Shown here: piece after piece, positions 1 to 64,000 of the stretch
Position numbering within the stretch: position 1 is the stretch's first letter
How the letters are laid out: every line of letters starts with the position of its first letter
Assembly (NCBI GenBank): GCA_019659125.1
Contig: JAIFVX010000002.1
Span: forward strand, 1 to 64,000
Length of the DNA: 64,000 nt
Direction: 5' to 3'
From: Candidatus Pacearchaeota archaeon
GTDB taxonomy: Archaea; Nanobdellota; Nanobdellia; Pacearchaeales; GW2011-AR1
Made by a program: the position numbers and the translations under genes
The notes under the pieces: model-generated
The model's input: the letters and a program-made list of their open reading frames with translations, nothing else
Told to the model about the DNA's origin: nothing
Database searches by the model: none

Positions 1-2287
1 TGACTGTATAGCCTCCATCTGCAATGCTTGCGTTGCTTGCATTGAAATTAAGGTTAGCATTGTTCTGCATAGTCTTGTTATTGACACCAGAATCCAAGGT
101 GTAATTGCAGATTCCGCTTTCATTCAAGGTGACATTAAAGATGATAGGCAAGGTAGTGTAGATTTGATTCTGAGGTTGATTGATGGTTACAAGAGGAGGA
201 GTTATATCGGGCGCTTGATAAATAAGCGTGAAGTTGCTTGCATTCCATGCGAAATTGCTTTCATTGTCATAGACAAGATAATTCCAGAAGTAGGTTCCTT
301 CAGCAGGGAGTGTGACTGAAATGTTTGTGTTGTTGATTGTTCCGGTTATTGCCCTGAATGTTGTGTTCACGAGAGAGGTCTCATTCCAGATATAGAGAGT
401 TGCATTTGCTAGCTGAGTGTTATCGGTGAACGTAGAGTTGAAGCCCACGGTTGAACTTGTGATTGTGGCTCCGTCTTCAGGGTTATAGAGGTTAACGACA
501 GGAGGAGAAGCCTCATAGATTCTTGGAGTCTTTACGAAAGTGTTTGCGATGTTGTATCGCAGTCCTATCGTCCTATCAGTCGTGGAGTCTGCATCGCCAA
601 ATCCAAGCTCTATGTATAGCCATTCACCTTCCTGGAAGATGTGGCTCTGGTTGGAGGTTATATTGAATGAGACATTCGTATAGATTTGGTTGACTGCAGG
701 ATGATTTTGACGAGCACCATTGCTTGCTCTCCATCCACTCTGTCCTCCACCACACACCCCTCCAGTACAGTTCGTGGCAAACAAGTCTTTCACAACATGG
801 AAGGCACCGCTTGTGACATTCACAATGCTTACTCGAACAAAGGTCCTTTCTCCGTTAACAATCGCTACTGCCTGTCCACCCATAAGAGAAATGTTAAACT
901 GAAAGTCTCCTTGTGAAATCTGATATCCTGTTAGATTATCATCCCAAATCCATCCCGGGCCAACGCTGTAATTCAACCTGCTTGAAAGGCTGGCATTGTT
1001 TGCCGGATTCGTTGCTGTCGTGTTGGCGATGGCTGCTATGATGGGGAACCATTGCCCTATTCCTGATGCATCGGTCGGAACTTGGTTGGCATCAAACTCT
1101 CCCGGCCAGCTTATGTTGACTGCATTAGGAGATCCTGTTCCCAGTTTCATGGCCCTTGCAGGAAAAGAGCCCCCCGTTATTGTGCTGTTGAAGAATAGAG
1201 TTACAATGCCTGTCGGAGGGTCAATAATATGGTCAAACTCCACACTTCCGCCTATAATCTTGAGATCAAACGTGTCCTGGTTTCCCTGCAGGTTCGCCAG
1301 AAGCACTTTGTTGTAAGCATTCTCCTGTATATTAGTAAAGGATGTAATGACTGTGTCCTTACCTTGCTCGTATATCTCAATCGTGGGTGTTCCCGAGACA
1401 ATCCTTGGCCAGATGCTAATATCATTACCGGAGTCGAGAGGTCTTTCAAACGTTATCCTTACATACTCTCCATTCCCAATCGGCCCGCTCCAGACATTAT
1501 CCAGGGTGTTAACTTCGTTATAGATATCGGAAATGAATTCTCTGTTTGTATCAAGATGCTCCGCCCCTGAAATTACAATAATCTCAAAGGTCTGCGTGCT
1601 TAGATGAGGGACAGTCCACGATACATAGTCGTAGACTCCATTTCCATCCGTATCCTGGATTGCATCGGGAGTTATGTATTGAGATGATTCAACCCAATAC
1701 ACTTTCACTCGTGAAGGATCTTTAATCTTGAAGTCCTCAGAAATATTAGTAAATGCATGAACATCAGTGTAGTGCAGATCTTCGGGGCCGCTTATTTTTA
1801 CCCGCTTTCCTTGCCTTGAATCTTCTTCCTGTGCTTGTGGCGCTTCGGTATAATATTCTATCTCATCAGCATCAGAAGCAGCTATGTGCTTGCCTTCATG
1901 CTTTTCCGCCTTGCCATCCTTATTCACTGTGATATTCATGGCTCCTACAGGCAGATCATTCTCTTTCGCTGTTTTCCTTGTCCATTTGACTGGCTGGTTG
2001 AGGATGATAGGATCATGAGTATCGATGCTTTCATCTGCAGAGAGGGTAGTATTAGGCAGAGATTCATTGCTTATTTCTCTTTCACTGGATTGAGGAATGG
2101 ATTCTGTAACAGCTGTGCTGTTTTCAGTATCTAGAGTTGTATTGGAATCTATAAGAGATTCATTATCAGCAGGTGCAATTTCCTCAGAAAGAAACTGAAA
2201 AACCGAAAATCCTGTTGGCCTCATCTTTGGCGAAATAATGAGAAAGATTACAAGAATAATGAAAATAAGGATGTAGGATAAATGCAT
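1..2287 (-). CDS. Large secreted/surface protein with N-terminal hydrophobic anchor and Ig-like/NosD-type extracellular repeats; C-terminus truncated by window start
   Basis: Reverse-strand open frame from ATG at 2287 (MHLSYILIFIILVIFLIISPKMRPTGFSVFQF...) to the window edge. It is Asn/Thr rich, with 'PPVVNLYNPEDGATITSSTVGFNSTFTD' and 'DITPPLVTINQPQNQIY' Ig-like repeats. Absent from the ORF track because it has no stop in the window. Confidence 0.85.
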   Translation of the reverse strand, partial: MHLSYILIFIILVIFLIISPKMRPTGFSVFQFLSEEIAPADNESLIDSNTTLDTENSTAVTESIPQSSEREISNESLPNTTLSADESIDTHDPIILNQPVKWTRKTAKENDLPVGAMNITVNKDGKAEKHEGKHIAASDADEIEYYTEAPQAQEEDSRQGKRVKISGPEDLHYTDVHAFTNISEDFKIKDPSRVKVYWVESSQYITPDAIQDTDGNGVYDYVSWTVPHLSTQTFEIIVISGAEHLDTNREFISDIYNEVNTLDNVWSGPIGNGEYVRITFERPLDSGNDISIWPRIVSGTPTIEIYEQGKDTVITSFTNIQENAYNKVLLANLQGNQDTFDLKIIGGSVEFDHIIDPPTGIVTLFFNSTITGGSFPARAMKLGTGSPNAVNISWPGEFDANQVPTDASGIGQWFPIIAAIANTTATNPANNASLSSRLNYSVGPGWIWDDNLTGYQISQGDFQFNISLMGGQAVAIVNGERTFVRVSIVNVTSGAFHVVKDLFATNCTGGVCGGGQSGWRASNGARQNHPAVNQIYTNVSFNITSNQSHIFQEGEWLYIELGFGDADSTTDRTIGLRYNIANTFVKTPRIYEASPPVVNLYNPEDGATITSSTVGFNSTFTDNTQLANATLYIWNETSLVNTTFRAITGTINNTNISVTLPAEGTYFWNYLVYDNESNFAWNASNFTLIYQAPDITPPLVTINQPQNQIYTTLPIIFNVTLNESGICNYTLDSGVNNKTMQNNANLNFNASNASIADGGYTV

Positions 2288-2474
2288 TTTCCTTTCAGGC
2301 TTACCCACATAGCTTGTTACAACTTTACCATTCAGTCGCTTGTTTTCATAGAGGTAGGGACCAAAGACTTTACCGTTCTTTTTTATATATTTTTTATGCA
2401 CCACTTTTATTCGGACAAGTCCAGGGTAAGAGGGAAATACGTCTATATAAAACCTGTGTAGAAGTTATCCTACA

Positions 2475-3134
2475 CTACAATGTCGTCTGTTTATCGCCTG
2501 GAAAGAACGATTTCCAGGTAGCCCATGATTTTCTGAATATTCCGGAATCCTTATGCTTCTTCCCATGCTTCTTTACGAATTCCTGGGTGAATGGATCTGA
2601 AGGATACCCTGAACCAATATCACCATATTGTTTTTTCAGCTTGGAGACTTCTTCCTCTCTTACCACTTTCGCAAGAATAGATGCTGCCGAGACGGAGGGA
2701 TGGTTGACATCGGCCTTGTGCTCGCACACTACAGCAAGGTTTGAGGGATGTCTAATGAACTCCATCAACTTGTTCGTCCAGGACTTGATATTGACTGAAG
2801 GGCAGTCAATGATGACCTTAATCGTTTCCTTTTCCGTATTGAGTTTATTGATGATTTCGGCAGCTTTCATTGCCTCCAAGGTATTGAGATTAATGCCTGA
2901 ATGGATTGCATGGTCTATCTGCTCGGGAAACGCCTTGACTGCATGGACATCGACAGCAAGAGATTTGATAAGCTCGGCAAGCCGTATCCGTGTAGGATGA
3001 TTCAATTTCTTTGAATCACGGATTCCTTTCTTCTTTAGAATCTCTTCTACATTTTCCTCTACAAGAACTCCTGCAAGAATCATAGGGCCAATCAAGGGCC
3101 CTCTGCCAGCGTCATCTATACCCATTACTAACAT
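2475..3134 (-). CDS. rnhB: Ribonuclease HII
   Basis: MGIDDAGRGPLIGPMILAGV, DSKKL, 'ASILAKVVREEEV' and GSGYPSDP motifs typical of archaeal RNase HII. Confidence 0.93.
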   Translation of the reverse strand: MLVMGIDDAGRGPLIGPMILAGVLVEENVEEILKKKGIRDSKKLNHPTRIRLAELIKSLAVDVHAVKAFPEQIDHAIHSGINLNTLEAMKAAEIINKLNTEKETIKVIIDCPSVNIKSWTNKLMEFIRHPSNLAVVCEHKADVNHPSVSAASILAKVVREEEVSKLKKQYGDIGSGYPSDPFTQEFVKKHGKKHKDSGIFRKSWATWKSFFPGDKQTTL

Positions 3135-3173
3135 TCATTGATTATGAAACAGCATTATAAAAAGATATTGAAT

Positions 3174-3247
3174 AGCAGCGGTTGGATTTGAACCAACGAC
3201 CTCCGGGTTATGGGCCCGGCGAACACTCCAGGCTGTTCCACGCTGCT
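3174..3247 (-). tRNA. tRNA-Met (CAT), initiator type
   Basis: AGCAGCG...CGCTGCT acceptor; anticodon arm CCGGG-CCCATAA-CCCGG; T-arm GGTTCAAATCC; A1:U72 and three G:C pairs in the anticodon stem are initiator features. Confidence 0.93.
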
Positions 3248-3299
3248 ATGAATTTATAGGCATAGAAGGGCTTTTAAAGTTTGTCTTATTGTTTATGAG

Positions 3300-3527
3300 A
3301 TGAGTGGGCCAGGAGAGGGAAAAATAAAGTTAGGGAAGGCTGATGTCTACCTACATGTGAAAGGAAAATCAGGAGCTTCTGTAACGCACATTGATGTTGA
3401 GTTGCCTGAATTAAACAAGATAATCAAGGACAAGGAAAGTACCTATGTGGGTGGAAAGAAAGGTGGTATTTTCCTCGGATTGAAAAAAGAAATGATCGAA
3501 CGGGCGGAGAAACTAGCGCATGAATAA
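3300..3527 (+). CDS. Small hypothetical protein
   Basis: 75-aa ORF after an AT-rich promoter; overlaps the next ORF in operon style. Confidence 0.65.
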   Translation: MSGPGEGKIKLGKADVYLHVKGKSGASVTHIDVELPELNKIIKDKESTYVGGKKGGIFLGLKKEMIERAEKLAHE

Positions 3528-4116
3528 GAAATACTGGCTCTTAATCCTCTTCAATCTAGCCTATATCGTAGGATTTACCTTCTATTACACCAGCATAAAG
3601 AACTATGAGTTTCTCCTCTATATTGCAGTGCTTGTGGCACTCTTTATTCTTGTACTCGGAATCCAAAAGAAAGTAAAATTCAGTTATGCTATCTTATGGA
3701 TGCTTTCTATCTGGGGTCTCTTACATATGATGGGTGGAGGAGCGCATCTTCCCAGCGGAACCGTGCTCTATAAGTGGGTTCCCTTTGTAGCCTATGATGG
3801 AACAAGCATTGATAGCGACTTCATCATCTTGAAGTTTGATCAAGTATTACATTTCTACATCTATTTTGTCATGAGCATCATTCTCGCGCACCTTTTCAAA
3901 TCTCATGTTAAGGACAAGAGATTCCTCTTCTACTTCCTCATCACCATGGCAAGCGTTGGAGTCAGCGCCCTCAATGAACTTGTTGAATTCTCAGCAGTAG
4001 TTTTCCTTGGAAAGACAGGTGTGGGCGGCTATTACAATACTCTTCTTGACCTTCTCTTCAACACTCTTGGAGCTATTGTTGGTTCCACCACGGCCTATTT
4101 CCTTAACAAACGATGA
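3520..4116 (+). CDS. Multi-pass membrane protein, YjdF/DUF2238-like
   Basis: 198 aa; 'FDQVLHFYIYFVMS', 'NELVEFSAVVFLG', 'YYNTLLDLLFNTLGAIVGS' resemble DUF2238 proteins. Confidence 0.7.
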   Translation: MNKKYWLLILFNLAYIVGFTFYYTSIKNYEFLLYIAVLVALFILVLGIQKKVKFSYAILWMLSIWGLLHMMGGGAHLPSGTVLYKWVPFVAYDGTSIDSDFIILKFDQVLHFYIYFVMSIILAHLFKSHVKDKRFLFYFLITMASVGVSALNELVEFSAVVFLGKTGVGGYYNTLLDLLFNTLGAIVGSTTAYFLNKR

Positions 4117-4520
4117 TAGATAGAGACGGTCAACGATATGGCAGCTTTCAGAGGTTTTTAGGTGAGCTTGCTGAAGAGGTTGCACAAGAATTAGGAACGA
4201 AACGCTCTAAAATATCTCTAGAGCCTGTCTTGTATCTCGATGATGAATGCAGTGAACATTATGACGTTTATCGTGAACGGGGGTTGTTTATGTGGCTATG
4301 GAAACAAGAAATTGCTAATATTCAACTTAAAGTGTATAGCTCTAATGACCTTTATTGTGTTAACATAATGTCTCATTGCCATGAAATACTCTCATCGGCA
4401 CGGCACCTTATTACCGAGCAAGAATCCTACTTATTTGAAGAAGCTCATCTTTATGAGCAAGGAAAATCCGGATTCAGCGTTTTGAAGCGACGTGAATCGG
4501 TCCGACGTCCCCACTCATAA
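4113..4520 (+). CDS. Hypothetical protein
   Basis: 135-aa ORF with ATGA-type overlap with the upstream gene. Confidence 0.55.
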   Translation: MIDRDGQRYGSFQRFLGELAEEVAQELGTKRSKISLEPVLYLDDECSEHYDVYRERGLFMWLWKQEIANIQLKVYSSNDLYCVNIMSHCHEILSSARHLITEQESYLFEEAHLYEQGKSGFSVLKRRESVRRPHS

Positions 4521-4588
4521 CAAACCTTTAAAGATTTTATCTGTAACGTGACAACAAGCGTTTAAAATTATCAATTCTCTTTAGTTAC

Positions 4589-5253
4589 ATGAATGAAAAA
4601 GAGGCCGAGCTCATAGGTATGCATGTTGGAGATGGAACCCTCTATCTTGCAGGTAAAACCCTTGTTTGGGAAATGAGAGGAAGCATTCATGAACAGGAAT
4701 ATTATCAATATGTGTCTCAGTTGATTAAAGACCTTCTTCAAGTAGAAGCTAAACCTAAATATAGAGGTCCAAATAGCTATGGAATTCAAACAACAAATAA
4801 AGTTATCTCGAAGTTCTTTATTGATAATGGATTCAAACCCGGAAAAAAGGTCTATACAGTTTCTATACCTGATTACATCAAAGATAGTTCTAATGAAGTT
4901 AAACGTGTATTTGTAAGGGGCTATTTGATACGGATGGTTGTGTAAGATTTGAGAAAAATAGGACAAAAATAAGATATTATCCTAGAATAGAATTCAGTTC
5001 TGCCTCTAAGGCCTTGAGAAATGATCTGATATTGTTATTTAATGAGCTTGGATTTAAATCATATGGATGGCAGAACAAGAGAAAGGATGGTGAGGAGTTT
5101 AGAGTCTCTCTTGCAGGTTTTGCACAGCTTGATAAATGGATAAGAGAGATAAATTCATCTAATTTAAAGCATCTTAGCCGAATTAAGAATGGTCTATTGA
5201 ACAAATATAAAGTCTCGTTAAAAATCAAATCACAAATATTTAAAAGACACTAA
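4589..5253 (+). pseudogene. LAGLIDADG-type homing endonuclease-like ORF, frameshifted at about 4917-4921
   Basis: ORF 4589-4945 (GMHVGDG motif) continues in +1 as LFDTDGCVRFEKNRTKIRYYPRIEF...QIFKRH up to 5253. Adding one G to the GGGG run restores RGLFDTDG. Related to the intact ORF at 47950-48693. Confidence 0.85.
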
Positions 5254-5268
5254 TTATACCTTAAAGTG

Positions 5269-5350
5269 GCCCGGATGGCACAGCGGTCACTGCGCGAGAT
5301 TGCTAATCTCGTTTCCTCACGGATTCCCAGGTTCAAATCCTGGTCCGGGC
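5269..5350 (+). tRNA. tRNA-Ser (GCT), class II
   Basis: GCCCGGA...TCCGGGC acceptor; CGAGA-TTGCTAA-TCTCG anticodon arm; long variable arm; CCAGG TTCAAAT CCTGG T-arm. Confidence 0.95.
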
Positions 5351-5392
5351 GTTCAACTAAGAATATAAATAGAGTATTTTGTTAATAGTACG

Positions 5393-5992
5393 ATGAGAAA
5401 AATTATTGTTCTATCGTTTATAACACTCGATGGTGTCATGCAGGCGCCTGGCGGACCTGAAGAAGATACTTCTGGCGGTTTCAAATATGGCGGGTGGACA
5501 GTCCCTTATTTTGACAAGTTTTCTGGTAAGGAAATGGCTAAACAAATGAACAGACCATTTGACCTTTTGCTTGGTAGAAAGACTTATGAAATATTTGCTG
5601 GATATTGGCCACATCACGAAAAGGGTTGGCCCGGTGTTAATGACGTGACTAAGTATGTTGTTTCAAAAACATTGTCCAAGTATGAATGGAAGAACTCAGT
5701 TCTTATAAAAAGCAATGTAGTACGAGAAATAGAAAAACTCAAACAACAAGATGGACCAGATTTGCATGTTTATGGTAGCGGCAAACTTATTCAGACCTTG
5801 CTTGAGCATGATTTGGTAGATGAAATGTGGCTTAAAATTTTTCCCTTAACATTAGGTCAAGGAAAACGCTTGTTTGACAGAGGAACAATACCTGCAGCTT
5901 TCAATCTCATTGAATCGAAGACCTCCCCAAGCGGCGTTATTTTTGCTTCCTACAAACGCGCCGGAAAAGTAAAAACGGGGTCGTTTGATTAG
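5393..5992 (+). CDS. Dihydrofolate reductase/RibD C-terminal family protein
   Basis: MRKIIVLSFITLDGVMQAPGGPEEDTSGGFKYGGW..., LLGRKTYEIFAGYW, DLHVYGSGKLIQTLLEHDLVDEMWLKIFPLTLGQGKRLF. Confidence 0.9.
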   Translation: MRKIIVLSFITLDGVMQAPGGPEEDTSGGFKYGGWTVPYFDKFSGKEMAKQMNRPFDLLLGRKTYEIFAGYWPHHEKGWPGVNDVTKYVVSKTLSKYEWKNSVLIKSNVVREIEKLKQQDGPDLHVYGSGKLIQTLLEHDLVDEMWLKIFPLTLGQGKRLFDRGTIPAAFNLIESKTSPSGVIFASYKRAGKVKTGSFD

Positions 5993-5994
5993 TT

Positions 5995-6420
5995 ATGGGT
6001 GAAATAAAAACAAAAGAGAATGATGCAAGCGTTAGGGACTTCATAGAGGCTATTAAAGATGCGCAAGCAAAAGAAAATGCCTTCACACTTCTCTCCATGT
6101 TTAAAGAAGTAACAAAGGAGTATCCAAAAATGTGGGGTAGCAGAATGATAGGATTTGGGAAGTATCACTATAAGTCTGAGAAAAGTAAGCAGGAAGGGGA
6201 CTGGCCCCTTATTGGTTTTTCTGCAGGAAAGCAGACTTTGACACTTTATTTAATGTCTGGGGCGAAGAACCATGCACCGTTACTCAAGGAGCTAGGCAAA
6301 CACAAGATGAGCACGGGCTCTTGTGTCTATATCAGAAGGCTGGCTGATGTCGATCTCAATGTTCTCAAGAGACTTATTAAAGAGTCATTTATCGTCAAGA
6401 AGAAAAGCTTAAATAAATAA
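5995..6420 (+). CDS. DUF1801 domain protein
   Basis: 'MWGSRMIGFGKYHYKSEKSKQEGDWPLIGFSAGKQTLTLYLM' matches DUF1801-type proteins. Confidence 0.85.
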   Translation: MGEIKTKENDASVRDFIEAIKDAQAKENAFTLLSMFKEVTKEYPKMWGSRMIGFGKYHYKSEKSKQEGDWPLIGFSAGKQTLTLYLMSGAKNHAPLLKELGKHKMSTGSCVYIRRLADVDLNVLKRLIKESFIVKKKSLNK

Positions 6421-6436
6421 TGGAATAATCGATAGC

Positions 6437-6679
6437 ATGAAAACACATAACAAGCAAGTGCACAAGCTGCCTGCAGACTTACGAAAAGCCATTACCTCTA
6501 ACAAGGATGCATTGGCGGTGTGGGGGACAATTACTCCACTCGCACGCAACGAGTGGATATGCTGGGTTACATCGGGAAAGAAAGAGGAGACAAGAACCAT
6601 TCGCATCGAGAAGGCACTCTCTAAACTAGCAGGTGGAATGCGCCGCCCCTGTTGTTGGGCTGGCTGTCCACATCGTTGA
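6437..6679 (+). CDS. YdeI/OmpD-associated-family-like protein
   Basis: 'LPADLRKAITSNKDALAVWGTITPLARNEWICWVTSGKKEETRTIRIEKALSKLAGGMRRPCCWAGCPHR' is a typical family signature. Confidence 0.85.
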   Translation: MKTHNKQVHKLPADLRKAITSNKDALAVWGTITPLARNEWICWVTSGKKEETRTIRIEKALSKLAGGMRRPCCWAGCPHR

Positions 6680-6737
6680 ACTGATTGATATTCACCTGGG
6701 GGATAGTCTTTAAATATCCAAGCTGAGTAGATAGAGT

Positions 6738-7076
6738 ATGGGCGCGCAAAAAACGTGGGCCTGGATTATCGGTATTGTTCTTGTTTTGACGGGGCTTTTA
6801 GGGTTTGTTAATGATCCTGTTCTAGGCATTTTTAATGTAAATGGATTGCATAACACGGTGCATATTCTAACGGGCTTAGTATTCATCTGGGGAGCGTGGG
6901 GTGGATTTGCGAGACCTGTTAATAAGTCAGTAGGAGTAATTTATATCCTTCTCGCACTTCTTGGGTTTTTTGTACCTCTTACATTCTTAGACTTGAGTGC
7001 AGGAGCTGATCCTGATAACTTCCTTCACCTAGGAGTAGGAATAATCTCAGCCCTTGTTGGTTGGATGGCTGACTAG
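6738..7076 (+). CDS. DUF4383-like membrane protein
   Basis: Four predicted TM segments; 'NGLHNTVHILTGLVFIWGAW', 'DNFLHLGVGIISALVGW'. Confidence 0.75.
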   Translation: MGAQKTWAWIIGIVLVLTGLLGFVNDPVLGIFNVNGLHNTVHILTGLVFIWGAWGGFARPVNKSVGVIYILLALLGFFVPLTFLDLSAGADPDNFLHLGVGIISALVGWMAD

Positions 7077-7100
7077 GAAGTTTTTCTTCATATAATTCAC

Positions 7101-8372
7101 ATGGCATTACAAAAAAGTTCATCATGGAGTACAAGCGGTATGCCTCATTTTCCCAAATTGAAATCCTTTCTCGATGTTGATGTAGCGATTATTGGAGGAG
7201 GAATTGCGGGAATTACCTCGGCATATCTCTTAAGCAAGGCAGGTAAAACTGTAGCATTATGTGAAAAAGACACCTTGTGCTCGGGAGCTACAGGGCTTAC
7301 TACTGCATTCCTCACTGAAGTACTAGATACTGATTTTAAAGATCTTGTAGAGATGTATGGTGAGGCAAAGGCAAAGGTTATCATAAAATCTCATCGACAT
7401 GCTATTGATCATGTTGAAGGAATCATCAAAAAAAACAAGATAGAGTGTGAGTTCATGAGGTGCTCGGACTATTCATATGCTCTTGACAAGGAATCAAGCG
7501 AGGAGCTAGAGGAAGAACAGAGGATAGCTCGAAAACTAGGTGCTCAAGCACGATTCAGGAAAGATAGTCTCTTGAAATTTGAAAATCATGGTTATATGGA
7601 AGTTAAACGACAGGCAAAATTCCATCCTCTCAAGTATCTTTCATCGCTTTCTAAGATTGCATCCAAACAAGGAGCACTTATCTTTGAAAAGACGGAAGTA
7701 AAGGAGATAACGGGTGATGGCCCTTATAGGGTACGGACCCCTTTAGGAGAAGTATATGCACAACAGGTCATAGTTGCCACGTATGCTCCTTTCAACAAAA
7801 AACTCTATTTCAAAAAGGCATTTTATGATACCTACGTTTTAGAGCTCAAGATGCCCAAGGGAATTCTTAAGCAAGGGATATACGAGGATACTATGGACCC
7901 CTATCACTATTTTAGGGTAGATCGTAAAGGATCCTATGATCGAGTTATCATCGGGGGTGAAGACCATAGGTCAGATATCCCGGTTAAAAACTCAAAGAAC
8001 TTTCAGGCAGTACGAGAGTATGTCAAACATATATTTTCAGATATACATTATAAAGTAGTGCGAGAATGGGAGGGTCCTATCGTTGAGCCTGTAGACGGGC
8101 TTGCTTACATTGGCCCCCATAAGGATAAAAATATATTCTATGCAACAGGTTTCTCAGGTAATGGGATGACTTATGGGATGCTTGCGGCACATATTGTTAC
8201 ACATCAAATATTAGGAAAAATGGATAAACAAACAAGGCAGTTTGCTTCGGTATATGATGCACGAAGGATACCCAGTATGAAACAACTCGCGTATAAGGGG
8301 AGAGATTATACGAAAGAATTATTCCATGGTGCCGTTAGGAATACCATGAAGTATCGTAGAAAAAGCATTTAA
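7101..8372 (+). CDS. FAD-dependent oxidoreductase (DAO family)
   Basis: VDVAIIGGGIAGITSAYLLSKAGKTVALCEKD dinucleotide-binding motif; C-terminal 'NIFYATGFSGNGMTYGMLAAHI'. Confidence 0.9.
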   Translation: MALQKSSSWSTSGMPHFPKLKSFLDVDVAIIGGGIAGITSAYLLSKAGKTVALCEKDTLCSGATGLTTAFLTEVLDTDFKDLVEMYGEAKAKVIIKSHRHAIDHVEGIIKKNKIECEFMRCSDYSYALDKESSEELEEEQRIARKLGAQARFRKDSLLKFENHGYMEVKRQAKFHPLKYLSSLSKIASKQGALIFEKTEVKEITGDGPYRVRTPLGEVYAQQVIVATYAPFNKKLYFKKAFYDTYVLELKMPKGILKQGIYEDTMDPYHYFRVDRKGSYDRVIIGGEDHRSDIPVKNSKNFQAVREYVKHIFSDIHYKVVREWEGPIVEPVDGLAYIGPHKDKNIFYATGFSGNGMTYGMLAAHIVTHQILGKMDKQTRQFASVYDARRIPSMKQLAYKGRDYTKELFHGAVRNTMKYRRKSI

Positions 8373-8452
8373 CTGTCTTCATCTGCTTTGTAAGCAACCT
8401 ATGGCTTTACTCCAAACTAAAAGTTTAAATATGATTTTTTTATTCAAAATAT

Positions 8453-9019
8453 ATGAGTCGATTTACAGCAACAACGTTTCCAGCACGTCCCACTTTGAGA
8501 GATTATCTCAAGCGAGAGCTTTCTGATTTTGATCTGATGTTGAGGCCTGACACTCAGAATGCACATGCAGATTCTGAGACACTCATTAATGTAGCCAATA
8601 TGTTAGATGAATTAGGAGAATACAGACTTTCTAAGTTTTTTGCATTATCTTCCCTTGATGTCGCTAGGAAAGAGATGGATCTCAAATACAGGCCTCATGA
8701 TTATTCAGAGGAGTTTTCACTTATAGGGGGGAGAAGAATTAGTATTAGTGATGTTTCTAATCCAGCTACATCTTTTTATCTGTTACAAGGACTCAATTTG
8801 ATTCATGCATCAGATCGAGGGGTTGAAGTTCAAGGTTCGTTTAGTCCACTATCGGAACACCGGGTTTTTCAAGCACCTGACAATAGTCTTATGTCTCTTC
8901 TTTTAAATCAATCCTATGATACTGTTCAAGTAACTGCAAAATACTACTCTCCTGCGGTTTCAGAGGCTGCTTTAGCTGACCTTCAAAAAGAAAAAAGAGT
9001 CGTAGATAGAATTATATAA
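8453..9019 (+). CDS. Hypothetical protein
   Basis: 188-aa ORF with upstream AAAGTTTAAATATG promoter-like element. Confidence 0.6.
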   Translation: MSRFTATTFPARPTLRDYLKRELSDFDLMLRPDTQNAHADSETLINVANMLDELGEYRLSKFFALSSLDVARKEMDLKYRPHDYSEEFSLIGGRRISISDVSNPATSFYLLQGLNLIHASDRGVEVQGSFSPLSEHRVFQAPDNSLMSLLLNQSYDTVQVTAKYYSPAVSEAALADLQKEKRVVDRII

Positions 9020-9024
9020 TATGC

Positions 9025-9360
9025 ATGATACAAACACGCATGGATTACACATTAAGAAGAGCATTTTTTAATGCTGTTGGAACTGCTGCATATATAATTC
9101 TTGTCGTATTATTTATCGTTTCTCTCCAAAGGTTTTCTTCAAAGCCAGAAAACCCTATACTCATTCCCATCGCTATGCTTTCTCTCTTTGTATGCTCTGC
9201 AGCCATCACGGGATTCTTAGTTTTTGGAAAGCCACTCATGCTGTATATAGATGGAAAAAAGAAAGAGTCGGTCTCATTATTGATCCATACTCTTGGGATG
9301 CTGGTCGTCATCACGATTGTATTCTTTATTTCCTTAATAGTCTACTTTAATTTAATGTAA
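9025..9360 (+). CDS. Hypothetical membrane protein
   Basis: 111 aa with three hydrophobic segments. Confidence 0.55.
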   Translation: MIQTRMDYTLRRAFFNAVGTAAYIILVVLFIVSLQRFSSKPENPILIPIAMLSLFVCSAAITGFLVFGKPLMLYIDGKKKESVSLLIHTLGMLVVITIVFFISLIVYFNLM

Positions 9361-9390
9361 CTGTGGATAGAATTTTTATTGAAAACTGTA

Positions 9391-9696
9391 TTAAAAATTA
9401 ACTCTTCTTTCCCACCATTTAGGGCCTTCAAGCCAGCCCATAAGTTTCTCGAAGTTAGGTGCAAAGATCGCATCATTCTTTTCTTCCTCGATGAAGATAG
9501 GAACTGCATCTGGCTTTCCAGTCTTCTTAAGAAGATGAGCATATTTTTCCTTTATCTGCTTTGCATTAGGATCATGCCACATATCATGAAATTCAAAATG
9601 GTATTTTCCAGCAAGCCTTAGCCCGTGAAGAATAGGCACCATTAACATCTCATCCAAGCATTCTCGAGCATGTAAAACGATTATTTTTCTGACTAT
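9391..9696 (-). CDS. Small hypothetical protein, possibly thioredoxin-like; start codon uncertain
   Basis: ORF track starts at Met 9657, but the frame extends upstream with plausible protein sequence (VRKIIVLHARECLDEM...). The only candidate start placed suitably for the TTTAAATATC box is ATA at 9694-9696. Confidence 0.5.
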   Translation of the reverse strand: MVRKIIVLHARECLDEMLMVPILHGLRLAGKYHFEFHDMWHDPNAKQIKEKYAHLLKKTGKPDAVPIFIEEEKNDAIFAPNFEKLMGWLEGPKWWERRVNF

Positions 9697-9768
9697 ATTA
9701 AATGATACTATATTTGATATTTAAACTTATCACCATAAATTTATAAATAAGTTACCATAATATTTCTG

Positions 9769-10182
9769 ATGTCTACAGTACAACAAATATTCGTTAATTT
9801 GCCAGTAAAGGATCTGGATAAGTCAAAGAAGTTCTTCAGCCATCTGGGATTTAAATTCAATCCTCAATTTACCGATGAAAATGCTGCATGTGTGATTATT
9901 GGAGAGAATATATTCGCCATGTTGCTGCTTGAGAAATTCTTCAAGGGATTTACTAAAAAACAGATAATTGATTCTAGCAAGAACATCGAGGTCATCACGG
10001 CCCTCCAAGTGAATAGCAAAAAAGAGGTTGATGAGATGGTTCACAAGGCTCTAGAAGCTGGAGGGAAGAAATCTAATGATCCCTTTGATCATGGATGGAT
10101 GTATGGATGGAGCTTTCAGGATCCTGACGGCCATATGTGGGAAGTCTTTTATGGCGATATTACCAAATTCAAGAAAGATTAA
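9769..10182 (+). CDS. VOC/glyoxalase family protein
   Basis: FVNLPVKDLDKSKKFFSHLGFKFNPQFTDENAACVIIGENIFAMLL... DPFDHGWMYGWSFQDPDGHMWEVFYGD. Confidence 0.9.
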   Translation: MSTVQQIFVNLPVKDLDKSKKFFSHLGFKFNPQFTDENAACVIIGENIFAMLLLEKFFKGFTKKQIIDSSKNIEVITALQVNSKKEVDEMVHKALEAGGKKSNDPFDHGWMYGWSFQDPDGHMWEVFYGDITKFKKD

Positions 10183-10211
10183 TTTATAAAGTTCATTTTA
10201 TACCTATACCT

Positions 10212-10373
10212 ATGGCATCAACACCACCTGGCGCAAAGAAAAGAAAAATGGAGTACAATGTTGATCAGGGAACGTATGACGATTTCGTCAAGGCATGCAG
10301 CAAGAAAGGTTTCGCTCCTCAAATCATTCTAGAACAGGCAATGAAGAAATTCACCCAAAACGGCCAGATTTAA
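10212..10373 (+). CDS. Small ribbon-helix-helix-like protein
   Basis: MASTPPGAKKRKMEYNVDQGTYDDFVKACSKKGFAPQIILEQAMKKFTQNGQI; the ATG at 10212 fits better than 10137, which overlaps the upstream gene. Confidence 0.7.
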   Translation: MASTPPGAKKRKMEYNVDQGTYDDFVKACSKKGFAPQIILEQAMKKFTQNGQI

Positions 10374-10431
10374 CAATACAGGTTCTTTAGGCACCTTTAT
10401 ATATTACCAAAAGTCGATTTATAGTAGAAGA

Positions 10432-11742
10432 ATGGAAAAATTCAAACAGTTAGGATTAAGTGAAGGCATGCTTCATGCCATAAAAAACGCTGGATTCAGC
10501 GAACCTAGTGAGATACAGGAGAAAACAATCCCTTTAGTCGTGGCGGGAAAGGATGTTATTGGCAGTTCAGCAACAGGATCTGGAAAGACACTTGCATTTG
10601 GAGCAGGAATCATAGATAAAGTAAAGAGAGGTGGCGGCGTACAAGCACTCATCTTGGTTCCTACACGAGAGTTAGCTGAACAAGTTGCTCAAAATCTAAA
10701 AAGATTTTCACACCATAGCAGGCTGTATGTGCAAGAGATCTATGGAGGGGTTGGCATGAGTCCCCAGATACGAGGATTACGAAGTGCAGATATTGTTGTT
10801 GGAACTCCTGGAAGGATCCTTGATCATTTACAACAGAGAACCCTTAACCTTAGCAGGGTAAAGCACCTAGTATTGGATGAGGCAGATAGGATGCTTGACA
10901 TGGGATTCATACGAGATGTTGAATCAATCATCAAGTCCTGTCCGAAACCACGTCAGACATTGTTATTTTCAGCTACTATCTCCCCGGAAATAAGGAGTAT
11001 ATCGGATAGGCATATGGATGATCCTGTTTTTATAGCAGTCAACAATCAGGTTGACCCTTCAAAACTCTATCAGGTCTATTACGATGTAACTTCAGACATG
11101 AAATTCTCCTTGCTTGTTCACCTCTTGAAATTAGAGAAAAATGGAGTCGTTATGGTCTTCTGCAATACACGAAGGAATGTTGATAGATTGACGCGTGCAC
11201 TTCATGAGCAGGGTATTCACGCTATGGCTATCCACGGAGGCCTTTCACAAAATAGAAGGAGCAGCACACTTCAATCATTCCATGAACGAGAGACGCTCAT
11301 TTTAGTGTGCACCGATGTTGCAGCTCGTGGTTTAGATGTAAAAGATGTCTCTCATGTCTATAACTTTGACATACCAGCTGTTGATACTGATTATATCCAT
11401 AGAATAGGAAGAACAGCTCGGGCTGGAAAAGAAGGAAAAGCAATCAGTTTTGTTGCTTCGGGAGATCATACTGAATTTAGGCAGATATCACGATCACTCC
11501 CTATAGAAAAACTGAATGTTCCAGCCATACAAAATGTTGGCTCAGTGAACTTCGGGTCAAATGATGATAGAAAAGCCAGCAGACAGAGAGGATCTCAAGG
11601 TAGAGGTCATGGTGGAAGAGGACATCGAAGCTTCGGTGGACGTCAGGAAGGAGGACGAAGATTTGGCAGAGAGAGCGGACGAAGACCAGGTTCTCGATCT
11701 GGAAGAGGAAATAGCAGACCAAGATTCAATCGTAGATTTTAA
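10432..11742 (+). CDS. DEAD-box RNA helicase with RGG-rich tail
   Basis: Q-motif, ATGSGKT, PTRELAEQ, VGTPGR, DEAD, SAT, ARGLD, HRIGRTAR motifs; C-terminal RG/GGR-rich tail. Confidence 0.95.
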   Translation: MEKFKQLGLSEGMLHAIKNAGFSEPSEIQEKTIPLVVAGKDVIGSSATGSGKTLAFGAGIIDKVKRGGGVQALILVPTRELAEQVAQNLKRFSHHSRLYVQEIYGGVGMSPQIRGLRSADIVVGTPGRILDHLQQRTLNLSRVKHLVLDEADRMLDMGFIRDVESIIKSCPKPRQTLLFSATISPEIRSISDRHMDDPVFIAVNNQVDPSKLYQVYYDVTSDMKFSLLVHLLKLEKNGVVMVFCNTRRNVDRLTRALHEQGIHAMAIHGGLSQNRRSSTLQSFHERETLILVCTDVAARGLDVKDVSHVYNFDIPAVDTDYIHRIGRTARAGKEGKAISFVASGDHTEFRQISRSLPIEKLNVPAIQNVGSVNFGSNDDRKASRQRGSQGRGHGGRGHRSFGGRQEGGRRFGRESGRRPGSRSGRGNSRPRFNRRF

Positions 11743-11763
11743 AAACTTCAACACTATCCATAG

Positions 11764-12360
11764 ATGTCTACAATGAGAAAATTAATTTTATTCATGGTTA
11801 TGTCCCTTGATGGATATGTCTGCGGACCGAACGGAGAGTTAGATTGGGAGATCCGGGATGAAGAGATAGGAAGGTACCTTATTCCTGACTTTCTTACTTA
11901 TGTTGACAGTATGGTGATGGGCAGAGTATTGTTTGAAGGTTTTGAACAAGCATGGCCTGCAATGGCTAAAGATCCTAAAAGTCCAAAAGATTTAGTTGAT
12001 TTCGCACACTGGGTAGAAAATTCCCCAAAGTATGTTTTCTCACATACGACGAAAAAGATTGGATGGAAAAATTCTCATCTGGTTGTTGCAAAGGATGATG
12101 CTGAAATTGTCCGAGAGATGGAGAAACTCAAGAAAAGTAAAGGGAAAGACATGGTAGTGTTTGGAGGAGCGCGGATGTCACAGACACTTGTTCGCCTAGG
12201 ACTAGTCGACGAATATAGGCTGAAAGTACAACCTATTATCTTAGGCAGCGGGCAGCCATTATTCAAGGATATCAATCAGCGGATGCATCTAAAGCTTACT
12301 AAGTCAAAGGTATTCTCGTCGGGAGTTGTTGCGCTTTATTATCAGCCCCTCAAGAAATGA
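11764..12360 (+). CDS. Dihydrofolate reductase/RibD C-terminal family protein (second copy)
   Basis: MRKLILFMVMSLDGYVCGPNGELDW..., VMGRVLFEGFEQAWP, VVFGGARMSQTLVRLGLVDEYRLKVQPIILGSGQPLF. Confidence 0.9.
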   Translation: MSTMRKLILFMVMSLDGYVCGPNGELDWEIRDEEIGRYLIPDFLTYVDSMVMGRVLFEGFEQAWPAMAKDPKSPKDLVDFAHWVENSPKYVFSHTTKKIGWKNSHLVVAKDDAEIVREMEKLKKSKGKDMVVFGGARMSQTLVRLGLVDEYRLKVQPIILGSGQPLFKDINQRMHLKLTKSKVFSSGVVALYYQPLKK

Positions 12361-13445
12361 AACGGTTATTGCGAATAGTAGTAGTTGCTTTTGTGTTTGT
12401 TTCCATCTATCTAGCTATGCACTTTTATGTGCTCTCAGAGCTCTTTCATTTCATAGGAATTCCACGAGGATATGGTTTTTACATCCTCATGATTGTCCTC
12501 TCACTTTCATTTATAGGGACCATGGTGTTGGAAAGAACCATGCCGAATGTCTTCACACGAGTCCTTTATACTCTCTCATCGGTCTGGCTTGGAGTGCTTT
12601 TCATCTCGCTATGGATACTTCTCATCAACAGCGTGCTCACCTTATTTATAGAAATACCTCTTTTAGTACAGGGAACGTATACCCTCTCCTTGATTGCTTT
12701 GATTTCACTCTATTCTCTCCATAATGCTACGAGAACAAACATTACATGGATGACTATTCCCTTAAAGAACCTTAAGAAGCCGTTGAAGATAGTTCAGCTT
12801 ACGGACATCCATATTGGCACGATACGATCCTCAAAATTCTTGAAGAAGATTGTTGAAACAGTGAATTCAATTAATCCTAACTTCGTTGTTATTACAGGAG
12901 ATTTGTTTGATGGATCTGCTCCCCTCACCAAGGAAATTGTATCTCCCCTCAATGATTTGAAGGCTCCAGCCTATTTCGTCATAGGAAATCATGAGATCTA
13001 TGACGGGATAGCCGGCGTTTCTGAAATCCTTAAGTCCACTAAGCTCAAAGTGCTACGAAATGAGAAGTCGTCCTTTAAGGAGATACAGATTATAGGAGTG
13101 GATTTCTCTGATGACAAGAAGTATTTGGAAGAGATTTTACCAAGGATATCTATCAACAAGAAAAAGCCTGCAATCCTCTTATATCATCCTCCTGCTTCAT
13201 TGGAACCTGTAGAAAAAGCAGGGATTGGACTGCAGCTTTCAGGGCACACCCATAAAGGTCAGATCTTTCCATTCAACCTTTTTGTAAGGCTTGCCTATCC
13301 GTATGTTACAGGGTTGCATACTACTGAGAAAACTTCACTCTATATCTCTCCGGGGACGGGGACATGGGGGCCGCCCATGAGGCTCGGCTCCCGTAATGAG
13401 ATCACCGTCATTGATCTCGTAAAGGAAATGAAAAACAAGAAATAA
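12357..13445 (+). CDS. Membrane-anchored metallophosphoesterase
   Basis: N-terminal TMs; VQLTDIHIG, ITGDLFDG, VIGNHEIYDG, LSGHTHKGQIFPF. Confidence 0.93.
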   Translation: MKRLLRIVVVAFVFVSIYLAMHFYVLSELFHFIGIPRGYGFYILMIVLSLSFIGTMVLERTMPNVFTRVLYTLSSVWLGVLFISLWILLINSVLTLFIEIPLLVQGTYTLSLIALISLYSLHNATRTNITWMTIPLKNLKKPLKIVQLTDIHIGTIRSSKFLKKIVETVNSINPNFVVITGDLFDGSAPLTKEIVSPLNDLKAPAYFVIGNHEIYDGIAGVSEILKSTKLKVLRNEKSSFKEIQIIGVDFSDDKKYLEEILPRISINKKKPAILLYHPPASLEPVEKAGIGLQLSGHTHKGQIFPFNLFVRLAYPYVTGLHTTEKTSLYISPGTGTWGPPMRLGSRNEITVIDLVKEMKNKK

Positions 13446-13456
13446 ATTAAGAAAAA

Positions 13457-13807
13457 TTATCTATGTTTCTTCGAGGATGTTCTTATTCCAGTCACAGATG
13501 CCCTAAATGCTCTAGGGTTCTGTCGTGCAGCAAATTTCTTTGCAGTGTTGCCAACCTTTCCAAGCAAAGAGATATTTTTTCGTATTGACTTGTCAAGATT
13601 TGTAAGTTCCTTGTTGACTTTCCTTGCGGAAGATCCAAGAGCTTTCTTAGAAATTTTGCCTGCGTGGTACCTCTTTCGCTCTCTGCCGAAATCGTCGATA
13701 ACTGTCTGCTTTTTATCTTGGTTTGTTCGTATCAACTCACCGACAGCAGCTATCTCTCTTACAATAGAGCTAAACGCGGTTTCATCCATCTTTTTTTCGT
13801 TCGCCAT
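13457..13807 (-). CDS. Hypothetical basic protein
   Basis: 116-aa Lys/Arg-rich ORF with a TATA-like sequence upstream. Confidence 0.6.
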   Translation of the reverse strand: MANEKKMDETAFSSIVREIAAVGELIRTNQDKKQTVIDDFGRERKRYHAGKISKKALGSSARKVNKELTNLDKSIRKNISLLGKVGNTAKKFAARQNPRAFRASVTGIRTSSKKHR

Positions 13808-13903
13808 GTTTCACCTCTTTTAACAATGGAGAGAAGATTCTATATAAACATTTCCTTATCACCAAGGACAACTTTTAAAAACACACATTACCTCGAAGTA
13901 GCA

Positions 13904-14800
13904 ATGAATACAGAGCTTATTCAGTTAAAAGGGGTAGTGAAACAGTTCGGTAAGAACTTAGTTCTTGATGGAGTCAGTCTTTCAATTCCTGAAGGAAAGA
14001 TTACTGGAATTATAGGTGCTTCGGGAGAGGGCAAGACGACTGTATTGAAAATGCTTATTGGTTTCTACAAGCCAACAAAAGGAGATGTGCTCTATTTGAA
14101 GAGAAGCGTTTATGAGGACTTGCATCATATCAACAAAACTTTTGGTTTTGCGACCGAAGATGGTTCATTCTACGAATCACTGACAGTGAAAGAGAATCTT
14201 CACCACTTTGGAAGGCTCTACAAAATTCAGGGACCTGATGTAAAAGCGCGTGCTGAGGAGCTCTTGAAATTTGTCGGTCTTGACCATGCAGCAAATACCA
14301 AGGCACAGAACCTTTCCGTCGGTATGAAGAAGAGACTTGACCTTGCATGCTCTATGATGCACAGGCCTGACGTCCTCATCATGGATGAACCTACTTCAGA
14401 TCTAGACCCTTTATTGCGAGAACAGATTCTCAATCTGATCAAGCATATCAATAAGCAAGGGACGACGGTGATCATTACAACCCACATCCTTGAAGAAATG
14501 GATGAGATTTGCGACAAAGTCGCTATCCTTTGCAACAAGAAAATAGTCGAAGAGGGAGACCCTCTTAAAATACGGGCAAAGTATGGGGCAAGTAATCTCA
14601 ATAAAGTCTTTGAAAAGATATTCTGGAAAGGAGAGCGTAAGGCTGAAAGAGATCGATTAAGAAAAGAGGAAGAGCAAATGAAAGAAGAGATGAAAGCACA
14701 AGAAAAGGAACAAGAACGGCAGAGCAAGAGAAAAGCACATAGGCAAGAAGAACAGCCTGCTGCGCGTAAGGAAGAGCCTGATGAGGAGGAAGAGCAATGA
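13904..14800 (+). CDS. ABC transporter ATP-binding protein
   Basis: MNTELIQLKGVVKQFG..., GASGEGKTTVLKML, LSVGMKKRLDLACSMMHRPDVLIMDEPTSDLD; charged C-terminal tail. Start 13904 preferred over 13664. Confidence 0.93.
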   Translation: MNTELIQLKGVVKQFGKNLVLDGVSLSIPEGKITGIIGASGEGKTTVLKMLIGFYKPTKGDVLYLKRSVYEDLHHINKTFGFATEDGSFYESLTVKENLHHFGRLYKIQGPDVKARAEELLKFVGLDHAANTKAQNLSVGMKKRLDLACSMMHRPDVLIMDEPTSDLDPLLREQILNLIKHINKQGTTVIITTHILEEMDEICDKVAILCNKKIVEEGDPLKIRAKYGASNLNKVFEKIFWKGERKAERDRLRKEEEQMKEEMKAQEKEQERQSKRKAHRQEEQPAARKEEPDEEEEQ

Positions 14801-16284
14801 GAAACTTTTTCAGCTGTGTGCAAAAAGACCTTCGCATCTTTGGGAGATCCAAGTTCTCAGCATTCATCGCGGTCGTCATCCCCCTTGTTGTTGTGCTTTT
14901 AGTGAGTGTTGCATTCAATTCCAATCAACTGCATGGAGTGAGGATAGGAGTGTATTCCCCAGCCTACAGCAGCATAACTAATAATATCATCCAAGGGTTT
15001 GAGAAACAATCCTTTGGGGTCGTGAAGGAGCCAGACAAGGACACCTGTGCCGAGTCTGTCCGAGAGGGAAGAAATCATATTTGCGTCATTTTTCCAGGTC
15101 AGCTTTCAAGTGAGGGGAACAGTGAAGCTGTTGAGTTCTATGTCGATAATTCTGAAATTAATATCGCCTATGCCCTGATTGACGATGTCAAGACAGAAGT
15201 GGGTGTTGCTTCCTCCGCCATCAGCCTTGACCTAGTCAACAACCTTATCACCCATATTCAACAGGCAAAGAAAAGCATTGAAAACCAGGCATCAGCAATC
15301 ACTGCAGCATCAACCAGTATTGCAAGCATTTCCGACGCTGCAAATAGTGCCGCAAGTACGCTGCCTAGCACATCAAAGACACTAACATTACTGGAGAGTG
15401 CACGCTCCGAGGCTGCAAACCTTGACGGCGCAGAGAATATAGCAGATACCATTAACAAAACGATTATAGAAGTCAAGCAGCTCGGGACTTCATTCAACTC
15501 AACCAGCAATAATATCAAGAGTCTTCAGAACAACAGTGCACTAGCAAAGGCAAGGCTTGACGCGCTTTCTTCAAGCTTGAACGGAGTCCTCAATGATTTG
15601 AACGCTGTTCGAATCACTGAAGCAGGCAGTGTTGTAGAGCCTATCAAGACTGAGATAAAGCCTGTTGCAGACCAATCAAAGAACTGGAACTTTTTGCTAC
15701 CTACACTCTTGATTCTCATGGTCTTATTTGGAGGAACCGTGCTTTCCTCGATCATGGCATCACGGGAAAAGCGAAGCAGGGCATACTTCCGTAACTTTAT
15801 CACTCCAACCTCTGATTTCACCTTCTTGCTAGCAATGTATGTCAGTTCCATACTGATTTTGATAGTTCAGTTCATTGTCGTGTTCTCAGGCCTTATGATT
15901 GCAACAAACTTGCCAGTGTTGGATGTAATCGCCAGTTCTGCAGTCGTATTATTTATGGCTGCAACCGCGTTCATCTTCCTCGGGCTATCCATGGGGCATT
16001 TCTTCAAGTCAGAAGAAGTCGTTATCCTCGTCTCCTTGTCAGTCGTCTCGTTATTGGTATTCTTCTCAAGCATCATTGTCCCTATAGAGTCCGTTCTTGG
16101 TCAGTACCAGCAGATTGTTGCGTTCAACCCGGTTGTCGTCGCTTCAAACTTGCTTCACAGAGCCATTCTCTTCAAGGCATCAATTGGCTCTCTCATACCG
16201 GGACTTTCCATTCTTGCATTGACGGTGGCAGTATTCCTTGGTCTTGCCTATGTTTCTCGAAAGACCACTAAGAGACATATCTAA
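14797..16284 (+). CDS. ABC-2 type transporter permease with large extracytoplasmic domain
   Basis: N-terminal TM, long Ser/Ala/Asn-rich coiled region, then six hydrophobic segments; ATGA overlap with the ATPase. Confidence 0.88.
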   Translation: MRNFFSCVQKDLRIFGRSKFSAFIAVVIPLVVVLLVSVAFNSNQLHGVRIGVYSPAYSSITNNIIQGFEKQSFGVVKEPDKDTCAESVREGRNHICVIFPGQLSSEGNSEAVEFYVDNSEINIAYALIDDVKTEVGVASSAISLDLVNNLITHIQQAKKSIENQASAITAASTSIASISDAANSAASTLPSTSKTLTLLESARSEAANLDGAENIADTINKTIIEVKQLGTSFNSTSNNIKSLQNNSALAKARLDALSSSLNGVLNDLNAVRITEAGSVVEPIKTEIKPVADQSKNWNFLLPTLLILMVLFGGTVLSSIMASREKRSRAYFRNFITPTSDFTFLLAMYVSSILILIVQFIVVFSGLMIATNLPVLDVIASSAVVLFMAATAFIFLGLSMGHFFKSEEVVILVSLSVVSLLVFFSSIIVPIESVLGQYQQIVAFNPVVVASNLLHRAILFKASIGSLIPGLSILALTVAVFLGLAYVSRKTTKRHI

Positions 16285-16311
16285 GCACAATAATCTTTAA
16301 ATAGGAATTTA
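16281..16311 (+). promoter_or_regulatory. Promoter copy 1 of a duplicated 31-nt element
   Basis: CTAAGCACAATAATCTTTAAATAGGAATTTA; 29/31 identical to 28111-28141; contains TTTAAATA. Confidence 0.75.
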
Positions 16312-16324
16312 ATGCATCATTAAT

Positions 16325-16735
16325 ATGGCTGATGTCAACATCATTGTCGATCAATGGACTTCTTACAAATATAACGAGGGAGAGCCTTACAGCCCTGGCG
16401 AAGAGATGATTCGATACGATATATTTATAGGAGAGGGAGACAGACCTCAACAGCACTATCTCAAGGGAGGGTGTGTACGAGGAAGATTTATGGACGACAA
16501 ATGTGCGTTAGAGGTCTCCACTATACTTTCACGTTACAAAAATGAAGAATTTTTCCACGGACGGGATCCTCCAGAACAATTTTCTCTCAAGACATTACTT
16601 CCAGCCACACGAAAAAGATTGATTGAAGGAATTCTTGGAAATTATGTTAGATCAATTACCGAAGAATTGCAAAAAAGCACTGGATGTAAGATTGTAGGAG
16701 TTCCTGGTCAATACTCAACATACCCAAAGGACTAA
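16325..16735 (+). CDS. Hypothetical protein
   Basis: 136-aa ORF 14 nt downstream of the duplicated promoter. Confidence 0.65.
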   Translation: MADVNIIVDQWTSYKYNEGEPYSPGEEMIRYDIFIGEGDRPQQHYLKGGCVRGRFMDDKCALEVSTILSRYKNEEFFHGRDPPEQFSLKTLLPATRKRLIEGILGNYVRSITEELQKSTGCKIVGVPGQYSTYPKD

Positions 16736-16819
16736 TAATTCTTAACCACTTTCTGTTGATACTGCAACAATCTTCTTGAGAACACATATCTTTTTAAAGA
16801 ATTTTTCCCAATTTTTAAG

Positions 16820-17941
16820 ATGAGTGGGGATTCTGCGTTAGAAGATAGGGCTCGAAGTATTGTTGAGCAGTATGTTTCACGTGAAGGCACTATAACGCCT
16901 GTTCAAGAAATCCTTGATTCTGGTGAGGTTCCACGATTAAAAGGCTATCAGATAAGACCTGGAAAAGTTTCAGACTCTCTATTTGGTGGCAAAGGATGGA
17001 TCCGCAAAAAAGGAGATGAATTTGACACTGATTTTGAGAATCCTTCCCTTTATACGCGTGATGGAAAACCATTGCGAATTATGGTCAGAACAGAAAGAAT
17101 ATCAACCCATGACATCAACCGCGGCGAGATACCTTTCAAGGACCAGATACTCGCTGAAAACCACAATTTTATGAGAAAGCTTCTGACACCATTTATTGGC
17201 ACCTCTCAGATCGACGTTCCAGGACTTGGAGATAACAGCGTCGTCATTGCGGCAGAGAATCTGAAGCAAATATCCTTTGAGAACGTTTTACGGGCCTATA
17301 TGGCAAAAACCACGACTTCAACATCGCTCTATCAGCATTACATCAAAGGTGCACGCGAATTCTGCGGCCACAAACTACCGGATGATCTCATTGTCAATGG
17401 ACCTCTTCCGTATGTGATGGATACTGCTTCAACGAAATCTGAAACACATGATGAATCAGTTCCTCCTGAGTGGCTTTTTAACCACTCGATATGCACACGC
17501 CAACAATACGCCCACATTAGAAACAGTTCATTGGTATCCTTTGGGGTAGTCTCTGAATTCTTAAGGCAACGAGGCATTATTGCTGTCGACACGAAGACAG
17601 AGCATGGTATCAATCACAATGGAGAGATTGTCAGCCAAGATGAGATATGGACTATGGATTCTTCTCGGTTCTGGCTTGCCAATGATTACCGCCACCAATT
17701 TGAGCAATTCAAACAGGGAAACATTGTTGAAATCAATCCGAAGTCATACTCAAAGGAATTTGCACGAGGCATGTCAGTTGGTGAGAAAGGATATACTGAC
17801 GAGCAGCGAATGCAGATTGCAGTCAGGTATGTGGTTGGTATAGAACATCTTCTTGGAAAGTCATTTGAGCCCGACATGAGGCCTCGAAATGAAAGAATTG
17901 TTGATGGTTTAAGAAAGATCTGCGACACGCTGGTGAACTGA
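16820..17941 (+). CDS. purC: SAICAR synthase (phosphoribosylaminoimidazole-succinocarboxamide synthase)
   Basis: MVRTERISTHDINRGEIPFKDQIL, VVAENLK-like, VDTKTEHGINHNGEI...DEIWTMDSSRFW. Confidence 0.88.
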   Translation: MSGDSALEDRARSIVEQYVSREGTITPVQEILDSGEVPRLKGYQIRPGKVSDSLFGGKGWIRKKGDEFDTDFENPSLYTRDGKPLRIMVRTERISTHDINRGEIPFKDQILAENHNFMRKLLTPFIGTSQIDVPGLGDNSVVIAAENLKQISFENVLRAYMAKTTTSTSLYQHYIKGAREFCGHKLPDDLIVNGPLPYVMDTASTKSETHDESVPPEWLFNHSICTRQQYAHIRNSSLVSFGVVSEFLRQRGIIAVDTKTEHGINHNGEIVSQDEIWTMDSSRFWLANDYRHQFEQFKQGNIVEINPKSYSKEFARGMSVGEKGYTDEQRMQIAVRYVVGIEHLLGKSFEPDMRPRNERIVDGLRKICDTLVN

Positions 17942-17942
17942 T

Positions 17943-19403
17943 ATGGACAAGACACTACCAAAGCGAAGATTTCCTGAGGGATATAAAATTAATCCAACAA
18001 CACTTGCTGCTGGAAAGTACGGCACGAAAGAGATGGTTGAGACTTGGGGACAAGAAAGAACATTTGATTATATCTTGAAAGTTCAGGGCCAGGGTGCCAG
18101 GACATTGTCTCGCTTGCATGCCGATATTCTTGCTGGAGATGTGGCAGAAGAGATCGTAAGTAAAGCAAATCTTAATTACATAAATCCTGATAGAATACGA
18201 GAAATTGAAGAAAAGACAGGTCATGACATGATCGCTATTAACAGATCGCTTGAAGAATCAGTCAGTGATGCTGCGAAACCCCATATTGGAGAGCTTAAAA
18301 CAAGTGCTGATGGTACTCAGCCTTCACGAGCATTACAATTAAGATCATCTTTGGAAGTAGTGGCTGATTCAGTGGAAAACTTGCGAGATATTGCTATCGA
18401 AAAATCACTCAAATGGATTGATAAACCTCATATGGATGTAACTCATGGATATGATGCCTTGCCTACGGTTGCAGGAAGGCCTTTATCACATTATGTGGAA
18501 ATGCTTCAAAGTGGTCTTAATGTTCTGAAATTTTTCTATAATACATCCATCATGGGTAAATGGGGAGATGCGACGGGAAATCATCACTCTGCTACTGCGG
18601 CAGGTGTTGATGGAATCAAGCTTCAGGAAGAATACTGCAAAGATCTTGGAATTGGACATATGGACGCTTCAGCACAAGTTCCAGGACTTGAATTTGAAAT
18701 GGATGTTGTCTATGCCTTGCAGAGGCTAACACAGACTATGAGTAATATGGCTAAATATATTGCCTGGGGCAGAAGTGACGATGTAAACATTTTCATCAAT
18801 GATTCGCCAAAAAAGAAAAAGGGTTCTTCAGCTATGCCTCATAAAGATGCCAAAAATGGAAATCCAGATGTAGAGGAGCAGATTACTTCGATCAGAAACT
18901 ATATGATGGGTGTTATGACTGTGGCCCAGGCAAATTGTGAAATGCAATATGCTAGAAATCTTACTGCTTCTGCAAATATGAGAATATGTCTTGATGCCAG
19001 CTTCAAAACAGTCGATCATGGTATTCGAAATCTTGCTGATACTCTGTATTGGATCAAACTACGAGAGACAAGAGCGAAGGAAAGAGTTCTGAGAAGTCAT
19101 GGTGTGGTTACCTCGCAGCAGGTCATGACATATCTTACAGACCCTAGAAAAACAAATAGTCCTATGCCTCGAAGTGAAGCGCACGATTTAATGGGAAGGC
19201 TAGCTACTCAAGCATGGGAGCTTCAAAGAAACTTTACTGATATCGTCCTTGGGGAGCCTCAAGTAACATCGCGCTTAGACGAATCTACTATTCGACAAAT
19301 AACGGATCCTCTTACCTATATCGGGCAATCAAAAGAGATTGTTGCATTAATAGGAAATAAATATTATAAAAAGAAGACATTAGGCAAGGTTAACGAAATA
19401 TAA
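17943..19403 (+). CDS. purB: Adenylosuccinate lyase
   Basis: Fumarase/ASL superfamily signature GSSAMPHKDAKNGNPDVEEQ; 'GRPLSHYVEMLQSGLNVL'; adjacent to purC. Confidence 0.9.
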   Translation: MDKTLPKRRFPEGYKINPTTLAAGKYGTKEMVETWGQERTFDYILKVQGQGARTLSRLHADILAGDVAEEIVSKANLNYINPDRIREIEEKTGHDMIAINRSLEESVSDAAKPHIGELKTSADGTQPSRALQLRSSLEVVADSVENLRDIAIEKSLKWIDKPHMDVTHGYDALPTVAGRPLSHYVEMLQSGLNVLKFFYNTSIMGKWGDATGNHHSATAAGVDGIKLQEEYCKDLGIGHMDASAQVPGLEFEMDVVYALQRLTQTMSNMAKYIAWGRSDDVNIFINDSPKKKKGSSAMPHKDAKNGNPDVEEQITSIRNYMMGVMTVAQANCEMQYARNLTASANMRICLDASFKTVDHGIRNLADTLYWIKLRETRAKERVLRSHGVVTSQQVMTYLTDPRKTNSPMPRSEAHDLMGRLATQAWELQRNFTDIVLGEPQVTSRLDESTIRQITDPLTYIGQSKEIVALIGNKYYKKKTLGKVNEI

Positions 19404-19427
19404 GAAAATTCTAGCTCTCTAAAGAAA

Positions 19428-20132
19428 TTACAATCCAGCTTCTATGGCTTGCTGGAAGGTTGAGTAAGGCTGAGCGCCTTCGATTGCCTGGCCGTTAATG
19501 AAGAATGATGGTGTTCCTTGCACTCCAAGCGAAGATCCATAGGATTGAGCAGTACTGATGTACTTTGCATACTTACCTGAATCTAAGCATGTGTCGAACT
19601 TTGCTCCGTCAACGCCTAATTCCCGAGCCCATTTCTTCTCATTGTCAACACTTAACATTGCCTGGTTTGTGAATATCTTATCATGCATTGCAAAATATCC
19701 AGTGTCTCCCTTCTGCTCTCGTACGCAGTGAGCTGCCTCTGCAGCCTTTTCTGCTTCAGGGTGAATCTGGCTTAGAGGATAATCTTTTAGAACATACAGT
19801 ATTTTTCCTGTGTCAATATAATTCTTCTTAATTTGTAAATAGGTGTCAGTGTAATGTCTTCCACAGAATGGGCATTGATAGTCAGTAAACTCAACAACTG
19901 TAACTTTAGCATTTGCATTTCCCTCTTTTGGAGAATCTCCTATAGTCACTTCAACTTTCTGCCCTGCTGCAGGAAGATTTGCTGCAGGCTGATTGACCAC
20001 ATTTCCCGTTGGGACTCCAACAGAAGATCCTTTATTGAAGTAGAGAACTGCTCCTAGAACGAGAAGTGCTGCAAGAATGAATGTTGTATACATCCAAAGG
20101 GTTTCTTTTTTTATTACTACAGTATCACTCAT
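19428..20132 (-). CDS. DsbA-family thiol:disulfide oxidoreductase, membrane anchored
   Basis: N-terminal TM; VVEFTDYQCPFCGRHYTDT (CPFC); LGVQGTPSFFINGQAIEGAQPYSTFQQAIE. Confidence 0.93.
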   Translation of the reverse strand: MSDTVVIKKETLWMYTTFILAALLVLGAVLYFNKGSSVGVPTGNVVNQPAANLPAAGQKVEVTIGDSPKEGNANAKVTVVEFTDYQCPFCGRHYTDTYLQIKKNYIDTGKILYVLKDYPLSQIHPEAEKAAEAAHCVREQKGDTGYFAMHDKIFTNQAMLSVDNEKKWARELGVDGAKFDTCLDSGKYAKYISTAQSYGSSLGVQGTPSFFINGQAIEGAQPYSTFQQAIEAGL

Positions 20133-20163
20133 GTTATTTTGTTTATTTAGGAGTTTAAATAGT

Positions 20164-20787
20164 TTATGGCCTTGGAATGAATGTGTTCCCTATCTTGTAA
20201 ATGCCATAGGTTATGAAGAACGCGCTGAATACGTCGATGGAATAGTGGACATGCATGAGCAAAACGGTTATGCCTAGGAGGATGGAGGATGCAAGCATGA
20301 AATAACTCAAGCCCTTATGGTGCTTAGAAAAAATCAGGAACCCGAGAAAGGGAATTCCTGTATGGGCTGAGAAGAATAAATCATTGGTAAAGTTCAGTGC
20401 CTGCAAATACCATGGAAATGCTGAAGGGATTGCATCATAGGGAACCTTCAAATGGGTGAAACTGATGAACGCTGATCGTATGACGAGGAAAAAGCTGAAC
20501 ATGTTCAAGGTGTAGGGAAGTTCATGCGGCTTGAAAATGAGAGGATACAACGCTCCTGTTACAATCACTGCGAGAAAAAGCCATACAAAGATAAATGAAA
20601 GATCATAGGGCCCTATCTGATCCAAGATGAGATCCTGCGAAACAACCGAGCCTTGGCGCTCAGTCACATAGTTACCTGCAAAATAAAACACGACAATAGA
20701 GAATATGAGGAATACAACAGACACGAAAATCTTCTTTCGATGATGCTTAAACACTGAATACCATTCCTCAAAACTATGGAATTCCAT
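20164..20787 (-). CDS. PAP2/sphingomyelin-synthase-like membrane phosphatase/transferase
   Basis: Six TM segments; 'DLFFSAHTGIPF' and 'HVHYSIDVFSAFFITYG' resemble the SMS/PAP2 C-terminal domain. Confidence 0.75.
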   Translation of the reverse strand: MEFHSFEEWYSVFKHHRKKIFVSVVFLIFSIVVFYFAGNYVTERQGSVVSQDLILDQIGPYDLSFIFVWLFLAVIVTGALYPLIFKPHELPYTLNMFSFFLVIRSAFISFTHLKVPYDAIPSAFPWYLQALNFTNDLFFSAHTGIPFLGFLIFSKHHKGLSYFMLASSILLGITVLLMHVHYSIDVFSAFFITYGIYKIGNTFIPRP

Positions 20788-20837
20788 GATAGTATATGGA
20801 AATCCTATCTTAAAAAGATTATGGATGCGAACAACAT

Positions 20838-21542
20838 CTACAGTTTATCATGTAAAGTATAGTTGTCGGAACTTATTTTTTTCATACTTGCTCTAAGCCA
20901 TATAAACGCTATCTTTAAAATTCCTACTTTCTCTATCCTTCGAGCCGAACATTCTATTCTCATGCCGATATCCATCTTCGTCTTAATGTTTTTTAATTTT
21001 CCTAGTTTTTTAGCCAAGTGAACATCTTCCCCAATAACTTTGTCAAATCCTCCGACATCATTGAATACTTTTCTTTTTACAGCAATATTTGGTGCTACTA
21101 AAATAGGGATATTCATCATAGTCATGAATTTCCCAATGAAAAACCCTATAGTATACAATGTATTGATAAATATCCTTTTAGCCATTGTTTGATGATCATA
21201 AAGCACTAATCCTGACATCGCAGAAATTCTATTATCCTTAAAGCCGACGGTAATCGATTTTATCCAGTCTCTTGAAGCAATACAATCTGCATCGATAAAT
21301 GCCAAAATATCTCCTTTTGCTTTTTTTGCACCATAATTCCTTGCAGGAGATATGCCTTGCTCTTTACACTTATATGCCTTATCTGCCAATTTTTTGGCTA
21401 GAGTATACGTAGTATCGGTGCTATTATTATCTACTATAATTATTTCAAAAGCTTTCATACTTTGATTTCTTAATGACTTGATCAATGAGGGAAGAAACTT
21501 TTCTTCATTATATGCTGGAATGATGACTGAGACCCTCATCAT
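20838..21542 (-). CDS. Glycosyltransferase family 2
   Basis: VSVIIPAYNEEKFLPSLIKSLRNQ, IIIVDNNSTDTT, DILAFIDADCI. Confidence 0.93.
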   Translation of the reverse strand: MMRVSVIIPAYNEEKFLPSLIKSLRNQSMKAFEIIIVDNNSTDTTYTLAKKLADKAYKCKEQGISPARNYGAKKAKGDILAFIDADCIASRDWIKSITVGFKDNRISAMSGLVLYDHQTMAKRIFINTLYTIGFFIGKFMTMMNIPILVAPNIAVKRKVFNDVGGFDKVIGEDVHLAKKLGKLKNIKTKMDIGMRIECSARRIEKVGILKIAFIWLRASMKKISSDNYTLHDKL

Positions 21543-22150
21543 AATGATTTGCCTTCTACATTTATAATTTTTTTGCGTACGAAATAGATGATTACTATTA
21601 TCAAGATAACTATGATACTAACGATAAGAATTGCAAATTGGATCTTATGAAAATAATCAAAGAATAATTTATAAGAACTGCCCGTATAAAACCCAAGAAT
21701 GCTGAAGAATAGAGAGAAAACAAACGAGGTCAATACTGAAAAGAACAAAAACTTTGGAAAGGGCACTTCGACAATTCCAGCCATGATCAACCCATGCGCT
21801 GGATGAGGGGGTGTAATCTTCACTAACGCCATGGTTTTCCCCGTGTTTTTTAGGAGGTTTTTTTCAATTTTATGAATCAATCCTTTCTCCAATCGTTTTC
21901 TTTCGAAATAAGCCTCAATTCGTGAAGTTTTTGTAAACCTTCCAATAGAATAGAGTATACAGTCACCTATAACATTTCCAACCGTAGATAAGAAGAGGAC
22001 AATCCAGATGTTCAAAAGACCGAGAGAGGCAGCGAAGGCAGCAATATAGGTGATAACTACTCCTTCTGGAATCATAATAAGCAGCAAAATCCAATAACTA
22101 TGCGTCGTGACAAAGGAGATTGCGCTAGAAACTGTGGAAAGATCAACCAT
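21539..22150 (-). CDS. DedA/SNARE-associated family membrane protein
   Basis: IPEGVVITYIAAFAASLG, GDCILYSIGRF, 'KITPPHPAHGLIMAGIVEVPFPKFLFFS'. Confidence 0.8.
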   Translation of the reverse strand: MVDLSTVSSAISFVTTHSYWILLLIMIPEGVVITYIAAFAASLGLLNIWIVLFLSTVGNVIGDCILYSIGRFTKTSRIEAYFERKRLEKGLIHKIEKNLLKNTGKTMALVKITPPHPAHGLIMAGIVEVPFPKFLFFSVLTSFVFSLFFSILGFYTGSSYKLFFDYFHKIQFAILIVSIIVILIIVIIYFVRKKIINVEGKSL

Positions 22151-22182
22151 ATACTCATGAGAGTAATCTTAACTTAAAAACC

Positions 22183-23244
22183 TTATGAGGAAAAGACTAC
22201 CTGCATGAACTTCTCTATGGTTTCTTTTGTTTTCCAGGGAGGAGTGAATCCTTTGAATCCCTTGCTTTTTTCAATATCATTCTTTAGATCAATTTTTCTT
22301 TGGTGCACATGGTGGAATAATCCTCTTCTTTCATAGAGATTAGCAAGATATTCCTGCTCGGTCTGGCCAGGGGTGGGGATAAATAGAACTTTCTTCTTTC
22401 CAAGCTCTACAATCTCCATAACCGTCGTATATCCTGAGCGAGATATGATAAACTTTGCCCTATTCATTATCTCTTCCTGCTTTTCAGTTGTAAGATGACT
22501 ATAGAATGTTATTTTACCATATGTTATTTCCTTCTCTTCCTCTGGCTTCCCTCCTGCAACAACAATCTTTCCATTTAATGAGGATAATTGGGGAAGGATT
22601 GATTTTTCAAGTGAAATTCTATACTGCTCGGGGCCTGTCAGAGATATAAGATAATCTATATCTTCTCTTCCATGCCTTTTCCTCAAGTGAGAGAGAATCC
22701 CTATATATTTTATCCTTTTCGCACTCGAAAATAATGTATTATGGGATAATACTCCGCTTAGATTTGGCTCCTCAAAATCCGGAACAATCAAATATTTGTA
22801 CCTCTTCATGAACATAGACAGTATGAATTCTCCTATAATCCTTGCACCAAAGAATGTCTTAAACCTAATCTGATGGTTAATAATATATGAATTGTCTTTT
22901 TTATCGTAGACATCAACTCGCGCATCTGATATGACTTTATCAAAATGCTCCCTGTAAATTATGTCTCTTATCTGCTTTCGTGAACGCCACAATCCTAGAA
23001 TCATGCGGGGGGTTGAGAGCATGTAATTTATCGTGAAAAAAGGAGTTATTGAAAGAGGTATTCCTTTCGGGTCTATATCATAATAAATGCACTTCTTGCC
23101 AAAGCTCCGCTCCAATATCTTCAATGCCCTTCCTGTTGTGACAATGTGCACTTTGTGCTTTTTCTTCAGCAAAGCATTGATAAGAGAGATAGAGCGAGTG
23201 GCATGACCAAGACCCCAATCGAAGACACCGTATAAAATCTTCAT
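22183..23244 (-). CDS. Glycosyltransferase (MurG/GT28-like)
   Basis: MKILYGVFDWGLGHATRSISLINALLKKKHKVHIVTTG; 'FIISRSGYTTVMEIVELGKKKVLFIPTPGQTEQEYLA'. Confidence 0.88.
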   Translation of the reverse strand: MKILYGVFDWGLGHATRSISLINALLKKKHKVHIVTTGRALKILERSFGKKCIYYDIDPKGIPLSITPFFTINYMLSTPRMILGLWRSRKQIRDIIYREHFDKVISDARVDVYDKKDNSYIINHQIRFKTFFGARIIGEFILSMFMKRYKYLIVPDFEEPNLSGVLSHNTLFSSAKRIKYIGILSHLRKRHGREDIDYLISLTGPEQYRISLEKSILPQLSSLNGKIVVAGGKPEEEKEITYGKITFYSHLTTEKQEEIMNRAKFIISRSGYTTVMEIVELGKKKVLFIPTPGQTEQEYLANLYERRGLFHHVHQRKIDLKNDIEKSKGFKGFTPPWKTKETIEKFMQVVFSS

Positions 23245-23317
23245 GTATACGAGACGATAAAAACGCTTTTATAGCTTTCTACGAATAATTTATTAATCAA
23301 GAATCCATAGGGATGGA

Positions 23318-23575
23318 ATGAATCCTATTGTTAAAAACAGGCCCATTGATGCGTTTCTGAAACTCCTCCTAGTCTCTGCAGTCATTCATTTTATTATATT
23401 AGTTGTACAATCACTGAAGGATGGAAATATTTCACATTTGAATTACTTTGCAATCCTAGAACTACAGGCATTTTTCCCTCATATATTGAATGGCTCATTT
23501 AGCTTTTTGCTATCTCTTCTTATCGTAGTGGTATTATATTTCGTATTATACTTCAAGTATACTAAAAATCACTAA
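23318..23575 (+). CDS. Small hypothetical membrane protein
   Basis: 85 aa with two hydrophobic segments. Confidence 0.55.
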   Translation: MNPIVKNRPIDAFLKLLLVSAVIHFIILVVQSLKDGNISHLNYFAILELQAFFPHILNGSFSFLLSLLIVVVLYFVLYFKYTKNH

Positions 23576-23619
23576 ACATCCATTAGATTTATAAACATAA
23601 GAATAATAAGATACATATT

Positions 23620-24027
23620 ATGAAAACATCTACCATTGTTATTATCATCGCAGTACTTGTCGTTGTTCTTGGGGGAGTTATGCTCTTCAACCGACCAGTC
23701 GCAGTTACCGGTAATATAACTGGCGGCACTGTTGGAGGAAATACTGGTGGAAGCAGTGAAATAGACAACACACGAGTCATCACCGTTGAATCTGCTAAGT
23801 TTGCCTACAGCCCTGGAGAGATGCGAGTGAAGAAGGGAGAGCATATTAAGATCATGGTCGATAACACCGATTTCCAGCATGGTATTGCAATTCCTGCATT
23901 CGGTGTTAGTGGCGTTGACTCGGTTGAATTCACCGCCGATAAAACAGGCACCTTTGAGTACAGATGCCCGACACCATGCGGTAGCGGACATATGAACATG
24001 AAAGGCGTACTTATTGTTGAAGAATGA
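23620..24027 (+). CDS. Membrane-anchored cupredoxin with CuA-like (CoxII) motif
   Basis: N-terminal TM; FAYSPGEMRVKKGEHIKIMVDNTDFQHGIAIPAF...EYRCPTPCGSGHMNMKGVLIVEE (C-x3-C-x3-H-x2-M). Confidence 0.9.
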   Translation: MKTSTIVIIIAVLVVVLGGVMLFNRPVAVTGNITGGTVGGNTGGSSEIDNTRVITVESAKFAYSPGEMRVKKGEHIKIMVDNTDFQHGIAIPAFGVSGVDSVEFTADKTGTFEYRCPTPCGSGHMNMKGVLIVEE

Positions 24028-24389
24028 TTGACAAAAAATATGCACCCATTATTCTTAGGGTGGGAATCTCTTTGGTATTCTTATGGTTTGGCTCGCAGCA
24101 GTTGCTCCATGCGAGTGATTGGACAACCTACCTTCCTGGATGGGTTAATTCTCTCCCTTTACAGCCAACAACCTTTGTTTTAGCCAATGGAATTTTTGAG
24201 ATTATTTTTGGTCTAATGCTTATCCTCGGATTATTCACACGATTTACTGCAGCTTTACTTGCCATTCATATGCTAGGTATTGTCTCATCTATAGGATATA
24301 ACGATGTGGCGATCAGAGATTTCGGCTTGTTTATGGCTTGTGTTGCAATATTCTTCTATGGTCCTGATGAGTGGTGCCTGAAGAAGTAG
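24024..24389 (+). CDS. DoxX family membrane protein
   Basis: LRVGISLVFLWFGSQQLLH..., FEIIFGLMLILGLFTRFTAALLAIHM. Confidence 0.85.
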   Translation: MIDKKYAPIILRVGISLVFLWFGSQQLLHASDWTTYLPGWVNSLPLQPTTFVLANGIFEIIFGLMLILGLFTRFTAALLAIHMLGIVSSIGYNDVAIRDFGLFMACVAIFFYGPDEWCLKK

Positions 24390-24390
24390 C

Positions 24391-24939
24391 ATGAAACGCA
24401 AGATCCGAAGAACGCTGCGAATATCCCTTATCGTACTTATTGCTGTTCTTATTGTCATGGATATTATATCATTTATTGCTCTTCGTCCTACGACATCGAT
24501 TATTGGCAATAATGAGACACTGAAGGAGATTGACAGGCTCTTACTGCCTGTTGCTCTTCAAAACATCACTGCAGCTGATTTTTCTGCGCTCCAAGGAATG
24601 GTGAAGTCAGATTCCTATGCACGTGATGAAGTGAAGGAATTGATAGTATTGACGAATGAAAGGGAATATTCACATATTGGTCATGGGTTGATTTCATTGC
24701 ATGATTATATCAAGACTGGCAACGAATCAATCTGTCCAGGACATCTTTTAGCCCATTACTATATCTTTACACGACATAATGAGACAGGTCTTGCAAAGGA
24801 CAACCTTGCTGAGGCAAAAGACATACTTAAGAGTTCAAACATGACCTTGCTTACAACTGTATTGAACAGGATCAATGCGGGAAATACGACAACAAGTGAT
24901 GAAGAGATCTCGGAGCTTGTTGATGCTCCTTGTCTTTAG
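24391..24939 (+). CDS. Hypothetical membrane-anchored protein
   Basis: 182 aa, N-terminal TM, directly downstream of doxX. Confidence 0.6.
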   Translation: MKRKIRRTLRISLIVLIAVLIVMDIISFIALRPTTSIIGNNETLKEIDRLLLPVALQNITAADFSALQGMVKSDSYARDEVKELIVLTNEREYSHIGHGLISLHDYIKTGNESICPGHLLAHYYIFTRHNETGLAKDNLAEAKDILKSSNMTLLTTVLNRINAGNTTTSDEEISELVDAPCL

Positions 24940-24977
24940 AACCCACAAGTTTAAATCCCCCTATAGGGCGTATCTTC

Positions 24978-25604
24978 ATGACTGAGAAAGATGATTTTGA
25001 GAGAATCTATGAGAATCCAGGCGCTGTCTGGACCATGAAAGAACCACCCCTTGTTTTAAAGGACTTGGTTGCAAGTAAAAAAGTTAGAAGAGGGAAAGCA
25101 ATCGACATTGCATGTGGAGAGGGGTTTTATTCCATTTACCTTGCACAACAAGGTTTTGATGTTCTTGGTGTTGATTTTTCAGAAAGGGCAATTAAATATG
25201 CGCGGAATAATGCTCACGAGGCCGAACGCACTATACGATTTGTGGTTCTCGATGTTGAAGAGCTTGGCAGTTCTTCCGAAAAATTTGATTTTGCCCTGGA
25301 GTGGGGTCTTTTACATCATCTTTCTCCTGAACAATTACATTCATATGTCCCAAAAGTTCATTCGCTTTTGAATCATCAAGGACTATACGCCTCGGCCTCA
25401 TTCAATATCAATAGCACCATATATGGTTCTCCAGGAGATAAACATAGAGAAACCAAATTTGGTACGAAGCTTACGTATTATGCACTTGATGAACTAAGAG
25501 AAGTATTTAGACCTCATTTTAATATCATACGAGAAGAAGTTATTGCTCTTAGTGGTCGGGGAGTGACTCAGCCCGGAAACTTTTTCTTGTTGGAAAAATC
25601 CTAA
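24978..25604 (+). CDS. SAM-dependent methyltransferase (class I)
   Basis: AIDIACGEGFYSIYLAQQGFDVLGVDFSERAI; start 24978 (MTEKDDFERIYENPG) preferred over 24930. Confidence 0.9.
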   Translation: MTEKDDFERIYENPGAVWTMKEPPLVLKDLVASKKVRRGKAIDIACGEGFYSIYLAQQGFDVLGVDFSERAIKYARNNAHEAERTIRFVVLDVEELGSSSEKFDFALEWGLLHHLSPEQLHSYVPKVHSLLNHQGLYASASFNINSTIYGSPGDKHRETKFGTKLTYYALDELREVFRPHFNIIREEVIALSGRGVTQPGNFFLLEKS

Positions 25605-26395
25605 AAATCAAGAGTAGCAGTAACAGGATAATGATCTGAAGCGTGATTTGTCCACTCATTCCGTATAACACTCGCATTAACTACCTCAAAATCATCTGAG
25701 CAAAAGATATAATCAATGCGAATGGCTGAATCTTTATCCTTAGAAAGCATGTCGGTAGGTATGGTGTACTTCCATTTTTCTCCTGAAAAAATAAATGTGT
25801 CCTTCAGACCATGATGCTCTATTTCCGAAACGACACATCTTTGCATCAGGTCCGAGACCTTTTTCTCGGCATTCGGGTCGAACCGTGAGAATCCCCTCAC
25901 TAACAGCTCCTTATCATAGCTATCGCGACGAGAAATCGCGTTGAAATCGCCTGCAAGAATATAGGAAGGTTCTCTATCTCTCAGTATGGAGGCGACAAAG
26001 TTCCTCTTGTCTTGCTCTGACAAGTTAGGGTGAGGGTGTGCGACATCAAGATTCACCGTCTTGCCGTTCATGGAAATCTTCGTCCGTATAAATGGGCAGT
26101 ATTTGCTTGCATAATTCTCTGCTTCAACAATAGGGAATCTTGAAAGCACTGCAAGACCCCTGCTCTGCCCATACTCGCCATGAAAGTAGAGGGGGAATCC
26201 GAATGCTTTCCTGTAGTCTACTGTGTTAGAAAAACAGGCTTCATTAAGGACTAAGATATCTGGATTCTCTTCCCTTACCGCCTTCGCGGCAGCCTCAAGG
26301 CGTGAAGGGTTATAGGTATAGTTTTTTTCATTTCCATCCTTTGACAGATCATGGAAGCCGTCAAGGATATTATAGTTCATGAGCTTGAAGCGCAT
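25601..26395 (-). CDS. Endonuclease/exonuclease/phosphatase family protein
   Basis: MRFKLMNYNILDGF, PDILVLNEACF, YILAGDFNAISRRDSYD, IDYIFCSDDF, ASDHYPVTATLDF. Confidence 0.93.
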   Translation of the reverse strand: MRFKLMNYNILDGFHDLSKDGNEKNYTYNPSRLEAAAKAVREENPDILVLNEACFSNTVDYRKAFGFPLYFHGEYGQSRGLAVLSRFPIVEAENYASKYCPFIRTKISMNGKTVNLDVAHPHPNLSEQDKRNFVASILRDREPSYILAGDFNAISRRDSYDKELLVRGFSRFDPNAEKKVSDLMQRCVVSEIEHHGLKDTFIFSGEKWKYTIPTDMLSKDKDSAIRIDYIFCSDDFEVVNASVIRNEWTNHASDHYPVTATLDF

Positions 26396-26397
26396 GA

Positions 26398-26421
26398 AAA
26401 TACTGCCTCTTGCCAGTATTT
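26398..26421. repeat. 8-bp perfect inverted repeat with 8-nt spacer (AAATACTG-CCTCTTGC-CAGTATTT)
   Basis: Between the TATA-like TTTAAATA and the start codon of the 26395 gene. Confidence 0.75.
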
Positions 26422-26470
26422 AAAGATTATTGCAGAACAATAAATAAAAAATAAAAAAGTAAGGGTTACC

Positions 26471-26800
26471 TTAATTTCGTGCTATAGTAAAGACGTTCTT
26501 TATAGCAACGAGGATTGTTGCAGGTACGAATATCATCAGTAATGCACTCATGATACCTGCTGCACCTGGTAAGCTACTCAACGTGTCTCCGCTCAATGCA
26601 GATGCAATGATGAGCACGGTGCCTGACATCAGGAAGGTACTTACCTCATCATGTGTAACGTTTAAGAACCCTACGATAAGTCCAATGATAACTAAAATCA
26701 TCGGCCATGGTGAGTCAAGTGTCCCCATAAATCCAAGGATCACTGCCAAAACAACTCCTATAAGGAATGCCCAACTGCCATACTTGTTGTGTCTTGCCAT
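26471..26800 (-). CDS. Hypothetical membrane protein
   Basis: 109 aa, three or four TM segments. Confidence 0.7.
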   Translation of the reverse strand: MARHNKYGSWAFLIGVVLAVILGFMGTLDSPWPMILVIIGLIVGFLNVTHDEVSTFLMSGTVLIIASALSGDTLSSLPGAAGIMSALLMIFVPATILVAIKNVFTIARN

Positions 26801-26843
26801 TCTATCTACCTCCTTGTATATTTAAATAGACTTTGTTATTTAT

Positions 26844-26865
26844 AAAGCCTTTTATAAAGGGCTTT
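26844..26865. promoter_or_regulatory. Near-palindrome AAAGCCTTTTATAAAGGGCTTT in a divergent promoter
   Basis: Palindrome centred on TTTATAAA between divergent genes 26800(-) and 26916(+). Confidence 0.6.
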
Positions 26866-26915
26866 TAAAGGAAAGACATAAATAGAAGCTGACCCTTACT
26901 AGGCTATCTCTTCCT

Positions 26916-28115
26916 ATGAAGATTACTCTCATTACATTTTTCTATGCTCCAGCTGGTGGAGGAATTCCACGATATGTACAGGAGCTTGGAAGAAAATTCG
27001 CAACCATGGGCAATGAAGTTGATATCATCACCTATTCGGAAGCAGGTCTTACTGTTGAAAAAGAAGGGCCTCTTTCAGTTTACAGAGTTCCTTCACTGAA
27101 CGTTTTCCAAAAAGAGGAAGATAATCCTAAAAAGGCCCGGGAGTTCCTTACTTTTCTCAAGGACTATTTGGAGAGAGGCACTGATGTGATTGTTGGACAG
27201 GATTTACACGTAACTCCCAAAGGTTTTGGGCATCTGCTTTCATTGAGCATGGCTTCGGTCGAAAAAGAAGTTCCATTAATCCTAACAACCCATTCATTTC
27301 TCTCAGATAATGATATTTACAAGCAGACAAAGCTTATCATGATCAAATCATTATTTTGGGATAGAATCATTGGTGTCAGTGGCGCACTTTCTGAATTCCT
27401 CTTCAAGGAAGGAGTACCTATCGACAAGATAACCACTGTTATTCCTCCCGTAGATACTGAGAAGTTCAGGCCCGATCTTGGAAAAGAATGGTTAAGAAGT
27501 AGAATCGGGATAGCTGAGGGAGATTTTCTCATTCTGCACGCAAGCAGAATTGACACTGTCCCTGTTGCGGAAGAAAAAGGAGTCTACACATTGTTGAACG
27601 CACTTTCTCTTATCAAGGAAAAGAACGTAAAGGTCCTCATTGGAGCCGCACCGACTGCACCGTTCGCAGAGCCTGAAAAACAGGCAACGATCAATCACAT
27701 TCTCCAGACTGCAAAACTTTTAGGGATTGAGAAAAGAGTTATTGTCCGGACATTCCATCCCGATGAAATGCCGCTTGCGTACAATGGCGCTGACATCTAT
27801 GTCATGGCATCCCGCATGGAATCTTATGGTATGGTGTATGGAGAGGCCATTGCTTCAGGCCTTCCTGCAATAGGGACGGCAGTGGGAGGAATTCCCGAGG
27901 TCATTGAGAATGAAAAATCAGGCGAGCTTATTCCACCTGATAATCCGGTTGAACTTGCCAAGACTATAGAAAAACTGACAAAGGATCCTGACCTTCTGAG
28001 AAATATGGCTTCCTACGGCCGAGAGATGATCGCCCAAAGGCAAAACATAGACAAGATCGCCCGGAAGCTGCTGGGAGTCTATGAGTCTACCATCCAGAAG
28101 AAAAACCACTCTTAG
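26916..28115 (+). CDS. Glycosyltransferase family 4 (GT group 1)
   Basis: PAGGGIPRYVQELGRKF, VIPPVDTEKFRP, 'MASRMESYGMVYGEAIASGLPAIGTAVGGIPEVI'. Confidence 0.93.
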   Translation: MKITLITFFYAPAGGGIPRYVQELGRKFATMGNEVDIITYSEAGLTVEKEGPLSVYRVPSLNVFQKEEDNPKKAREFLTFLKDYLERGTDVIVGQDLHVTPKGFGHLLSLSMASVEKEVPLILTTHSFLSDNDIYKQTKLIMIKSLFWDRIIGVSGALSEFLFKEGVPIDKITTVIPPVDTEKFRPDLGKEWLRSRIGIAEGDFLILHASRIDTVPVAEEKGVYTLLNALSLIKEKNVKVLIGAAPTAPFAEPEKQATINHILQTAKLLGIEKRVIVRTFHPDEMPLAYNGADIYVMASRMESYGMVYGEAIASGLPAIGTAVGGIPEVIENEKSGELIPPDNPVELAKTIEKLTKDPDLLRNMASYGREMIAQRQNIDKIARKLLGVYESTIQKKNHS

Positions 28116-28141
28116 CACAATAATCTTTAAATAGAAATTTA
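28111..28141 (+). promoter_or_regulatory. Promoter copy 2 of a duplicated 31-nt element
   Basis: CTTAGCACAATAATCTTTAAATAGAAATTTA; 29/31 identical to 16281-16311. Confidence 0.75.
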
Positions 28142-28154
28142 TACCGAGAGTTCT

Positions 28155-28730
28155 ATGAGAAAAGGAGAAATATTGGTAGCACCAACAGATAATCCAAATA
28201 TTGGTGATCCTCTGGTGTTTCTTGCTGGGCCGATCCAGGGGACTCCTGATTGGCAGGAAGATGCCATCAAGTATCTTCACTCACATGCTCCTGAGTTGAA
28301 TATTGCCTCGCCTCGAAGAAGAGGAATACAGACCTATGGAACTGACTTTACTGAAGCAATGTACAACGAGCAAGTTGATTGGGAAAGCAAATATCTCTCA
28401 AGATCTGCCTTCAGTGGTGCTATTCTTTTCTGGCTTGCTAAAGAACAAGAGCACTTCCCCAACCGTGCATACGCTCAGACAACACGATTTGAGTTGGCCG
28501 AATGGATGCAAAAGAAGGTGCATATGAAACTCGCATGTGATACGAAGGTAAGAATGGTGGTAGGTATTGAGAACGGATTCACAGGAGCACGGTATATCAG
28601 AAGAAGATTCTCACAAGACGCATCAGATATTCCCATATACTCTACTCTTGAAGAAACGTGCGATAGGGTCATTCTAGAAGCCATTCACAAGGGATTCCAA
28701 CCTCCAAAACATTTTTCCAAGCGTATTTAA
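28155..28730 (+). CDS. Nucleoside 2-deoxyribosyltransferase-like protein
   Basis: LVFLAGPIQGTPDWQEDAIKYL..., VDWESKYLSRSAFSGAILFWLAKE...TRFELAEWM. Confidence 0.8.
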   Translation: MRKGEILVAPTDNPNIGDPLVFLAGPIQGTPDWQEDAIKYLHSHAPELNIASPRRRGIQTYGTDFTEAMYNEQVDWESKYLSRSAFSGAILFWLAKEQEHFPNRAYAQTTRFELAEWMQKKVHMKLACDTKVRMVVGIENGFTGARYIRRRFSQDASDIPIYSTLEETCDRVILEAIHKGFQPPKHFSKRI

Positions 28731-28752
28731 ACTCTCTATCCCTTTTTCTTGC

Positions 28753-29607
28753 ATGAGAGTACGATTTCTCTTCTCCTCGAGAAGGACACGAAAGATTGAA
28801 GGAAAGAATAACCATAGGAGGCCTTATCCTGCCATTGCCAAGGAAGTTATCAGTATCTCAGACATTGTCCTTGAAGTTCTTGACTCCCGATTCATCGAAA
28901 AGACACGAAATGTTGAGATGGAAAAACTTGTCCGGGCTGAGGGAAAGATTCTCATTTACATATTAAATAAAGCCGATTTAGTGGACGTTAAGAAGCTTAA
29001 AGAGGAGGTAGGGAGGCTACAACTATCTCCCTACATCATATTTTCATGCAAATCCATGATCGGAAGGAAGAATTTACGAGACAGAATAAAGATTGAGGTT
29101 AAGCGACTTAAGCTCGAGAAGAAAGAAGATACTGAAGGATACAAGCGAGCGCAGGTCGGAATTATTGGATATCCAAATACGGGAAAAAGTTCATTGATTA
29201 ATGTACTTTCAGGAAGGAAAGCTTCCTCAACGGCATCAGAAGCCGGATTTACGAAAGGAATGCATAAGATCAGATTTGCCAAAGACATCCTTATCCTTGA
29301 CACACCGGGAGTGATACCTGAAGATCAGAATGCTACAGATAAGAGAGAAGATCTTAAGCACCAGGCTGAAATTAGCGTTAGGACTTATGATCGTGTAAAA
29401 GATCCTGAATTTATCGTCTCACGGCTCATGCAGGATCATCCAGGAAAATTCGAGAAATTTTATTCAATCAAGGCAGAGGGAGACCCTGAAATTCTTTTAG
29501 AGGAAGTCGGAAAGAAGCACAACTTCAGGAAGAAGGGAAATGTCATCGATATCGATCGAGCTGCTCGGTTAGTGCTGAAAGACTGGCAGCAGAGTAAGAT
29601 ACAATAA
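28753..29607 (+). CDS. Circularly permuted GTPase (YlqF/YawG/MMR1-HSR1 family)
   Basis: DIVLEVLDSRF, LNKADLV (G4) precedes GYPNTGKSSLINVL (G1) and LDTPGV (G3). Confidence 0.93.
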   Translation: MRVRFLFSSRRTRKIEGKNNHRRPYPAIAKEVISISDIVLEVLDSRFIEKTRNVEMEKLVRAEGKILIYILNKADLVDVKKLKEEVGRLQLSPYIIFSCKSMIGRKNLRDRIKIEVKRLKLEKKEDTEGYKRAQVGIIGYPNTGKSSLINVLSGRKASSTASEAGFTKGMHKIRFAKDILILDTPGVIPEDQNATDKREDLKHQAEISVRTYDRVKDPEFIVSRLMQDHPGKFEKFYSIKAEGDPEILLEEVGKKHNFRKKGNVIDIDRAARLVLKDWQQSKIQ

Positions 29608-29636
29608 TATTTAAACTGAATTTCCTTGTTGCAGGC

Positions 29637-30056
29637 ATGGTGCGAATCCTGGCTCCGTACTTTATGGGAAAGGATAAGCGAGAGATAGAGGTCGAAAAAG
29701 GAGACCTTGTTCTCTGGGCTGGGGAGGAGGATCTCTATTTTGACCATACTTTAAACTCTTTCCGACTTGGTGTCTATCTTGATGGAGGTATTCCTCCTGA
29801 ACATCCATGCTTGCGGCTATCAGCACGATATAAGTTGTCCTCTTTCTTTGAATTGGGTGGAGTGTCAATTTCTCAAATGACTCATACTCATGATAATCTC
29901 TCAATTTATCGCTTATCGAATATGAAAGAGTTGTATGCAGGTCAGGATACAATCGTTCAACGATTGAAGGCTCAAAATGGATTTGAGATGTATGCAGCGC
30001 TTATACAGACGTTCGAGAAACCATATCTAAGAAATAATTTAGAGACACGAGAATAA
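29637..30056 (+). CDS. Hypothetical protein
   Basis: 139-aa ORF preceded by a TTTAAA promoter-like element. Confidence 0.6.
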   Translation: MVRILAPYFMGKDKREIEVEKGDLVLWAGEEDLYFDHTLNSFRLGVYLDGGIPPEHPCLRLSARYKLSSFFELGGVSISQMTHTHDNLSIYRLSNMKELYAGQDTIVQRLKAQNGFEMYAALIQTFEKPYLRNNLETRE

Positions 30057-30407
30057 CTAGGGGGGCCATTCATTCGTGCATGAAAACATTCCTTTCCTTG
30101 ACCCATCAGGCCAGTTTCCTTCCGCAATACCTACGAGAAGACCATATCCGATGGGACATGTTGTTGGAGCGCAACCACACACTGTTGGGGGAGGGTTGTC
30201 AGGGTCGTATAACGTTCCTTGCGAGGTCATCATACATCTAAACTGATTTCCCATTCCACACCTCTTGAAATCGTCTGATTGAGTTGTGTTTGACTTTCCT
30301 TTCAAGGCGGTAATGATATTCGTATTATTTTCACTTGAAGGATGTACGAGCAAAGCAGCTATGAGGATAATAACACCAAAAATCAATAACCATATCTTTC
30401 CATCCAT
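30057..30407 (-). CDS. Hypothetical secreted/membrane-anchored Cys-containing protein
   Basis: N-terminal TM (WLLIFGVIILIAALLV) then a Cys-rich ectodomain. Confidence 0.6.
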   Translation of the reverse strand: MDGKIWLLIFGVIILIAALLVHPSSENNTNIITALKGKSNTTQSDDFKRCGMGNQFRCMMTSQGTLYDPDNPPPTVCGCAPTTCPIGYGLLVGIAEGNWPDGSRKGMFSCTNEWPP

Positions 30408-30549
30408 AGATCTAGAAAGAAACAGCCTTTATATTTCTTATCATAAAGTTTAAGTAGCTTTATGACTTAATTTCTGTATCGCATACAAAAAAAGTCGAGG
30501 CATTGTTGAATCCATAAAAAGCGGGATTGGAGCCGTCTCAGAGCCGGTC

Positions 30550-30807
30550 GTGTCCTACGCATTTAGCCGTGTGCAGGATGGTGTGGAAAAGCTGATGGAT
30601 AGAGTAGACCATAGGATGGCTGAGCTTGAGGATAGAATTATAGGGAAAACGGTCTCTGCATTCTTGCTTGTTATAGGATTTAGCATCGTAGCGTTTGGGA
30701 TAATTTTTTATGCTCTTGAGGCACTTGGATGGCCGCGAGGGGCAAGCGTCATTGCATTGGGAGCTGTCCTCGTCATAGCAGGGTTTGCGATGAAGTACTT
30801 CAAATGA
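30550..30807 (+). CDS. Small membrane protein with amphipathic N-terminus
   Basis: 85 aa from GTG; frame open further upstream (GIVESIKSGIGAVSEPVVSYAF...), so the true start may be earlier and non-ATG. Confidence 0.6.
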   Translation: MSYAFSRVQDGVEKLMDRVDHRMAELEDRIIGKTVSAFLLVIGFSIVAFGIIFYALEALGWPRGASVIALGAVLVIAGFAMKYFK

Positions 30808-30965
30808 CAATGAAAACAAACATTCTACCAGATATAGAGAAAACGATTGCCAGGACGGAGGCAACCATCATGAAGTATGTAAAGAAACATCCCATCTATT
30901 CAGCAATCATCGCTGCTGGTCTGATAGCAGCTGCTGAAACTATCCAGTCCGCTTTAGACGAATAA
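30804..30965 (+). CDS. Small hypothetical membrane protein
   Basis: MTMKTNILPDIEKTIARTEATIMKYVKKHPIYSAIIAAGLIAAAETIQSALDE; ATGA overlap with the upstream ORF. Confidence 0.65.
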   Translation: MTMKTNILPDIEKTIARTEATIMKYVKKHPIYSAIIAAGLIAAAETIQSALDE

Positions 30966-30974
30966 TTTTCTACT

Positions 30975-31142
30975 ATGCCACCACGAGGAGTAAAAAGCAA
31001 AAAACGAGCACGACAGTATGAACATATCAAGAGATCTGAAAGGAAAATGGGCAGGTCGTTGAAGGTTGCAAAAAGAATAGCTGCAGCCACGACAAACAAG
31101 ACACGGAGAAAGAAGGGCGAGCTCAAGAAAAGACGACGTTAA
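30975..31142 (+). CDS. Small basic protein resembling the bacterial 'plasmid stabilization' ~50-aa family
   Basis: MPPRGVKSKKRARQYEHIKRSERKMGRSLKVAKRIAAATTNKTRRKKGELKKRRR; below the ORF-track length cutoff. Confidence 0.65.
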   Translation: MPPRGVKSKKRARQYEHIKRSERKMGRSLKVAKRIAAATTNKTRRKKGELKKRRR

Positions 31143-31279
31143 GCCATTTCCTGCTTAAATCTATCATCATCTGATTGTTCATAAAATGGATAGTAGTACC
31201 TACTCAAGAGAAGAGTAGCGGCTACGCCTGAATCAGTACAATATTTTTTATCCTTATTTTCAGCGTTAATATTTCCCAT
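31139..31279 (-). CDS. Possible 46-aa small protein
   Basis: MGNINAENKDKKYCTDSGVAATLLLSRYYYPFYEQSDDDRFKQEMA; fills an otherwise empty interval. Confidence 0.35.
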   Translation of the reverse strand: MGNINAENKDKKYCTDSGVAATLLLSRYYYPFYEQSDDDRFKQEMA

Positions 31280-31343
31280 AACTTCCTTATTTAAAATTCT
31301 CTTCAATCATAAGATTTAATAAACATCTTTAACTCTGGAAAGT

Positions 31344-32774
31344 ATGAAACCTGGAAGTGAGCCAAAGGGAATAAAGGTGAAAAAGAGCCAGGATCTTTCT
31401 GAATGGTACACTGACGTTCTCGTAAAGGCCGAGCTTGCAGACTATGCACCGATACGGGGATTCATGGTGATTCGGCCTCACGCATATTCATTATGGGAGA
31501 ACATCCAGAGTTACTTTAATGAGATACTTAAAAAGAGAGGAGTGAAAAATGCATATTTCCCTTTCTTGATTCCCGACTCATTTTTCAAGAAGGAAGCAGA
31601 GCACGCTAAGGGATTCGCTCCTGAACTTGCATATGTGCAGGACGCTGAAGAGGGAGAGAAGCTTGCCCTACGACCTACATCTGAGACTATCATCTATGAC
31701 TCATACTCTAAGTGGATTCGTTCTCATCGCGATCTACCCATGAAACTTAACCAGTGGTGCAATGTCATTCGCTGGGAAGTAAAACAAACAAAGCCTTTCT
31801 TGCGAACTCGGGAATTCCTATGGCAGGAGGGCCATTGTGTGTTTGCATCTGAAGAAGAGGCTGATGAAGATATGCGCACTATGATTCTCGAATATCAGGC
31901 TATGGCTCGTGAACTGCTTGCTCTTCCTACACTTGTTGGAAGGAAGTCAAAAGCAGAGACATTTCCTGGAGCATTAAGGACAATGACTATAGAAGCGTTA
32001 ATGCCTGATGGAAAGGCATTACAGTGCGGTACTTCACATAACCTGGGGCAGGGATTTGCAAAATCATTTAATATTTCCTATAAGGGAGAAGATGAAAAAG
32101 ACCATTACACATGGCAGACCTCATGGGGATTCTCAACCAGATTGATTGGTGCGATTGCTATGATTCATGGAGACGATAAGGGTCTTGTCTTGCCTCCTCG
32201 AGTTGCAGGTAACAAGATTGTTATTGTTCCTATTCTTTTTGAGGATACAGAAGAGAAAGTTATGAAGAAGGCTAAAGAACTGCATACTAGACTTGCTTCA
32301 TGCAATCCTATCCTTGATGATAGGCCAGATTATTCTGCAGGATGGAAGTTTAATGAATGGGAACTGAAAGGCATCCCTATACGAGTGGAAATAGGGCCTA
32401 AGGATCTAGAAAAGAAACAGGTAACACTAGTACGACGAGATACCGGAAAGAAAGAAAGTGTTTCCGAGAAAGATGTTGGAAAAAGGATTGCAAAGCTTCT
32501 TGATGAAATCCAGCAGGAATTATATGAAAAAGCTGAAAAGTTCCTGAAGTCCCATATTGACTCTGCATCATCAATAAAGGAATTGAAGGAAAAATTACAG
32601 GAAAAGAAGATCGTAAAAGTCTACATGACTGAGACTCCAGAAGTTGAAGAGAAGATCAAAGCAGCCACGAATGGGGCAACAAGCCGGCTCATTGAAGTCG
32701 TTGGAAAGGAAGGGACCTGCATCGAGACAGGGAAGAAGGTCAAGACAATCGCTTATTTTGCCAAGGCCTACTAA
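31344..32774 (+). CDS. proS: Prolyl-tRNA synthetase (archaeal/eukaryotic type)
   Basis: Class II motifs: GFMVIRPHAYSLWENIQ, LRPTSETIIYDSYSKWI, WQEGHCVFASEEEAD, LQCGTSHNLGQGF. Confidence 0.96.
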   Translation: MKPGSEPKGIKVKKSQDLSEWYTDVLVKAELADYAPIRGFMVIRPHAYSLWENIQSYFNEILKKRGVKNAYFPFLIPDSFFKKEAEHAKGFAPELAYVQDAEEGEKLALRPTSETIIYDSYSKWIRSHRDLPMKLNQWCNVIRWEVKQTKPFLRTREFLWQEGHCVFASEEEADEDMRTMILEYQAMARELLALPTLVGRKSKAETFPGALRTMTIEALMPDGKALQCGTSHNLGQGFAKSFNISYKGEDEKDHYTWQTSWGFSTRLIGAIAMIHGDDKGLVLPPRVAGNKIVIVPILFEDTEEKVMKKAKELHTRLASCNPILDDRPDYSAGWKFNEWELKGIPIRVEIGPKDLEKKQVTLVRRDTGKKESVSEKDVGKRIAKLLDEIQQELYEKAEKFLKSHIDSASSIKELKEKLQEKKIVKVYMTETPEVEEKIKAATNGATSRLIEVVGKEGTCIETGKKVKTIAYFAKAY

Positions 32775-32805
32775 GCTTTAAATATTCCCAACACCACCAT
32801 CCGGC

Positions 32806-33150
32806 ATGTCTATTGAAAGAAGAATAGAGAATGCCGTAACCGATGAACGAGGGTATGACCGATGGGAAGTTGTAAGAATCTCCATCCCCAAAAGTCTAAG
32901 AAATACAGAACTAGGGTTACAGATTGCCCTTGCGAACATGGATACCATTGACGGAAAGCTAGACCTGGTTGAAATGTATGATTTTGATATTAAACTCCCA
33001 GGCATGATGAAACAATTCAAGCATGCAGGGATACCACTTAACGCCGTCAGTTCCCGACAATTCAGGGAGGCATATACATTAACTCCAGGATATCTGGAAA
33101 GCATCTACAAAATTCATGGTCCTCGATTCAGTCTCAAGTCGGTCGCATAA
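32806..33150 (+). CDS. Hypothetical protein
   Basis: 114-aa ORF downstream of proS with TTTAAATATTCC promoter. Confidence 0.6.
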   Translation: MSIERRIENAVTDERGYDRWEVVRISIPKSLRNTELGLQIALANMDTIDGKLDLVEMYDFDIKLPGMMKQFKHAGIPLNAVSSRQFREAYTLTPGYLESIYKIHGPRFSLKSVA

Positions 33151-33297
33151 CAAAGTTTAATGATTCCAGGTGATTCTATAGATTATTCTGCCGTACTCTA
33201 TGAAAGACTCAAAAACCGTTCACTACGTGTTATTGATCACTATCAACAAAAGTGTTACTACCGAAAAGTTTATATATAACTTTTTGTGCAGGGAAAT

Positions 33298-34743
33298 ATG
33301 AAATTTGCATCGATTTTTAGAATTTCAGCATTTGCAGTCTTTGTCCTAGCAGTTATTTTCTCCATGAGCAATGCCATGGCTGCAAACAAGGTTGCGAAGC
33401 TTACTATTGACGTTACGTTTGTTGATAACTATCAGCCTTTGCGAAGCTTAGATCCTTCCGACGCAAGTGATAAAGTATTCGTAGGCAATTCTGAGACCCC
33501 TGTAGGGCATGGGATCGTTACTATTTTTCTTACTAATGGGCATGGTGTTCCTATCACTGATGAGATTACTAATGGCGATGTTCCAGGATTGCACGTTAGA
33601 AGAGGAAGAGATTCAACAGGGCAATATTTCGAATTCACCTCATTCGGAATGCATATTATTGAAGAGCAGAGAGAATCAATCAAGTTCAATATCAAGCTTA
33701 CTGATGCTACCATTAATGAAGCGGTCAATGGCCCTTCAACGAAAACCTATGAAAACGCCCAGGATGGGACCTGCGGAATCACTGAAGATGGAGGCGCTAT
33801 CGATGACGACTCAAACAATGATGAGTATTCTGTTAACGAAGGCAGAACCACAGGATCATTTTGTTCTGTAGTAAGCGGAAAGATAGATCAGGTAAGAGTC
33901 TACTATGATGTTATCCCTATTGTTCCTCTTCCCCCTCCTGTATGTACATCAAATTGCCCTGGAAACAACACCAATCAGACCAATCCAGGGAACAATCAGA
34001 CAAACCAGACTAATCCTGGAAATAATACCAATACTACAAATCCGGGAAATAATCAGACCAATCACACAAACCCTGATATTACACCTCCTATTATTACTAA
34101 CGTTCATGTTACTCCTCCCCTCATGCCTCCTTTCCAGTTTAATCTCACGATTCAAGGCACGGAGACATGCCAAGACTTCAACATTACCTTTGATAGCAAC
34201 GAATATCCTCTCAATATTACGATAAGCTTGTTCAAGGCAAACGATGGGCTTGTCGCTCAAGTATTTTATCCCATAAATAACGCAGGCGAGATCCCAGAGC
34301 TTTTTGTATGCCCTATGAATCTTCCTCTTGGAACATATAATTTCACGCTGACTGCCGAAGACAAGGCCGGAAACACTGCAGTCCCGATTTTCCTAGGACA
34401 GATTATCGTATTCAAAGATGTAATTGGAAATACGACCATCCCTGGAAACAACACCAATTCTACAAACCCGGGGAACAATCAGACAAACACCACAACTCCA
34501 GGCCATAATCCTGGTGGAAGCACGACAAAGCGAGCAACCAAAACACTTTCAGCTCCTGAAGAGCTTCCCACTCCTACCGTATCTCATGTTCTGGATGACG
34601 AGGAAGAGCAGATAGTATTGAACCAAGCCAAGCTTGTCGCTGCCCCTAAATCATCATCAGGGCTATGGCTTCTTGTCTTCCTCATGGGGAGCATCCTCCT
34701 TGCAGTTATCCTCTTGCTTGTTCTTGTCTCGCGAATGGCCTGA
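33298..34743 (+). CDS. Secreted/surface protein with sequon-rich linkers and C-terminal TM anchor
   Basis: Signal peptide MKFASIFRISAFAVFVLAVIFSMSNAMA; repeats NNTNQTNPGNNQTNQTNPGNNTNTTNPGNNQTNHTNP; C-terminal LWLLVFLMGSILLAVILLLVLV. Confidence 0.88.
   Translation: MKFASIFRISAFAVFVLAVIFSMSNAMAANKVAKLTIDVTFVDNYQPLRSLDPSDASDKVFVGNSETPVGHGIVTIFLTNGHGVPITDEITNGDVPGLHVRRGRDSTGQYFEFTSFGMHIIEEQRESIKFNIKLTDATINEAVNGPSTKTYENAQDGTCGITEDGGAIDDDSNNDEYSVNEGRTTGSFCSVVSGKIDQVRVYYDVIPIVPLPPPVCTSNCPGNNTNQTNPGNNQTNQTNPGNNTNTTNPGNNQTNHTNPDITPPIITNVHVTPPLMPPFQFNLTIQGTETCQDFNITFDSNEYPLNITISLFKANDGLVAQVFYPINNAGEIPELFVCPMNLPLGTYNFTLTAEDKAGNTAVPIFLGQIIVFKDVIGNTTIPGNNTNSTNPGNNQTNTTTPGHNPGGSTTKRATKTLSAPEELPTPTVSHVLDDEEEQIVLNQAKLVAAPKSSSGLWLLVFLMGSILLAVILLLVLVSRMA
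33958..34080 (+). repeat. In-frame Asn/Thr/Pro/Gly repeat (GNNxTNxTNP), first block; a second shorter block lies near 34429-34513
   Basis: Tandem 'ggaaacaacaccaatcagaccaatcca'-like units within the surface protein gene. Confidence 0.85.
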
Positions 34744-34895
34744 ACGGAAGTACCAGAAGATTTGAAGACCACTCTCAAGCCAAAAAGCAGAGGTAATTGT
34801 TTACAATCAAGCAATGCTGAGCTGTTAGGTAAACGCTGCTTAATGTAAGCAGATTTATAAGGTTTAATACTTACTATAAAAAGGAGGCAAATAAC

Positions 34896-35135
34896 ATGAA
34901 AACAATGACTTGTAAACAGCTTGGTGGGGCTTGTGATAAAGAGTTTCAAGCAGAAACTTTTGAAGAAATGAAGGGATTAAGTATGAGTCATGCTCATGAG
35001 ATGTACCAAAAAAATGATAAAGCTCATATGGAAGTAATGGCTGAGATGAAAGAACTTATGAAAGATCCCAAAGCCATAAAGAAATGGATGGAAAACAAGA
35101 AAAAAGAATTTAATGCATTGCCTCAAGATAATTAA
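34896..35135 (+). CDS. DUF1059-like small protein
   Basis: MKTMTCKQLGGACDKEFQAETFEEMKGLSMSHAHEMY; AGGAGG upstream. Confidence 0.7.
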   Translation: MKTMTCKQLGGACDKEFQAETFEEMKGLSMSHAHEMYQKNDKAHMEVMAEMKELMKDPKAIKKWMENKKKEFNALPQDN

Positions 35136-35164
35136 ATAGTTCATTTAATACCTGGAAAATAAAA

Positions 35165-35566
35165 ATGACAACCCTAACATTTATCATTGCAGTTATTGCA
35201 TATATCATGTTCAATTTTACTTTCGCTATGGTTTGGAACATGGTTCTTTTTAAGAAACTATACGCGAGGTTAACTGCAGGGATTTCTAGAGAGAATCCAA
35301 TTATTCCGTTAGGGTTGCTTGCTATTGTAATTCAAGGACTTGCATTAGCTACATTATTTTCTCTTTTCTCTTCTGGCACAAATCTAATTGTAGAAGGACC
35401 CATGTTAGGTCTACTTATTGGTTCATATAGCATTGTCTATGGTGCATTTGTTGTACCTGCAAAATTCAAGATTAAACCTGTTAGCCAATATGCAATTTTA
35501 GAATTAGTTTATGGTTTTTTGCATTTTAGTATCGCCGGTATTATAGTTGCTTATATCATGGTGTAA
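35165..35566 (+). CDS. Hypothetical membrane protein
   Basis: 133 aa, four TM segments. Confidence 0.65.
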   Translation: MTTLTFIIAVIAYIMFNFTFAMVWNMVLFKKLYARLTAGISRENPIIPLGLLAIVIQGLALATLFSLFSSGTNLIVEGPMLGLLIGSYSIVYGAFVVPAKFKIKPVSQYAILELVYGFLHFSIAGIIVAYIMV

Positions 35567-35678
35567 GAGTTAGCTCTTAAAATGAGCAGGCAATGCTCAG
35601 ATTTAAATACCCTTACTTTATACTTTAAGTATTACATTGGACAAAGAAATAGACTCTCTATTTCTTTATACACTTACT

Positions 35679-36944
35679 ATGACTGATGAATTCAAGGCGT
35701 TGGGCCTTAGTGAACCGCTGTTAAAGGCGATTCATGAACTCAACTTTAAAGAGCCAAGCGATATACAGCGGCAGACAATTCCTTTAGCGTTAGCTGGAAA
35801 GGATATCATGGGAGGATCAGCAACGGGATCTGGAAAGACACTTGCATTTGGAGCAAGCATTATTGAGAATGCAGAAAAAGGGAAGGGAGTCCAGGCACTT
35901 ATCTTAACACCAACACGGGAATTAGCTGAGCAGGTTTCCCAAGCGCTTGCTCATTTCTCCAAATATAGACATCTACATGTTACTGCCGTCTATGGAGGGG
36001 TGGGTATGGGTCCCCAAGTTGATGCATTAGAGAGCGCCGAGATCGTTGTTGGAACTCCTGGAAGAATTCTTGATCATTTGGGGCGAGGAACTTTAAACAT
36101 ATCCAAGATTAAGACTCTTGTCTTAGATGAGGCAGACAGAATGCTTGACATGGGTTTTGTTGAAGACGTAGAGACCATCATCAAAGCATCACCTGTTGAA
36201 CGACAGACACTGCTCTTCTCTGCAACCATTTCCCAGGATATCATGCACATTGCAAAGAGATACATGAAGGATCCTGTTGAAGTCGCGGTTGAAAGCTACG
36301 TAGATGCTTCAAAGTTGGAGCAGATTTATTACGATGTTCCTAATAACGTTAAATTCTCATTGCTTGTCCATCTCTTGAAGGGAGAGAAAGCTGGCCTTGT
36401 CATGGTATTCTGCAACACGAGAACAAATACAGATTTTGTGGCTCGGAACTTGAAATATTCTAACATTCATGCGCTTGCAATTCATGGAGGACTTACCCAG
36501 CAGAAGAGAAATGCAATCATGGAGCAGTTCCATGCAGAAGAAGTCTATGTCCTTGTATGCACCGATGTTGCTGCTCGTGGTCTTGACATCCCTCATGTCT
36601 CCCATGTCTATAATTATGACCTCCCTAAAAATAGCAAGGAATATATTCATAGGATTGGAAGAACTGCCCGGGCTGGAAGAGAGGGAAAAGCAATCAGTCT
36701 GGTTTCCCAAAGAGATTATGAGAATTTCAGAAGAGTGCTAGAAGATTCCTCGTTAAAGATAAAGCCTGAAGATGTACCTCAGGTTGAAAGAGCACCCATG
36801 AAGATATTTGAGAGATCTGGAGGGAGATTCGGGGACAGAGATGAGCGTAGCGGGGGTCGTGGAGGTTACGGTGGTGGGCGAGGATATGGTAGCCGAGGAC
36901 GCGGTGGTGGAGGCGGAGGCGGCGGTAGAGGTAGAAGGTATTAA
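35679..36944 (+). CDS. DEAD-box RNA helicase with RGG/Gly-rich tail (second copy)
   Basis: Same motif set as 10432-11742; tail GGRFGDRDERSGGRGGYGGGRGYGSRGRGGGGGGGGRGRRY; start 35679 preferred. Confidence 0.95.
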   Translation: MTDEFKALGLSEPLLKAIHELNFKEPSDIQRQTIPLALAGKDIMGGSATGSGKTLAFGASIIENAEKGKGVQALILTPTRELAEQVSQALAHFSKYRHLHVTAVYGGVGMGPQVDALESAEIVVGTPGRILDHLGRGTLNISKIKTLVLDEADRMLDMGFVEDVETIIKASPVERQTLLFSATISQDIMHIAKRYMKDPVEVAVESYVDASKLEQIYYDVPNNVKFSLLVHLLKGEKAGLVMVFCNTRTNTDFVARNLKYSNIHALAIHGGLTQQKRNAIMEQFHAEEVYVLVCTDVAARGLDIPHVSHVYNYDLPKNSKEYIHRIGRTARAGREGKAISLVSQRDYENFRRVLEDSSLKIKPEDVPQVERAPMKIFERSGGRFGDRDERSGGRGGYGGGRGYGSRGRGGGGGGGGRGRRY

Positions 36945-36981
36945 TACAAATTCTTATTAACTATAGTAACATGAGAGAGAT

Positions 36982-37254
36982 ATGAATCTCACTATACTCA
37001 ACCAGCACATGAAAGAACTTAGAAACTGGTCGCTTGAGGGATCTTCCATTGTAAAGGAACATACCTTTAGCAATTTTAAAGAAGCATTAGATTTTGTCAA
37101 TAAGGTAGGAGATATAGCTGAAAAGCATCATCACCACCCCGATATCATTGTGGCCTATAATGTCGTTAAGCTCACATTGACAACGCACAGTATCCATGAC
37201 TTGACAGAAAAGGATTTTCAGGTCGCCAAAGATATTGACTCTATTTCTAAATAA
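36982..37254 (+). CDS. Pterin-4a-carbinolamine dehydratase-like protein
   Basis: WSLEGSSIVKEHTFSNFKEALDFVNKVGDIAEKHHHHPDIIVAYNVVKLTLTTHSIHDLTEKDFQVAKDID. Confidence 0.93.
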   Translation: MNLTILNQHMKELRNWSLEGSSIVKEHTFSNFKEALDFVNKVGDIAEKHHHHPDIIVAYNVVKLTLTTHSIHDLTEKDFQVAKDIDSISK

Positions 37255-37284
37255 CTTTATATAGACTATTTCCATCAAGAGAGA

Positions 37285-37659
37285 ATGATTGTTGAAGAAA
37301 TCATGAAAAAAGCATTTGTGGTTGAAAAAGTGGCTTCTCTTTCAGGGGCTGCAAAAATTATGAGCACAAAGGGTATAGGGTGTCTCATCGTCATGTCGAA
37401 GAACAAGATTGAAGGGATTGTTACTGAACGGGATTTGCTTAAGAACTTTAACAAAAAGGGAAAAGTCGCATCAGTCATGTCAAAACAAGTTACTACGATA
37501 TCCCCTGCAGCCACCCTTGAAGACGCTGTAAGTCTTATGAGAAATAGCAAGATTAGACGATTGCCTGTTATGGAAAAAAAGGAATTGCTGGGAATTGTTA
37601 CGGCAACGGATCTTATGGCTTATGCTGAAGAAATTAATGATGATTTCTTCTTTAACTGA
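37285..37659 (+). CDS. CBS-domain pair protein
   Basis: GCLIVMSKNKIEGIVTERDLL...VMSKQVTTISPAATLEDAVSLMRNSKIRRLPVMEKKELLGIVTATDL. Confidence 0.93.
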   Translation: MIVEEIMKKAFVVEKVASLSGAAKIMSTKGIGCLIVMSKNKIEGIVTERDLLKNFNKKGKVASVMSKQVTTISPAATLEDAVSLMRNSKIRRLPVMEKKELLGIVTATDLMAYAEEINDDFFFN

Positions 37660-37907
37660 TGTTAGCGCTCTTGATACTTATCCTTTCTATTCCTATAGGA
37701 TATCTTATCGCATGGATGGCTCGAGATGAACTGATCATGGGAAGACCATGGTTTAAGGCACTTATTATTATATCAATTATTCTTGCTGGTGTTTTTTTAT
37801 TTATAGGGATGAAAGCTCAGGCTTTCACTTCAGTGTTCATAGCCATCGTGAGTGCTATCTCTCTGAAGATGAGCTTTAACAAGAAATGGACTAAGCGCAA
37901 TATATAA
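37659..37907 (+). CDS. Small hypothetical membrane protein
   Basis: 82 aa with TM segments; overlaps the stop of the CBS gene. Confidence 0.6.
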   Translation: MLALLILILSIPIGYLIAWMARDELIMGRPWFKALIIISIILAGVFLFIGMKAQAFTSVFIAIVSAISLKMSFNKKWTKRNI

Positions 37908-37931
37908 AAAGCTTGGAACAGAGAGAGAGGT

Positions 37932-40727
37932 ATGCCAGAGGAAAAGCACGAGGATGAGTGCCTCAGGTTCTGGGACAAGCACTCTATCTACGAACAATCA
38001 CGGAAGAAAAACTCCAAGGGAAAGAAATTCTATTTCATGGATGGGCCTCCCTATGCAACCGGACACATCCATATGGGAACTGCATTAAACAAGATTCTCA
38101 AGGATATTGCCATGCGAAGCAGGAGATTGCAGGGATATGATGTCTTCGACAGACCAGGTTATGACACCCATGGAGTCCCTATTGAATTTCAAGTTGAGAA
38201 GGAAATTGGATCAAAATCAAAACACGATATCGAGAAGTATGGTGTTGAAAAGTTCATTGCACAGTGCAAGGCATATGCCACGCAGTATATCGGGGTCATG
38301 AATGAGGAATTCAAGAACCTTGGAATATGGATGGATTGGGATAACCCTTACCTTACCTTGTCAGACGACTATATCGAGGCAATCTGGGCCGCATTCAAGG
38401 AAGCAGACAAGAAAGGTTTGCTGTACCTTGGAAAGTATCCAGTCCATATCTGTCCGCGGTGCGAGACGGCTGTAGCGTTTAATGAGATCGAGTATGGCAA
38501 GCAGAAAGACACTTCTATCTACGTCAAGTTTCCTGTAAAAAATAAGAAAGCTTCATTGATCATATGGACTACTACTCCCTGGACTCTTCCTGCTAATACG
38601 GGAGTTATGGTTAATCCGGATGTTATCTATCAGGGGATCGAGGTTGAGGGAGAGAAGAATCATTGGATCATTGCAAAAGATCTTGTTGAGAAGGTAATGA
38701 AACAGGTTAAGAAACCTTTCAAAGTTGTACATGAGATACAAGGAAAAGAGCTTGAAGGATGGGAATATGAAAACCCTCTTGCACCTCACTTGAAATTAAA
38801 AATAAAGAATGGATATAAAGTCGTATTATCGGCACGATATGTCACAACTGAAGATGGAACAGGGTTGGTCCATTGCGCTCCAGGTCATGGAAAGGAAGAC
38901 TATGAAGTCGGAAAGGAGTATGCATTAGATGCCCCCTCTCCAGTCACCAGTGCTGGAATTCTTACTGAAGAGGCTGGAAAATACGAAGGGAAGAAAGCAC
39001 GAGAAGTGGATAAGGATATCATTGAGGATTTGAAGCATGATGGATTTTTAGTTCACTCGATGGTATATGAGCATGACTATCCTTTGTGTTGGAGGGATAA
39101 GACTCCTCTGCTTATGATATCGCAGCCACAATGGTTTTTGAAGATTTCAGGAATACAAAAGAAGCTCTTAGAAGAAAATGAAAAAAATACCTGGATTCCT
39201 TCGTGGGTTAAGCTTAGGATGAAAGCATGGTTGGAAGGGATTTCCGACTGGCCGGTATCACGACAGCGATATTGGGGAACTCCGTTACCTATCTGGATCA
39301 ACGAATCAACGGGAGAGAAGGTTGTTGTAGGCAGCCTGGAAGAGCTTAGGAAACTCTCTGGAAAGAAAACTATTGATGTGCATAAGCCGGGCATTGATAG
39401 GATCGAACTAAAAGGTAAGAAAGGAACATTAAAACGAGTGAATGAGGTTCTTGACGTATGGTTCGACTCAGGAGTGTCGAGCTGGGCAGCGCTTGGATAT
39501 CCTGCGCAAAGCGATAAACTTAAGAAATACTGGCCTGCCGATGTCAACATTGAGGGAAAGGACCAGATTCGAGGATGGTGGAACTCTCAATTCATTCTTT
39601 CACAGATCCTTTTTGGAAAAAAGCCGTTTGATGCCATTCTCATGCACGGACTTGTCCTTGACATATCGAAGAAGAAGATGTCTAAATCATTAGGGAATGC
39701 CGTTTCGCCGCAGGAAGTCATCAAGAAGTACAGCAGAGACCATATGAGGTACTATTTTGCCAAACTTTCGAAAGGGGAAGATTTCTCTTATGATGAAAAG
39801 GAATTCCAGGATATACAGAAAGTGTTTATGGTGCTTTCTAACATCCATGCCTTCGCCAGTCAGATCCCTAAAAAGAAAGCAGCTCTCGAAATTGAAGATA
39901 GATGGATCCTTTCACGGTTCCATTCACTGGTCAAGGAAGTTACTGCGGCGTACAATAACTATCGTTTTCCTGAAGCAGTTGAGAAACTCGAGAACTTTCT
40001 TGTACACGAGCTAAGCAGGACCTACATTCAAATGATTCGAGAGCGATCTGATGAAGTCCATGACGTCATCTACGAGATCCTTATTGGATTAGTGCAGCTC
40101 CTGGCTCCCATCATTCCATTCATGACCGAACGATTATGGCAAGATCTGCGAGGAAAGAAAATGGTAGATGAAGAAAGCATTCACCTTAGTGTATTTCCTA
40201 AGGCAGACTCTAAAAAGATAAGTGAGGAACTTGAAAAAGAATTTGAATATGTTCTTCGCGTTATTAAGATGGGCCTTGCCGAGAGAGATAAAGCTAAAAT
40301 AGGGTTGCGATGGCCTTTAGGAACTATAACTATACATTCAAAATTGAAAAAACCTCTTGAAAAATTTGAAGAGGTTATTAAGTCGCAGTTAAATGTCAAA
40401 AAAGTAGTCATTGCACCTGCCCGTGAAAGCGATCTTGAGCTGTCACTCGACACCACTATGACTCGGGAGCTTGAAGCTGAAGGGTATGCACGAGAGCTTG
40501 CACGAAAAGTTCAGGCAGAAAGAAAGAATGCAGGCCTCCAGAAAGGCGATTTGATAGACTTGAAGGTTTATTCAGAGAAAGATTTTTCTGAGATGATTGC
40601 ATCTCACAAGGACTTTCTCAAGGAAAGGACCAACTCAAGGAAAATTGATTTTATCGACGGTAAAGTTCCTTCGAAGGCAATTGTATTCACTATACGGGAA
40701 AGAAAATTAAGCATCCTTTTTTCGTAA
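37932..40727 (+). CDS. ileS: Isoleucyl-tRNA synthetase
   Basis: PPYATGHIHMGTALNKILKD, DRPGYDTHGVPIE, WFDSGVSSWAALGYP, KKMSKSLGN. Confidence 0.96.
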   Translation: MPEEKHEDECLRFWDKHSIYEQSRKKNSKGKKFYFMDGPPYATGHIHMGTALNKILKDIAMRSRRLQGYDVFDRPGYDTHGVPIEFQVEKEIGSKSKHDIEKYGVEKFIAQCKAYATQYIGVMNEEFKNLGIWMDWDNPYLTLSDDYIEAIWAAFKEADKKGLLYLGKYPVHICPRCETAVAFNEIEYGKQKDTSIYVKFPVKNKKASLIIWTTTPWTLPANTGVMVNPDVIYQGIEVEGEKNHWIIAKDLVEKVMKQVKKPFKVVHEIQGKELEGWEYENPLAPHLKLKIKNGYKVVLSARYVTTEDGTGLVHCAPGHGKEDYEVGKEYALDAPSPVTSAGILTEEAGKYEGKKAREVDKDIIEDLKHDGFLVHSMVYEHDYPLCWRDKTPLLMISQPQWFLKISGIQKKLLEENEKNTWIPSWVKLRMKAWLEGISDWPVSRQRYWGTPLPIWINESTGEKVVVGSLEELRKLSGKKTIDVHKPGIDRIELKGKKGTLKRVNEVLDVWFDSGVSSWAALGYPAQSDKLKKYWPADVNIEGKDQIRGWWNSQFILSQILFGKKPFDAILMHGLVLDISKKKMSKSLGNAVSPQEVIKKYSRDHMRYYFAKLSKGEDFSYDEKEFQDIQKVFMVLSNIHAFASQIPKKKAALEIEDRWILSRFHSLVKEVTAAYNNYRFPEAVEKLENFLVHELSRTYIQMIRERSDEVHDVIYEILIGLVQLLAPIIPFMTERLWQDLRGKKMVDEESIHLSVFPKADSKKISEELEKEFEYVLRVIKMGLAERDKAKIGLRWPLGTITIHSKLKKPLEKFEEVIKSQLNVKKVVIAPARESDLELSLDTTMTRELEAEGYARELARKVQAERKNAGLQKGDLIDLKVYSEKDFSEMIASHKDFLKERTNSRKIDFIDGKVPSKAIVFTIRERKLSILFS

Positions 40728-40799
40728 TTCTAGAGGAACACATAGTTAAAAACATTTAAATAGTATAAAGAGCTTGAAACAGTAAGAGGTCAGCTGTAC

Positions 40800-41633
40800 A
40801 TGATAATTAAGGAAGAATTTTTGAGCAGGCTACGAAAGATTTTTGACCTTAATCTTTATGAAGCCAAGGTTTGGACTGCTCTTCTTTCTCGAGGTGTTTC
40901 TACTGCAGGCGAATTAAGTAATATTTCTGACGTTCCTCGAAGCAGAACCTATGATATTTTGGAGTCTTTGGAGAAGAAAGGATTCATTGTCATGAAGATT
41001 GGCAAACCGATTAAGTTCGTCGCCCTTAAACCTGAAGAGGTTGTTGAGCGGGTAAAGAGGAACTTGATTGTTGGAGCCCAGGAAAAGGCAAAAAGACTTG
41101 AGCAACTACAAAGCGATGAGGTTCTTGGTGAGTTATCATCATTATTCAGTAATGGAGTGAAGTTTGTCGAGCCATCTGACCTTTCAGGAAGCCTGCGAGG
41201 AAGGCAGAACATGTACAATCACCTTGACATGATGATCCGAGGTGCAGAGAAGAATGTAACTATCGTAACAACAGCTGAAGGGTTAAACAGGAAATTAGAA
41301 GTTCTTCTTCCCGCTTTTGAAAAAGCCAAGAAGCGAGGCGTGTCAATCAGGGTTGCAGCACCTATTGGAGAGCATAATTTCAAAGTTGCCAAGGAAATCT
41401 CCAAGTTTGCAGATGTGCGGGATGTCTCTGGCGCTGGATTAAATGGGCGCTTTGCCGTTGTAGACTCTGAACAGGTCATGTTCATGCTTCTTGACGATAA
41501 AACAGTACATCCAAACTATGATGTTGCCGTCTGGCTTTCCACTGAATTCTTTGCCAAGGCCTTAGAGCAGATGTTTGAGACCGCATGGAAGGAATTCGTC
41601 CCTCTAGCCAAGGTCAAGTCAAAGTCCAGATAA
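40800..41633 (+). CDS. TrmB-family transcriptional regulator
   Basis: LNLYEAKVWTALLSRGVSTAGELSNISDVPRSRTYDILESLEKKGFI winged-helix plus TrmB C-terminal domain. Confidence 0.93.
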   Translation: MIIKEEFLSRLRKIFDLNLYEAKVWTALLSRGVSTAGELSNISDVPRSRTYDILESLEKKGFIVMKIGKPIKFVALKPEEVVERVKRNLIVGAQEKAKRLEQLQSDEVLGELSSLFSNGVKFVEPSDLSGSLRGRQNMYNHLDMMIRGAEKNVTIVTTAEGLNRKLEVLLPAFEKAKKRGVSIRVAAPIGEHNFKVAKEISKFADVRDVSGAGLNGRFAVVDSEQVMFMLLDDKTVHPNYDVAVWLSTEFFAKALEQMFETAWKEFVPLAKVKSKSR

Positions 41634-41635
41634 AA

Positions 41636-42562
41636 TTATTTATTCTCTAAAAACCATTCATACGTTCTTTTAAGACCTTCATCAAAGGATGTTTTTGAAC
41701 GCCATCCAAGTGTTTGTGCTGCTTTTGCAATTGAAGCACAGCTATCTTCTATATCTCCTAACCGTGCTGGTTTATAGATTGGAGAAAGAGACTTTTCCTG
41801 CAGGGAGATTATTTTCTTAGCGACATCCTTTATCGATTGCTTTTGTCCAGAACCGATATTAAAGGACTGGCCGAAGGCATGTGTTCCACCTGTTTCTAAG
41901 GACGTGATAATAGCGTCTGCAACATCATCAACATAAACAAAATCTCGTGTTTGATGACCATTTCCAAAGATAGTGGGATTTTTCCCTTCCAAGACACTCC
42001 CGATAAATGCGGAAATAACTCCAGCATACTGACCACTAGGATCTTGGCCAGGACCGAACACATTGAAAAAACGCAGGCCAATAGTTTCTAGACCGCTCAT
42101 CGCATGGTATGATTGAGCAATTTTTTCACCTAGATATTTATGATATCCATAGTGTGCGCGTGGAACCGGTTCGCTAACCTCATCGAGAGGGGGAATAGCA
42201 TTACCATAGACTGCGGCTGAAGAAGCCAATACAACTCTTTCTATACCTGCATCGACACACGATTTGAACACTCTCTCTGTCTCATGTACATTGTTTTCAA
42301 ACGTTTCTTCTGGGTTCTCTTCGCAATAGGGAACACTGACTGTGGCCGCAAGGTGAACTACTCCATCAACATGGTTATTGAAAACGCCTCTATTTTCACT
42401 GATTGTTCCTGGAAATGTTTTGAAAGAACGTGAAGTCATTTTCCTGATTCTCTTGGGAGGCAGAGGATCGATAATAGTAACATCATGACCATGCTCTAGA
42501 AGGCGAACAGCGAGGCGACTCCCAATAAATCCAGAACCTCCAGTAATAAGATAATTCATCAT
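41636..42562 (-). CDS. NAD-dependent epimerase/dehydratase (UDP-glucose 4-epimerase-like)
   Basis: YLITGGSGFIGSRLAVRLLEHGHDVTIID, SSAAVYG, YGYHKYLGEKI. Confidence 0.93.
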   Translation of the reverse strand: MMNYLITGGSGFIGSRLAVRLLEHGHDVTIIDPLPPKRIRKMTSRSFKTFPGTISENRGVFNNHVDGVVHLAATVSVPYCEENPEETFENNVHETERVFKSCVDAGIERVVLASSAAVYGNAIPPLDEVSEPVPRAHYGYHKYLGEKIAQSYHAMSGLETIGLRFFNVFGPGQDPSGQYAGVISAFIGSVLEGKNPTIFGNGHQTRDFVYVDDVADAIITSLETGGTHAFGQSFNIGSGQKQSIKDVAKKIISLQEKSLSPIYKPARLGDIEDSCASIAKAAQTLGWRSKTSFDEGLKRTYEWFLENK

Positions 42563-42602
42563 CTTACATCACAAATCAGTTTATAAATATCCTTATCTTT
42601 GA

Positions 42603-43337
42603 ATGAATATGTTTATCGACGTCCACTGCCATCTTGATCTGTGTAAAAATGATGTTGTTTCTAAAGCTCATAAGTCTGGAGTAGGCATTATTGTGACTGC
42701 TGGCACCAATCATGAGACCAATGAGAAATCCCTTGTCTTTGCTAAACAATCAGGAGTAAAGGCGGCGCTTGGCATCTATCCGATTGATGCGCTTTCTCTC
42801 AGCGAACATGAAATTGATAAGGAAATAGACTTTATACGCAAAAATAAGAAACATATTGTTGCCATAGGGGAGGTCGGTATGGATTTCAAAGAAAGTCAAG
42901 ATAAAGAAAAGCAAAATAAGATTTTTTCCAAGTTTATTAGACTAGCACAAGAGCTTGATCTTCCGCTTATTGTACATTCACGAAAGGCCGAAGGCGAATG
43001 TATTGAACTTCTTGAGGAGTTAGGAGCAAGCAAAGTACTTATGCATTGCTTTTCAGGCAAGCAAAAATTGGTAAAGCAGATTGAAGAGAATGGGTGGTTT
43101 CTTTCTATCCCGGCAAGCGTTAAGCATAGCGAACAATTCCAGATTACTGTAAAGGAAGTTTCTCTTTCCCAGCTGTTATGTGAGACTGATTCTCCCTTTT
43201 TGCACCCTGATAAGATGAGAGATAATGAGCCTGCTAATGTTCTTGAAAGTTACAAGAAGATTGCCGAGATTAAAGGCATAACTCTCAAGGAAACTGAGAA
43301 AGCCATTGAAGAGAATTACAAACGTCTCTTTGGATAG
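42603..43337 (+). CDS. TatD family hydrolase
   Basis: FIDVHCHLDL, VAIGEVGMDF, LPLIVHSRKAEGE, LMHCFSG, LCETDSPFLHP. Confidence 0.95.
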   Translation: MNMFIDVHCHLDLCKNDVVSKAHKSGVGIIVTAGTNHETNEKSLVFAKQSGVKAALGIYPIDALSLSEHEIDKEIDFIRKNKKHIVAIGEVGMDFKESQDKEKQNKIFSKFIRLAQELDLPLIVHSRKAEGECIELLEELGASKVLMHCFSGKQKLVKQIEENGWFLSIPASVKHSEQFQITVKEVSLSQLLCETDSPFLHPDKMRDNEPANVLESYKKIAEIKGITLKETEKAIEENYKRLFG

Positions 43338-43547
43338 CTATTTCCGTTTCCTGCCTTTCCGCGAGAAATAACTTATGAATGGATCATCGACATTGTCAGT
43401 TGGGATACCTTCTTTAGTCGAAAGGGCGCTTCTTCGTAAAATGTCCTCAACCAACTCTCTAAGGCTTAGCATTTCACGTTTTGCCCTCTTTTCGAGCACT
43501 TTCTTTACATCGCTTTCCATCTCTATTGAAATAGAGGATTTCGTCAT
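43338..43547 (-). CDS. Small ribbon-helix-helix-like protein
   Basis: SSISIEMESDVKKVLEKRAKREMLSLRELVEDILRRSA. Confidence 0.65.
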   Translation of the reverse strand: MTKSSISIEMESDVKKVLEKRAKREMLSLRELVEDILRRSALSTKEGIPTDNVDDPFISYFSRKGRKRK

Positions 43548-43825
43548 TTCTTCCTCTTGTCAATATACATCTTCTGCACTGAGAATGATTTGTAGACTCC
43601 CTCAAGAATATCCGTGCCTGCATAGCCGGAGAGCAATGAGAGACGAGAATCAAAGTTGAAGATAATTCCCACAAACACTCCGATAATAAGCGCAATAAGA
43701 ACAGTAATCCAATAATATCCCCACAATATCCTTCTTCGCAATGAAAGAGCTTTGAGAAGTCCAACAACGCCTCGTGTCAGGCCGCCAATCCCGCCAAGAA
43801 GTCCTGCAAGGACGAGTTCATTCAT
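43544..43825 (-). CDS. Hypothetical membrane protein
   Basis: 93 aa, two TMs; ATGA overlap with the RHH gene. Confidence 0.65.
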   Translation of the reverse strand: MNELVLAGLLGGIGGLTRGVVGLLKALSLRRRILWGYYWITVLIALIIGVFVGIIFNFDSRLSLLSGYAGTDILEGVYKSFSVQKMYIDKRKK

Positions 43826-43999
43826 TTTACCTTCCAGCTTAAAATTGTATTTAAACCTTTCCGATTTTTACTTTTAAATTTTATAAGCTCCACACACGAA
43901 CACCTCGACCTTTTGCTTCTCCAAAAAGACGAATTGTCGACGGAAAAATGCTTATAAACCTGCGCAAAAATATAAATAATGAAACAGCTTTAATGGTAT

Positions 44000-44176
44000 A
44001 TGCAAAACCAAAAACACAACCGGGGGCATGGTGGCGGACGCGGCCAGAACCTCAGTGAAGAGGATAGGCGGCGTGGCGGACAGCACTCTGCCCAATCCCA
44101 GGAACGGGACGAACAGGGGCACTTTGCCGGGAAAGGTAACCGAGCCCTTGAAGAAAATGAAGACAAAGATATGTGA
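44000..44176 (+). CDS. 58-aa Gly/Arg/Glu-rich protein, weakly KGG/Con-10 stress-protein-like
   Basis: MQNQKHNRGHGGGRGQNLSEEDRRRGGQHSAQSQERDEQGHFAGKGNRALEENEDKDM; TTATAAA promoter upstream; below ORF-track cutoff. Confidence 0.6.
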   Translation: MQNQKHNRGHGGGRGQNLSEEDRRRGGQHSAQSQERDEQGHFAGKGNRALEENEDKDM

Positions 44177-44207
44177 TAATTTCTACCCTTTGGCTTCGCG
44201 TCCCTGA

Positions 44208-44249
44208 AGCCCCCAGCTTACCTTATTGATTTCCTTTTAGCTGGGGCTT
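44208..44249. terminator. Convergent-gene hairpin (AGCCCCCAGCT...AGCTGGGGCT) followed by T-rich tract
   Basis: About 9-bp inverted repeat between convergent ORFs 44176(+) and 44237(-). Confidence 0.55.
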
Positions 44250-44794
44250 TCTATTTTATTTCCGTTAATAACATTGTCAAGGGTCACGTCTCCTAAAGCG
44301 TTCTTAGGATGATCATTGTAGATTTTCCATGCTTGTGAACTTATAGGAGCGGTGCGCTGAGGTACATACGGATCATTGGGATGCAAGTAAGTATTTTCAG
44401 GCTCACGCATTTCTGGCACTGCTAACTCTTTTCTTACAGACATTACTAACCGTTCTCCACTCTTCTCCTTTCTAAATGCCATCTCCTGAGTATTCCTCTC
44501 AACATTTTCATAGAGAAGCTTCACGCTGCGGAATGAACATCTCCAGGAAAGACGATGAAAATCCGATGCCGCAAAGTTTTCCGCCGCAGAATCATAATGC
44601 ACAGCGGCAGCATACCATAACTTGCACGCTTCAAAGCGCTTTGCTGCCTGAAGATGACGCTTACCACGGTGCCTATGATTAGATCCCTGGTCTGCCTCCA
44701 TTGCTCGTGCCTGCGCCTCTTCTGCCTTGTGTGGCCAGGACGCTACCTCAACACTGAGAAAATAATCATACATTTCCTTTTCAAAGCCATACAT
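44237..44794 (-). CDS. Hypothetical helical (TPR-like) protein
   Basis: 185-aa ORF with Ala-rich helical repeats (YAAAVHYDSAAENFAASDFHRLSWRCSF). Confidence 0.6.
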   Translation of the reverse strand: MYGFEKEMYDYFLSVEVASWPHKAEEAQARAMEADQGSNHRHRGKRHLQAAKRFEACKLWYAAAVHYDSAAENFAASDFHRLSWRCSFRSVKLLYENVERNTQEMAFRKEKSGERLVMSVRKELAVPEMREPENTYLHPNDPYVPQRTAPISSQAWKIYNDHPKNALGDVTLDNVINGNKIESPS

Positions 44795-44915
44795 ATACTT
44801 AGGTTAATAACGAGTTTTAAAAACATTGTGATGAAAAAAGAGAAAACTATAAATACTTGAACCGCTTTAAGATATCAAGCCGTTCACCAGTTCGTTCTAA
44901 GGCTTCACTCAACCT

Positions 44916-46976
44916 ATGTCCACTGATTCATCTACCAAAATAATTTTTCTAGGATTGGTTCTTACTGTGTTTCTCATTTCTTCTGCTCTTGCACTTCCAC
45001 TTTCAAAGGGAAATGTCTTTATCAACTTGAATGGAAAAAATGGGGAGGTGCGAGTTGACGACAACGTCTCTTCCGGAAATTTCCCTGCAATGACATGGAA
45101 CTTCTGGGTCAAGCAAAACAAATACGCTGATGGGGCAGGCCTTATTGGTCGATATGCCCCTGTTCCTCAAGGTAGATCATTTCTTATAAGAACCAGTGAC
45201 ACCACGGGCCTGACTGTTGTTCTATCGCAGGATGGAACAAACCAGATTTCGTATAATTCAAACATTGCGAGGAATTGTGGTATACAGAACAATAACGAAT
45301 GGACTATGATCACCGTTGCTTACAACGGGTCAGAAGTCTACTACTATAGAAATGGAGTCTATTGTGATGCCGATCAGACCCCTATCCATCCTATCTTTGA
45401 ATCTCCTGTACAACCCTTCCGATTTGGAGGGGCGAATAATGTTTATTTCAACGGAAGTATTGATGATATTAACTACTATTCTAGTTTATTGACGCGATAC
45501 CAGGCACAAAGACTGTACAAGGAGAGTGAGCATGGAGCAAACCTTGGACAATCAATCACTGTACTCTTATATCATCAAGTCCTTGACAATGCGAATGATG
45601 CAGGCATCGTAACGCCTGCCAACTTCAAAGCACAGATGGATTACCTGAAGCAGCAGGGATTCACGAGTATAACGCTTGATAACTATGAATCATGGAGGAA
45701 AGGGCAGTTTACGATGCCTGACAAGGCAGTCCTCATATTCTTTGATGATGGCAGGCAGAGTGTTCTTGATACTGCCTACCCCATCATGAAACCTCTGGGG
45801 TTGAAAGGAAATCTTGCTATTGTTAGCGATTATGCTGATGGCACACGAGGATCCGCCGCCACCTACATGAGCTGGAACGAGATTAAGACATTGACGAACG
45901 ATGGCTGGGGGGTCGCAGCACACTCTACAAATCATACCAATCTTCTCACTCTTACTGAACAAGGAGTTCGACAGCAGATGACTATTTCTAAGCAGAAAGT
46001 CAAAGACAATCTTGGCATAACTGCAACATCATTTGTCTTCCCATTCCATGCTACCAATCAGACATTGACTAATTGGTGTGGAGAGTACTTCAATTTATGT
46101 TGGACTGAAGGAGTACGGGACACAAGACCTGAGTATATCTACAAGAGCACGAATGGAAAACTCTATCAAGGATTGAAGAGGATAAGCATTGTCAATTCTA
46201 CAACCATGGACACATTCAAAGATATTTTAGGACGAGAGACTAATATCGAGTCGACCTGGCTCATGGATGAAGGCCAAGGAAAAGTCACTAAGGATTCCCA
46301 GGATAATCGAGATGGCTGGCTTACTGATGGTGCCTCATGGAACACTGCGGTAACTCCTCCTATTAATATCACTAATAGCACATATCCTCGGTTGAATTGG
46401 TGCAACTATACAGACATTAATCATGATACACAGGTAACCATTGCTGACTTTATCCTTATCAACAACAGCTTTGGACGCACAGGCTGTGTAAATCCTGGAT
46501 GGTGTGGCAATGCGGACATCAACCGAGATGGAACAGTCAGTATTGCCGACTTCATTGACCTGAGCAGTGCTCTTGCCACAACAGGATGTGTTCCTGCGGT
46601 AACTCCTCCTTCACCTCCTGCAAGTGGGGGTACCGGAGGAAATAATCGTTCTCCTCCTCCGGCAAGCACTCCCACTATAAGTAATGATGACTGGAAGAAC
46701 TGGGAAGTTAATGGTGAGAGGATGCATGGCAGGCCTTTCCTATCTGACGCTCAAAAAGAACAAGGAATAACAGAAGAAGATGTTAAGAAGGGTACTGTGA
46801 ATAAGCCGGATAAGAAGGGTGATACTCCTAAAAAAGATGATGCCCTGAAACTGAATCCTGTCAGTGATGGTAATAAGTTCCGAGATGTATTGCGACTTGA
46901 CAATCAACTTAGGGATGTTCAAAAACGGGATAAGAAACCTGAGAAACTTCTTAAGGTCAAAGACCACAAAGACTAA
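44916..46976 (+). CDS. Secreted LamG-like + NodB polysaccharide deacetylase + dockerin-like protein
   Basis: Signal peptide; LamG-like domain (MTWNFWVKQ...GGANNVYFNGSIDDINYYSSLLTRYQAQRLY); NodB motifs LIFFDDG, HSTNH, FVFPFH; dockerin-like duplication DINHDTQVTIADFILI / DINRDGTVSIADFIDL. Confidence 0.9.
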   Translation: MSTDSSTKIIFLGLVLTVFLISSALALPLSKGNVFINLNGKNGEVRVDDNVSSGNFPAMTWNFWVKQNKYADGAGLIGRYAPVPQGRSFLIRTSDTTGLTVVLSQDGTNQISYNSNIARNCGIQNNNEWTMITVAYNGSEVYYYRNGVYCDADQTPIHPIFESPVQPFRFGGANNVYFNGSIDDINYYSSLLTRYQAQRLYKESEHGANLGQSITVLLYHQVLDNANDAGIVTPANFKAQMDYLKQQGFTSITLDNYESWRKGQFTMPDKAVLIFFDDGRQSVLDTAYPIMKPLGLKGNLAIVSDYADGTRGSAATYMSWNEIKTLTNDGWGVAAHSTNHTNLLTLTEQGVRQQMTISKQKVKDNLGITATSFVFPFHATNQTLTNWCGEYFNLCWTEGVRDTRPEYIYKSTNGKLYQGLKRISIVNSTTMDTFKDILGRETNIESTWLMDEGQGKVTKDSQDNRDGWLTDGASWNTAVTPPINITNSTYPRLNWCNYTDINHDTQVTIADFILINNSFGRTGCVNPGWCGNADINRDGTVSIADFIDLSSALATTGCVPAVTPPSPPASGGTGGNNRSPPPASTPTISNDDWKNWEVNGERMHGRPFLSDAQKEQGITEEDVKKGTVNKPDKKGDTPKKDDALKLNPVSDGNKFRDVLRLDNQLRDVQKRDKKPEKLLKVKDHKD

Positions 46977-47008
46977 AACTATTTATACTGATTTTTTCTT
47001 GATTGCGT

Positions 47009-47806
47009 ATGAAAAAAGATGTGTCTGCTAAGGCTCCCATCTATCTTATCATTATCATTGGCATCGCATTTGTCGTACTTATCTCTCTTGTTCTTCTTAA
47101 AGTAACTCTACCTGAAGGAAGCTCATTTCGACCTCTTTCACCTACCTGGTGGAATGGTTACGTGCGCGGCGCGATCGTGCGACCTGGTTCGGGGACATTC
47201 ACTCCTCCTATTCAAGATTGTGGAGGGCCTCTTGACACATCTTACCCTACTGGAAATAACTCTGGAGGGCCTACCTTCAGTATTACTGCTGCAGGATCAC
47301 TTGATGAGGCTCAGGCTAGCGCAGAACCTCCTGTCCTGGCCCATTTTACCATATCAAGAACTCGTGATCCTTCTGCGTCAGAAGAGGATGACAAGAAAAG
47401 ATATTACACTGCTTGCCTTCTTCTTGGAGGAACTGCAGGCACAGGAGGAAGTGGAGATTATGCATGGGCAGGATGGCATGGAGGTCCTGTTGACGGTCCT
47501 TATGCTCTCGATCCTAATGAACCAGGCCCTGTAGAAAACGATCGAGCACCTGATGGAGGATTCGGTGTCTATAAATCTCTCGCTGGTTATGAGGACAGGC
47601 CTATAGAGAATCAAGGCAAAGTTTACCTTGCCACCATTAATCCTGGGCAGCGTTCAGTACAGCTTGCTGTAAAAGTACTCGACGATGCTGAAAAAGAAGG
47701 AACTGAAAGCATAACTCTATCCCTTGAGGCTTCAAGCGCTCATCCTTCAAAGTATAAAATTGGAACGTCTAATTCGGCTAGTGTTAATATCAAGGATAAC
47801 GAATAA
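47009..47806 (+). CDS. Membrane-anchored extracellular protein with Calx-beta-like C-terminus
   Basis: N-terminal TM; 'PGQRSVQLAVKVLDDAEKEGTESITLSLEASSAHPSKYKIGTSNSASVNIKDNE'. Confidence 0.7.
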   Translation: MKKDVSAKAPIYLIIIIGIAFVVLISLVLLKVTLPEGSSFRPLSPTWWNGYVRGAIVRPGSGTFTPPIQDCGGPLDTSYPTGNNSGGPTFSITAAGSLDEAQASAEPPVLAHFTISRTRDPSASEEDDKKRYYTACLLLGGTAGTGGSGDYAWAGWHGGPVDGPYALDPNEPGPVENDRAPDGGFGVYKSLAGYEDRPIENQGKVYLATINPGQRSVQLAVKVLDDAEKEGTESITLSLEASSAHPSKYKIGTSNSASVNIKDNE

Positions 47807-47813
47807 TTTTTAT

Positions 47814-47943
47814 GCGGGGGGTAGGAATCGAACCTACGAAGGCACTAAGCCACGAGATTTCTTCTGAAATCTCCTTAGCAACTCTCTCTTATGAGAAAGC
47901 GACATCTTAAGTCTCGCGCATTTGACCGCTTTGCTACCCCCGC
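47814..47943 (-). tRNA. tRNA-Leu (TAA), class II, with 47-nt intron at canonical 37/38 position
   Basis: GCGGGGG/CCCCCGC acceptor; CGAGA-CTTAAG|intron|A-TCTCG; T-arm GTAGG TTCGATT CCTAC; intron spans 47859-47905. Confidence 0.93.
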
Positions 47944-47949
47944 TTAGGG

Positions 47950-48693
47950 TTAAGAGACAAAAGTGCGGTTAAAAATGTTTGGATTTTCTAACATTTCTTT
48001 TCTCTGTTTTACCGTAGTTTTTGGGTGACAAAAACCAAACTTCTTGTAAATCAGCCATTTTGTATAATGCTTTGGATTCTTAAAACCTATTTCTTCAACA
48101 AACTTATCTACATCATCTATTCTATATAACAGAACAGTATGGACCTCATTAAGATCTCGTTTACCTTTATAGGGTTTCTTTATTCTGGGATGATATTCCA
48201 TGGAAATCAACAAATTAAAAACTTGGAAAATTAACTTACTAGATACAGATCCCAACTTTATAACTGGCCTGTTGTTAAATCTTTTCTTTGCTGATCTATT
48301 CTTATCAAAATAAATATTTCCATCAGTATCGAACAACCCTCTTAAAAATCTTTTCGAAAGAGACATCTTTTTTAATATTTGGATAGGGATTTCCACATTA
48401 ATTTTCGTTCCAGACTTGATACCTAAAGACTCAAAGAATTTGACTATTCTTTCATCAAAAATATGAAAACCATATATCCCTACTTTAGGATGCTCTTTAT
48501 AATTAACTTTTTTATTAAGAACTGGTATTGAGACTTTTTTATTAAATAGTGGTGCAACCCATCTATCGTGATATTCTCTTTCTTCTATTAAGTCCCCTCC
48601 AAGGTAATATTCTGCATAACGTTTAGTTCTACTAATACACCCATCTCCAATATGCATACCTAGAATTTCAGCTAAGTCTCCATCAATTTTCAC
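47950..48693 (-). CDS. LAGLIDADG-type homing endonuclease-like protein (intact)
   Basis: ILGMHIGDGCISRTKRYAEYYLGGDL and FLRGLFDTDGNIYFDKNR double motif; ends 6 nt before tRNA-Leu. Confidence 0.88.
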   Translation of the reverse strand: MKIDGDLAEILGMHIGDGCISRTKRYAEYYLGGDLIEEREYHDRWVAPLFNKKVSIPVLNKKVNYKEHPKVGIYGFHIFDERIVKFFESLGIKSGTKINVEIPIQILKKMSLSKRFLRGLFDTDGNIYFDKNRSAKKRFNNRPVIKLGSVSSKLIFQVFNLLISMEYHPRIKKPYKGKRDLNEVHTVLLYRIDDVDKFVEEIGFKNPKHYTKWLIYKKFGFCHPKTTVKQRKEMLENPNIFNRTFVS

Positions 48694-48743
48694 TTATACG
48701 GGCTGTTTTTAAGATATAAATAAGGTTGTAATCACTTAGAAAT

Positions 48744-48905
48744 TTACACTTCCTGGTCTATCTTTTCTAGAATATCCTTAATATCTTTTGATATATATTG
48801 AATGATCTCCTCATCGCTTGCCTTCCAATTCTCTTTCTTGTACTTCAATGCATGATGTGCTCCGGAGATGATTGCCATCTTCATCTTTTTTGCCTCATTT
48901 TCCAT
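48744..48905 (-). CDS. Small hypothetical protein (53 aa)
   Basis: MENEAKKMKMAIISGAHHALKYKKENWKASDEEIIQYISKDIKDILEKIDQEV; below ORF-track cutoff. Confidence 0.6.
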   Translation of the reverse strand: MENEAKKMKMAIISGAHHALKYKKENWKASDEEIIQYISKDIKDILEKIDQEV

Positions 48906-48936
48906 ATCTTCCTTGAAGAATCAGAGTTTAAAAGGA

Positions 48937-49164
48937 TTATTGTGATATATTCTGATATTCTAAAGAAGTATTGATATCTGAAGCAAGGTGCTCTTCGATG
49001 ACAATTCCTGAAGGAGTTGTCGTTATATTGGATCCTTTTGAGACTTTTTTTACGAGAGCATCAGGTTTTGTGTCTTTATACTTGATATAGAAGAGGGTTC
49101 CTGTGACTATAAGAAGAAGGATGACTGCCCATATAATTGTCCCGAAAAACGCGCGCTTATTCAT
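48937..49164 (-). CDS. Small membrane-anchored hypothetical protein
   Basis: 75 aa with one N-terminal TM. Confidence 0.55.
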   Translation of the reverse strand: MNKRAFFGTIIWAVILLLIVTGTLFYIKYKDTKPDALVKKVSKGSNITTTPSGIVIEEHLASDINTSLEYQNISQ

Positions 49165-49236
49165 AGGTTTAGATCATCTTATTGTATAAATATCTATCCT
49201 AAAGGTTTAAATAAAAGTTCGCTTTAAAGGAGACAG

Positions 49237-50049
49237 ATGAATGAACTAGAAAAATTGAGGACTGAATTGAAAATACGAGGTTTTTCTCCACTGACGGTGA
49301 GAAACTATTATTTTTTCGTCAATAAATTCATGGAGAGAACTAATAAGCCTTGTGAGAGCTTGAATGAAGACGATGTAAAGGCATATCTTTCTGAAATGTT
49401 TGACACGAAATCTAAAAATACTATCATGCTTGCTGCTGCCTCCTTGAAATTCTTTTATGGAGAGATCCTTGGAAAAGAATTTGCAAAGATCAAGATGCCT
49501 AAGAAAGATAGAAAACTTCCTGAAGTACTTAACAAAGAGGAAGTAAAAAGCCTCATTGAGGCTGCAGAGACTATAAAGTCACGATTCATTATTTCTATGC
49601 TTTACTCGGCTGGACTTCGTGTTTCTGAGCTTGTAAACTTAAAAGTTGGAGACATAAACCTTGCTGATAAGACTGGATGGGTAAGAAAGGGAAAAGGATC
49701 GAAAGATCGACTGTTCATGATTTCTGAAGGGCTTGCTCAAGACCTTACGGACTACCTACAACATAAGGGCGTTGGATACGCCTATTTGTTTTCCAAGGAC
49801 AAGCCATTGACGACGAGGAATATACAGAAAATTATTTCACTCACCAAGACAAAAGCAGGTCTATCAAAGAAAGTGACTCCCCATACTCTTAGGCATAGTT
49901 TTGCCACCCATCTCTTGGAACAGGGGACTGACATAAGGATCATCCAGGCGATGCTTGGGCATGCATCATTGAATACAACGCAAGTGTACACGCATGTATC
50001 CTCTGATCAAATAAAGAAAGTAGTTAATCCTCTTGAGGGGCTCTACTGA
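49237..50049 (+). CDS. xerA: Tyrosine recombinase, XerA-like
   Basis: R-x-H-x-x-R-Y catalytic set: YSAGLRVSELVNLKVGD, HTLRHSFATHLLEQG, LGHASLNTTQVYTHV. Confidence 0.93.
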   Translation: MNELEKLRTELKIRGFSPLTVRNYYFFVNKFMERTNKPCESLNEDDVKAYLSEMFDTKSKNTIMLAAASLKFFYGEILGKEFAKIKMPKKDRKLPEVLNKEEVKSLIEAAETIKSRFIISMLYSAGLRVSELVNLKVGDINLADKTGWVRKGKGSKDRLFMISEGLAQDLTDYLQHKGVGYAYLFSKDKPLTTRNIQKIISLTKTKAGLSKKVTPHTLRHSFATHLLEQGTDIRIIQAMLGHASLNTTQVYTHVSSDQIKKVVNPLEGLY

Positions 50050-50550
50050 CTACCAGTGCACTTTGTATTCTTCAGGAAGCAATGAAAATCGCAATAATCC
50101 CTTGGCGTATCGCTTGATATCATAAATGCCTATTCCTGATTCAAGAGGTGTGGGAAATGTCAGATCTCTTTTTCTCCCTTCAGGGCAGGGATCTGGATGT
50201 ATTACTACGCCTCTTCCATGTTCTTGCGAATAGTGGCGTGCTTCTTTGACAATTTCCCATAAAGGGCGATCTGCATTATCCGCTAACGTCCACCCATCAT
50301 AATCATCAAGAAAAACATTGTTATAGAAGGGGTTAACGTGCGTAAGAAGTCCATCCTCTCCCACTGAAAAATATTGAAATTTCGGATCTGAACGACGGAA
50401 AAGCCTTCCCCCTGTTGGTCGCAACGCATGCAATCCGCGCGATGTTGGTTCGATTCGATGAGTAGGATAATGTTCAGTAATTGGCTTCTCGAAATCAAAT
50501 GTCATCTGAAACGGCTTTCTTCCTGCAACTAATATCGTTTCATGAACCAT
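50050..50550 (-). CDS. Hypothetical protein
   Basis: 166-aa ORF directly downstream of rps9. Confidence 0.6.
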   Translation of the reverse strand: MVHETILVAGRKPFQMTFDFEKPITEHYPTHRIEPTSRGLHALRPTGGRLFRRSDPKFQYFSVGEDGLLTHVNPFYNNVFLDDYDGWTLADNADRPLWEIVKEARHYSQEHGRGVVIHPDPCPEGRKRDLTFPTPLESGIGIYDIKRYAKGLLRFSLLPEEYKVHW

Positions 50551-50957
50551 TATCTGTAAGACTTCTGTCTCTTTGCACGAGCCTTGGAGTCTCCAGGCTT
50601 TCGAGTTTCCTTTCTTCGAGAATCTTGAACCACCATGTTTCGATCATATCTCATGAACGATTTTCTTAATGTCTCTGAGGACGTAAGAGCTATCAAAGCT
50701 CGGGCAATACCTACTCGGGCTGCTTCAATCTGTGACTCTTTTCCGCCACCTTGTGTACTGATATGAAGATCATGCTTAAGATCTCCTAGTTCCCTCTCGT
50801 AAATTCTCAATGGCTCTACAAGGGCAAGCCTATGGAATAGGGTCAGTTCTGCTGAAGGAAGGTGGTTATAGAATATCTTTCCTGTTCCTGGAAGAACTCG
50901 AACTTTTGCTACGGCAGTCTTTCTCTTTCCCGCAATAATAAGTGTTTTATGGCTCAT
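50550..50957 (-). CDS. rps9: Ribosomal protein S9 (uS9)
   Basis: IAGKRKTAVAKVRVLPGTGKI..., GGGKESQIEAARVGIARAL, DSRRKETRKPGDSKARAKRQKSYR. Confidence 0.97.
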   Translation of the reverse strand: MSHKTLIIAGKRKTAVAKVRVLPGTGKIFYNHLPSAELTLFHRLALVEPLRIYERELGDLKHDLHISTQGGGKESQIEAARVGIARALIALTSSETLRKSFMRYDRNMVVQDSRRKETRKPGDSKARAKRQKSYR

Positions 50958-51355
50958 AGTAATTTGCTTAATTCTCCTAGTTTCATGGTTTTAACAGGCT
51001 TTTCTTTTCCTGCATGCAATTTCTTTGCTGATTCATATTCAGCAGGAGTCTGATTATGACATATAACTCTGTCAAGGGCTGCCTCTCCTCGTCCTTGAGT
51101 GTAGGGAAGCATGCCTCGGACAATTCGCTTGACAATCCTCTCAGCACTTTTAGGGAAATGAGGACCTCGTAGACTTGATCCACCTCGTCCTCGAGCTTCC
51201 TGGTACTCTTTGATTATTGACTCTCGTCTTCCTGTAATGATGATTTCATTACAATTGACTATGACAACAGATTTACCAAGAAGTGCTTGCTTTGCCGCAT
51301 AGCTGGCCAATCTTCCTAGAGTTGCATTCGTCGCGTCAATAATTATTTGATTCAT
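50954..51355 (-). CDS. rpl13: Ribosomal protein L13 (uL13)
   Basis: IDATNATLGRLASYAAKQALLGKSVVIVNCNE...VKRIVRGMLPY. Confidence 0.96.
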   Translation of the reverse strand: MNQIIIDATNATLGRLASYAAKQALLGKSVVIVNCNEIIITGRRESIIKEYQEARGRGGSSLRGPHFPKSAERIVKRIVRGMLPYTQGRGEAALDRVICHNQTPAEYESAKKLHAGKEKPVKTMKLGELSKLL

Positions 51356-51720
51356 CTTAATACCTTTATTCCTTGTGCCTTAGGGTTTATTTTAATTTCA
51401 TCGGCAATTGTTGCAGATTCTGATTTTGTATCCTTTAGCTTATCTCGTGCTGAGGCTGAAATGCCGAGAGCGCATATTCTTACTTTCTTTGTCAGTGCTC
51501 CAGAGCCAAGAACTTTTCCTGGAATCACAACGGTGTCTCCAGCCGTTGTTTGCTTGTCTATATCGGAGAGATTGACTGAGGCTTGCCTTCGTGTTGATCC
51601 TGAAAGAATTTGTGCAAGCTTATTCCAGGCCTTATTTTTGTGAGCCATGAAGATGGTTTCAGCTAGAGAAGGGTTTGTTTTCCTTCGTATTCGTTCCTTA
51701 ACTTTTGTTCCACTGATCAT
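51352..51720 (-). CDS. rpl18e: Ribosomal protein L18e (eL18)
   Basis: NKAWNKLAQILSGSTRRQASVNLSDIDKQTTAGDTVVIPGKVLGSGALTKKVRICALGIS. Confidence 0.95.
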   Translation of the reverse strand: MISGTKVKERIRRKTNPSLAETIFMAHKNKAWNKLAQILSGSTRRQASVNLSDIDKQTTAGDTVVIPGKVLGSGALTKKVRICALGISASARDKLKDTKSESATIADEIKINPKAQGIKVLR

Positions 51721-51795
51721 AGCAATCCTTCGAACAATGGTATTTAAACCTATTGAAAGAAAAAGCTTTTTATACCCTTATACACACTTGTATTC

Positions 51796-52014
51796 ATGAA
51801 AAAAATTCGAGTCAATATCACTGTTGATAAGGCTACCTTGGAGAAGGCAAAGACAAAGTTAAATCTCTTTGGAGGCAAGCTCAGCACTTTATTCAACGCA
51901 TACCTCGCCGATTTCGTCTCATCCATGGACAAAGAGTTCGCGGGCACTCATAAAGACCTGCACCATAAGGTAAAGGAATTGGAAGAGAGAATAAGAAGGT
52001 TAGAAGGAAAATAA
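51796..52014 (+). CDS. Small protein with RHH-like N-terminus and coiled-coil tail
   Basis: MKKIRVNITVDKATLEKAKTKLNLFGGKLSTLFNAYLADF...HKVKELEERIRRLEGK. Confidence 0.65.
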   Translation: MKKIRVNITVDKATLEKAKTKLNLFGGKLSTLFNAYLADFVSSMDKEFAGTHKDLHHKVKELEERIRRLEGK

Positions 52015-52668
52015 TTAGATATGATAGTGCTGAGGATTCTTAAAATAATTTCCATACGATGCAATAAATGAGCCTTGGTCGTCAGTCACTCCCTCATGGG
52101 GCAGGAGGCTCGACCAAAACTTCAAAGAATACATAAAAGTATTTGTGATTGGAGGGATTTCTATCTCTTTTATAGGCAATTGTTCTTTGATGATTTGATA
52201 GTGATGGGGTGATATGTTAATACCTTGCTTTATCAGGCTATCCCTATCTATGGGAACATATCTCATTAGTCTCGGAGCACGATGGAGGTTTATCAACACT
52301 CTGGCAACCTCATCATTCCTATGCGCAGGATCTTTTACATGATTTACTCCTGGATGCACATCAATATGCATCCCACCATATTCAGAATCAGGTTTTTGGG
52401 AAACAAGGCGTATAAAGGCAAGAGGCAAGGGTACCAACGATCTCAATTGATATGCAAGCTTAATACATCGTGGATATCTTTCCATCTCCTTAGCCTCTAG
52501 CCCTGGAAAATATCCCCATGTAATTGCTTTCTCTTTTTTGCTATGGGCAAGAAGCTCCTCATAAGCTTCTTTAATGTCAAAATTCTCAGAACCGAACTCA
52601 TGTCTCTCGAGCACCATCAAGGGATTCTCTTCTGTCCCTTCTATTATTTCCTTCGTAGTACGCATCAA
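52015..52668 (-). CDS. Hypothetical protein with HxD-type motif (oxygenase/cupin-like?)
   Basis: 217 aa; 'GGMHIDVHPGVNH...RVLINLHRAPRLMRYV'. Confidence 0.6.
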   Translation of the reverse strand: MMRTTKEIIEGTEENPLMVLERHEFGSENFDIKEAYEELLAHSKKEKAITWGYFPGLEAKEMERYPRCIKLAYQLRSLVPLPLAFIRLVSQKPDSEYGGMHIDVHPGVNHVKDPAHRNDEVARVLINLHRAPRLMRYVPIDRDSLIKQGINISPHHYQIIKEQLPIKEIEIPPITNTFMYSLKFWSSLLPHEGVTDDQGSFIASYGNYFKNPQHYHI

Positions 52669-52706
52669 AGGTAGTGGAATAGGGAGTATATATCTTTATA
52701 GAAAGT

Positions 52707-52789
52707 GCGGGGAGTAGGAATCGAACCTACGCAAGCACTAAGCTACTGCGGCCTTAACGCAGCCCGTTTGACCGCTCCGGCATCCCCGC
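52707..52789 (-). tRNA. tRNA-Leu, class II, anticodon reads AAG (A34)
   Basis: GCGGGGA/TCCCCGC acceptor; D-arm CCG GAGCGGTCAAA CGG; CTGCG-TTAAGGC-CGCAG anticodon arm; GTAGG TTCGATT CCTAC T-arm. Confidence 0.93.
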
Positions 52790-52907
52790 ATTAAGAACTA
52801 TCGAAGATTGGTTTTTTAAAGCTATCCACCACGGAAAGTTATATATATCACTTTGACTGTTACCATTATATGCCGCTTGCTTCTTGCTAGTAACGGTTTC
52901 ATATCTT

Positions 52908-54734
52908 ATGCGTTTTGATCTCAAATCAATTATGATTGGCGTGTTCGTTCTCCTCGCATTAGCCCTTGGCTTGTTAACTCCTTCTTATTCTCTTACCGAA
53001 AAACCCGCAGTTACTTTGACTGTGCCTCCGCAACCTGCTTTCAGCACAGGCAGCGAATGGATTAAGCTTAACGGGAAAAATGGAGAACTCAATGTAAGCA
53101 GAAGTAGCTCTATTTCAGGGTTTTCAAAAATGACCTGGAATATATGGGTAAAGCAGGACAAATATAACTCCAATGCTGGGTTATTTGGACAGTATATTCC
53201 TTCGACGGGAAAAAAGGCGTATCTTATCAGAACCACGGACACCAATGGAGTCTCAGTTGTCCTTTCTACCGATGGGGCTAATACGGCTACCTATGCATCA
53301 GATGCTGCAAGGGCATGCGGAGTCAGGAGCAACGGACAGTGGACAATGTTGACGATAACCTATGATGGTTCTCGACTAGTGTATTACAGAAATGGAGTAG
53401 TGTGTGATAGTGATTCCACGTCTGCCCACTCAGTGTTTGACGCATCGTCTCCTTTAAGCATTGGAGGAGGCAATAAGATATTCTTCAATGGAAGTGTTGA
53501 TGATGTAAAGATGTATGAAAAAAGTCTTGCCTCTTCACAAGTTGCAAGATTATACATGGAGGCGGAACATGGACAAAACCTTGGACAATCAATTCCCATA
53601 ATTTTATATCATCAGATCAAGTCGCCGGCAACAAGTGCAGACATAATAACGCCTACACAATTCAAGCAACATATGGACTATTTGAAGAGTGAGGGATTCA
53701 CCACGATTACTCCTACTGATTATCTGAACTGGAGAAAAGGCCAATTCACCATGCCTTCAAAGCCAGTGATTATTTATTTCGATGATGGGTGGAGAAGCGT
53801 TTATGATAACGCATACCCCATTATGCAACAATATGGATTCAAGGGAACTGAAGCAGTCGTAAGCAACTATGCTAATGGTGTGCAAGGTGGGCCATCTTAT
53901 ATGCATTGGCCAGAATTAAAGCAATTGCAGGATAGTGGATGGGAAATTACCTCTCATGGAATGAGTCACACGGACATGCTTACCTTCAGCGAATCCAATT
54001 TCAGAAAGCAACTCATTGCTTCTAAACAGAATATAACGCAGCATCTTGGGAAAACACCAACATCTTTTGTTTTCCCATTTCATAGATCAAACTCAACATA
54101 CACCAAGATATGCGGAGATTATTACACCCTATGCTGGACTTATGGAAGCAATCCTGACACTCCTAGATATACATTCAAGTCTGACAATCCTCTTGCATAC
54201 CAAGGATTGAAGAGAATAAGCATATCAAACTACACTGATATGACGATATTCAGAAACATATTTGGAAGAGAAAGCGATCTTGTAGGGGAGTGGACACTCG
54301 ATGAAGGGACGGGAACAACAACGAGAGATACATCCGGATACAGTAATACCGCTAGATTAACACCGGGAGCAAGCTGGAAAGATGCTCCTATCACTATACC
54401 TCCTCCCGTGAATACCACGAACACAACCACGACTAACAGCACTGATGCAGATAGAGATGGAATTATTAATAGTCAAGATATCTGTCCTAGTACTAAGCTT
54501 CCTGAGGCACTTGATCTTGTTTCTCTTAGATATGGTAACATAGATAACGATCTTGCCTTTGAAACAAAGGATTCATCTGGAAATATTATAGAAAATTCCA
54601 CCTATACGATGACTCGTACGAAAGGATGCTCGTGTGTACAAATTCTTGATGCACTCAATAGCACAAGCACGTACGCATATGCACATGGATGTCCTGCAAG
54701 CACTATGAATATATGGCTTTCACATAATCCCTAG
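52908..54734 (+). CDS. Secreted LamG-like + NodB polysaccharide deacetylase (paralog of 44916-46976), TSP3-like C-terminus
   Basis: Signal peptide near MRFDLKSIMIGVFVLLALALGLL; LamG 'MTWNIWVKQDKY'; NodB IIYFDDGW, SHGMSHTDM, FVFPFH; C-terminal DADRDGIINSQDICPST. Confidence 0.9.
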   Translation: MRFDLKSIMIGVFVLLALALGLLTPSYSLTEKPAVTLTVPPQPAFSTGSEWIKLNGKNGELNVSRSSSISGFSKMTWNIWVKQDKYNSNAGLFGQYIPSTGKKAYLIRTTDTNGVSVVLSTDGANTATYASDAARACGVRSNGQWTMLTITYDGSRLVYYRNGVVCDSDSTSAHSVFDASSPLSIGGGNKIFFNGSVDDVKMYEKSLASSQVARLYMEAEHGQNLGQSIPIILYHQIKSPATSADIITPTQFKQHMDYLKSEGFTTITPTDYLNWRKGQFTMPSKPVIIYFDDGWRSVYDNAYPIMQQYGFKGTEAVVSNYANGVQGGPSYMHWPELKQLQDSGWEITSHGMSHTDMLTFSESNFRKQLIASKQNITQHLGKTPTSFVFPFHRSNSTYTKICGDYYTLCWTYGSNPDTPRYTFKSDNPLAYQGLKRISISNYTDMTIFRNIFGRESDLVGEWTLDEGTGTTTRDTSGYSNTARLTPGASWKDAPITIPPPVNTTNTTTTNSTDADRDGIINSQDICPSTKLPEALDLVSLRYGNIDNDLAFETKDSSGNIIENSTYTMTRTKGCSCVQILDALNSTSTYAYAHGCPASTMNIWLSHNP

Positions 54735-54736
54735 GA

Positions 54737-54949
54737 TTACATGAACTCGTCGTAATCTAAAGCCTTCTTGAGCTTTACCCTTAAAATAGCATCTTTCACG
54801 GCTTCACGAGTCCTTGCAGGGATAGCAAACCTATCCTCCACCACTTTCTTCATCGCTTTTTCCATTCTTACCTGAGATATTGTCATCCCTTGGAAACATG
54901 ATTCTTCTATATAAATCTTTTGACAGCGACGACCACTCGGTAGAATCAA
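54737..54949 (-). CDS. Small hypothetical protein (true start possibly internal Met, MTISQVRMEKAMKK...)
   Basis: ORF of 70 aa; more plausible 49-aa form with TATAAA upstream of the internal Met. Confidence 0.5.
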   Translation of the reverse strand: MILPSGRRCQKIYIEESCFQGMTISQVRMEKAMKKVVEDRFAIPARTREAVKDAILRVKLKKALDYDEFM

Positions 54950-55434
54950 TTAGAAATAGCTATTCCCAATCTTTGCTTAACATCTGCTAATTGCTCCTGA
55001 GGAACATCCGTAACAATTTTGTGATAGAGAGTGTTAACGTGTTTTTCCCATTCACCAGATCTATAAAACAAAACCTCAAATCGTTGTTTATCAAATTCAA
55101 CTTCTGGATTAGGATATGTGACTGGCTCGTTTACACGCTCCTGTGCTTTGAACACTTCATTTCTCCGAGAAGTAACTGTTAACTCTTCATCTCCCATCCC
55201 ATAGGCATGATATACAATGTTGAGATTATCATCAGAAAAGTAATAATGGGCATTTGCATAGTCACCATTGGACGTCTTTCCGCCTTTTCCAAGTTTTATA
55301 GCAATATCTATGCACTGTGGAATAAGTCTTGCTTCTTTAATATGTACTGCGGTTTCCTGAATTTTCCTTTCTAACTCAATTACCTTCATAGTAAGGAAAA
55401 TGTATTGAACTTTAAAAGCATTTAGGAACTTCAA
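54946..55434 (-). CDS. Hypothetical protein
   Basis: 162-aa ORF; start probably internal (MKVIELERKIQETAVHIKEARLI). Confidence 0.6.
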   Translation of the reverse strand: MKFLNAFKVQYIFLTMKVIELERKIQETAVHIKEARLIPQCIDIAIKLGKGGKTSNGDYANAHYYFSDDNLNIVYHAYGMGDEELTVTSRRNEVFKAQERVNEPVTYPNPEVEFDKQRFEVLFYRSGEWEKHVNTLYHKIVTDVPQEQLADVKQRLGIAISN

Positions 55435-55448
55435 TATATACTGTAGAA

Positions 55449-56144
55449 TTACTTGATAGCTTTCTCGAATTCCTCGAGGTTTTCTGAAAGAGCGGCAACT
55501 GATTTAGCAAGAATGTCCTTTGCAGGCATTGATCCAAAGGACTCGATGATGAAGAGTATTTCATCTGCGTCTTTTACAGCCTCTGCGTCTAACTTCACAA
55601 TTTCATCTACTTCTGCATCCTTAAGATCGCACATCCACTTTGAGCCTTTCTTCTCGGCTTTTATGAATCCCTTTGACTTTGAAACGATCTTGTCTATCTC
55701 AGGAGTTGACTTTACTTCAAGCACATGACGATAGTAGCATAACCCAGGAGTGTATTTTGCATGATCTATGCCTTTTCCAAGAACTGCAGTCGCAATAAGC
55801 TCGATATGCTTGTCTTCAGTCAGAACTGTAAGGGGGATCTTTCCATAGACTACATCAGCATTGCCGTCCAAATCCTCAGCGTAGACTGTTGCAGGGCCTT
55901 TCTTTGACAATTTAAGGTCTATCTTTGTCTTTGCAGACATTCCTTTCTCAGTCTTTAGAGGGACAAGCCCAAGGCGATGTGCAAGGACTTCATCATACAA
56001 AGCAGAGTCATTCTTGAATATCTCGACTTCATCAATGGCAAGCGTAGGGACTTCAGCAACGCTTCTCCTTAATGCATTTGCAAGAGGTTCGTTTGCCTCC
56101 ATTCTCAAGACAACCTTTCCCGGGTTTTCTTCAACGACTTCCAT
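55449..56144 (-). CDS. rpoD: DNA-directed RNA polymerase subunit D
   Basis: [59 protein letters not shown]. Confidence 0.97.
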
Positions 56145-56168
56145 GATAATAGGTGAAAAAAGAGTCTT

Positions 56169-56648
56169 TTAAACTCTTCTGCCTCGCTTACCTCCTTTCT
56201 TCTTAGGACCGCCTCGTGCCACTCGCGTGGTATCAAGGATGCTTATGATCTTGAATCCTTCTTTTCCTAAACTTCTCACCACTGAATGAGAACCTGGGCC
56301 AATACCTATGCTTCCTGTCTTTGCCCTCATTCTAACATAGAGACTGGTGATTCCAAGGTCTTTTGCCCTTTCGGCTGCTCTCTTGGCGACGAACATTGCA
56401 ATAGTTGGATCTGCTTTCAATCGGTCATGCTTTGTCACCATTCCTCCTGAAACTCTTGAAATGGTATTGCCAGCAAGGTCTGTAATATGAACGATCGTGT
56501 TATTCTGGGAGCTGAAGATGTAGGCAATTCCAGCCTTTTCATCCTTCTCTTCCTTGTGTTCCTTGTGCTTCTCTTCCTTAGCTTCTTCTTTCAGTTCTTC
56601 CTTTATTTCCTTTTCTTCAATAATCTCTTGCTTTGTTTCTTCGGCCAT
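56169..56648 (-). CDS. rps11: Ribosomal protein S11 (uS11) with ~40-aa charged N-terminal extension
   Basis: GIAYIFSSQNNTIVHITDLAGNTISRVSGGMVTK...VRMRAKTGSIGIGPGSHSVVRSLGKEGFKI; preceded by a Lys/Glu-rich extension. Confidence 0.97.
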   Translation of the reverse strand: MAEETKQEIIEEKEIKEELKEEAKEEKHKEHKEEKDEKAGIAYIFSSQNNTIVHITDLAGNTISRVSGGMVTKHDRLKADPTIAMFVAKRAAERAKDLGITSLYVRMRAKTGSIGIGPGSHSVVRSLGKEGFKIISILDTTRVARGGPKKKGGKRGRRV

Positions 56649-57169
56649 TATGCACTTTCCTCCACTATTTCTTCAGCTGCTTCTTGCTCAGCTTCTTTCT
56701 GCTTATGAACTGGCTTTACAGGCTTACCGGCCTTTGAGCTTATAGTTGGTTCTTCAGAAACTCGTACAAGGTAGCTTGGAGTGTTTACCACATTGTTATT
56801 GACCGTAATCTTCTTATGGACTACAAGCTGCCGGGCATGCTGGGGGGTAAATGCAAATCCCTTCTTCACAACCAGCGTTGGAAGCCTTCTTTCTAATAAA
56901 TCTTCTACTTTCAAGTCAAGAACATCAGCAATTGTCTTTATGTGGAGACCAAGCTCCTGCAATTTATTGAAAAGGACTTCTTGCTCTTCATGAGATTCCT
57001 TAGCAAGGTCTTTTGCCCTTCTTCTGAAATAGTTGACTCGAGCAGCAGTCTTCCATATTTCTCGCTTGTTCTTTAATCCATATTTCTGGACAATAATATT
57101 CTCTTCTGCGATTCTTACTTTTTCATAGGCCTTTTTAGGCCTTACATAAAGTTTCTTTTTTCTAATCAT
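56648..57169 (-). CDS. rps4: Ribosomal protein S4 (uS4) with charged C-terminal extension
   Basis: S4 domain RRLPTLVVKKGFAFTPQHARQLVVHKKITVNNNVVNTPSYLV; tail KPVKPVHKQKEAEQEAAEEIVEESA. Confidence 0.96.
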   Translation of the reverse strand: MIRKKKLYVRPKKAYEKVRIAEENIIVQKYGLKNKREIWKTAARVNYFRRRAKDLAKESHEEQEVLFNKLQELGLHIKTIADVLDLKVEDLLERRLPTLVVKKGFAFTPQHARQLVVHKKITVNNNVVNTPSYLVRVSEEPTISSKAGKPVKPVHKQKEAEQEAAEEIVEESA

Positions 57170-57693
57170 TTAGCATTCCTCCTGACACCAACGCCCTTAC
57201 CCCTACTTCTGAAGTGCGATCGAGTCCTTTGACCTCGAGTAGGCTGATTATATGAATGTCGAATACCTCGATGGCTCTTGATTTTCTTCAATCGCTTGAT
57301 ATCGAATTCTCTTGCAACGTCAAGGTCGGAACCATAGAGATGGTGTGTCTGTCCTGATTCGGGGTCGAATCTTCGATTCTTAAGAAAGTCAGGAAGCGGA
57401 AGCTTCTTCAGATATTCTTCAATGTGAGCAATATCTTGCTTTGATAATTCAGAAATCCTTTTTGTTCTCGGCATGTTTAATGCAAGGCATGTTGCATTGG
57501 AAATTGTCCAAGAAACTCCCTTGATTCTTGTCAGACCTGCATAGAGATTCTTAGAGCCTGGAACGTCATAACTAAATATTCTAACAATAACTTCGTTCTT
57601 GTCTTCCTGCACCGGCTGTCGCTTTTCTTTTTCGACAGGTTGCTTCTTTACCTGCTGTTCTGGTTTTGCTGTTTTTGCTGGTTTTTCTGCCAT
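57166..57693 (-). CDS. rps13: Ribosomal protein S13 (uS13) with charged N-terminal extension
   Basis: LTRIKGVSWTISNATCLALNMPRTKRISELSK...SHRGIRHSYNQPTRGQRTRSHFRSRGKGVGV. Confidence 0.96.
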   Translation of the reverse strand: MAEKPAKTAKPEQQVKKQPVEKEKRQPVQEDKNEVIVRIFSYDVPGSKNLYAGLTRIKGVSWTISNATCLALNMPRTKRISELSKQDIAHIEEYLKKLPLPDFLKNRRFDPESGQTHHLYGSDLDVAREFDIKRLKKIKSHRGIRHSYNQPTRGQRTRSHFRSRGKGVGVRRNAK

Positions 57694-57694
57694 C

Positions 57695-58234
57695 TTACTT
57701 CACGAATAAATTAAATCGCTGACGTTCCGAGAGTTCCTCTAAAAGCCTTTTTTCTATGGCTTTCTTTGGATCAGGAATATTTGCTACTCTTTCCCTGATA
57801 TCCTTGAATGACTCGAAGGTCTTTTGCTCTCGGGCTTCTAAAAGCTCCTTGGTGTGCTTTTTTCCAAAGCCGGGAAGAAGTTCAATCTGATGGAGTCTTG
57901 TATTTATTGCTTGAGCGTTGTTAAAGAAATCTACAAATTTCTTCTCCTGCTCCGCAACTACTCCTTCGATGAACTCTTGTAGCTGGATCTTCGCAGTCTC
58001 GGTGAGTTTCTCTCGCGGCAATCTGCCTGCGATGTAATATATCTTATCTCGTTTGTCGGGACCTATATAAACCTTTTCTTTCGTCGCGAGGGCTATGCCT
58101 CTTCGAGGAATAAGCTCTAAAAGAATAAGCGTGTTAATTCCAATGGCTTGCGCAATAGGCATCATCTTGCCTTGCATAGGATACCCATACGGGAGGTAAT
58201 CTAGGATGATTGCAAATTCTTCTTTTTCAGCCAT
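57695..58234 (-). CDS. DUF655-family RNA-binding-type protein
   Basis: 'FAIILDYLPYGYP', 'ELLPGFGKKHTKELLEAREQKTFESFKDIRERV' HhH motif; next to rpoF. Confidence 0.88.
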   Translation of the reverse strand: MAEKEEFAIILDYLPYGYPMQGKMMPIAQAIGINTLILLELIPRRGIALATKEKVYIGPDKRDKIYYIAGRLPREKLTETAKIQLQEFIEGVVAEQEKKFVDFFNNAQAINTRLHQIELLPGFGKKHTKELLEAREQKTFESFKDIRERVANIPDPKKAIEKRLLEELSERQRFNLFVK

Positions 58235-58235
58235 G

Positions 58236-58535
58236 TTACTTCTCCTTCACAAGCTGCAAAAGCTTAGCAATCTCTTCTTCGGTGAGACTCACCTGGTTAA
58301 AGATTTTATGGAGATCTTCAGCATCCTGAGGTGCGAAATCCACAAGCTTGACTATATCCTCTTCGGTGATTTTAGGATTGTTAAGTTTTCTTACATTATC
58401 TGCAATCTTCTTTGCTTTCTCCTGGGAAAACTGGGTAAAGTGTTTTATGTATTCATCAACAGGTTTCTTCTCAGTACTTTCCTTCACGTAGTGCTGGACT
58501 TCTGCAAGAGATAATGGTTTTTTAGCAAGTATCAT
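58236..58535 (-). CDS. rpoF: RNA polymerase subunit F (Rpb4-like)
   Basis: Position between rpl21e and DUF655; 'LSLAEVQHYV...HFTQFSQEKAKKIADNVRKLNNPKITEEDIVKLVDFAPQDAEDL'. Confidence 0.9.
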   Translation of the reverse strand: MILAKKPLSLAEVQHYVKESTEKKPVDEYIKHFTQFSQEKAKKIADNVRKLNNPKITEEDIVKLVDFAPQDAEDLHKIFNQVSLTEEEIAKLLQLVKEK

Positions 58536-58786
58536 TGTGTAATCTTCTTAAGATGGATTGGTTTAATTAGATATCGTTTAGGCTTGTTGATGTCGTTGAC
58601 CTCGACCTCATAGGCTGAGCCTCTCTGTGCAATGACTTTTCCTGTCCTTCCATGGACTCGTGTTGAATAACCAAATGGAACAGCATGTTCTCTGACTACC
58701 GCTACTGCATCTCCTGGCTTGAATTTCTGGAAAAATCGGGTTAGCGATAGTTTTCCTCTATCTCTCATTCGTTTCTGTTTAAGCAT
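58532..58786 (-). CDS. rpl21e: Ribosomal protein L21e (eL21)
   Basis: KFKPGDAVAVVREHAVPFGYSTRVHGRTGKVIAQRGSAYEVEVND. Confidence 0.95.
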   Translation of the reverse strand: MLKQKRMRDRGKLSLTRFFQKFKPGDAVAVVREHAVPFGYSTRVHGRTGKVIAQRGSAYEVEVNDINKPKRYLIKPIHLKKITQ

Positions 58787-58830
58787 GATAGTACCTGATA
58801 AAAACAGTTTAAAAAGCTTTTCCTTTAGAA

Positions 58831-59568
58831 TTAGCGTTTCTTCAGCCCGAACATCCAGGCCATAGTGTGTAGTCCCGTACGGCCTGCTTGTATATATGAT
58901 CCATCACATACTTGAGAAATGTATAATGGCCTTACAAATGGTTTCCTATGGCTGTCAATATCCCCTTCACAAGAAAATGATAGATCGTGAAGATGTTGCG
59001 CGTCTTTGCCTTGATTTACAAACAACCCATAGTCCTTTGTTTTAGAGCCGAACATCCAGAGCATCAACTCACTCTCATCTAGCCTTTTCATAGGCACGTT
59101 GACTCTCGTAGTTCTTTTTAGGGAAAATACTCTTTGTTGGGAGGGGTGCTTACCCTTATCTTCCTCTGCCTGTTCAACATATGGCGATACATTTGCAAGG
59201 CAGTAGTCAGCATTCCGCTGATGAAGCCCGACAACTTTTTCCGCATCTGCAAGCAAAGGTGAATGCCGTGCTAGAAGTATATCCTCTCTCTTAGGAATGT
59301 AGATTGCCGCTTCCTGTGTATATGCAGAATACCAATTTATCTGACCCTGGAACTCTCCTTCCCTTACATTCATGAGCTCTTTATGTGTAAGAGGTCTCTC
59401 TTCCATGCGAATCTGGGCAAGTTCTTTTAAAGTAGTGAGAGATGCTTTACGATCTCGAAATAATTTTAGTCCTCTATCGAGTGGAGCATCTACAAAATAA
59501 ACCGTTCCTATCTTTTCCTTGAAAACAGCTACATCGCCCGTAGTATGCATACAGTCACAATAACACAA
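58831..59568 (-). CDS. Hypothetical protein
   Basis: 245-aa ORF; start may be internal (MHTTGDVAVF). Confidence 0.6.
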   Translation of the reverse strand: MCYCDCMHTTGDVAVFKEKIGTVYFVDAPLDRGLKLFRDRKASLTTLKELAQIRMEERPLTHKELMNVREGEFQGQINWYSAYTQEAAIYIPKREDILLARHSPLLADAEKVVGLHQRNADYCLANVSPYVEQAEEDKGKHPSQQRVFSLKRTTRVNVPMKRLDESELMLWMFGSKTKDYGLFVNQGKDAQHLHDLSFSCEGDIDSHRKPFVRPLYISQVCDGSYIQAGRTGLHTMAWMFGLKKR

Positions 59569-59595
59569 GTTATATTTAAAGATTTATGAGGAGAA

Positions 59596-59790
59596 TTAGA
59601 ATCGTCGTTGAACAGTAGGTTTGGTGACTGATCCCTGATCAAGGTCTCCAGCTTCACGGGCATTCTCCATGTTCGTAATGATTGCGTTGAACATCTTCTC
59701 GCCCCAGACTCCAATTCCGCAGTTCCTGCAGACATCGACAACAGATGTGTCGGCGATCGGGGATTTACAGTAAATACATTTCTTTGCCAT
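59596..59790 (-). CDS. Small archaeal zinc-ribbon protein
   Basis: MAKKCIYCKSPIADTSVVDVCRNCGIGVWGEKMFNAIITNMENAREAGDL; two CxxC pairs. Confidence 0.85.
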   Translation of the reverse strand: MAKKCIYCKSPIADTSVVDVCRNCGIGVWGEKMFNAIITNMENAREAGDLDQGSVTKPTVQRRF

Positions 59791-59840
59791 GATCTCTTTT
59801 TTACGCCGTTGAGTAGAGGCACGGGTATATAAATATTCGT

Positions 59841-60098
59841 ATGTCGGAGAAAAAGAATTATATAAGGTTGATGTTTAAAAAGAACATGAGATGGAATGTA
59901 TGGATGGGAATTATTATTCTTGTTTTTCTTGGGATCTCTTATTTTATCCCTCTTACTATTGATAGTGGAGCGAATTACAATACGACAACCCCTTTACTTG
60001 GAATTCTTATTTTTCACAATCCATTTATTTTAGGATTATATGTTTTGATTGCTGTCGTATTAATAGTCAAAGGTACCACAAGTGTTAAAAGTAAATAG
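59841..60098 (+). CDS. Small hypothetical membrane protein
   Basis: 85 aa, two TMs. Confidence 0.55.
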   Translation: MSEKKNYIRLMFKKNMRWNVWMGIIILVFLGISYFIPLTIDSGANYNTTTPLLGILIFHNPFILGLYVLIAVVLIVKGTTSVKSK

Positions 60099-60112
60099 GG
60101 CGATATTTCATT

Positions 60113-60664
60113 ATGATTGAAGAAAGTGGAAAGGGGTTGAAAGAAGTGTTTAGGCATGGAAGATATGTCGTGCTCGCTTGCATCATTGCACTCATCTTTT
60201 ATGCAGCCAATATCCTCTTCATATCACTGCGCACAATCATTTCAGTGTCTCCCCATGTCGGTTTTCTTGGGACGCTGACATTGATAAAAAACCTTGTTAT
60301 AGGATATCAAGGATTCCTTTGGCACTGGTATAGTCTTATCGTCATTAGCATCCTGACTGGAATATTGATAAGTGTGCTCTGGTATCATTATGTAAAAGTA
60401 CGGAAGCTAGAACGAAAGGTTGGGATTGCAGGAAGCGTTGGACTTTTCCTCGGGCTCCTGGCGCCGGCCTGTGCAAGTTGCGGTATAGGGCTTGCAGCAG
60501 TTGTCGGATTAGGTGCGATCTTAGCTGTCCTTCCCTTCAAGGGAGCTGAAATTTCATTCGTGGCAATCATCCTGCTTATCTATTCTATCATCATTGTTTC
60601 TTCAGCAGTCATCGAAAGCTGTTCTATTGATAGGAAAAAATTACAAACAAGAAAAAGTACATAA
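60113..60664 (+). CDS. Multi-pass membrane protein with CxxC in TM region
   Basis: 183 aa, about five TMs; 'LGLLAPACASCGIGLAAVVGLGAILAVLPFKG'. Confidence 0.65.
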   Translation: MIEESGKGLKEVFRHGRYVVLACIIALIFYAANILFISLRTIISVSPHVGFLGTLTLIKNLVIGYQGFLWHWYSLIVISILTGILISVLWYHYVKVRKLERKVGIAGSVGLFLGLLAPACASCGIGLAAVVGLGAILAVLPFKGAEISFVAIILLIYSIIIVSSAVIESCSIDRKKLQTRKST

Positions 60665-60711
60665 GATACATCTACAAAATATGTGTAGTGCTCTTTTTTA
60701 AAAGAATTTAA

Positions 60712-60969
60712 TTACGCTTCTTCTGAGATGGCTATAGGGGCCAGTTCTTCAGCGGCGTAGGCAGGCGTGAAGCTGCCTTCCTCTCGAAGTCCCTTGTAAT
60801 CCCGGACGGTTATCTCTTCAAGCATCTCTAGCAACTGTGCCAGATACTTGATGGCGCGGTCTTCATAGGTCTTCATCCTGTTCTGCTCTTTGGTCTCAAG
60901 CAGCCGGATGGCCAACCTTTTCAATACTTCACCAAATTCTTTGTGCTCACGGATAGATATTTTATTCAT
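60712..60969 (-). CDS. Hypothetical protein
   Basis: 85 aa helical ORF. Confidence 0.55.
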   Translation of the reverse strand: MNKISIREHKEFGEVLKRLAIRLLETKEQNRMKTYEDRAIKYLAQLLEMLEEITVRDYKGLREEGSFTPAYAAEELAPIAISEEA

Positions 60970-61066
60970 GGTAGAACAATCCAGACATACATACCAGAAA
61001 CTAGTATGAATATCTGAGAATTATATAGTATATACTCCGTTCAAATATATAAATGTATCGTAGAGT

Positions 61067-61306
61067 CTAAAAAAGAAATAATTTTCCCTGTTGGTAAGGC
61101 TTCGGTTTCTCAGGCACATATGCTTTGAGTTCTTTTGCCAAATGTCTTCCGAGCTGGTGTGAGAGGATTGCCGCGTCGAACCAGTCAAAGTTGCATTGTT
61201 TATTCTGAACCATGTCTACTAAAGCATCGAGAACCCTTGATTCCCGTCCGGCTTCATATCGGAAACAATAATATTGATCTCCCTTAATCAGAGAAAGTGT
61301 TTTCAT
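61067..61306 (-). CDS. Hypothetical protein
   Basis: Start at MKTLSLIKGDQYYC preferred (TTTTAAAGATAGG promoter just upstream); the longer track ORF overlaps the ABC gene. Confidence 0.6.
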   Translation of the reverse strand: MKTLSLIKGDQYYCFRYEAGRESRVLDALVDMVQNKQCNFDWFDAAILSHQLGRHLAKELKAYVPEKPKPYQQGKLFLF

Positions 61307-61389
61307 TGTCCTATCTTTAAAATCAGTGTTGTACAAATGCTCATACATTGATTCATGGAGTGGATGTAGATTAAAAATATTTCGGTATT

Positions 61390-62148
61390 TTATACTTCTA
61401 CACGGTTGAAGAAGTATATACCCATGATTGTTACAAGGGCAGCACACATCAGACTTACCATTAAATCAAGACCTAATCCGAAATTGGCAACTCCGGTCAG
61501 TAAGCTTCGTATCGCGTCTATTTGATATGAAAGGGGATCGAATAACGCTATTGTTTTTATTGGTCCTGATGCCGTAGTCAACGGATAGAGCGCTCCCGAC
61601 AAAAAGAAGACAGGCATAATGATGAAGTTCATAATTAGTGGAAACGCCTGCATATCCTCTACCTTGATGGCCAGAGCAGTTCCTAATGCCGTAAATATGA
61701 ATGCAAGAAGGAACATGAATACGAGAGCCACAGGAAGAAGAATTACGTTTTCAGGTCTAAACCCTATCGCCAAAGTTATTACAAAAATGATTATTCCCTG
61801 GATCAACGCAACTGTAGCTCCCCCAAGAGTTCTTCCCAGAAATATACTGAATCGTGAAGATGGTGAGACTAAGGTTTCCTTCAAGAATCCAAACTGTCTA
61901 TCCCATATGACTTCCATGCCGGCAAACATTGCAGTGAACAATATGCTCATTCCAATAATTCCAGGAGCTAGGAATTGAATATAATTTCCTGCTCCGCTTT
62001 TTGCATAAATTGGACCTAAACCGAATCCAAGGGCAACTAAAAATAATATTGGCTGTGCCAGCGAAGCCACTATTCTAGATTTTGTTCTCCAAAATCTTAT
62101 AAGCTGCCGCAGCCACATTACATAGATTGCTTTCATCTGTTTCCCCAT
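61390..62148 (-). CDS. ABC-2 type transporter permease (DrrB-like)
   Basis: Six TMs; 'VIWDRQFGFLKETLVSPSSRFSIFLGRTLGGATVALIQG', 'MPVFFLSGALYPL'. Confidence 0.93.
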   Translation of the reverse strand: MGKQMKAIYVMWLRQLIRFWRTKSRIVASLAQPILFLVALGFGLGPIYAKSGAGNYIQFLAPGIIGMSILFTAMFAGMEVIWDRQFGFLKETLVSPSSRFSIFLGRTLGGATVALIQGIIIFVITLAIGFRPENVILLPVALVFMFLLAFIFTALGTALAIKVEDMQAFPLIMNFIIMPVFFLSGALYPLTTASGPIKTIALFDPLSYQIDAIRSLLTGVANFGLGLDLMVSLMCAALVTIMGIYFFNRVEV

Positions 62149-62933
62149 GATTTAGCGGCAGTCCTTAGTGCGTCAATTGATTTACTGCTCTCATCTCGTA
62201 TGCCGTGACCAGTAAGTTTCAAAAACGCCTCTTCCAATGATGCTGTCTTAGTCTTTTTCTTCAGTTGATCAGGTGTTCCCATAACCAGCAGCTTGCCATG
62301 ATCTATAATTGCAGTTCTGTTAGCATATTTCTCTGCTTCATGCATATAATGGGTTGTGAAAAAAACAGTCATACCTTCATCCTTGTTGAGCTTTTTTATA
62401 TAATCCCACATAGTGTTTCTTGTTTGTGGATCCAAACCAAGAGTAGGCTCATCTAAGAAAAGAATCTTAGGGTGATGGACCAATCCTCGAGCTATCTCTA
62501 ATCTTCTCTTCATTCCACCTGAATATGTCTTGATAAAGTCATTTCTTCTTTCCCAAAGGTCAACTAGTTTTAAGAGATGGTGTATTCTTTCTTCCGCTAG
62601 TTTTTTAGGAACGCTGTAGAGAGCCGCATGGAATCTTAGATTTTCCAAAGCCGTTAGTTCGTTATCAAGGCTGAAGTCCTGGAAGACAATGCCGAAAGAA
62701 GATCGTACCCGCTGCTGTTCTGTCAGTGGATCAAATCCGTTAATTTCTATTTTTCCCGATGTTGGCTTTAACAGTGTGGTGAGCATCCTAATGGTTGTCG
62801 TCTTGCCAGCCCCATTGGGCCCAAGGAAGGCAAACATTTCACCCTTATCAACAGAAAAGGAAACTTTGTCTACTGCGGTGAATTTCTTGAATTTTTTCAC
62901 AACATTCCTTACATCAATGATTGGAGATGACAT
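62133..62933 (-). CDS. ABC transporter ATP-binding protein (DrrA-like)
   Basis: GPNGAGKTTTIRML, YSGGMKRRLEIARGLVHHPKILFLDEPTLGLDPQTR. Confidence 0.95.
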   Translation of the reverse strand: MSSPIIDVRNVVKKFKKFTAVDKVSFSVDKGEMFAFLGPNGAGKTTTIRMLTTLLKPTSGKIEINGFDPLTEQQRVRSSFGIVFQDFSLDNELTALENLRFHAALYSVPKKLAEERIHHLLKLVDLWERRNDFIKTYSGGMKRRLEIARGLVHHPKILFLDEPTLGLDPQTRNTMWDYIKKLNKDEGMTVFFTTHYMHEAEKYANRTAIIDHGKLLVMGTPDQLKKKTKTASLEEAFLKLTGHGIRDESSKSIDALRTAAKSWGNR

Positions 62934-63015
62934 TTTGTAATAAAGAAAATGCAGCTTAAAAAGATTCCGATTTATTAAACACCGACCAATACTTTCATTT
63001 TAGGCAGTAGCAACA

Positions 63016-64000
63016 TTAGATAATAATTGCCGAGCTTTTCTCGTCTTTCTCGTCGTCGTAGTCAGCAACCAATGCCTCGGTGGTGATGACCATTCCAGCA
63101 ATGCTGGCTGCTGTCTGGACTGCATTCCTTACTACTTTTGTTGGATCTATTACGCCAGCCTTGAAGAGGTCTTCATAAGTATCTGTCTGAGCATTATATC
63201 CCACTCCATGTTCCTTGCTCTTTAAATGTGCAAGGACTTCAGAACCATCCTTTCCCGCATTTTGGGCAATCTGCCGGAGAGGCCCTTCAAGAGATTTCTT
63301 GACAATCTTTGCCCCGGTCTCTTGGTCTCCTCGAAGCTGCAACAATTCAAGCTCTTTCATTGCATGGAGCAATGTCAAACCTCCTCCAGGAACAACCCCT
63401 TCCTCGACTGCAGCAGTGGTTGCATGAAGAGCATCATCTATTCTCATCTTTTTCTCCTTCAATTCTGTCTCTGTAGGAGCTCCTACATTAATAACAGCAA
63501 CTCCTCCACTTAACTTCGCAAGCCTTTTTCTCAGGTCTTCCCTCTTATATTCAGAATCTTCATTGGCAATCCTTCCTTCCAGGAATTTGATTCTCTTTTC
63601 TATTTCAGGTTTATTTCCTTTTCCTTCGATGATAACTGTCTCTTCCTTACCCATCTTCACACGCTTTGCCGAACCCAGGTCTTCCAACTCCAGGTCTTCG
63701 ATCTTTTCATCTCTTTCTTTGCTGATAACTTTTCCTCCCGTAAGAATTGCTATGTCTTCAAGCATCTCTTTCTTCTCATCGCCAAAGCCAGGAGCTTTTA
63801 GGGCACCTACTTTAAGCCCTCCTCTCAGAAGATTAAGGACTAACAATGTTAGTGCTTCACCCTCAACGTCCTCTGCAATGATGACAAGAGGCTTTCCGCT
63901 ATGCGCTACCGCCTCAAGCACAGGAACAAGCTCTTTTACAGCCGAGATTGTCTTGTCGGTGATAAGAATATAGGGATCTTCAAAAGAGGCTTCCATTTTT
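63016..64000 (-). CDS. groL: Group I chaperonin (GroEL/Cpn60-like), N-terminus beyond window end
   Basis: [91 protein letters not shown]; frame remains open through 64000. Confidence 0.95.

Follow-up and report, generated by a model that had tools for sequence, protein, structure and literature searches.

Organization of the tRNA-Leu(UAA) locus

We analyzed a 64,000-nucleotide stretch of Candidatus Pacearchaeota DNA (contig JAIFVX010000002.1, positions 1 to 64,000), referred to here as the window. On its minus strand, an uninterrupted open reading frame (ORF) that begins with GTG and contains both GMHIGDG and RGLFDTDG stops 6 nt before the first nucleotide of a tRNA-Leu(UAA) gene. This arrangement, an intact LAGLIDADG ORF ending just short of the tRNA, had been the core of the original prediction and was confirmed by the ORF itself, Pfam, Rfam and ARAGORN. 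The features of this locus and of a second, homologous one in the window are as follows.

47950..48693, minus strand: LAGLIDADG ORF of 247 amino acids with its stop codon at 47950-47952, predicted to encode a monomeric homing endonuclease with two repeats
47813..47943, minus strand: tRNA-Leu(UAA), class II, with one intron; the presumed target or passenger gene (Rfam RF00005, 48.8 bits; ARAGORN)
47859..47905, minus strand: anticodon-loop intron of about 47 nt, presumably of the BHB type, with approximate boundaries (ARAGORN on L001/L010 and sequence reading)
47969..47976, minus strand: TATA-like box ATTTTTAA of the tRNA, within the last codons of the ORF (aligned with TTTATAAG boxes)
48700..48712, minus strand: TTAAAAACAGCCC, kept between the TATA box of the ORF and its start codon in the close clade (window, L006, L007 and L008; as TTAAAGACAGCCC in L009)
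48713..48723, minus strand: TATA box TTATTTATATC of a predicted, apparently leaderless promoter of the ORF's own (alignment of upstream regions)
4547..5253, plus strand: second LAGLIDADG homolog, interrupted by a frameshift (parts at 4547-4945 and 4903-5253) and ending 15 nt before tRNA-Ser(GCT)
5269..5351, plus strand: tRNA-Ser(GCT) adjoining the broken homolog (Rfam)

With introns allowed (option -i), ARAGORN reported the window tRNA as Leu(taa)i(37,47), corresponding to an intron of 47 nt. The ORF lies upstream of the tRNA, outside both the gene and its intron, and is thus not intron encoded. The conserved TTAAAAACAGCCC sequence could be an operator or a start-site element.

The window also contains a tyrosine recombinase ORF, XerA-like by eye (49237-50049, plus strand), roughly 540 nt away from where the endonuclease ORF starts. 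Elsewhere in the window (52705-52789, minus strand), and at L017, L018 and L159, there is a tRNA-Leu whose anticodon, judged by its position in the loop (UUAAGGC), is AAG; A34 is normally absent from archaea, which makes this anticodon unusual there. A second tRNA-Leu(UAA) was not found among the 38 tRNAs listed for the same genome, a list that misses even the window tRNA-Leu, so that intron-bearing copies may escape it.

The ORF encodes a predicted LAGLIDADG nuclease

The window protein matched Pfam family PF14528 (LAGLIDADG_3) with an E value of 4.5e-10, and this domain was found in 23 of the 23 sequences searched. Across the family, the first catalytic aspartate is present in all 114 sequences, while the second position is occupied by Asp in 111, Glu in 4 and Met in 1, an acidic residue (D or E) being retained in 115 of 116. 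The GDG and DTDG motifs are kept, and each of the two LAGLIDADG helices terminates in a catalytic acid. An AlphaFold2 model based on the window protein and 22 homologs had a pLDDT of 95 and the two-repeat LAGLIDADG topology, and the model, Foldseek and Pfam were consistent with two alpha-beta-beta-alpha-beta-beta-alpha repeats. Foldseek and profile matches included the TliVMA intein, I-Tsp061I, E-DreI and I-DmoI; LAGLIDADG maturases and WhiA were also among the Foldseek matches of the window protein. The fold is thus confidently predicted to be that of a two-repeat LAGLIDADG nuclease, and the protein would be a putative site-specific DNA endonuclease.

Three other groups of proteins provide points of comparison. 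In the 247-amino-acid window ORF, Pfam detected LAGLIDADG_3 and nothing else, without a protein-splicing domain or a host protein, and the NCBIfam matches to intein-bearing proteins covered only their endonuclease part; the ORF is thus not an intein, although the endonuclease domains of the TliVMA and PI-PfuI inteins, which do belong to such proteins, are its best sequence matches among solved structures. The GIY-YIG domain was likewise not found by Pfam. I-DmoI and I-Tsp061I are encoded within rRNA introns; the family resembles them in fold, catalytic acids and archaeal hosts, but in nearly all of its members the ORF is external to both the tRNA and its intron.

Values of dN/dS against close relatives were 0.09 to 0.24 where dS was unsaturated, and by this measure the window protein appears to be under strong purifying selection. 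Decay was also seen, in the frameshifted copy at 4547-5253 and as internal stops or frameshifts in several homologs, and such broken copies fit the usual life cycle of homing endonucleases.

Homologs adjoin tRNA genes throughout the phylum

The genome that carries the window has three homologous loci besides the window ORF, every one of which adjoins a tRNA gene: the frameshifted copy before tRNA-Ser, one copy lying tail to tail with and overlapping tRNA-Met, and one before tRNA-Val. A scan of public contigs returned four close homologs (L006 to L009; 59 to 71% identity), each directly 5' of a co-oriented tRNA-Leu(UAA), with an intron in two of the four tRNAs (L006 and L009) and none in the other two (L007 and L008).

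We then searched 371 genomes of a single phylum, to which L006 belongs, with a five-sequence profile. Matches were obtained in 202 genomes, leaving 169 without any homolog, and 116 homologous loci, all from metagenome-assembled genomes, were read. ARAGORN with introns and a T-arm/acceptor finder, applied to near and distal flanks alike and imperfect for intron-bearing genes, placed a tRNA within 250 nt in 87 of the 116 loci, compared to about 10 expected from the distal flanks (0.087 per locus). The tRNA was downstream and co-oriented in 57 of these, downstream and convergent in 17, upstream and co-oriented in 9, and upstream and divergent in 4. Of the downstream co-oriented tRNAs, 49 of 57 begin in the interval from -40 to +50 nt relative to the stop codon, where the distal density would give about 0.4 in 116 loci. 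The original prediction had proposed, as one of two readings, a homing ORF that is free-standing and tracks tRNA genes, and had named an excess of close co-oriented tRNAs beside homologs as the way to check it; the 49 such loci among 116 strongly bear this out.

By the less rigorous reading by eye, a tRNA was recognized in at least 20 of the 29 loci without an automated call, often with oddly placed introns, while four loci (L037, L059, L100 and L106) had no tRNA recognizable by either means. Two homologs, L046 (ORF at about 6001-6657) and L110 (about 1085-1711), lie within a tRNA gene, apparently as a large tRNA intron. No tRNA was found within 2 kb of the 53 LAGLIDADG relatives on viral contigs, nor one adjoining the long intein-type frames of the same genomes. 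A viral origin of the clade was considered and rejected, as viral contigs gave only distant relatives, of at most 38% identity and none near a tRNA. Although the data come from metagenome-assembled genomes, chance or an assembly artefact at the single window locus has a negligible probability, given that homologous loci occur independently in public contigs and that other genomes contributed more than 80 additional ones.

Protein clades keep to one isoacceptor

The adjoining tRNAs include Leu (UAA, CAA and others), Arg(UCG), Arg(UCU), Ile, Gln, His, Cys, Met, Thr and more. A restriction to class II tRNAs was therefore not supported, Arg, Ile, Gln, His, Cys and Met tRNAs being used as well. Since ARAGORN misreads the isotype of intron-bearing class II tRNAs, isoacceptor labels were assigned by hand from the sequence, prior to tree building. 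On the protein tree, with 101 labeled tips and 18 states, 26 isoacceptor changes were counted, while shuffled labels required 76 on average and never fewer than 68 (n = 1,000). Protein clades thus keep to one isoacceptor, and these faithful clades extend over many families of the phylum; host relatedness could contribute to this fidelity. In the Leu(UAA) protein clade of the window, all eight members adjoin Leu(UAA).

In contrast to the isoacceptor, the side and orientation of the ORF differ within clades: Leu(CAA) shows all four arrangements, and the ORF is 3' of the tRNA at two Leu(UAA) loci (L014 and L016). As side and strand vary while the isoacceptor is constant, what is tracked is the tRNA gene itself rather than an insertion point.

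The 3' end of the ORF and the tRNA promoter

The TATA-like box ATTTTTAA lies within the ORF, 25 nt before tRNA-Leu(UAA). A TTTATAAG/A box was found 23 to 25 nt before the tRNA in L006 to L009 and also in G187, a genome whose orthologous site lacks the ORF, and this shared position makes it credible that ATTTTTAA serves as the TATA box of the window tRNA. The box expected in the last codons of the ORF is thus present and aligns with those of relatives with and without the ORF. The C terminus that encodes it is not a family motif, as had been supposed for IF[KN]R: other Leu(UAA) members end in LLNRQ, LLKG, LLIDDSKDL or DFLEK, and QIFKRH, the second such end in the window (ending at 5253, before tRNA-Ser), is a TATA-like box read in frame.

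Where the ORF overlaps the promoter zone, a TATA-like box was found there in 9 of 31 loci, compared to 11% of control windows from the same ORFs (P = 0.005), while 23 of the 26 loci with a gap of at least 20 nt between ORF and tRNA have a box between -42 and -19 relative to the tRNA. An overlap between ORF end and promoter is thus genuine in some members but not in others; those without it may rely on read-through. In many loci the stop codon is inside the tRNA, for instance at nucleotides 8 to 10 (L023, L027, L029, L052 and L061), where the common U8-A/G9 supplies a stop.

The original prediction had further inferred that the ORF adjoins the tRNA in order for its 3' end to double as a tRNA promoter. 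The overlap itself was observed, but it is better explained as a by-product of insertion at the promoter or 5' end of the tRNA than by such a purpose. This is indicated by G366, in which, compared with the empty site in G187, the ORF sits immediately upstream of a tRNA TATA box that was retained, and by G205, in which the ORF separates the old tRNA TATA box from the tRNA.

Sequences upstream of the ORFs

Two further elements were observed upstream of members of the family. A motif, CACTGGACA, often in tandem, immediately precedes the TATA box upstream of ORFs in L015, L030, L036, L040, L041 and others. It occurs exactly in 32 of 115 ORF upstream regions, compared to 0.19 expected, nearly always in the orientation of the ORF, and is absent from the clade of the window. 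It is also distributed genome-wide in G013, G072 and G112 (in G013, 20 matches compared to 0 for the reversed control) and occurs upstream of ORFs that by eye are BRO-like, Xer recombinase and RNase H-like. It resembles an operator, whose regulon would include these endonucleases.

The second is a dispersed promoter with a structured leader of about 145 nt (L380 to L399 in one genus, g182, and also L063, L066, L069, L090 and L101). The leader ends in a hairpin that could hide a GGAGG ribosome-binding site, with compensatory changes in 6 of 32 pairs. Several copies are present per genome, about 13 of the 20 sampled precede LAGLIDADG ORFs, and the leader had no match in Rfam.

Empty sites and probable joint replacement of the tRNA

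Orthologous sites with and without the ORF were found within each of four genera (g11, g60, g10 and g66). In g11, G366 (L007) and G187 have tRNA-Leu(UAA) and the next gene in common, but only G366 has the ORF; homology returns at the tRNA TATA box, 4 nt past the ORF stop. The two tRNAs are 85% identical. In g10, other species of the genus have a Leu-Arg-Gly tRNA cluster without the ORF, and in several of them the orthologous position is a short gap without an ORF. In G205, an ORF with an internal stop separates the tRNA TATA box from the tRNA and starts where the tRNA began. The tRNA-Leu(CAA) and tRNA-Arg(CCT) alleles of this genus are diverse with or without an ORF. This general diversity, from which co-conversion could not be told apart here, might stem from earlier events or merely from rapid evolution of the tRNAs. 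In g60, tRNA-Arg(UCU) is on the plus strand in G141, while G015 has an ORF, an inverted, intron-bearing tRNA-Arg(UCU) and a degraded tRNA-Cys.

The clearest case is g66. The tRNA-Arg(UCG) genes of three empty species (G195, G021 and G075) are 95 to 97% identical to each other, but the occupied species, G163, carries the ORF with a tRNA-Arg(UCG) that is only 62 to 67% identical to those three. The flanks of G163 and of G195, the nearest of the three, align at 72 to 78%, and homology returns exactly at the 3' end of the tRNA. Gain of the ORF together with replacement of the tRNA would best explain this pattern, which is clean at this one locus only.

The same comparisons bear on the suggestion that the protein is domesticated, a LAGLIDADG-fold regulator or maturase that aids transcription, intron splicing or processing of the adjoining tRNA. 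Strong purifying selection, the maturases and WhiA among the fold matches and the introns in many adjoining tRNAs are in line with such a role; on the other hand, a homolog is missing from 169 of 371 genomes and from orthologous tRNAs within the same genus, copies are broken, the targets are many, partner tRNAs can be intronless (L007 and L008) and the catalytic acids are kept. We thus regard domestication as very improbable.

We also consider it quite improbable that tRNA genes are merely safe landing sites, into which the ORFs insert by a general route, as integrases do, leaving the tRNA gene uncut. Many mobile elements do use tRNA genes, and partial tRNA duplications were seen near the ORF at L058, L036 and L040. 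However, isoacceptor fidelity by clade across genera, combined with a varying side, points to a protein that recognizes a particular tRNA. Moreover, the inserts (G205 and g66) are little more than the ORF, and no integrase was found in those compared at g10 (G205) and g66. Flanking direct repeats or integrase-like duplications are not general, tRNA fragments being found at L058, L036 and L040 only, and integrase-like duplication was thus discarded as a general mode of insertion.

Two observations concern related loci. In one genus (L361 to L378), tRNA-Arg(UCU) carries very variable insertions, among them some 30 nt in the D arm; its orientation is opposite to that in the ORF-bearing G174. A different LAGLIDADG subfamily, with an N-terminal extension, lies beside tRNA-Gly(UCC)/Arg(CCU) (L157, 3397-4221; L162, 2064-2984), in the cluster that bears the Leu(CAA) ORF in G205.

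A probable homing endonuclease targeting tRNA genes

Taken together, we propose that the window ORF is very probably a free-standing LAGLIDADG homing endonuclease, belonging to a phylum-wide family that targets the tRNA gene, here tRNA-Leu(UAA). We infer the cut, its position and the way in which the resident allele may resist. The enzyme would cut the tRNA gene of a chromosome without the ORF, the gene adjoining each ORF being its putative target, and double-strand break repair from the ORF-bearing chromosome would copy in the ORF plus the tRNA allele beside it. Owing to divergent sequence and/or an intron, this new tRNA would function yet not be cut, so that the host would survive and the element persist; the resident tRNA may escape by sequence divergence, by an intron or by insertion of the ORF into the site. 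In most cases the ORF ends at the tRNA promoter or in the first tRNA nucleotides, and this accounts for the overlap of its 3' end with the promoter in the window.

Introns are only mildly more frequent near ORFs, at 53% compared to 31%; one detector gave P = 0.03, but the difference was not significant with ARAGORN. Given this weak enrichment and the intronless partners (L007 and L008), the intron was not supported as a universal means of resistance. The same data weigh on a version of tRNA-gene homing, overlapping our proposal, in which the free-standing enzyme mainly mobilizes the tRNA intron by cutting the exon junction of intronless alleles. This is suggested by the introns in the tRNAs of the window, L006, L009, L012, L013, L014 and L019, by the two intron-encoded homologs (L046 and L110) and by isoacceptor fidelity, since recognition could include the anticodon loop. 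We nevertheless find it unlikely, because intact ORFs adjoin intronless Leu(UAA) (L007 and L008) and intronless Arg, Ile and Gln tRNAs and the intron enrichment is weak.

A stronger form of the tRNA-gene homing proposal is that of cleave-and-rescue, in which each enzyme would destroy one essential tRNA gene and bring a recoded, resistant copy, with ORF and tRNA acting as one unit. We hold this to be a possibility somewhat short of an even chance.

Relation to known systems and significance

The nearest functional precedent is SegB of phages T4 and T6, described in PMC13096335 (citing Brok-Volchanskaya 2008) as a free-standing GIY-YIG homing endonuclease of the tRNA region, which cuts inside tRNA genes and spreads that region by recombination. 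Both are free-standing and found beside tRNA genes of many isotypes, but SegB, as presented there, is a GIY-YIG enzyme of phage genomes, one enzyme with many sites, whereas the present family is LAGLIDADG, resides on archaeal chromosomes and keeps to one isoacceptor per clade. Archaeal group I introns with LAGLIDADG ORFs, including LAGLIDADG_3, occur in Woesearchaeota and Pacearchaeota (PMC6125680); in the portion of that paper available to us, all 39 introns are in rRNA genes, and free-standing tRNA-linked ORFs are not described. No description of a tRNA-linked LAGLIDADG family was found in the full-text literature searched, which covers few subscription journals; this large family is apparently undescribed.

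It would represent a chromosomal, phylum-wide population of homing endonucleases specialized on tRNA genes in DPANN-type archaea, equivalent in cells to SegB in phages. Such a population would be a driver of tRNA allele turnover and intron gain in reduced genomes and a natural parallel to engineered rescue drives, and it would provide a set of enzymes with differing tRNA-gene specificities. Cleave-and-rescue, if true, would entail recurrent replacement of tRNA alleles across the phylum, perhaps accounting for its unusual tRNA introns.
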